Positions 1-64,000 of a DNA stretch of 64,000 nt are shown piece by piece. Source of the stretch: Aptenodytes patagonicus. Its lineage: Eukaryota; Chordata; Aves; Sphenisciformes; Spheniscidae. The stretch lies in the NCBI RefSeq assembly GCF_965638725.1, contig NC_134955.1, forward strand, positions 70,840,732 to 70,904,731, given 5' to 3'. The position numbers and the translations under genes are program-made. How positions within the stretch are numbered: position 1 is the first letter of the stretch; every line of letters starts with the position of its first letter. Below the pieces are notes generated by a model, which saw only the letters and a program-made list of their open reading frames with translations, searched no databases and was not told the origin of the DNA.

Positions 1-1183
1 ACACCCAAATCCCCAGTTCGCAGCCGAACCCCAACGTCAGCGGGGTTTGGCAAAGCCAAGAGCACGATTCACCGGGGAGCAAAACCAGGCTCTCCCATAG
101 GGACCAGGCTGCAACACGTGGCCGCGGTGCCGCACGCCGGCGTGCACTGGCTGTCAGCGTGGGGTCTGCTTTCAGCCTGACAAATGTCTTTCGTCAACAG
201 GTTTTTGACTGTATCGAAACGCGGGAGAGCGGCAGGGTTTTACGCTGCAGAAAGTGGCGCTGGGCGTCCACCGTGCAGGAGTTAATTGGTTTTCTTTATG
301 CTAATTGAGAGGGGAAGTGAAGAATGCCCTTAGTTGGAGGGCAAATCAGCCGTGCAGAACCGGCTCGATTTACCAACCCATGCACAAAAATCCGGGCTCT
401 CACCCTTGCCATAGCAACAGGGAAACGCAGGATATACTGCTCATCCAGCCAAAAAAACACCCGGGATGCCCTCCCCGGGGACATTCATTACCCTTAACCG
501 GTGAACAGGCCCTCCCCGGACACCCCTACGGGGAAAATTAAGACTCAAAGCAATCTTTGCTGGGGTTTAAAAGGCTCCTGGGGAGGTCTGTTTGCGAGGG
601 ATGGTTGGCTTCACCTTGTGCTTAGGAGCCCTGAAGGGGTAATGGGGTCTGATGGGACCTGTCTTGGCTGGAGGCATCTCGTGTAAGACCCAACACTGAG
701 CTCTGGGCGGGATGCTTGGTCGAGAGGGGGAACCCGGTTTACCCCAGCTTCTCCCACCCCTCTTCACGCCGGAAAGCGGGGTGGGAGAACCGGGGTCCCC
801 CTCTGCACCACGAGCTGCGGGAACTGGGATGCCAAACGCTTGCTCCGGTTTGCAATCCGTCACACGCCACTGCATCCACCAAAGTGATTTCTTTTTACAG
901 TTCTTGCAGCCTCTGGTCGACCAGCTTTGGATCGAGCCCGTCGCTGGGCCAACGGCGAAGGTCAGGGTAGTATTTGGGATGGGGAGGGAGCACGGTGCAG
1001 CAAGAACCCCCTTTTTTTGGCCCTAAACACCAAAAATAGTGGAATAATAAATAATCATAAAAAATCCCTATTGAGAAGCAAACTTCTGCAAAAATCAGCT
1101 GGTTTGGGGAAGAAAAGCGCTTGCTGCCAGCCCCGGGAGTCCTCACCCACTGAGCCCATCTCTGGATGAGCCTTTGCAGAGTG

Positions 1184-1210
1184 CCCCCCCCCCCCCCCCC
1201 CCCCCCCCCC
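1184..1210. repeat. Poly-C tract, 27 nt
   Basis: An uninterrupted run of 27 C on the plus strand, the longest homopolymer in the window. Length may be affected by sequencing or assembly error. Confidence 0.95.
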
Positions 1211-2102
1211 GTTTTGCACGGATGGGGAGAGCCCCGTAAGCCCATCGGCTTCACGATGGGGAGTGAAATTTGGGAGCACAGAGGGACTTTGGAGAGACCC
1301 CGGGGTTCACCTCCGCAGCCGCTCCCAGGGGAATTTAGATGTTTTTCTCCTCTTCCACTTGCAAGCCCGAAACGTCCCTGCCGGGACGGCTGGTTACACA
1401 GGTCAAAAAAAGCCATGTGACTATGAAAATCATATTGAAAAGAGCTGAAACTTAATTAGGTCACATCTTTTAAAAGCAACTTGTGATCTGGTGATGCAAA
1501 TCACAGTCTGCCTTTGCACACGCACCCGGGCTGGTGAAACCCTCGGTACCGTCGGCCGATCCTTATGCCGAAATTGGGGTTTACTCCTGGGCTAATCGTC
1601 TTTCTGCCCCCCCCACCCCCCCCATCGCAGCCTGCCCTGGGTACAGGGAGCTTGCAGAGCCGCATCCCGCAGGCGCTGCTGGCACCGCTGACCTTGCTTG
1701 CTTTCGTTTTAGCTGCACGTTATGTGTAAGACATTCTCGAGAGATAAAAGGGGGGAAGATGTAGCGGGGGACGGGTGGCAGCGGGGGACGGGGCATCCCA
1801 AGTGCCTCTGCAGGCACTTGGCTGGCCCGGGGCTTGCTGGCACCCTGTTAAATCTAAGCTCCTTAAGCAATCTCAGCTGAGAAAGGAGAATAACTAATTT
1901 ACAGCATTGCACACTGGGGCTCTGTCTGGAAAATATGACAGCGGTTAATGAGGAAAGCACGCTGGTGTGATTTCCCTCCAAAGCTGAACAGCTGGGGAAA
2001 AAATCAGGAAAACTTGGTATCCCTCTGGTTTACTGTGAGGTGAAACCCTCCTGCGGTTGTGTTTCGGGGTGTCAGCCTGGCTGTGCCTAAAGCGAAACAG
2101 TG

Positions 2103-2126
2103 CCCCCCCCCCCCCCCCCCCCCCCC
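2103..2126. repeat. Poly-C tract, 24 nt
   Basis: An uninterrupted run of 24 C on the plus strand. It explains the poly-Pro and poly-Gly runs in overlapping open frames, which should not be read as proteins. Confidence 0.95.
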
Positions 2127-3447
2127 AGGGCTGCGGCATGGGCGATGCTCGTCGGCACCGGGGCCAAAGTCAATCACGGGGTCGGTGCCATCGGTGCCAC
2201 CAGAGCTTTCCCAAGGAGGCAAACAGGCACTGTCAGTCTCCCAAGTGTGGGACTTGGGTCAATATTGACCCTCTCGTTAATCTACACCCGCCGGCGTCGC
2301 GTGGGCGCCGTTGGCTGAGGAGCGGCGCGATTGCGGGCGCCGATGTTCGCTCTCTGGCTTTGCGGTGCTGAGATTTGACCCCCACAACGGCTGCGTGCCG
2401 GGGCTGGTCCGCACATCGCAGCACCCTTCTTTTGGGGGGAAACCCAATGTTTTTACACAACATGCTGTCCAGGAGACTGTACGCATGCCGGGTGTAAAAC
2501 CATGGGGAGAGCTTGCTGCTGCCCTCCCCGTGGGACCCCTTAGGGTTTCCTCACGATCCCCCATATCTCTTGCAGCCTCCTTGATCAAACAACTCTCCAC
2601 TTCCAACTTTGCAGCTTCTGGAAAAGGAAAAGGAAACCTTCTCCCAACCCCACCAGCAGCTTTTCCACCAGATACCTCTGATCCAGCCTTCTGCAACCCC
2701 CACTTCAGACGTGTCAGATATTTGCAGACGTACACATGCTTTTAGGTCTTGGTTTGGGAGGAGAAAGCAAGGCCGCAGCTATATTGCTTGGCAACAGATT
2801 TCCTTCCCAAAAAATAAAACCAAAAACCAAACCCTAAACCCGAGTGTTATATATAATTCAGTGGAAAGGCCTGCAGGCAACGCCCTGCAAACGCTGTCGG
2901 GGCAGCCTGAGCTGTGAGAGCTTTGTGGAGGGGATATTTTGGGAAGACGGGGGCTAGTTCCGGGAAGACAGGGCTGCTGAGATTGGGGGTTGCTCCCAAG
3001 GCTTCACACTCCTGTAAAGAAAGGGCAGAAGCGCCCAGATCCGGTCCCTGAGTCTCCCACAAACCGAGCGAGGATGGCGTGTCTGCCCAGGAGCCACATC
3101 AGAGCCTTTTTTTCCTTGCCATGACCCCCCCCCAGCAGCATAAAGGGGCTTTAGCTTAAGCAAAAAAAGGGGTTGCTGTGGCTTGGGCGCGAAGATTTTG
3201 CCCCGGAGTAAAAGACGGGGTCCAAACAGGCGTCACTGGCCTCAGGTTTGGGAAGTCCTTGCAGGACCAGGTCGGGCTCTGCAGTCCCGGCTCACAAACG
3301 TCCCCATCTCCTCCGGGGTTTAGGCAGTACCAGCTTCCCTGCAGACACCGGCAGTGGTTAAGCATCCCAAGGAGGGGATGCTTTTAGCTGGGGATCCATC
3401 GAACACCAATATAGATAAACCTTTGCAATTTTTATATATATTTGCGC

Positions 3448-3464
3448 ATATATATATATATATA
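3448..3464. repeat. AT microsatellite between 12-bp direct repeats
   Basis: An AT dinucleotide run. The same 12-mer, CCTTTGCAATTT, lies upstream at 3420-3431 and directly downstream at 3465-3476, so the stretch looks like a small duplication with the AT run grown between the copies. Confidence 0.8.
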
Positions 3465-3907
3465 CCTTTGCAATTTAAGCTAGCAGCAGTCATTGGGGGT
3501 TTCTTCACTTTCACTTACCAGCGTGCAAAGGCAGAAAGCAGCATTTGGGCGGCTTTCATGTTTGCATGTTGTTGTCAGCGGGACATTAGGTTGGGAGATG
3601 TGAATATAAAAACCAGACGGACACCCACGGGCAGGAGCGGGTGCAGAAAGGGTGTGTCGTTCCCCCCCCCCGCCGCGTCCCCGCTCAGCTGCCCTGCCGC
3701 TGGCTTTCCCAGCCGCTCTCCCCAGTTCCGTTTGTCGCCGCAGGGACTGGGTTGGGTCGGGGATGCACGGAGACCCTCCGACGTGCTTTTTGGCAAAAGC
3801 AATGCTGGTGCTGCTGTGCCAGGCTCCAGTGGCCGTCTCCAGCGGCGTGATGTTTCGCCGCCGGCAGTGCGGAGCAGGGGGCGGGTGAGATCACCCCCAG
3901 CACGCAG

Positions 3908-3927
3908 AATTAGATCTAGATCTAATT
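3908..3927. repeat. 20-bp perfect palindrome
   Basis: The sequence AATTAGATCTAGATCTAATT is its own reverse complement. It holds two abutting AGATCT hexamers, and a third AGATCT follows at 3929-3934. No function is implied. Confidence 0.9.
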
Positions 3928-5581
3928 TAGATCTACATTTAAAGGCATTTTGCATCCAGCGCTGTGCCTGACCACGGCTCCACGTGCGGACTGCAGCCAA
4001 GCTGAGCGCATTAGATGTTGGCTCTGCTACAGAAACATCATCCCGCTCTTTTTTCCGAGAGCTCCAAGCTGACAAAGCAGCTGGCGTGGAAAGATGCTCG
4101 GGGAGCTCGCGCCGCTGCACTGGATCACCCGGCCCTGGCAGCGGGGAAGAGCTGTTGGTCCTCCCGCTCCTCCGCCCCAGCTGGCATTTTCCAGCCACAT
4201 TTTGGTGGGAGGGAGCGGGCAGCACAGATCCCACCAAAGCTGATGATGGAGAGGTTTTGGACCCGCTGGGGGATGCCGAGCCCCCGACCTGGTGCTTCTC
4301 CTGGAATATGGACCAGGAGCCTGCAAACGAACGTGCCACGTGCAACGCCCCCCCTTCCAGCACAGGCAGGGTCTTTGCCAGGACAAGCAATGCCAGCACA
4401 GCTGTAGTCTGGATTTCCTTGTGTCTTTGGGAGGCAGCTTCACATCTAGCATTAATTGCTTTCTTAATTACTATCGTCACCCTCCGCACCCTCCCGTGGT
4501 GTCTCACAGGGAGCGCTGAATGACATGTTTGTTTGCGACGCTGGATCACCAGGGTGTTTTTTTTCAACCCCGTTTATTTATTAGCCAGCATTACCTTCCA
4601 AGCCAACCAGATTTAATATTTTTGTTCCAGTTGGCAAAGATTTTATTGACCGTGGAGAGGCAGAAATCGCTGCCGTGCACCCGCGACGCAGGCGGAGATG
4701 CTGAGGTCAAGACGGAGCAGCCCATCGCCTGCCGGATCGACATCCCAAACCCAAAGGGAACTGGGGAAGCAGCAACTTGGGCATCATCTTTTCCTCCGTG
4801 CTGCTTGCGAAAGCCTCGCTGTTGGCACTTAACTTACTCCAGACACACTGTATATGCACATACATTCCTTGGCCATGCGATCAGACCGGAAAAGATTGCA
4901 TTCAGCCTAAGAACCGCAGCGGGAAGGAGGCCGGGGAAAAGCTCTGCGAGAGCGCTGCAGCCTCCAGAAAAGCTGCAATCAACACTTCTTTGTTCTTAGG
5001 AGACGTGGTGCTAAAAGAGGAACCGCTGAGGGACGGGCGGTTGGAAGGGCCTAGATGGGTGTGTGGGGGGAGCTCTTTTATTTTGGCAAAATGCTCCTCC
5101 CTCTTGCAAATCTCTCTGCAGAAGGACTTTGTGCGCCAGGAGGGCCCGCCTTTGCATTGGCAGCCCCTCCCAGGATCCCGCTCCAAGAGCACTATCAAGA
5201 TGCCACCGAGCCAGCTTCTTCCACGAGCCTAGACTTTATTAGTCGCCTCTCCCGCCGCGGACCGTCGCGGCTGAGGTGCAAAGCACTGGCGCAGCTTCGG
5301 TGCCACCCAGCCCAAGGGTGACCGAGAGCACCTCACCCAGCCGGGACCCGCTCTCTCCCGGGGCAAGGTCAGCGGGGCAATGCCCGAACCATATCCCAGG
5401 TCTGAACCGTAGCCGGATCCAGGCACCATCCCCGCACTTGCACCCCACCGCGTATCGGGGCAGGGTGGGGTTTTCAAAGGGGGGCTGGGTTGCAGCCCAA
5501 AGAGCAGCCTCGCGGGGAGAGATTTGCTCTGGTCTCTCAAGCCTCGTGCTCCAGCTTCCACTCTCTTGTGCCGCCGAACGG

Positions 5582-5603
5582 CCCCCCCCCCCCCCCCCCC
5601 CCC
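5582..5603. repeat. Poly-C tract, 22 nt
   Basis: An uninterrupted run of 22 C on the plus strand. Confidence 0.95.
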
Positions 5604-8116
5604 AAGTCAGCATTGCACAAGCTCGGCCACCCCGTGCCCCCAACACAGCCCCGGACCCCGACCGCCATGGCTTTTGGCAACACCAGGGTGGCCGAGCAAC
5701 AGTGTCACCGCTCCAAGCATTAGGTGTTTTGGCACGAATGCGGTAAGCTCTGCGCTTTGCTCTGAGCATCGTCGGAGCAGGATCAGCTGCTCGGCGAAGG
5801 CGCCGGTGGGACCAGGAGCGGCGGCAGGAGCGGGGCTGAGCCCCCAGCCTCCCCCCCCCCACCGGCACAGGGTTTTCGTGCTAAAACAGCTTCACGTCGG
5901 AGCAGTGCTGCGCCGGCATCAGTCACTCGCCGGTGCCGCACCAGCATTTGCATAATTTCAATTATGTTTCCAAAACGGGGAACAGACTTTGACAACAACA
6001 ACTCTGCAGTACCTTGAAAAAATCAGAGAAGATGGAAAATCGTCGTCTTGGACCTGATGGTCCTGCAAAATGCCTTCCACTGGCATAAACTCAAAGGTGT
6101 CATTGCAGTATGGGAAAGGGCGCAGCAATCCAGATTTTTGCCATTGAAACCAATGGAAATAAACGCGTTTGAGGAAGAAAGAGCCTCCCCCCAGGCACTG
6201 CTCTGCCTCTCTGCCCGGTACCCGTCACCCTCCCGTCCCCGCCACCCTCCACGCAGCCTCCATCCCCTGCCTCCCCCCCCAGGAGCACCCAGCCATGACA
6301 GCTTCTGCCTTTCCCCAGTTTCTCCTACATCTGGAGGCAAAAGAAAGCCAGGGCTGGTGGAGCTGGCTGTGCCCCCTCCCCCCCACCCCCCCGTATCTGC
6401 CATCAGTGTGTTGAGACATCGCTGCCTACAAGGAGGGCGCAACAGGATATTTATTCTTCATTAGTCACCTTTCCCTCCCTATCTGTCATCTGCAAGTGCC
6501 CCAGCTTGAACTGCAGGTTTGTAAGGAGGCTGGTTCGTACCCACGCAGCTGCGGCGCGGCTGTCCCGGGGCCTTCCTTGGTGCCGCAATGCACATTTTCA
6601 GCAACCTGGGGACGCTGGGGAGTTGGCAGATGTTAAACACGTCCACAGATCCGATGCCTTAAATAGCACCTTCTTTTTTAAAGGTGGTCACTGGGAGGTG
6701 GGTTAGAGCTCAGGAGTAAGCCTGATTGATTGATTGCCATAAGCCTCCTCTCCAGACTACAGGAACCAGCAGCAAAATATTCCAGGTCTCGGCGTTAAGC
6801 AGCCTGCGGTTCATTAGCAATCCAAGAGAGGAGGAAGCTGCGAGCTTCGGAGGAGAGACGTCAATTCATAAACCCCTCAAGTGTTGGGCAGCTCCAGTTT
6901 TTCCGAAGGCCCAAAAGCAGCACGGCCGCCGAATAATGCATCAGGCTGCCGAGAAGTTGGCAAACACCGGGCGGAACGAGTTAATCCACAGATCCCGCTC
7001 GGGTGCCAGCACTCCTTCAGCATCAACGTGATTAACCAGTTTCACTACTTGGAGCGTTTCCGGGAGGACCGGGAGCCACAGGAGCGTGTGAAAGAGGGGA
7101 AGGAGAAGCTGTGGAGCTGCTTCTCCCACCATGGCACAGCCACGGCACAGCAGGGCTGGAGGGACACGGCACGGTGAAGAGGCAACCATGAGCAAAAGCA
7201 AGCATAGCATTGGAGCAAGGGGTTTTTCAGGCTGTGACCTGGAGGCCCTGGTTGAAGGAAACCCACGTGCAACTTCAAACAAGGTGAAAAGCTGTAGCTC
7301 GTCCTCATGGGGAGATGCACCCCCCTTTGTAAATCATTAATAAGGTCCACGATGGAAACAAAAGCTGGGAAGCTTTGGTACTGTGTTTAAGAGTGTAACT
7401 TCATATCGAGGGGAAAATGCAGAAGATCATTTCTTTATTAGGTATCAGCCAAACAGGTAAGGCAGGAGCTGAGATCCTGAGATTGCAGCTGCAAGGCTGC
7501 AGACAGCATTACTTAAGGGAGAACATATCACTGCTGTGGTCTGAAACATTCCCATCCCTCCCTAAAGAGGGCCAGAAAGCTGCAGCACAGTGGCCAGAAG
7601 CAGGCCACTGAGGCGAAAAGGTGCCGTTGCAGCTGCAGGAGACTGGCAGGAGCAGCCCAGGAGCATCGCCAGCGCCCGGGCAGCAGCCTCCCAGCCCAGC
7701 CGACGGTGACCCTGGCTCACACACGCCACATACTCAAGATGCTTGGAGGCAAGGGCTAGAGGACTTTGAATTCATTAACTAGTCCAAGGTTGTAAGATGA
7801 GCCAGAGCGAGATCCAGGGACAGCTCGTTGGCAGCGATTCAACACCTTCCACAATGCAGCGCCGGACGCCAGCGACTTTCGCATCGGCCCTTGCTGAGCT
7901 TGGCTCATCTTCCAGCTAGCAGGTGCTGGGGAAGTTTGTCCCGAACCTTTGTATCAGGCAGCAAGAAGAAACCAAGTACACCAGCAGCGTCTGTCCTGCC
8001 GCTGCCCCTCACCTCCCGCTTGAAATGCTTTTATTTTCAGTCCTGACGTGAAAACCAGTCCAGTGCGGGTCAACAACCCTTTGGATTGAAAACACGAGTA
8101 TCTACATGATATATAG

Positions 8117-8164
8117 GATGTAATTTGAACATTTAAACACGATGCAATTTGAACACTTAAACGG
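8117..8164. repeat. 24-bp tandem duplication, two copies
   Basis: Two adjacent 24-bp units (8117-8140 and 8141-8164) share the core ATTTGAACA and differ at a few positions, so this is a small, slightly diverged tandem duplication. Confidence 0.85.
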
Positions 8165-9103
8165 ACAGACTTGCTCTGGAGGGAAAGGTAGAGCCAAATC
8201 ACTGCTTTGCTTGCAAAAGCTTCCTGCTCTGCGGTGAGAGACGGACACCGGGTTTGGTTACAGTTAGGGCAGCAGATTGAAAGCCACAAGTACGTGATAG
8301 GAAAAGCTTCCCAAAGAGCTGGGTCAGTTCCAGACTAATCCAGCCCCTGTGGGGAAAGGGCGTTCTGGCAGATGTTAAGCTAATGGGCTAAGTGCATGAG
8401 CGCACCTCGGTCCGCTGATGGGCAGCAGCTGAAAGTTAACAGCCACGGGGTTAGTGCCTGCTCCACAACAGCCCCCTGTTTTCAAAAGGAAAATGTAGAA
8501 AGCTCCTCAGGGCAAAACCAGCAAATATTAACAGCACGAGGACTACGCAATCCAACATTCCACGCGCGCAGTCTCCTTCTGAGAAAGTATGCCAAGCAAG
8601 CGTTACTTCCAAGTCAGAAGCTGTCAGCACCAGGCGCCGGGACCGGTGTCAGTTCCACCTTGCAGCCTTACCCCAGCGCTGCAAACCCGTATAACTCCCG
8701 CCCTTCAGGTAACGAGTTTGTTCTTTGAATACCAGCTTCAGATGAACGCCAGAGGTATTTCGGGGCTGGTGTCGGCCCTGGACGCTTTCCTCCATTCCTC
8801 TCCGTCCCCAGCAGCGACGATCCAGGCAGGTGCTGGAGGCTGGCTGCCTGCCCCTTTCCCCACGATGTACCTTCCTCTGATGGACCCTCGCGGGCTTGGG
8901 GACGAGCACCACTGCTGCTCAGGCACGCGAAGAGCGGTATAGTCTTCTCAAATAGTCCTAGTTAAGCCTGGGAAAATGCTTCCCTCGCTACCGAGGTCTG
9001 CCAGCCAGCCCACCCCGTCTGTCCTACTCTCCCGTAACTGCAGAGGCTGAGGCCCAGTGTAGGACAGCCGAGTGCAGCGTAAGCTGTCTTGAGGTCTTTC
9101 ACT

Positions 9104-9118
9104 CCCCCCCCCCCCCCC
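9104..9118. repeat. Poly-C tract, 15 nt
   Basis: An uninterrupted run of 15 C on the plus strand. Confidence 0.95.
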
Positions 9119-9524
9119 AAAACGTGAATCAAGAGTGCCACAGCCAAACAACCGTTGGTGTGCAACGCAGCGTTTTGCTGCAGTTTTCCACAAGTTTTCA
9201 TCTCCCGCAATGACGAGAGAGAAAACCTCCCCTCCCCTCCTGCTCCATCAGAAAGAAACTTCGGGATGAAGCCGGCGCCTGGCCCAGGCAGCGTTACCCC
9301 CATTATATTTCAAACAAGGAATCCATTCTAGGCACAGACACAGAAACAAGTTCAGGAGTTCAGCTTGTTACCCACACCTCGGCTTCCTTCTCTTCTCTTT
9401 TAACCACTGAGTGAGTGTTCACCGAGCCTGAAGGGCAGTCGGGGCCCAAGGGGTACCTATACTGAGCCAGGAGTTGCTGGTGGTTGCACTCATCTGAACA
9501 CTCCTACGGAAAAAAAAAAAAGTG

Positions 9525-9558
9525 TTTCAAGCGTTATCAATTTTCAAGCGTTATCAAT
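9525..9558. repeat. 17-bp perfect tandem duplication
   Basis: The 17-mer TTTCAAGCGTTATCAAT occurs twice in a row without a mismatch, just after a poly-A run. A recent slippage or repair event is likely. Confidence 0.9.
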
Positions 9559-11832
9559 TTCCCTCTCTCACAAAACAGACACCCATTAAATCCTGCCTCA
9601 GTATTTTTTTCTAACTAATGCTGTCCTAGAAGATGCGACTAAAGAAACCAGTAACAGAGGAGCGAAGTGCATCCTCCGGAAGGCAAAACATTTCTCTTGA
9701 GGCGAAGCAAGGGCCTGAGCCTGTTTAACCGCTGTGAGACTCTGAGGCTGGAGAACTCAGCAGATGACTCACATCTTTACTTCCCCCCCCCCTCCCCTCT
9801 CTTTTTTAAGGAGGCCAGAGATACCTGTTCTTAAGCAAGACAAGAGCGACTTCCTGGACAAAACACCGCATACCCAGTTTACCAGTTATAAAAAGCCGCC
9901 TTTCACACAAGCTCCCGGCGCTTGACGGGGATGCACCCCTCGCTGCCGAGCACCACGGGGCTCTGACTCACCCGCTTCACCCCTTCAGAACTGACGGCAG
10001 GGCTAAAATTACACTGCTCTTCGTGGTGCTCCAAATTTTGAAAGCGAGATGGATTGCGGCGCTCAAGTCATCCACCTCGGCCTGAAGTCCTGAGAGCGTC
10101 TGCTTAGACAGAATTCTGAAACTTACAGACTTGAGCAGCGCCGGTGCCGGAGTCAGAAGAGGAACAGAGTTAGTAAGTGGAGCTGCCACTGACTCACCAA
10201 CAGCCCTTGAAAGCTGACGCTTCCCCCCCCACACCCCGAAAATGCCAGAGCCAAGGTGATTTCAGATTCCACATACTGAGCCCTTCAGGCTGGGCAGATA
10301 CTAGAAACAAATCCAAGATAAAAAGCACAACCGTGCGTTAGCGGGAGGTCTGAGTCACGGTGCCCACGCCAAGGCTGCTGCCACGCTCCAGAGCAAGTTC
10401 TCCGCTGCTGGCGGTCGCTTCTCCCGTTCTCAGTCCCCAGCGACAAGTCCCAGCTCAGGTCCATCGGCAAAGCCACCGGCTAACACAGATGTTGCGGCCA
10501 GTTTTGACGATGCAACTAATTTTTTAAACCGAGAGACATTCCTTTGGGAGGACTATCGTATCAGCCGGGTTAATTTCCAATTAGGGATGGCAGGCGCATT
10601 TTTTCCAAACCCTGTCCGTGAGGACTGCGGCCCTGTGACTGGGGGAAAAAAAGCCCTGCTGAAGCGTGAGTCACGGCACGGTTCGGGAGGGGTGCTCTCG
10701 GGAGTCACGCTAACTGCTGCTGTAACAAAGGTCCGATTTAAAACGATAAGTGCTGACATTTTGAAGAATGACTAACTACTACAATGAAAGAGACGTGAGT
10801 TTACTCTTCTGGAGCCTTGTCTCCAATCTCCAAGTAGTTTAATTAAGTCAGAGTAAGTTCATTTACACAGCCACGCCCTTAACTGACATTCAGGTAGACA
10901 GAGCCTAGCCTAAACACCCTGGAATAAAAAGGCTTTGCGGAGTATCGCAGCTGCGGTGGGCACACCGCCCCTGCACCCAGGTACTCCCACCTGGCTGAAT
11001 AACATCTCCTGGCGATTCCCGAAAGCTTTGCAACAAGACAACAGTTCCGAGCGGCTGATGCCCGGCCTGACACCCGCAGCTGTGGGTGCCGGGAGCTACC
11101 TCAAAACCTCCGCCATCCCCTCTGTCAGCAAAGCCCCTGCCCGAGCGCGAGCAGCCCGACGGCCCGGTTCAGGCTGGGACCCGTGGGTGGTTCCTGTGAC
11201 ATCGCTGCCTCTCCTCGGGCCCGCAGGACGGCAGCTGTTGCAGTAACCGTAGCCCGCTGCATGCACCCCAGCCTGCTGCGCGGGTGCCGGCCCCCCCACG
11301 CATTCCCTGCTGCACCTGCCCAAGTCCTTTTATCAGCTCGCTCGTGCCCTATTGAGGCACCAAAGACGTCCCAGCTTCACATCTGTCACTCCACAAGCAC
11401 CCCTATTCACTCATCGACCCTTTTGTCCATCGCTGCATTTTCTACACTGGCCCAGTATCTTCCCTTTCCGACCAAGAAATTTCTTCCGTGAAACACGGCA
11501 CCGTCCTGCCCAGCGACAGTCCCTCCGTGCCCTCTCACGGAGCTGGTCACCTTCCCAAGTTATGTGGGGCTGGCACCATGGCAGTATAAATTTGACCCTA
11601 AAGTTTGCTAAAGATTGGTAACTGCAAGTGGGAGTATTAAAGAAGTATCAGCCTTTCCACTTATAATCTAAGTCTCAAAGGAATTACAGACGGGCTTTCA
11701 AAACTGTGAGATACGGAACAGAGACCTCTTTATGTCGGCAGAACGCTCTACTCCAGCACCATATTGCCCCTTTCTGTTTCTCTCATAATTAAATATAAGT
11801 AACATACCAGGAGAGCTCCGCTGTATAATTGC

Positions 11833-11838
11833 TTTATT
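11833..11838 (-). terminator. ARF6: Candidate distal poly(A) signal of ARF6
   Basis: A canonical AATAAA on the minus strand (TTTATT on the plus strand), about 2.9 kb past the stop codon. Two further AATAAA hexamers upstream in the transcript (12175-12180 and 12510-12515) are alternatives. Confidence 0.45.
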
Positions 11839-12217
11839 TTCTGCTTATTAGTTCTTTACCAACACTACAGCCATATTGAGAACACAAAATTCCTGTTTAC
11901 TTTAGTCAGGGAGATCACAGTCTACAAACTCATTCACTTATCAGACACGATTAACGCCATTCAAAACTTACTCCATAAATTCACATGAACACAAATTGAT
12001 GCACTTAAACTCCAGATTAGTTTTTAAATCATAGGATTTCTTACAGATTGCCACTTTATCCTACAGGCTGTGTTTACTGCCCGATAGCCACTAGTTCGTG
12101 GTGAGGTTCAGCTACAACCTATAAAGGACATCTTGAAAGTGAAACCTTTATATTTTGTTCAGTAGCAATGGCCATTTATTTTTGACATCTCTGCCACATG
12201 TTTCAGTAACTTTTTCT

Positions 12218-12231
12218 CCCCCCCCCCCCCC
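12218..12231. repeat. Poly-C tract, 14 nt
   Basis: An uninterrupted run of 14 C on the plus strand, inside the presumed ARF6 3' UTR, where the transcript would carry poly-G. Confidence 0.95.
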
Positions 12232-13319
12232 AAACATTAAAAAAAAATTCAGAAGCATAATCAGTTTCCTTTCACCTACAAAAACAGAATAACAAAGTTA
12301 CTAAGGAAATACAAAATTGTGAATTCAACTTAATGCAAAGTCTAGCAAAGAAGTCTGCCCCAGCACTTGAAAACACAGTAAATCAACTTAGACGAAAAAT
12401 GAAGTTATTTAAGTCTTCATGTTGACTGAGAATAGATTTAAGAAAGTTCAAGAACCATTAATAGAGCTTCAAGTTTTCCAGTTTAGGCATTTACTTTGTG
12501 CTTGGCTATTTTATTTATGCTCCAGAAGAAAACAGTAACCATATTCTTGGATTTTTAGTCTTTATACCACCACGCTATTTGTTAAATTACATCAACAGAA
12601 AAAAAAAAAAAAAAAGCTAGAAAATAGAGCAATGATATTCCAATGGCAAAAAGCCTTGAGGGGAAAAAAAAATCTCACCTCCTCTTCTTTAGAGCCGAGA
12701 TTTAAGAGTTATTCCACATTAAGCTTTTGCAGACTCTCTTTAACTTAGGAAGGCTTATAGTCAATCCATGCTCTATCTTCTAGCATCAAGAACCCATTCA
12801 GTCCCATTTGCAACCCACATCAAGATAAGACTTTTGGAACCGTGGTCTAAAGGAACTTTTAAGTGGTCCAAAGCATTCAATTTCAGAAGTGAATTCAGTA
12901 TTTTTATCTTCCCGTACATCTTTGGTAAGAGCTCCATACACAATGTACTTTGCATGTAGAGTCAACACTGCAGAAATGTAGTGTAATGCCCCCAATTTCA
13001 TGTAAAACTCATATCCTTGGAAAAAAAAAGAAAAAAAAGCCATTTTCTTCTGGTTTTGTAGCATACATTCCTAGAATTCCCCAATCGAGTTTAACTCCTT
13101 GAGGAAATCTGAAGTTAATCCTTAAGGCTGAATAAGAACCAGCTGCTTTAACGTTTTTTGCACCCAGCATTAATACTTGATTGAGGTTTTATACTAATAC
13201 TTGTTCTGGGTGGGTTGTGGGGTTTTTTTTTTGCCAGCCACATCTGCAAACTGTGATTGGCAAACGAGCTGCTTGCCCTTTAAGAACTAATTATGGAAGT
13301 TTACATTCATAGTCATATA

Positions 13320-13339
13320 CTCTCTCTCTCTCTCTCTCC
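13320..13339. repeat. CT microsatellite
   Basis: About nine CT/TC dinucleotide units within the presumed ARF6 3' UTR; the minus-strand transcript would carry GA repeats. Confidence 0.9.
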
Positions 13340-14776
13340 TCCCCGCTCTCATTAGTAGTTACTCAATGGGCTTCAGACATCCAACATAGTTCCCTCTTCC
13401 TACAGGACTACAGCAACAACCGGCTACCGAGACAGATGGCGAAGACTGCAACTACTTGCACGAGTTCAGTCGAGTCTTGGAAAACTAAACCAGTGAGCGA
13501 TTTCCTCAAAATGGCTATTAGTCAGATGCCAGAATTACCGAGCTCGATTAAAGCTTAGCACGGAACTCGCCCCTTCGGAAATCTACAAAATGGAAAAGAA
13601 GGAAAAAAAAAAAAAATTTCTGTCTCCACTACATGCATGTTAGAAAGAATCAGAAATCCCTTTAAGATTTAGATGTCTTCAACTGCCTTGAGATGAAAGC
13701 AATTTGTCTCGATCGCAAGACAGGCAAGTCGGTGCTAGATTTTTGCCTAAACATCTGTGATTGAAAGTAAAACTAGTTGCAACGCTTACACCTTATTGCT
13801 GCATTTTCTGGAAGGAACCCATCTTGCATTGAATCGGAGACTGACACGAGTAGCAAAAACTGCAGCTAAACATCATTTAAGTTTGCAATGCAAGACAAAA
13901 ACTGAACGGTATCTACCCTGGAACTATTACATCATTCATGTCTTATTTGCTATATGGTTGCTATGTAGTATGGGGAACTTATTTGCATCCCTTCTCATGC
14001 ATGATGTATGGTTCAGAACTTCACAGCTGACATTTCAAAGCAGTTCTTACATTACCTAGTTAACGTTACGCCTGATATGCACTTTGAACATGCTACAGTG
14101 GTATTCTCACTATCTGCCACTGTAGGCAAGAATTCGTTTCATTATTAGTCTGAGATATGAAGACAGACTGAGAGTCACTATTTAGTTACAGATTAACAGA
14201 ACTTTAAAAAAAAGTCCTTAATATAAAAAGACAGACTGCAGTTTGATTTTAAGCAATAATTTTCAGTTTACTAGATGAAGTAGACCTATCAACATATTCT
14301 GCATGAATGCAAAAAGGTAGCAATCTACAGCAAGTGATAGAAGGAAAAAAAAATATATATATATAATCAAAAAAGTAGAACCAGAAAGCATACACTGGAA
14401 ATGGTACCCCTCCCCCAACCATCCCCCAAAATAATCAAACCATCTTAAGGGCTATCAAGAGGAAAAAAAAAAAAAAAAAAAGTTACTTAGCAAGTCTACA
14501 ATGTGTCTTTCCCCTGTTTGCTGGAAGTCTGCCATAGCATCTAGTGCTTGTGTTCGTGTCACATTTGGAGATTAGAGCATCCTAACGCCAAGCAAGAAGA
14601 GTTAAAACAGGAATCCAGTCAAGTGTGCAGAAGGAAAGGGTGGTAACTGGAGAAAGGTGATCATAATCCTATGGATGCTTTTGTTTTACTTTTCAGTAGA
14701 GAATCATTCTTCCGGAAAGCCATGTGGGTTATTTTTTTTTCTTTAATTCTTTGTAGACTAAATAGTTATTCTCTCA

Positions 14777-16600
<1,824 letters not shown>

Positions 16601-17134
16601 GGTCCTTGGGGAGGAGATGGCTGACAGGGCCGGGGGAGGGGGGGGGGCTGTGGGGACGGCCTGAGCTCTGGGGGTTTGCGCCCCAGTGCTTTGGGGTGTG
16701 GAAGCGTATGGGGTGCGGTGCTGGCCTAAGCAGTCCCCTGTGGTGCCCTCCAGCCGGCTGGCTCCTGTAGTGCCACGGCTGGCACGTCCAGCTGGGCTGC
16801 GAGGCCTTGGCTCCCTGCCTGCCGATGGAAGGGGCTCAAACCCCTGCCTGTGGCCCTGCCCACGGCGGGTTGCACTGCGCCGAGGAGGGTCCCCCTCCTC
16901 GATCTGAGTGCCGCTGTGGGCTCGGTGTGGTATTGGGTCCCGAGTGATCAGGGCAGCGTGATGACAAGTGTAGGGCAGTTGGCAGGGGTAGTGCAGCAGG
17001 AGCCGGGGACCTAGGTGGGGGAGTAGCTTTGAGCAGTCCTACCACTGTACCTGAGATCTGGGGTGGGCCCTCATCAGAGCCCTCTGAAAAAAGCCTCCCC
17101 TATGCAAAACTAAAACCCTATCTTAGGGTGCTGG

Positions 17135-17334
17135 GTTTTTTTTACGCTGAGGGTGGTGAGACACTGGAACAGGTTGCCCAGAGAGGTGGATGCCCCATCC
17201 CTGGAAACATTCCAGGTCAGGCTGGACGGGGCTCTGAGCAACCTGATCTAGTTGAAGATGTCCCTGCTCATGGCAGGGGGGTTGGACTAGATGGCCTTGA
17301 GAGGTCCCTTCCAACCCGAACTATTCTGTGATGT
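17135..17334 (+). mobile_element. Old CR1 LINE 3' fragment
   Basis: About 200 bp matches the 3' end of CR1. The series GAGGGTGGTGAGACACTGG, a 'GGTTGCCCAGAGAGGT' block, and the later 'GGTTGGACTAGATGGCC' and 'CCCTTCCAACCC' blocks are in the usual order. It ends in a degraded ATTCTGTGATG, a decayed ATTCTATG tail. The translated remnant carries the conserved C-terminal motif 'LEQVAQR'. It belongs to an older subfamily than the two large copies to the right. Confidence 0.85.
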
Positions 17335-19796
17335 GTAGCGTCATCGGGTTTATGGCTCCTTGTTGTCTTCGGTCACTCCCTATAATTCAGATCAGTGAAA
17401 TTCAAGCTGTGGCCAACCACTTGGGAAACGCAGCGTTCACATACCTGGCCACAGTCCTCGCCTGCCTTCCCTGGGAGCAGTGCCCCAACACGCCCTGCAT
17501 GATGCAGAGCAGCACCCTCTGCACGTACATCGCACACACGCGTTTGGCCAGTTTCACAGGCACGACGTGTCGCAACCCTGCGCTCCCAGTGATGTGCCAG
17601 CGAGGCCAGTACACGTAAGCGGTATGAGGCTGGTCCTCCAGGCCTGGCATGCTGGAGCAGGGGGGGCTGCCTGCCCTGCAGGCCCTGTGGGGAGGAAGGC
17701 GAGGGGAAAGCAAGCTTGTGTTGGTAGTTGCTTCTGAGCTGATGGAGCAGACGTGGGAAGTGGCATCCAGAACACAAAACCAGCAAAATGTGCTGTGGTC
17801 ACTTTGGGGTCGGCCTTCTGGACTGCACAGCTCTTGGAGAGCGCAGGCGTGCTTTCACTTGGGATTGCGTGTGTAAGCCTGACTTCACCATATCCTTCTA
17901 GCCCTTCAAAAATACCAAATTTTGAGTTAATTTTTACGGCAGGCATTTTTGCAATTACGTGGCACATGCAAAGCAATCCCCCTTGGAACAGCAAAAGGGA
18001 AATTGTTTGGTGTCTAAAGTCTGGGAGAATGGGAGATTTCCTAGACTACAGATTTATTAAGGGGATGACAATAAGAGTTTACGAGGAAGCCTTGCTCTTT
18101 CATGCAGCGAGCAAAGAGGGAGGATGCCAAGGAAAACATACCATCCGCGGTCTCTCCTAATGAGTGCGTGCAGGCTGCACCGGGGGTACAGTCTGCTGAC
18201 ACCAGGGCTCACGAGTGTCCCTGTATGCATCAGGCAGTGCCAGAGCTCATACTCTGGTGTTTAAAGCAGCAGATAATACTGCTAAGTACTGTACTGGCAT
18301 GGGATTTACAGCAAGCTGTGGTGATCCCGCTGGGTACAGCCAGTTCAGTCTCATCTCACTAGCATGGGAAATTTATCTAAATAGAGTTTACTGCTGAGCA
18401 GGGCTAAAATTAACGTCAGGATGTGGACATTAGTGGGTTTCTACTTGGCTCCGTTCCGTGTGACCATTTCCGTGCTGGTAAACACGAGCGGCAGTTTATT
18501 AAATTAGGCAGCATTAGTACGACACCATGGGTCTTGACCAAAATAGTTGGGAAAGAAGATGTCAGGAGCTGCCTTTGTCCCTGTGCAGGTATCGATTGCT
18601 CTACTCGCTGGCCTCAGAGCAGCATTTTCTGGTTTCAGGAAATGACTGCCTTGTTAGCGTTTTTGTTCTGACTGCGTAAAGCATTAAGGGGAGGGTGCGA
18701 CCGTACGTGAGGTTTTTCTGCTTTTCTTTTTTTAACGGTTGAGAGTTACCTTTGGTGCTTTCTCCTGGGATCCACCAGTTGAGGAACACGGATCTCAAGC
18801 ATTAAGCATGTCAGCACCCGGCAGCCAGCACAGCCGGTGAAACACCGAATGGCGTCTGGGACGCTTGTCTGTCTGGGCTGCGGGAGGGGATGGCTGTGCT
18901 GCGGCGCTGTGCCACCCGCCGGTGGGTACCACGAGGCACAAACCAAAATGAGTAACTGCAGAGTGGGGAAGTGCCTTTTCTATCATCTTCTCCCTCTGTT
19001 TTGCACCCAGACGTATACTGTTCCTTGGGTCTCTCGTCTTGAATCATGGCTTTTTTAGGTTTGTTGGTGACTGCATTGTCCCTCATCCTTGGGGACTGTC
19101 TGTGGATGGGGCTTGGCCAGCTTTGGCTTTGCCCACTTCACCTGGCAAACAGCTGGGCTCTTCTGTTTTTCCTGAGCTCCTTCTCTCCTTTCCCTCCTGG
19201 TAAACTGGAAGTGATGGGACCTGTGAAATACTTGCGTGCATGCCAAGGCGGGGAGTTGCTTTCAGGGAGACGGCAGCTGCTCTTGCACTGGAGCCGTTGA
19301 GGAGCTGATCTCCATGCAACGGGGCCTTCCGCTGACTAAGCGGCAGGGCCACTTCCTGAGCTGCTCCTCTCCCCGCAGGGTTCCTGCGTGCCCGCGCTTG
19401 ATACCGGCAAACGAGAGGGTGCTCCAATCTGTACTATCCCTTTGCCAGCATGGGCCCGCTCCTTTCCTGGTGCGTGCCCTACCCTGGGTGGGCCTGTGGC
19501 CGAGATGAGCCATGCTGCTCCAGGCTGTGGTTGGCAGCTCCTGCTCAACTGCTTTTGCCCCACGGGTCTTTGAGCCTTTAGCAGCTGCGTGTCCTGTCCC
19601 TCGGCAGGCTGGGCACCCCCATAGCTCCCTGAGCTCTCCCACTGCTGCCTCTGCTGCTCATCAGCGCTTTTCAGCTTGGACCAGCCCTGAGCTGGAGCAC
19701 GGTGCTGTATTCTTCAGCTGCCACTGTGTGACCTGCTGAAAGTGTCCAAAGTTGATCTTGCCATCATCCAAGTCTAAAAACCTGACAAAAAGAAGG
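17335..19796. other. Gene-free spacer between CR1 copies
   Basis: No known gene or RNA was recognised. A minus-strand frame of 103 codons at 17402-17713 has a non-repetitive composition, but I cannot relate it to any family. The rest is ordinary intergenic DNA lying between the ARF6 CpG island and the first large CR1. Confidence 0.5.
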
Positions 19797-21246
19797 CCCC
19801 AGCTGACTGGAGGTTAGCAAATGTGATGCCCATCTACAAGAAGGGCCGGAAGGAGGATCCGGGGAACTACAGGCCTGTCAGTCTGACCTCGGTGCTGGGG
19901 AAGGTTATGGAGCAGATTATCCTGAGTGCCATCACGCGGCACGTGCAGGACAACCAGGTGATCAGGCCCACTCAGCATGGGTTTATGAAAGGCAGGTCCT
20001 GCTTGACTCACCTGATCTCCTTCTATGATAAGGTGACCTGCTTAGTGGATGTGGGAAAGGCTGTGGATGTGGTCTGCCTAGACCTTAGTAAAGCCTTTGA
20101 CACCGTCTCCCACAGCATTCTCCTGGAGAAACTGGCTGCTCGTGGCTTGGACGGGTGTACATTTTGCTGGGTAAAAAACTGGCTGGACGGCCGGGCCCAG
20201 AGAGTTGTGGTGAATGGAGTTACATCCAGTTGGCGGCCGGTCACAAGCGGTGTTCCCCAGGGCTCAGTTTTGGGGCCGGTCTTGTTCAATATCTTTATCG
20301 ATGATCTGGATGAGGGGATCGAGTGCACCCTCAGTAAGTTTGCAGACGACACCAAGTTGGGCGGGAGTGTTGATCTGCTCGAGGGTAGGAAGGCTCTGCA
20401 GAGGGACCTGGACAGGCTGGATCGATGGGCCCAGGCCAACTGGATGAGGTTCAACAAGGCCAAGTGCCGGGTCCTGCCCTTCGGCCACAACAACCCCATG
20501 TAACGCTACAGGCTTGGGGAAGAGTGGCTGGAAAGCTGCCTGGCGGAAAAGGACCTGGGGGTCAACCAAGAGGTTGACCAGCAGCTGAACATGAGCCGGC
20601 AGTGTGCCCAGGCGGCCAAGGAGGCCAATGGCATCCTGGCCTGTATCAGAAATCGTGTGGCCAGCAGGAGTAGGGGAGTGATCGTGCCCCTGTACTCGGC
20701 CCTGGTGAGGCCGCACCTCGAATACTGTGTTCAGTTTTGGGCCCCTCACTACAAGAAGGACGTCGAGGTGCTGGAGCATGTCCAGAGAAGGGCAACGAGG
20801 CTGGTGAGGGGTCTGGAGAAGAAGTCTGATGAGGAGCGTCTGAGGGAGCTGGGGTTGTTTAGCCTGGAGAAAAGGAGGCTGAGGGGAGACCTCATCGCTC
20901 TCTACAACTCCCTGAAAGGAGGTTGTAGCGAGGTGGGGGTCGGTCCCTTCTCCCAAGTAACAAGCGATAGGACGAGAGGAAACGGCCTCCGGTTGCGCCA
21001 GGGGAGGTTTGCGCCAGGTTTAAATTGCATATTAGGAAAAATTTCTTGACCGAAAGGGTTGTCAAGCACTGGAATGGGCTGCCCAGGGAAGTGGCGGAGT
21101 CCCCATCCCTGGAGGTATTTAAAAGACGTGTAGATGTGGCACTTAGGGACATGGTTTAGTGGTGGGCTTGGCGGTGTTAGGTTAACAGTTGGACTCAATG
21201 ATCTTAAAGGTCTTTTCCAACCTAAACAATTCTATGATTCTATGAT
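19797..21246 (+). mobile_element. CR1 LINE, 5'-truncated, broken ORF2
   Basis: This non-LTR retrotransposon copy retains most of the reverse transcriptase region and the C-terminus of ORF2. Visible motifs include [37 protein letters not shown], and the catalytic FADD box (FADDTKLGG). The frame is broken by a TAA at 20501-20503, where the better copy at 23.3-24.8 kb has a Gln codon. An 11-nt duplication near 21004-21020 then shifts the frame before the C-terminus. The element ends with two ATTCTATG units (21229-21244), the CR1 hallmark tail. The 5' truncation is typical of CR1 insertion. It cannot be autonomous. Confidence 0.95.
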
Positions 21247-23267
21247 ATGCTGCACTACTTCACACAGGAAATCCAAAGCTTAATTGAGGACATGGGGATG
21301 TGGCTACATGCCATAGAAGAGAAATGGGATCCAGTCAGGAAAATGCTTTTTCACCTGCGCTGGGCTTTATTTCTGCGGATCCTCCCTGCCCTTCAGAAAA
21401 ACTTTCTGTCCGTATGGTCTGTGCACCAGAAGAAGATTTTACATAGTTTGGCATGTGTTTTTAAAGTAATTATTACTGCTCTTTAGGATGATATATAGCA
21501 AAAGACATTTGAGAACTCAGCACTTTCAATAGTTAAGATCTCAAATTAGTCACTAATAAACTCTGCGCGCGTCAATCCTTGTAGCTCACGTTTACCAATC
21601 CCGCAGAGAATGGGTGAGAAGCTGGTGAGAGAGCACCACCTACTTTTGAAACATTTTTATGTAGAGTCATATTAGTTTCTGTAAATGAACAGGAAGGATG
21701 GTAAACAGGAAGGAGAATGTAAATGACATAACTTAGTAAAGCAAATAAAGGCTTCGTTGTCTGAGGAACCCCGCTGCTGTGTCCCTGCAGAGTTACTGCA
21801 TCTTACCTTGGAGAGCCAGGAGACAAAATAGCTTGTGTTACGAGCCTTTAAAATGTGAATTTGTCCCTGCACTACATGTTTTGAAAGACAGGTTCTTAAG
21901 ATAGCGACTTAAGTAACTGTGGGATGGAAATGTGTCATCAAAGATGAAGGAGTGTGATGGTCTGAGCAAAACAGACTCTTAATCTCAGTGCTCAGCCTGC
22001 AGAAAGTTGATACAAATCTACACCCTGTAACCACCCCTGGGGGAAAGAAGTACAGATTAGGCACTATATATACTCAATATAGCGTAGGTTCTTACATTGC
22101 TGGTTGATTTTCAAGGTCAAATACTCAACAAAAGCATTTACAATACCCGAACATGTTCTAGATTGCCTGAAAAATGTGACCTCTTAGAAGGGGTTCAGTT
22201 TCACATACCTGCTTAAGAATTAAAAACCTTCTCGGGACCTTGGCAACAGCCAGCGAGTTACTGGGTAGCCTGCAGAAGTTAAATATTTTAAAAGTAAGCA
22301 CTGGCTGACAGTGTGTCACTGGATGGAGTGCCTGTTGTATGCCAGTATGGGTTTACAACCCAGAGAGTAAAAAGCAATTATGGTTATAAAGTGATTATGG
22401 GTTAAAGCCTGGGAAAAAGATAGCAAATATCTGTAGGACCTTTTGATCACTCATCTGGGCCTGGCTGCAGGGCCGCCTGTTCCTTATCTTTTCTCTCTCC
22501 GTAAGGAACTTACGGGCAGTGCAGGTACCAAGGTTTGCATCTATTGTTTTTCACGGTTTTGTTAAGGCTGTGTTTGCATGTTCTGTCCTCCACCAGTGAT
22601 CCAAGTGCTGTCACGATAAAGTGGTGAACGAAAATGATACCCCTTCAACTTTACGTAACAGCCATCACATCAGAATAAGCAAACCTCAAGGAAATGGATC
22701 GAGACGCCCCTTTGTTTTTATGTCGGTGGATATAACTACCTTCCCAATCAGTTTGGATTATCAGACCAAACCTGTTTTAATATGGTGTAGCTCATCTTGC
22801 TTACTTTTCTCTCCTCTTTTGGCAGAGGGAGATGGGAAAAGACTCTGTTGCACTGATCCTTCAAAGACCTTTGTGGCTTTCCAAGGAAGGAAAGGGGAAT
22901 ATAATAATGCTTTGGGTTTAGCATCTATGTTAGATAAATTCTTCTGTTGCGAAAACAAATTACATCCTTGATATTACAATTGCGTTCCACTGGTAGATTT
23001 CTTATCATCGAGATCTCTGATACCATGGGCCAAGTGTCCTCCGTTGGGGTGAGTCAGGTTAGAGCAGCACTTTCCATGAGCGATCGGCTGTGGTCATTCC
23101 CGCCTGTAGGCAGGGAGTGGCGGAGATGGTTCCCCGTGGGCGTCTCAGCCCTATTTCCTGTGATTCTGCGATGTCTCTGTCTGTGCAACTGCAGCTGGGC
23201 TTGGCCAGGAAACTAAACCTGCAGTCTCTGGCAGCGTGTACTTTACTGGCAGCGTGTCATTAAACAG
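21247..23267. other. Spacer between two oppositely oriented CR1 copies
   Basis: Two kilobases of unique-looking DNA without any gene or repeat I recognise. It forms the loop of a possible inverted pair made by the flanking CR1 elements. Confidence 0.5.
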
Positions 23268-24800
23268 ATCATAGAATCATAGAATCATTGAGGTTGGAAA
23301 AGACCTCTAAGATCATCAAGTCCAACCGTCGACCCAACACCCCCATGCCCACTAAACCATGTCCCTAAGTGCCTCATCTACACGTCTTTTAAATACCTCC
23401 AGGGATGGGGACTCAACCACTGCCCTGGGCAGCCTGTTCCAATGTTTCACCACTCTTTCAGTAAAGACATTTTTCCTCACGTCCAATCTAAACCTCCCCT
23501 GGCACAACTTGAGGCCATTTCCTCTCGTCCTATCGCTTGTTACTTGGGAGAAGAGACCGACCCCCACCTCGCTACAACCTCCTTTCAGGGAGTTGTAGAG
23601 AGCGATGAGGTCTCCCCTCAGCCTCCTCTTCTCCAGGCTAAACGGCCCCAGTTCCCTCAGCCGCTCCTCAGAAGACTTGTTCTCCAGACCCCTCACCAGC
23701 CTCGTTGCCCTTCTCTGGACACGCTCCAGCACCTCGACGTCCTTCTTGTAGTGAGGGGCCCAAAACTGAACACAGTGTTCGAGGTGCGGCCTCACCAGGG
23801 CCGAGTACAGGGGCACAATCACTTCCCTGCTCCTGCTGGCCACACTATTTCTGATCCAGGCCAGGATGCCATTGGCCTTCTTGGCCACCTGGGCACACTG
23901 CCGGCTCATGTTCAGCTGGCTGTCAACCAGCACCCCCAGGTCCTTTTCCGCCAGGCAGCTTTCCAGCCCCTCTTCCCCAAGCCTGTAGCGCTGCATGGGG
24001 TTGTTGTGGCCCAAGTGCAGGACCCGGCACTTGGCCTTGTTGAACCTCATACAGTTGGCCTGGACCCATCGATCCAGCCTGTCCAGGTCCCTCTGCAGAG
24101 CCTTCCTACCCTCCAGCAGATCAACACTCCCGCCCAACTTGGTGTCGTCTGCAAACTGACTGAGGGTGCACTCAATCCCCTCATCCAGATCATCGATAAA
24201 GATATTGAACAAGACCGGCCCCAAAACTGAGCCCTGGGGAACACCGCTCGTGACCGGCCGCCAACTGGATGTAACTCCATTCACCACAACTCTCTGGGCC
24301 CGGCCGTCCAGCCAGTTTTTTACCCAGCGAAGAGTACGCCCGTCCAAGCCATGAGCAGCCAGTTTCTCCGAGAGAATGCTGTGGGAGACGGTGTCAAAGG
24401 CCTTACTGAAGTCCAGGTAGACCACATCCACAGCCTTTCCCTCATCCACTCGGCGGGTCACCTGGTCATAGAAGGAGATCAGGTTGGTCAAGCAGGACCT
24501 GCCTCTCATGAACCCGTGCTGGCTGGGCCTGATCCCCTGGTTGTCCCGCACATGCCTTGTGAGCGCCCTCAAGATGAACCGCTCCATCATCTTCCCCGGC
24601 ACCGAGGTCAGACTGACAGGCCTGTAGTTCCCCGGATCCTCCTTCCGGCCCTTCTTGTGGATGGGCGTCACATTGGCAAGCCTCCAGTCGTCCGGGACCT
24701 CCCCGGTTAGCCAGGACTGCTGATAAATGATGGAAAGCGGCTTGGCGAGCACCTCCGCCAGCTCCCTCAGCACTCTCGGGAGATCCTTGGGCTCTTCCCA
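23268..24800 (-). mobile_element. CR1 LINE, 5'-truncated, well preserved
   Basis: A second CR1 copy, inverted with respect to the first. Its 3' terminus is the octamer tail (ATTCTATG repeats, seen on the plus strand as CATAGAAT at 23270-23287). The body from 24773 to 23352 is open without interruption, and the 5' end is truncated within ORF2 upstream of the reverse transcriptase. Good preservation suggests a comparatively recent insertion. The element lies in the ARF6-NEMF spacer and interrupts nothing visible. Confidence 0.95.
23352..24773 (-). CDS. CR1 ORF2 fragment: reverse transcriptase and C-terminus
   Basis: The frame has 473 codons and covers the reverse transcriptase and C-terminal region of CR1 ORF2. 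In order it shows an upstream RT segment ([12 protein letters not shown]), [12 protein letters not shown], the first catalytic block [29 protein letters not shown], the FADD catalytic box, and a C-terminal tail ending in ALRDMV. The N-terminal endonuclease domain is absent because the insertion is 5'-truncated, so the annotated Met is internal and not a natural start. No stop or frameshift is seen. It is transposon-derived and should not be annotated as a host gene. Confidence 0.9.
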
Positions 24801-27800
24801 TAAGGTCCATGTAACAGCATTGGGGAAGGAGTAGAGGTGGTAAGGGGGTGTTGTATTCTGACTGCAGCAGATTTCTGTTAGCCTGTGTGTGTGCTGAAAT
24901 GGTGTAATGAGGACCCTGAAGAATCGCTAGAAATCCCACATTTCTCTTCAGGAGAAAACCCTGTCGTGGTCTCCCCGGAATTCCTCCAGCCTCCTGTGGG
25001 AGTGGGGCAGAGCTCTTCCAAAGAGGCCTCCCGGCAGGAAAAACAGTTTGCCCTCCAGGCTGTTTGGGTTCTTTTTGTATCTTAAGTACATCGAAATGCC
25101 TTTGCAGTTACTATTGGCAAAAAAGCTGGCTTCTCCCTTCACAGGTTATTTTCAGGACCAGACAGAGGAAATGTAGGTGGGGGATACTGCCTGACCAAAT
25201 TTCCATATGCCGAAATCCTGAATCACCACCATGACAATATCGGCCTAAAAAATCATGAAGCCTTAACAAGAGTAAAAATAATTTGTGAGGCTTTTCCTTC
25301 CCTCTCTGATTTTCGCATTTTCACATCCCGTATTGCCCAGCAGCAACAAAGCAGGAGATACACCAGTGACCTCCGGGACTCAGCTGGATGTGCTGGCTGA
25401 CCCCATGGAGACCTGCACCCCGAGGTTTTTGGACCCCAAGCCAGGCCATTGCTGATGCCCGGATGTTTTGAGCCATCCTGGCATCTTGTAAAGCATGGCA
25501 GTGACGCAGGGATGCCCGAGAAGCTCAGGGTGGGGATGCTTTGCAGTCAGTGCTGCGGGCCGGCAGGAATCTGCTGTATTCTGCACCCACACTCTAATGC
25601 AGAGGGTTTTTTGCAGGCAGTTCCCAAGGGCTTTTTTCCTGTAAGGTGTGTTTTAGTTGTCATTCAAAGGGTCTCTGGTTCCCAGACACAGTGCGAGCAT
25701 TGCCTGGCCCTCGTGAGGGGTGGAGGTTTGGAGCTCAGTGGGATCCCAAAGCCGGTTCTTTGGGAGGCTGGAGCCCAGCTTACCCGTAACGCTTTGCACA
25801 AAGCCGCAGCTCCTGCGCGTGGGGGAGCTCAGCAGGAGCCTGGAGCAGTTGCTCCTGCTGAGCAAGATGTGGCGACCGGCTGTCGGATGAGCACCATGAG
25901 GCAGAGCTGCCCCTGAGCTCCAAACTGAGCAACTGAGGTTTCCCCAGCTCTGAGCGGCCTCATTTTTTATTCTAGGTGTTGCTTTGGCAGCTGGGAGCCA
26001 CACCAGGGCACACCTCTGTGCTAGCGGGCTGGCACTGCTGTCAGGACTCTCTATCTGTGTCCTGGCTGTGCAATGTCCCTCCTCAGTCTGCCAAGCTCGT
26101 TCCCATCAGATTTTCTCAGGCAAACCAGGTAGTTTCATGTCCCTGCTGTCTTGATTCACTCCTGCTATGTTTTTTCATGTGATGAAAAATTTTAGTATAG
26201 GAAGAAATAGTCCCCATGTTACTGGTAGGAGGAGGGGACGGGAGAGGGATGCCCAGCCCTGCATTAAGTGTTATTTCTGTTCAGACGCCTTGCCTTTCTC
26301 CCCTGTTTGTGGATGTTAAGCCTACATCTCCTCATGCCCATGACCCCTAAGTCATTATCCTAATGCCTTTAACCAAAACTCCAGCTGTCACTGACAGCTC
26401 TTCCTTAAGTAGATAATAGGAGCCCAGAACAAGATGTCTCTCTCTCCCGTGCAGCCTGACACCCTTAAGGACTTCAGGCTCGTGCAGCACTGGGGGAAGA
26501 TCTTATTTGTCTTTTCTGAGATGGGATTGCCGTGTGCGTACTTTAGCCCTGGACTTTGCTCCGCTAACTTGGGTCAGGTAGTCTGGAAGAAATGCTTAGA
26601 CACCTCCTGAGTGGCTGCTGCTGGGTCTGGCCTTGGGTAGGAGGCGTGCCTGTGCCTTGAGGAGGAGGTATGTCCGTGCCTGGAACAGAAGCACATCCGT
26701 GCTTGGGCAGGAGGTACACCCGTGCCTTGACCTCTGCACTTAAGAAATGCAATGCAAAGACGCCATCCTTTGGTGCCTTTAGCCCTTTGGTCAGGGCTAA
26801 GCTGGCTGCAGGCTGACTCTGTGCACAGCATCAGCGACAGCCTTGGTGGGGAGAGCCTGGAGGGGGTCCAGCGGAGGCGGAGGCAGCAGCAGGAGGCTCT
26901 GGCTGGGCTGGCAGGGCTCTCTGGCAGTGTTTGCGATCTCAGCAGCTGGTTCTGCTCTCCTCCCGGCTGGTGTGGAGTCAGGGATGGTTGCTGCCCTCGG
27001 AGGTGGTCTGCATGGCTTTCGTGGATAAACACGACAGTCTCAGGACCCTTGCTCTACTGTGCATATTTGCACCCACCAGAGATTCCCCAGGCTAGTGCTC
27101 GGTGTGTCTGAAGAAATAACGTGTATCTGGAGAGGGGGGAAAAAAGGCCGTTTTGGCAATGGCAGTGTGTGGTTTGGGATCAGCTTTGGCTCGCTCTGCT
27201 AGGAAAGGGGCAGTGCAGTCTACACTTCTGCATTAGAGCAAAGGCTGCCTCAGCTATCTGAGCATGTTGGCTCTCAGCTTTCCTTGCAGCCCCAGGTCTC
27301 CATGGAGCCAGAGAGAGGTGAGGGGCCTGCAGCATCCCCAGCCCCGGCCAGCTGCAGAGTTACTCTCACGGGATGTCTGGGGGAGCTCTCTTGGACAGGC
27401 CTCCGCGAGAGGCAAAACACACAGTGAAGATCTCGAATACTCTGTGAAAGTATTTCTAGGCAGCTGTCTATTGCAGCAGTGAATGGATCAAGGCAAGAAG
27501 CTCCTGCATTTTGTTCCTTGCATTATGTTTTTGTTACTTTTATATCCTTCTCTGAGAATCAAAACACTTCATTACATCTGTGAGTATTCAATACAGCAAG
27601 TAGGTTGCCTCTTCAACTCTCTTCAGCAAATCCTTCTGAGCTCTCACTGGACGTCCTAGAGCAGGACCATGAACTTAATTTTTTGGCCTACAACAGCTTA
27701 ACTTGGCCTTTCTGAAGCAAAGTATTGTGTTGAATCTTCACTTGAAGAGCTAAATTTTGCTTCCTGTATTTGATGCTCCTTCTCCCCCATGTTCCCACCG

Positions 27801-27911
27801 AGTTGCTGAAGCATTAATGCATCCCGCTGCCTGAGTTCCTGGCTGCCATGGCAAGGCTGGAGGAGCTGGTCCCCGAGCGCTGGAGAGTGGAGGCAGTGGG
27901 AGCTGCAGCCA
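24801..27911. other. Gene-free spacer before the 7SL cluster
   Basis: No gene was recognised. Apart from the small minisatellite at 26639-26732 I see only ordinary intergenic sequence. Promoter elements of the first 7SL gene should lie in the last 100 bp, but I see no clear ATF/CRE site or TATA box there. Confidence 0.5.
26639..26732. repeat. Minisatellite, four units of about 24 bp
   Basis: Four imperfect units start at 26639, 26663, 26687 and 26709 (24, 24, 22 and 24 bp), each built on the pattern AGGAGGNNNNNCCGTGCCTTG. The third unit is the most diverged and 2 bp shorter. Confidence 0.8.
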
Positions 27912-28212
27912 GCCGGGCACGGTGGCTTGTGCCTGTAATCCAAGCGCCGGGGAGGCTGAGGCTGGTGGACGGCTTGAGCCCGGGGGTTCTGGGCTGCAGC
28001 GAGCTGTGCCGAGTGGGCGTCCGCGCTAAGGCCGGCATCGATATGGTGGTCCTCGGGGAGCCGCGGACCACCAGGTCGCTTAAGGAGGGGTGAACCGGCC
28101 CAGGTCGGAGACGGAGCAGGTCAAAGCTCCCGTGCCGGTCAGTAGCGGGATGGCGCCTGTGAACAGTCCCTGTAGCACAGCCTGGGCAAGAGAGCGGGAC
28201 CCAGCCTCTTTT
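27912..28212 (+). ncRNA. RN7SL: 7SL RNA (SRP RNA), copy 1
   Basis: This is a full-length, about 300-nt SRP RNA gene, made by RNA polymerase III. It begins GCCGGGCACGGTGGC, as 7SL genes do, and ends in TTTT (28209-28212), the Pol III stop. The S domain is intact: helix 6 closes GGTGGTCC with GGACCACC around a GGAG loop (SRP19 site), and helix 8 carries GGTCG-GAGA-CGG plus AGCAGG, the SRP54-binding part. The Alu domain departs from the human form: TGTAATCCAAGCGCCGGGG replaces TGTAGTCCCAGCTACTCGGG, but the hairpin can still form. GAGGCTGG (27958-27965) pairs perfectly with CCAGCCTC (28201-28208). It is about 93% identical to copy 2 by eye. Open frames running through it are not protein genes. 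Confidence 0.95.
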
Positions 28213-29061
28213 GGCTTCTTTCCCCTGCACGACCCTGCGCTTGTCAGCTGTCTGTGCCGGGGGGCAATCACAAAAGGGTCAAGTAATACTGGGGAAAGGC
28301 AAAAGCATCTCCCACAGATGTTGGACCTGAAGACGCTGCCCCGGCCTTGCTCACTCAGGTGTGCTCATGTTTTGGTGGCGCGTGTTGCGATTTCTTGCAG
28401 CGGTGAAAGGCCACAATGCAGGACCCAGACAGACCTTTGGGATCCCAATAGCTGTAACTACTAAAATGGGAAATGACGGGCAGCAGACTTTCCCATCGTG
28501 TTTCTGGCTCGGAGGCCCTGCACACCTGCGAGTCAGTAAGCATCCCTCATACACTGCGGGCTTTGGCAGCCCGCTCCAGGCCGAGACGGGGCTCCAGCTC
28601 CCAGGAGCGTCTCATTAGTCTGCTCCATCGGGTATTTACTGTCACAGCTCATTTGCGTCCTCGGCTCTGAGCTTTACACTCTTAGGAAAACACTGGCGAA
28701 TCAAGGAGCTTGTCTCTGTGAGGAGTATTTCAAAGCGGGGAGTGGGACATCTCTTATCTGCTCTTCAGTAAATGAAGGGTACTGAGCTGTCCTGGAGATA
28801 GAGCTCCCTGATGCGCCTCACTTGGCTTAAAATGAAAATAGAGCATCATGATGTGCCTCTTCTGGCTCAAAACGAGAAGTCTGGGCTTTCTCAGCTGCTC
28901 AAACCTGCTTGTGCTCAGAAATCTGTCTATCCATCCACCCATTTTTAAACATAAAATACAAGCAGCCCAAGGACATTCTCTCAGTTCCCCACTGCCACTG
29001 TGTGGCCAGGCAGAGCCCCCACAAGACGGATGTCGAGGAATCTGCAAAAGCCTGAAAAACA
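28213..29061. other. Spacer between 7SL copies 1 and 2
   Basis: No gene is seen. The flanks just outside copies 1 and 2 do not resemble each other, so the duplication is old or only the transcribed part is kept alike. Two diverged short repeats built on GATGNGCCTC and GGCTNAAAA occur near 28811 and 28850. Confidence 0.55.
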
Positions 29062-29363
29062 GCCGGGCACGGTGGCTTGTGCCTGTAATCCAAGCGCCGG
29101 GGAGGCTGAGGCTGGCGGACGGCTTGAGCCTGGGGGTTCTGGGCTGCAGCGAGCTGTGCTGAGCGGGCGTCCGCGCTAAGTTCAGCATCGATATGGTGGT
29201 CCTGGGGGAGCCGGGGGCCACCAGGTCGCCTAAGGAGGGGTGAACCGGCCCAGGTCGGAGACGGAGCAGGTCAAAACTCCTGTGCTGATCAGTAGCGGGA
29301 TCGCGCCTGTGAACAGTCCCTGTAGCACAGCCCGGGCGAGAGAGCGGGACCCAGTTTCCTTTT
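29062..29363 (+). ncRNA. RN7SL: 7SL RNA (SRP RNA), copy 2
   Basis: A second full-length 7SL gene, 302 bp from GCCGGGCACGG to the TTTT stop at 29360-29363. It shares the variant Alu-domain hairpin of copy 1. Its helix 5 differs: GTTCAGCAT (29180-29188) with GTGCTGATC (29282-29290), where copies 1 and 3 have a G/C-rich version, and both halves changed together. The 3' end CCAGTTTC (29351-29358) still pairs with GAGGCTGG (29108-29115) through two G-U pairs. Helix 6 retains a GGAG loop, and the helix 8 core is identical in all three copies. The pattern fits a functional gene more than a pseudogene. Expression cannot be judged from sequence. Confidence 0.94.
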
Positions 29364-29856
29364 GCTTGGGGAACGGGGCAGCGAGGTATTGGGATGTGTT
29401 AATGCTGAGGCGTGAGCAGCACTGACACACCGGGGAATCCCAGCCAGGACAGGGGAGCAGCGACCGCATCTCACGGGGGGGTTTCTCCAGGGGAAGGAAG
29501 AGGAACAGAGGGAAAAAAAATGAGGTGTCTTTAAACAAGGAGGGAGAGTGCCCAGAAACACTCTTTTAAAGAAATTCCTTCATCAGAGATGCCCCCGATC
29601 CTCCGCTGGCCCCCAGCTAGATCCCACCGCGAGGCACTGGCAGCAACCCCCGAATCACGTAAGAAACAACGAACTGGGGTTTGTGCTGAGGAGGTGCCAG
29701 CTGCCCTGCAAGGGGCTCCCCTTCCTCGACCGGCTCAGAGCCCAGCTGCCTCCTCAGCCGGTACGACGCGAGTACGTTCAGGGGGGCCGGGGAAGGGACC
29801 GAGGGGGTCCCCGGGCGGCCTGACGGCAGTAGAGGCGGCAGCGCGGGGCGATCGGC
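29364..29856. other. Spacer between 7SL copies 2 and 3
   Basis: No gene is seen. The right part becomes CpG-rich as the NEMF promoter island begins. A TGACG motif at 29821-29825 lies about 36 bp before 7SL copy 3; human 7SL uses an upstream ATF/CRE site at a broadly similar distance, so this is a weak candidate promoter element. Confidence 0.5.
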
Positions 29857-30158
29857 GCCGGGCGCGGTGGCGCGCGCCTGTAGTCCCAGCTACTCGGGAG
29901 GCCGAGCCCGCCGGATCGCTTGAGCCCAGGAGTTCTGGGCTGCAGTGCGCTATGCCGAGCGGGCGTCCGCGCTAAGGCCGGCATCAATATGGTGAGCCCC
30001 GGGGAGCCGGGGGACACCAGGTTGACTAAGGAGGGGTGAACCGGCCCAGGTCGGAGACGGAGCAGGTCAAAGCTCCCGTGCCGGTCAGTAGCGGGATCGC
30101 GCCTGTGAATAGCCACTGCAGCGTAGCCTGGGCAACACAGAGAGACGCGGGCTCCTTT
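29857..30158 (+). ncRNA. RN7SL: 7SL RNA (SRP RNA), copy 3, human-like Alu domain
   Basis: The third 7SL gene, 302 bp from GCCGGGCGCGG to TTTT at 30155-30158. Its 5' half is closest to human 7SL: GTAGTCCCAGCTACTCGGG is kept exactly, as is the ATAGCCACTGCA block near the 3' end. The terminal stem has changed on both sides: GAGCCCGC (29904-29911) pairs perfectly with GCGGGCTC (30147-30154), whereas human and the other copies use different bases. Helix 5 uses GGCCGGCAT with GTGCCGGTC, as in copy 1. The helix 8 core is unchanged. It differs clearly from copies 1 and 2, so the cluster holds two 7SL classes. It lies immediately upstream of NEMF. Confidence 0.95.
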
Positions 30159-30430
30159 TGCGCCGACCCCCGCCCGCCTTTTGCCCCCCGCCCACCCCGC
30201 GCCCTACCGCCTCCTGCCGGCGCCCTACCGCCTCCTGCCGGCCCGCGGCGGCGGCGACGCGGCCGCTTAGCCCGCAGCCTCCCCCCCCCCCAAGCCCGGC
30301 CCCGCGGCTCGGCGCATGCGCGGGTAGGCGGCGGGCGCGCGGCGGCGGAGCGGAGAGAATTGGCGCGGGGCGCGACCCGTAGCGGGCGCAGGCGCGGGGC
30401 GCGCGGCGGGGAGCGCCGTCGGTCGGAGCC

Positions 30431-55112
<24,682 letters not shown>

Positions 55113-55294
55113 TTCCGTACTTGGGTTTCTCACCGCCAAACTGCCGCTGCAACAGCACCTGCAGGTGGGACGGACCGACCGACCTACCCGGACCGCTGTT
55201 AACGTGACTGAATTTAGCTTCCACGGTAGCTGGCAGACGAGGGCCAGTTCCTGCATCGTGGTTTAGATGGACTCCAACAACTCGATACAACTAG

Positions 55295-55300
55295 CATAAA
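55295..55300 (+). terminator. NEMF: Candidate variant poly(A) signal of NEMF
   Basis: CATAAA is a known weaker variant of AATAAA. It lies about 185 nt after the NEMF stop and is followed within 30-50 nt by GT-rich sequence. An alternative is ATTAAA at 56616-56621, which would give a 1.5-kb 3' UTR. Confidence 0.35.
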
Positions 55301-56625
55301 GATACGCAAGTAAACTGCTGGCATTTGGTCAGTGATGTGATCTCGTGCTGTTCGTTCTCTAATGCTTTGAACACTGGAGCCGAGCGCTCCTTCCCCACGC
55401 TGCTGGGCAAAGGCCTGCCTGGCGTTGCTGCAGCAGAACTCTGCGGCGGTGTTTCTTCCCAACACCTGCCGCTTTCCTCTGAAGGGGACCGGAGTTTCTA
55501 GTAGAAGCGGGAGAGTTTCAGTGCAAAATGCTTCACTTGAGAAAAGGCAGGATTTTCTTTTTCCCCAAATACACCATCGGCTGCCAGGAGATGGAAGGTG
55601 CCGCTCCAGCCCTCCGGAGCACCTGCTCCCACCAGCACAGCCAAACTGTGGCTGCGTAATTTTTACCCCCGTGGAGGTGAGGAACGCGCAGGGAAGAAGA
55701 GCGGGAGCTCGAGTCAGAATAACCCCCCCTGTGCTGTATCAGCACACCCCAGAGGGAGACGTGAACCCACAGCTCGGCTCCGATGGTCTGCACCACCCTG
55801 AGCGCTTACTCAAGCCATAGCTAAAGCTTACAAAAGAAACCGGCGCAGGAATTTCAATACAGGAATTATTTTGTTCTAGAAGTCAAAGGTTTTTTTAATT
55901 TTTTTTTTTTTTTGAGGACAGCTCCAACATGATTTCACCCCTTCCCCACAGCAGCACAGCCTGTTCCTTGTCCCCGATGTCACCTGCTGACAGATGGAGC
56001 TGAGTCAGCGAAGGCAGGCACTGACCCATCCCACAGCCGCTTTCGGTGTACCTCCACCAAGCTGAAGTCCTGCAGGCTGTTCCAGCTGGGGGTGAGCTCC
56101 ACAGGTTACCGACACAGCTGGTAACAGGCTCAAGCACTTTCAGTTACACTTCTCAGGGCAGAGTATCTGCTACCTAAGGTTCACAATTGAAGTTCCACAA
56201 CACAGAGTTCCAAAAAATCAAACTACAAACAAGCAGAGAGTAGTGGAGCTTTAACATCTGAAGGTTCACGACAGTTTATCAGCTCTGACAACACACAATT
56301 TCCAAAATCCCATTTCTCTGACCTTAAGCATTTGTGGCAAAGCGTTAAGCAGACAGTTTCCTAACGCTGTAGACTAGAACAGGACTGCTCACCCGTCACA
56401 GCAATCTTCAGCCTAGACTAAAGCAACACTCCTCTTCAATAGTCGGGGCGTGCACAACCACTGAAGTCCTCAGGTCCTTGACTAGGGACTCCGTAACAAG
56501 TATTTCCACACATGCACACCCCAGCTTCTTGCTCGGGGCTGGCCCTCGCACGTACTTCAAGGTGGACAAACCCAGAACTAGTTTTAGCTTAAGCACAGGA
56601 TACATCTCCACTTGCATTAAATACA

Positions 56626-56631
56626 TTTATT
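56626..56631 (-). terminator. KLHDC2: Candidate poly(A) signal of KLHDC2
   Basis: A canonical AATAAA on the minus strand about 195 nt past the KLHDC2 stop codon. A plus-strand ATTAAA lies at 56616-56621, almost touching it. Confidence 0.5.
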
Positions 56632-56824
56632 GCAAACATCTTTACACAAAAATAGGTTCTCTCTAGGCCATTCACATGCAACTTAAAGGCAAGAAGCAAC
56701 TACCTACGACGATACAGATATGTAACCTATACAAGTTTAATGTTTGCCACACTTGGTAAAATTATTACATCTTCTTAAAACTGCTCATCCACGCACAGCT
56801 CGTGCAGAGATGTCTGCAGAGGGC

Positions 56825-59800
56825 TCAGGAGCCCGACGTGTTGTTGCTTCCAAACCGCTGATTGACGCTGTGCAGCAAGTGCTTGGGGAGGCAATTCCAG
56901 GAACTGGCCAGCATCTCCTTAAAGCAAATGACTGCTTCGAGGCACAGCCTTGGGGAGAGGGAAACACGGCCGGTGTTAGCACCGTTTTGAACAAGGGCTG
57001 CAAGGTAACCTCATTCTTTACAACTATTTAGTGAGGGCTCGTTCCCATCGTCAGTGCCAAATGGGTGCTTCTGAAAGGAATCGCGCTCTATCCTCTCCTA
57101 AGTGCCTGCTGTTCTTTCAGCATTCTTTAGGGGAAGAAATGTTTTCCAGTGTTTTAGGAACATAACAAACGGTCTGGCGGTAACCCTGCACTACTTGTCT
57201 TAGATGGAGACACGACAGTTTAATGTTGAAGTCTTGCTTTCTTACCTTACAAGAGATCTTGGTTGTAGAGAAAACACAAGTATTTCGTTACTGTGAGCCT
57301 GGGGGGGCAAAAGGAGGGAGAGAGAGAAGCAGTTTGGTTATGTGGAGTCACATTATTACAGCAGGAGCCAAACCAGCCGAGGGTCACACCAACAGACCTT
57401 GGAAAGGAAAGCAAACGGCACGGCCCTGGGGGCTGGAGAAGAGAGGCTGACGGTGGGGAGTAGACTGGACTTCACGTAAATCACAAAGGCAGCAGACAAG
57501 CCGAACGCGGAATTGCTCTCTGAATCTTACACTACGGGAAGTTATGGGCACTCGGGGAACTACAGATGAACCAAAAAACAGGCCTAGTGCCACTTCATAC
57601 ACACTGCTGGAGGGGAACGGGCGTGCAGTGGCCAGGCTCACAGGCTCTCCCTGTGCAGCACCTCCTGTTGCTGTCGGACAGGGGACTGGGCTGGGTGGAG
57701 CCCGGGCCTGGCCCGGGAGGGCTAGAAGCCACAGTCGGCACGAGCGCGTAAGGGAAGGGCCCCGTGAGCCCCGTGGCCCAGCTCTGACCCTGGCCAACAC
57801 CCGTGCTCAGGGGGAGAGAACAGGACCACCACCTGCGGGCAGAGTTTCCACGGCTCTGCACCGAGGGACTGTGGACACGGGGACCGTGACAGGCTCGGCA
57901 GTCAATGTTTTTGGGGTTTTGTTAAATGGTTACGCCTGCTCCTTGAATGCACCTAAACATATTATGTGCCAGAGCTGAGCTGCTGGTGCATACAGAAGTG
58001 TTGCCCCACTCCTGTTTGCCACTCGCCCGTTCCAGCTGACGCCCACTGGTTCTTACACTAGAAGGTGCTTGTTCCCGGTCACTCTTTCCAGCCTACTGGT
58101 GTTTTTACAGACCTGAGGACACCCCCGTCCTGGCTGGAGAGCCCCTCTCTGTTCAGCCCCTTCTCACCAGCCTTCTCTGGGCATCACAGTGAAGAAATTA
58201 CTTTGGGAGGGGCTCCCTGGAAGCACCCCCATCAGAAGCACAGGGCAAAGCTAAAGAAGTCGTTGGGAGATAAGGGGCTCCAAGTGAAACATGTTTGAGG
58301 GAACGTAAGTCATAGTTTGTTTAAATAATGAATAATGACCTGGTTTCCAGAAAAGCATCAAAACATTTCCCCTTCAAACTTTGTTTCTGCACCTTTGTCA
58401 GTCATCACGAGGTCACGCTGCCAACCACAAGCATTTCACACTTGCTGGAGTGATAAGATGCCACAGCTCCTGCGGGAAGGGCCGGGCTGCACAGGAAGGG
58501 AAAGCTCGAAATAAACTTACAGCTTTAGAATGGGCAAGTAAGTTGTTGGCACAGCCCCCAAAGACGATCACCTCTCCCTCTTCGCTTGCACAAGCGGTAT
58601 GCCACAACCTAGAAACAGAAGTCAGCACTGCGTTAAACCAGAAAAACACCCCGCCCAATAACGCAGGTTTAGGATTTGTATTTAAAGTTAACACACGCAA
58701 GTTTGCCCTTCCACCAGGACGCTGTAGACGTGACTAATTCAACAGCCATTTACGTTCAGAGAAAGAAAACTGGTCAGCAAACCACAGGCTGCGTAAGGTC
58801 TCCTGGTTAGAGCAGGGCTGCGGGGCTCAGCGGCACGCTGCCTGCCAGCGCAGGCATGTGTGAAACCCACAGTCCTGTCACTTCTGGAGGATGGCTGTCA
58901 TCATCTGCTTGCACAAACTTTATTTTCATGCCCCACTTGAGTCAAAAGACTTAACAGTCAGTCAGTCAGATTTTGTATTGCTCTCCTCAGACTCGGGGAA
59001 ACAACCGATCTCACATGTGCAACAACGCGTCACCGTCCTGCTGCTCCAAAGGGGGGAAAAGCGGGTGGGGGGCAGCAGCTCAGCCTTGTCGCTGCTCCAG
59101 GAAAACAAACCCCTCCTCATCCCCACCAGCAGCAAGAGCCAGGCCAAAGGGGGCAGGCCAGGAAGCATCGCTGCTTTAACTCATTTAACCTCGGACCAGA
59201 ACACTCCCCGAAACAAGAGGGATGACAGTAACTCACATGACACGAGTGTTTTCAATGCCATATACATGCATCACGGTAGTTTTGATGCCTTTAAATTGCA
59301 GGTCATCATCTCTAATTTACTCAGCAGGAAGACAAAAATATCCTGGGTGTGCACAGGATTAGCCACTGGCGAGGATGCTCAGAACGGTGACACCTGCCTG
59401 TGTCCAGTTTGCCGGCAGAGCAAGAACTCACAGGTTCCAGTTAGCTCTTGTGCTGGCACTCGCAGCTCAGACACCTCTGCAGCCAGGAGCTCAGACCCTA
59501 AATCCCCGTGTCTCCTGCTGTTTCGCAAACGCTGAGCTCTACGCTACCTCCAGCGCCAGTCCTACAGTGGTATTCAAACTGCATTTTGTGCGCACGTTCA
59601 ACGCGTCTGCACTTCTGGGGTAGAAGCTAGCATTTGTATTGTATTGTTAAGAAAAATGAGCGCTGTAAAGAGGAAGGCGTGTCCTCTCTCCGACAGCCAA
59701 CGTGAAAAGCCTCCTCGCTCTTTTTTATAAGTTTCCAGGAAAGTGTCTACCATACCTTGGTTTTTCAGAATAGTTATGCTCAAACTGTATCCACTCATTC

Positions 59801-62800
59801 TTGCTGATACAATAAATCCAAGCATCACCTGAAAACAAGCAAAACCCCAAATACAAACAGTATTCTGTTAGTTCTTTCACATTTGCTGCAATACACATGT
59901 ACTCTCGTGTAGCACAGTCCATTTTTGTTCTTAAATAAATCAATTTTTTTCAGGAAAAACCCTATGAAACTTTGGGCTGTCTATTTGAAGACAGGCGTTT
60001 AACAATGGTTTATAGGAGTGAAGTCAGAAGGGAAAGATGGAGAACTGTAAAGCTCTTCCCAATTGCAATTTGCATTAGATACATTTTTAGAGCAGATTAA
60101 TTTCTGTAAATAGTCGTCTCTCAACACACTCGGCGACTCCTACTCTGTGAAATTAGCTGTTGACCATAAGGAGTTGGATCACAAGTGCATGGAAGGAATT
60201 TAGAAATAATTTAAGGTGACTAGGCAATAATTCAAGCTTCTGTGCACAACTGTTCAAGAACATAAAGACAACACAAAATCCTTTCGGAATGACTTACTTA
60301 ATGGCTGCTTGTCAGTGGTGAATCCTCCAAAGAGAAAGAGGTGATCTGAGGAAATTGGTGTTAAAGAATGCCACGATCGGCCAACTGGGCAAATGCCTTG
60401 CGTGATTCTGTATTTCAATAAAAGCACCGTAAATTACACACGCGCTACAATAAAATACCGCTGCTCTTTTCTGCTCTGATTTTTTTTCAGATATTTGAAG
60501 GATGCAGCTTCATACTGCGCACGGCTCACGACCCAACAGCAAGTTTAGTTTCTTTAAACACAGTAAGAGAGTTTTACTCGTGTCAATACTTAAAAAAGCC
60601 TGACAGCAAGAGTCAGCAACTGATCAGGAGGATCAGTTCTACTCGAGTTTACTTACTTGCTGGAGTTTACCAAGTTTCACTAGAATGATCAGAAGTGAAT
60701 AAAACCGGCATCTTCGTATTGCTTTACAAACAAAAGAACTCAAGTTTTAGTACCTACATTTCATTCCACTCCCACGTATCCAAATTCAGATAGTAAAGAT
60801 CGTTCATTCTGGACTCCTACAATAAAGCAGACCGTGGTTGAAACACTCCGTTTAGGTTTCAGTAACACATCGTTAAACTGGGCTGGGGCTTACTCTGTAT
60901 CTGCCACCGAACACGTAGCCTCTGTTCCCAACTGTAGCACAGGCGTGAGCTGCTCGTGGTGACGGAGTTTTACCCTGGGAAAAGACAATGCGAAATAAGA
61001 AGGTAAGTTTATCTGATACATTAACAAAAGAAAGAAAATGCCACTTCACCAGAAACCTGCAGTAGATCAAGCAAAGAGGAGCTGGGCTGAAGACGCCCAT
61101 CACACACAGGAAGCAGCACGGCTGTGGCCACACCAGGCACCCTGGGAGGCGCGGTGGGACCGCAGACACGGTGGGGCAGGGGCCGGGCCCCTCTCAGGCC
61201 TCCCAGGAGAGCTCACCTGGACGCCGCACTCAAGGCAAAGCAAGGCCTCAGTTCCACAAATCAGTCACCCAAGATGAAAGGCTGAACTAAAGTCAGATTT
61301 AAGGCCAACAAGGAACAGAGAGTGAAAAAACATCCAGTGAGTCATTCTGTGTGCAGGAACTTGCTTTTTTTGATGGATGGAAGATCGGAAAACTCATTAA
61401 AAACAGGATTTTTTTTCCCCCCTCTTTAAGTGTCAAGGTATAAATTTTGCTTTTAGAAGAGGGTCCAGACAGTGACAGAAGACTTCAGACTGCAAATGAG
61501 ACAATGACGTAATAAATCATTAAACAGTATTTTTCTTGAGTTACTTCTGAAATATCTGAGATCTGTATGCAGTAAGACAAAGCAACTCTTTGGTAATCTG
61601 AATACGGAGTTACTTATCTCAGATTTCATTTCCTCCAATTCTGTGGCAGTATCACTCCATTTGCCTGTTCCTGAGTACTTCTGGAACACTTCAAATGGTG
61701 TATATTTGCAATTACAGAGTGTTTCGTTTTGTTTTGACCACAATTCAGCACCCAAGTGAAACATTCCAAACCATCACATTACAGTGAGGATGACAGGAAA
61801 CCATACATTTCGTTTTCCTGAGCTCCCCATGAGCACAATGCCACTGAAGCATGAAAGAAAGCAAGTCAACGGGAAAAAAGATGAAGAGAGAAAGACAGAT
61901 CAAAATAAAAGGCAAGCTTCCCGTTTTTGGAGAGGAGAGAGGACCTAGGTAAATGAATGGTTTAAATTCAGTTTAAATGGCCTCAAGAACGCTACTGAAC
62001 AGGCAGCAGGCAATTTTTATTTTGAGGGGATGTTTCCAAGGCTAGTTCTACCAACAGTGTTTCAAACCCCTCTCTTAATGGTCCTTCCCCTACAAGCATG
62101 TTGTGGGTAAGACTGCAAACACAAGCTAATGACACCTCACGGAGTCCATATATAGGAGAGAAATTAACAGTCCCCCTTCGCTGGCAAGACAGCAAGGTAC
62201 AGGGAATTAAGACAGCTCGCTCAGGAAACGCGAGAGGGGAAGAGAGCCCTGGTCACATAGTCCTAAGCTTTAGCTCCTGGCCAGGTTTCCTCCCCGGGTC
62301 GGATCAGACAGACTGCGTGTCCCAGGAGGGAAGCCAGAACAGCAGAAAGCAGCAGTGCTGCAGACGCAGTGCTTCCCGCCAGCCACAGCTAGGGCGAGCG
62401 GCCTGTGAGTCATCCCATGGAGAAAACAAACTTAGCGAGCACCACTGAGACAAGATCAGCTCCACACGGTCCGTTGGTGGAGTCCCAGTCTCGTGACCCT
62501 GCAAGGCACTTCTCACGTCCTCCTGCTAGCTAGCACTAGGTATTTCAGAGAGCTCTTCCACCTTTTCTAACTCCTGGCATTCAGGGACTGGTTTATGTCC
62601 CGAAAGAGGCAGGATCACAGAGCACCTGACAACTAAACACTTGGCAGTTAACTTGGCACGGTGACATGTGAACAAGGCTGCAGGGTGGAGCAGGAAAGGA
62701 GAAATATGTATTTTGGGTGAACATGCTTCTTGCTTGCAAACAGTTAACCACATCTTCTAAAATAACGCCAGGGAGATACAGACTAGAGATAGGACCCCCC

Positions 62801-63356
62801 CATGAGATACAACAGGTTAAGACAGCTTCACACTGCAAGTTCTCCAAGCACACAGCCAGGCACTCAGAACATCTGCAGCCCAAAGCCACTGCTGCTGGGA
62901 CAGGCCACTACTAACCTGCACAGCCACGCAAGGAGGCCATTTTATCAGCACCACCTTCTGCCTTGACACAAATTAAAGCAGTGAACCCAGGCCTAGCAGA
63001 GTCATGCTTATTTTCACAGAATGCTACAAGAGATATGGCACACAGTGCACATATTTCTTAAGAGCTGTAACTTAAAACAACTGACGTAAGACTAATAATT
63101 ACCGTAGTTACAGGCTGGCTCCAAGTAAAAGTTTCAGTGTCCAGAACATGCACGTGGTCATTCCACCCTCTAGGAAGACCTGAATTCTTTAAAAATATTA
63201 AATAAGCAACAGTTTTTAATAGGCACTAATTAAATATTAAAGTTTAAATAGAAATTACTTCCAGGTTTACTTACCCAAAAAGAGGTTTCATCAAATTCAA
63301 AAGTTCCCCGTTGTTTCCCTTCAGGAAAATAACCATAGCCTCCAAAAAATATTAGC
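56825..63356 (-). CDS. KLHDC2: KLHDC2, CUL2 E3 substrate receptor (last nine exons; 5' end off window)
   Basis: KLHDC2 is a kelch beta-propeller that recruits proteins ending in Gly-Gly-type C-degrons to CUL2-Elongin B/C. Exons in transcript order: 63356-63275, 63186-63103, 60974-60894, 60816-60758, 60407-60298, 59828-59756, 58608-58521, 57298-57246, 56948-56825. They total 754 nt in phase, giving the equivalent of human residues 157-406 plus TGA. Kelch repeats show as FFGGYGY, FVFGGRY-like YVFGGRYR, FLFGGFT and IVFGGCANN. Residues that line the human degron pocket are all present: Tyr163, Trp191, Arg236, Arg241, Ser269 and Trp270. Lys147 lies off the window. The last exon encodes the BC/Cul2-box region (LEAVICFKEML, LPKHLLHSV) and a tail ending NNTSGS as in human, which separates it from KLHDC1. 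It is partial only because the window ends. Confidence 0.96.
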
Positions 63357-64000
63357 CTGGAACAAAACATGCATCGAGAGCTATTAGAAATGCTAGCACA
63401 TCTGTTGCTACCAATTAAAGTTCTGTAAAGGCTGTGCTCAAACGGAAGACAGGAAAACCAGGGAAGCTCCTTTGGCTTCATTACTTCCAATACGTCTACA
63501 ATGCAAGTTTTCCAGGTGTGGGGCCCTGTTTCTTGCCTAATCGACCCTACCACCCACATTAAATCCCTCTGTAGCTGTTTCCCAGGCCTCAGGCTTCCAA
63601 GCTTTGCTCCGGTTCCAAATGTGTGAGGCTACCAGGCCTGCTGCCTGATTGCTGCGCTTGAGCCTTTGCTATCGGAGCTCCCACACAGCAGCTACAGGTG
63701 TTTATTCCTGCAGTTTCCTGCCTCCACCCTTTCCAAGCCCTCTGCCCATTTTCCCTGAGCCCAAAATGTTCACAGACACCCCTGTAAGAAGCAAAGGGAA
63801 AGCACTACAACCTGGGCACGATCGCTGTGGAGTTGTGTGCTAGGCGAGGCAGGGCAGGAGGACACCAAGGGATGCTACATGCGGCAGACCCTCTACCAAT
63901 GAAGCTGCCTGGGAAGTTTTTAGTTTTGGGGGAGGAAGACGTTTTCCTTTGTACTTGCTGCATTTTGTTTCAAAGCCTGAAGAACAGTTACTGTGAGCAG
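63357..64000 (-). other. KLHDC2: KLHDC2 intron at the right edge
   Basis: The next upstream exon should encode the segment ending in Lys156, but nothing matching it is visible up to position 64000. The stretch is therefore intronic, and the remaining 5' exons lie beyond the window. Confidence 0.7.

What the first reader, a model, noticed from the sequence alone, without database searches (positions are those of the whole stretch)
27912..30158. Three 7SL genes differ by compensatory changes in two helices
Between copies, both sides of a helix changed together. Helix 5: copy 1 pairs GGCCGGCAT (28030-28038) with GTGCCGGTC (28132-28140); copy 2 pairs GTTCAGCAT (29180-29188) with GTGCTGATC (29282-29290). 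Terminal Alu-domain stem: copy 1 GAGGCTGG/CCAGCCTC, copy 2 GAGGCTGG/CCAGTTTC (two G-U pairs), copy 3 GAGCCCGC/GCGGGCTC. Such paired substitutions are not expected in decaying pseudogenes. They suggest three maintained SRP RNA genes with distinct sequence classes.
Basis: partly seen in the sequence, partly recalled or inferred. Interest (0 to 1): 0.75.

Follow-up and report, generated by a model that had tools for sequence, protein, structure and literature searches.

The report
SRP RNA genes beside NEMF
The window holds three copies of the gene for the RNA core of the signal recognition particle, part of an ordinary four-copy set; two of them form a divergent class whose folded shape was preserved in the past, but nothing here shows that those two are used today.

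Summary
All three copies are full-length Metazoa_SRP RNAs: 254.3, 250.4 and 263.4 bits, gathering score 70. Helix letters and coordinates are right. The copy-2 change in the terminal stem is one-sided; copy 3 there shows true double changes.

A fourth copy lies 136 kb away, head-to-head with RPS29 and 100% identical to copy 3. So there are two classes, not three: copies 1+2, and copies 3+4. Copy 4 has the CRE and Sp1 layout described for mammalian 7SL genes; copies 1 and 2 have neither site and no convincing TATA-like box.

On the shared branch of copies 1+2, 30 changes cost 2 pairs and gained 4, far better than neutral decay. After they separated, constraint is weakly supported for copy 2 and not detectable for copy 1. 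One of copy 2's two helix-5 double changes is CpG-type on both sides.

Published bird annotation gives a median of 3 SRP RNA loci, and 4 in chicken, 2 of them RNA-seq-supported (PMC4378963). An ordinary gene set; current use of copies 1 and 2 is open.

The parts
27912..28210 (+). SRP RNA (7SL) copy 1, divergent class
   Evidence: RF00017 254.3 bits, model 1-299; 105 of 120 model pairs standard; TTTT at the 3' end; no CRE, Sp1 or convincing TATA-like box upstream
29062..29360 (+). SRP RNA (7SL) copy 2, divergent class
   Evidence: RF00017 250.4 bits, model 1-299; 105 of 120 model pairs standard; 93.0% identical to copy 1; TTTT at the 3' end; no CRE or Sp1 upstream, best TATA-like match has 3 of 8 mismatches
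29857..30156 (+). SRP RNA (7SL) copy 3, canonical class, 100% identical to the fourth copy at C7:71006765-71007064 (-)
   Evidence: RF00017 263.4 bits; 102 of 120 model pairs standard; identical to copy 4 from 43 bases upstream to 86 bases downstream of the RNA
28030..28038 (+). helix 5, 5' side, copy 1 (partner 28132-28140)
   Evidence: letters and pairing confirmed
29180..29188 (+). helix 5, 5' side, copy 2 (partner 29282-29290); two double changes plus one U-U mismatch relative to copies 1 and 3
29904..29911 (+). terminal stem, 5' side, copy 3 (partner 30147-30154); three pairs changed on both sides relative to copy 1
   Evidence: pairs 51/295, 53/293, 55/291
14777..15304 (-). ARF6-like single-exon reading frame (synteny marker)
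   Evidence: ORF; Pfam Arf 5.3e-80 for 14780-15310; the name ARF6 is recalled
30431..33868 (+). 5' part of a NEMF-like gene (synteny marker): probable start codon 274 bases past the end of copy 3, NFACT_N exon at 33734-33868
   Evidence: ATG at 30431, first exon recognised as NEMF-like from memory only; PF05833 match at C7:70874465-70874599, E 1.2e-4, 30.2 bits against a cut-off of 31

Best explanation
This is the vertebrate SRP RNA gene set at its usual NEMF/RPS29 locus. Copies 3 and 4 are the canonical genes, one in front of NEMF and one head-to-head with RPS29; gene conversion, or a recent copying event, keeps them identical. Copies 1 and 2 descend from an older duplicate that evolved for a long time under selection on RNA structure and so collected paired substitutions, together with changes in the Alu-domain loop. 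They kept the SRP54- and SRP19-contact sequences (roles recalled) and a Pol III terminator, but no upstream promoter element is recognisable. The double changes record that past constraint. Shown: the four loci, the pairing statistics, the promoter difference, the identity of copies 3 and 4. Inferred: that copies 3 and 4 supply most SRP RNA, and that copies 1 and 2 are now weakly transcribed, silent or redundant.
For: Covariance scores and four full-length copies on one contig. Copy 4 is head-to-head with RPS29, whose start codon lies 240 bases from the RNA start, and has CRE TGACGTCG at -50..-43 and Sp1 CCGCCC at -66..-61, the layout described for mammalian 7SL genes (PMC7279448, passages seen). 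The stem branch of copies 1+2 has 30 changes (one a deletion), 3 double changes, 2 pairs lost and 4 gained; P of so good a net pairing is 0.0004 or less at all three CpG settings. Pseudogene control: 18 pairs lost in 42 paired changes against 2 in 21 on the stem (p = 0.009) and 5 in 39 on stem plus terminals (p = 0.003). Flanks of copies 1 and 2 do not align although the RNA bodies are 93% identical. Published annotation: median 3 SRP RNA loci in 48 birds, 4 in chicken, 2 of those 4 supported by RNA-seq (PMC4378963).
Against: Copy 3 itself lacks the -50 CRE, so absence of that element does not prove silence. The 3 double changes on the stem branch are by themselves not significant under fast CpG (P 0.007, 0.07, 0.19). 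Copy 2 has 2 double changes on its own branch (P 0.002, 0.010, 0.028), which hints at constraint after the split, and the terminal branches together lose fewer pairs than pseudogenes (3 in 18 against 18 in 42, p = 0.076). Promoter criteria come from mammals. PMC4378963 itself concludes that the majority of its bird annotations are functional. No expression data or other bird genome could be examined here.
Confidence: 0.6

Rival explanations
1. One reading: copies 1 and 2 are maintained, expressed SRP RNA genes, forming a second class beside copies 3 and 4 and working from internal promoter boxes or another upstream element.
For: Near-full covariance scores; conserved helix 8 sequence CCCAGGTCGGAGACGGAGCAGG, GGGGAGCC tip and the Alu CCTGTAATCC motif in both copies; TTTT terminators; 2 double changes on the copy 2 branch; 0 net pairs lost between copies 1 and 2.
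Against: No CRE or Sp1 and no convincing TATA-like box upstream. The copy 1 branch has 1 loss and no double change in 8 changes, not distinguishable from neutral (P of so few losses 0.08, 0.16, 0.21). Copy 2 has a U-U and a G-G mismatch of its own (121/229, 144/153). The loop at positions 31-39 changed at five places, one a deletion, in both copies.
Confidence: 0.25
2. Copies 1 and 2 are plain pseudogenes (retrocopies or dead duplicates) and the double changes are CpG decay plus inheritance from a functional source.
For: Homology between copies 1 and 2 stops at the RNA ends to within a few bases, as retrocopies would show. On the copy 2 branch 5 of 13 changes are CpG-type transitions, including both halves of pair 124/226. 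No recognisable external promoter.
Against: No other gene of their class is among the genome matches to act as a source (lists that the tool calls lower bounds). Both lie on the same strand within 2 kb of copy 3, with TTTT at the end and no A-tail seen by eye. Their stem branch preserves pairing far better than neutral simulation or real pseudogene fragments.
Confidence: 0.1
3. The helix-5 difference is not a change in copy 2: copy 2 keeps an older, human-like helix, and gene conversion carried the copy 3 type into copy 1 on both strands of the helix.
For: Copy 2 matches recalled human 7SL at 5 of its 13 unique sites (121, 122, 216, 226, 228); published 7SL primers cover positions 121, 122, 216 and 226. 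No site where copies 1 and 2 agree against copy 3 lies at 97-129 or 170-253 to contradict conversion tracts there.
Against: Needs two separate tracts, since copy 1 is copy-2-like at several sites in 130-169. All 4 of the 5 pseudogene fragments that cover 121 and 122 carry the copy 1/3 letters. If only sites known to vary are free to change, 5 or more coincidences with human are expected by chance (P 0.44 to 0.48); if all sites are equally free, P is 0.002 to 0.011.
Confidence: 0.05

Closest known systems
Metazoan SRP RNA (Rfam RF00017), human RN7SL1, RN7SL2, RN7SL3
   Same: Full-length match, conserved SRP54 and SRP19 contact sequences (roles recalled), TTTT terminator, location between ARF6-like and NEMF-like genes and beside RPS29 (human order recalled). 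Copy 4 has the -50 CRE and Sp1 of mammalian 7SL genes.
   Different: Copies 1 and 2 are only 84.3% and 82.3% identical to copy 3, whereas the human genes are near identical to each other (recalled). Copies 1 and 2 have an altered Alu loop and no recognisable external promoter.
SRP RNA loci annotated in 48 avian genomes (Gardner et al. 2015, PMC4378963)
   Same: Median 3 loci per bird and 4 in chicken, as here; 2 of the 4 chicken loci supported by RNA-seq (Table 1).
   Different: The passages and the part of the Results seen do not describe sequence classes, gene order or paired changes of SRP RNA; the rest of the paper and its supplement were not read.

Membership tests
Metazoa_SRP (RF00017) | Covariance score above the gathering score over the whole model | tested here: met
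   3 of 3 copies in the window, 250.4 to 263.4 bits, gathering score 70, model 1-299; fourth copy 263.4
Metazoa_SRP (RF00017) | Conserved protein-contact sequences (helix 8 internal loop and tetraloop, helix 6 tip, Alu U-turn; roles recalled) | tested here: met
   Present in 3 of 3 window copies; the loop at 31-39 is altered and one base shorter in copies 1 and 2
Functional 7SL Pol III gene (mammalian type) | CRE/ATF site near -50 | tested here: not met
   Not met in copies 1, 2 and 3; met in copy 4 (TGACGTCG at -50..-43). Copy 3 keeps a TGACG at -36..-32
Functional 7SL Pol III gene (mammalian type) | TATA-like box near -31/-24 (mammalian CTCTAGTA) | tested here: inconclusive
   Copies 3 and 4 share AGTA at -29..-26 (best match 3 of 8 mismatches); copy 2 also reaches 3 of 8 mismatches, copy 1 only 4
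Functional 7SL Pol III gene (mammalian type) | TTTT terminator at the RNA 3' end | tested here: met
   4 of 4 copies
Functional 7SL Pol III gene (mammalian type) | Internal boxes A and B | not tested
   Not scored in any call
Functional 7SL Pol III gene (mammalian type) | Transcription and assembly into SRP | not testable with these tools
   No RNA or ChIP data are held

The most novel reading that the evidence does not exclude
Copies 1 and 2 encode a second, long-maintained class of SRP RNA with a remodelled Alu-domain loop and a different promoter, used in a particular tissue or stage beside the canonical class of copies 3 and 4.
Probability: 0.15. Interest if true: 0.6.

Novelty: new member of a known kind. 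Interest (0 to 1): 0.27.

Why it matters
SRP RNA is usually homogeneous within a vertebrate genome (recalled). Here two classes about 16-18% apart sit side by side, with measurable traces of selection on pairing, and a CRE-bearing copy beside RPS29 makes the promoter question testable. If the divergent class proved to be used, it would be a rare case of SRP RNA specialisation in a vertebrate. If not, it is a clear example that paired differences between paralogues show past, not present, constraint.

Tried and rejected
Relatives elsewhere: the conserved S-domain pattern was scanned in viral contigs and genome contigs and gave 0 matches in each, so no other vertebrate 7SL was fetched.

Retroposition as origin of copies 1 and 2: considered because homology stops at the RNA ends, and set at 0.1 because no source gene of their class is among the matches and no A-tail is seen. 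Target-site duplications were looked for by eye only.

Relaxed constraint argued from the domain of the changes (S domain 5 of 30 on the stem branch against 13 of 21 on the two terminal branches): not used, because the recalled human branch also puts 15 of 24 changes in the S domain.

Papers: six search listings gave nothing used; passages of PMC10854548 and PMC4233971 were seen and not used. PMC7279448 came and holds no mention of birds or chicken. The search for RN7SL with NEMF and RPS29 found 0 papers.

Limits: genome matches are lower bounds, as the tool says. Pairing counts use the Rfam consensus structure as aligned by cmscan; a few model pairs are non-standard in all copies. Pair changes in pseudogene fragments were counted against copy 3 and only where both sides were covered; 2 of the 5 fragments (C69, C34) cover no pair and contribute nothing. 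The first count (24 lost in 56) included poorly aligned tails; the count over positions 1-215 gave 18 in 42, and p for the terminal branches rose from 0.053 to 0.076. The ancestral letters of the branch analysis rest on parsimony with a recalled human sequence; one tie (position 295) gives copy 2 13 changes and 14. The short NEMF stretch sent to Pfam began one base early and was out of frame, so its lack of a hit says nothing; two further stretches there (63230-63628, 49032-49418) also gave no family.

Full report
WHAT IS THERE. cmscan finds exactly three matches at gathering threshold in the window, all Metazoa_SRP (RF00017), all over model positions 1-299 and on the + strand: 27912-28210 (254.3 bits), 29062-29360 (250.4) and 29857-30156 (263.4), gathering score 70. 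In the whole assembly (1.35 Gb) the same model gives 6 matches: these three, a fourth full-length copy at C7:71006765-71007064 on the minus strand (263.4 bits), and two weak ones (45.2 and 37.0 bits) on C3 and C4. BLAST with copy 2 and copy 3 adds only fragments on C2, C69 and C34. The tool calls such counts lower bounds.

WHERE IT LIES. An ARF-family single-exon frame (ARF6 by recall) lies at 14777-15304 on the minus strand. The probable start codon of NEMF is at 30431, 274 bases past copy 3 (NEMF recognised from memory), and an NFACT_N exon is at 33734-33868 (E 1.2e-4, 30.2 bits, just under the family cut-off of 31). A weak KLHDC2-type kelch match is at 60873-61193 (23.6 bits, cut-off 50). 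The fourth copy is head-to-head with RPS29, whose start codon lies 240 bases from the RNA start. From memory, this is the gene order around human RN7SL2/RN7SL3 (ARF6, NEMF) and RN7SL1 (RPS29) on 14q21.3; no call tested the human order.

THE PAIRED CHANGES. Of 120 model pairs, 105, 105 and 102 are standard in copies 1, 2 and 3. Copies 1 and 2 differ by 21 substitutions, 18 in paired columns; copies 1 and 3 by 47; copies 2 and 3 by 53. Two pairs (122/228, 124/226) changed on both sides, but 121/229 is G-U in copies 1 and 3 and U-U in copy 2. In the terminal stem, copy 2 shows two one-sided G-C to G-U changes, and copy 3 shows three double changes relative to copy 1 (51/295, 53/293, 55/291). Over the whole RNA, double changes with pairing kept number 2 (copies 1-2), 7 (1-3) and 10 (2-3).

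IS IT MORE THAN CHANCE? Neutral substitution simulations (transition bias, CpG rates x1, x5, x10; 5000 runs each) were made on the same structure. Between copies 1 and 2, pair retention is better than neutral (2 lost against 6.8 to 8.6 expected; P 0.0008 to 0.015), but two or more double changes are not surprising if CpG sites are fast (P 0.018, 0.094, 0.21). With recalled human 7SL as outgroup: the stem branch of copies 1+2 carries 30 changes, one a deletion, with 3 double changes (P 0.007, 0.07, 0.19), 2 pairs lost and 4 gained (P for the net 0.0004 or less in all three settings). The copy 2 branch has 13 changes, 2 double (P 0.002, 0.010, 0.028) and 2 lost (P 0.04, 0.11, 0.18). The copy 1 branch has 8 changes, 0 double and 1 lost (P 0.08, 0.16, 0.21). 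The copy 3 branch has 11 changes, 2 double (P 0.0006, 0.006, 0.014) and 2 lost (P 0.09, 0.19, 0.25). An empirical control agrees: three pseudogene fragments of the same genome lost 18 pairs in 42 paired changes over positions 1-215, the stem branch 2 in 21 (p = 0.009), stem plus terminals 5 in 39 (p = 0.003), terminals alone 3 in 18 (p = 0.076), copy 3 2 in 10 (p = 0.28). So constraint on the class in the past is well supported; constraint on each copy since their split is suggestive for copy 2 and undetermined for copy 1.

CLASSES. There are two classes, not three. At the 40 columns where copy 3 alone differs, recalled human agrees with copy 3 at 26, with copies 1+2 at 10, and with neither at 4. 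Copies 1+2 are therefore the more derived class. Their shared changes include five in the loop at positions 31-39 (one a deletion), which contacts the other Alu loop (contact recalled). Copies 3 and 4 are identical through the RNA and for 43 bases upstream and 86 downstream, then differ in the number of units of a 21-base repeat: gene conversion or recent copying.

PROMOTERS. Mammalian 7SL genes carry a CRE at -51/-44, a TATA-like box at -31/-24 and in many cases Sp1 sites at -90/-52; changing the first two cut in-vitro transcription of the human gene 2.5-fold and four-fold (PMC7279448, passages seen). Copy 4 has CRE TGACGTCG at -50..-43 and Sp1 CCGCCC at -66..-61. Copy 3 shares only the first 43 bases, so it lacks that CRE, but has a TGACG at -36..-32, AGTA at -29..-26 and GGGCGG at -44..-39. 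Copies 1 and 2 have no CRE or Sp1 site in the 100 bases upstream; their best TATA-like matches have 4 and 3 of 8 mismatches, the latter no worse than copies 3 and 4. All four end in TTTT. The flanks of copies 1 and 2 align neither with each other nor with copy 3 beyond a few bases, although the bodies of copies 1 and 2 are 93% identical, so the bodies were kept alike by selection or conversion, or were copied without flanks.

HELIX 5 POLARITY. Copy 2's helix-5 letters resemble human (5 of its 13 unique sites; 4 of these 5 lie in published 7SL primers). In this genome all 4 fragments (of 5) that cover positions 121 and 122 carry the copy 1/3 letters. Convergence at fast sites is unremarkable (P 0.44 to 0.48 if only known variable sites are free; 0.002 to 0.011 if all are), but an older state kept in copy 2 is not excluded.

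KNOWN OR NEW. SRP RNA loci in birds are in print: median 3 in 48 genomes, 4 in chicken, 2 of 4 supported by RNA-seq (PMC4378963, passages, first part of the Results). Its authors conclude that most of their bird annotations are functional orthologues; which two chicken loci were supported was not seen. The listings showed no paper on SRP RNA classes in birds; this is absence from those searches only. I file the find as ordinary members of a known family, with one open and testable point: whether the divergent pair is used.

Noticed in passing
C7:71006765-71007064 (L002), 240 bases from the RPS29 start codon: Fourth SRP RNA copy, divergent (head-to-head) with RPS29, with a CRE between them that could serve both genes.
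   Followed up: partly
window 30199-30240; L002 about 1396-1458: A 21-base repeat just past copies 3 and 4, 2 units at copy 3 and 3 at copy 4; it marks one edge of the uninterrupted identical stretch.
   Followed up: no
L015 (C69:128401-128473): A 73-base fragment 97% identical to copy 3 positions 51-123, apparently a recent partial 7SL copy on another contig.
   Followed up: no
window 19778-21049 (+) and 23352-24926 (-): Two LINE reverse-transcriptase-like reading frames of CR1 type (type recalled; the first is a pair of adjoining frames not sent to Pfam); the second has RVT_1 at 6.8e-37.
   Followed up: no
L002 1751-1801 (-): Rfam mir-1268 matches the Alu domain of copy 4 below its gathering score (46.1 of 83 bits), probably because that microRNA family derives from Alu/7SL sequence (inference).
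   Followed up: no
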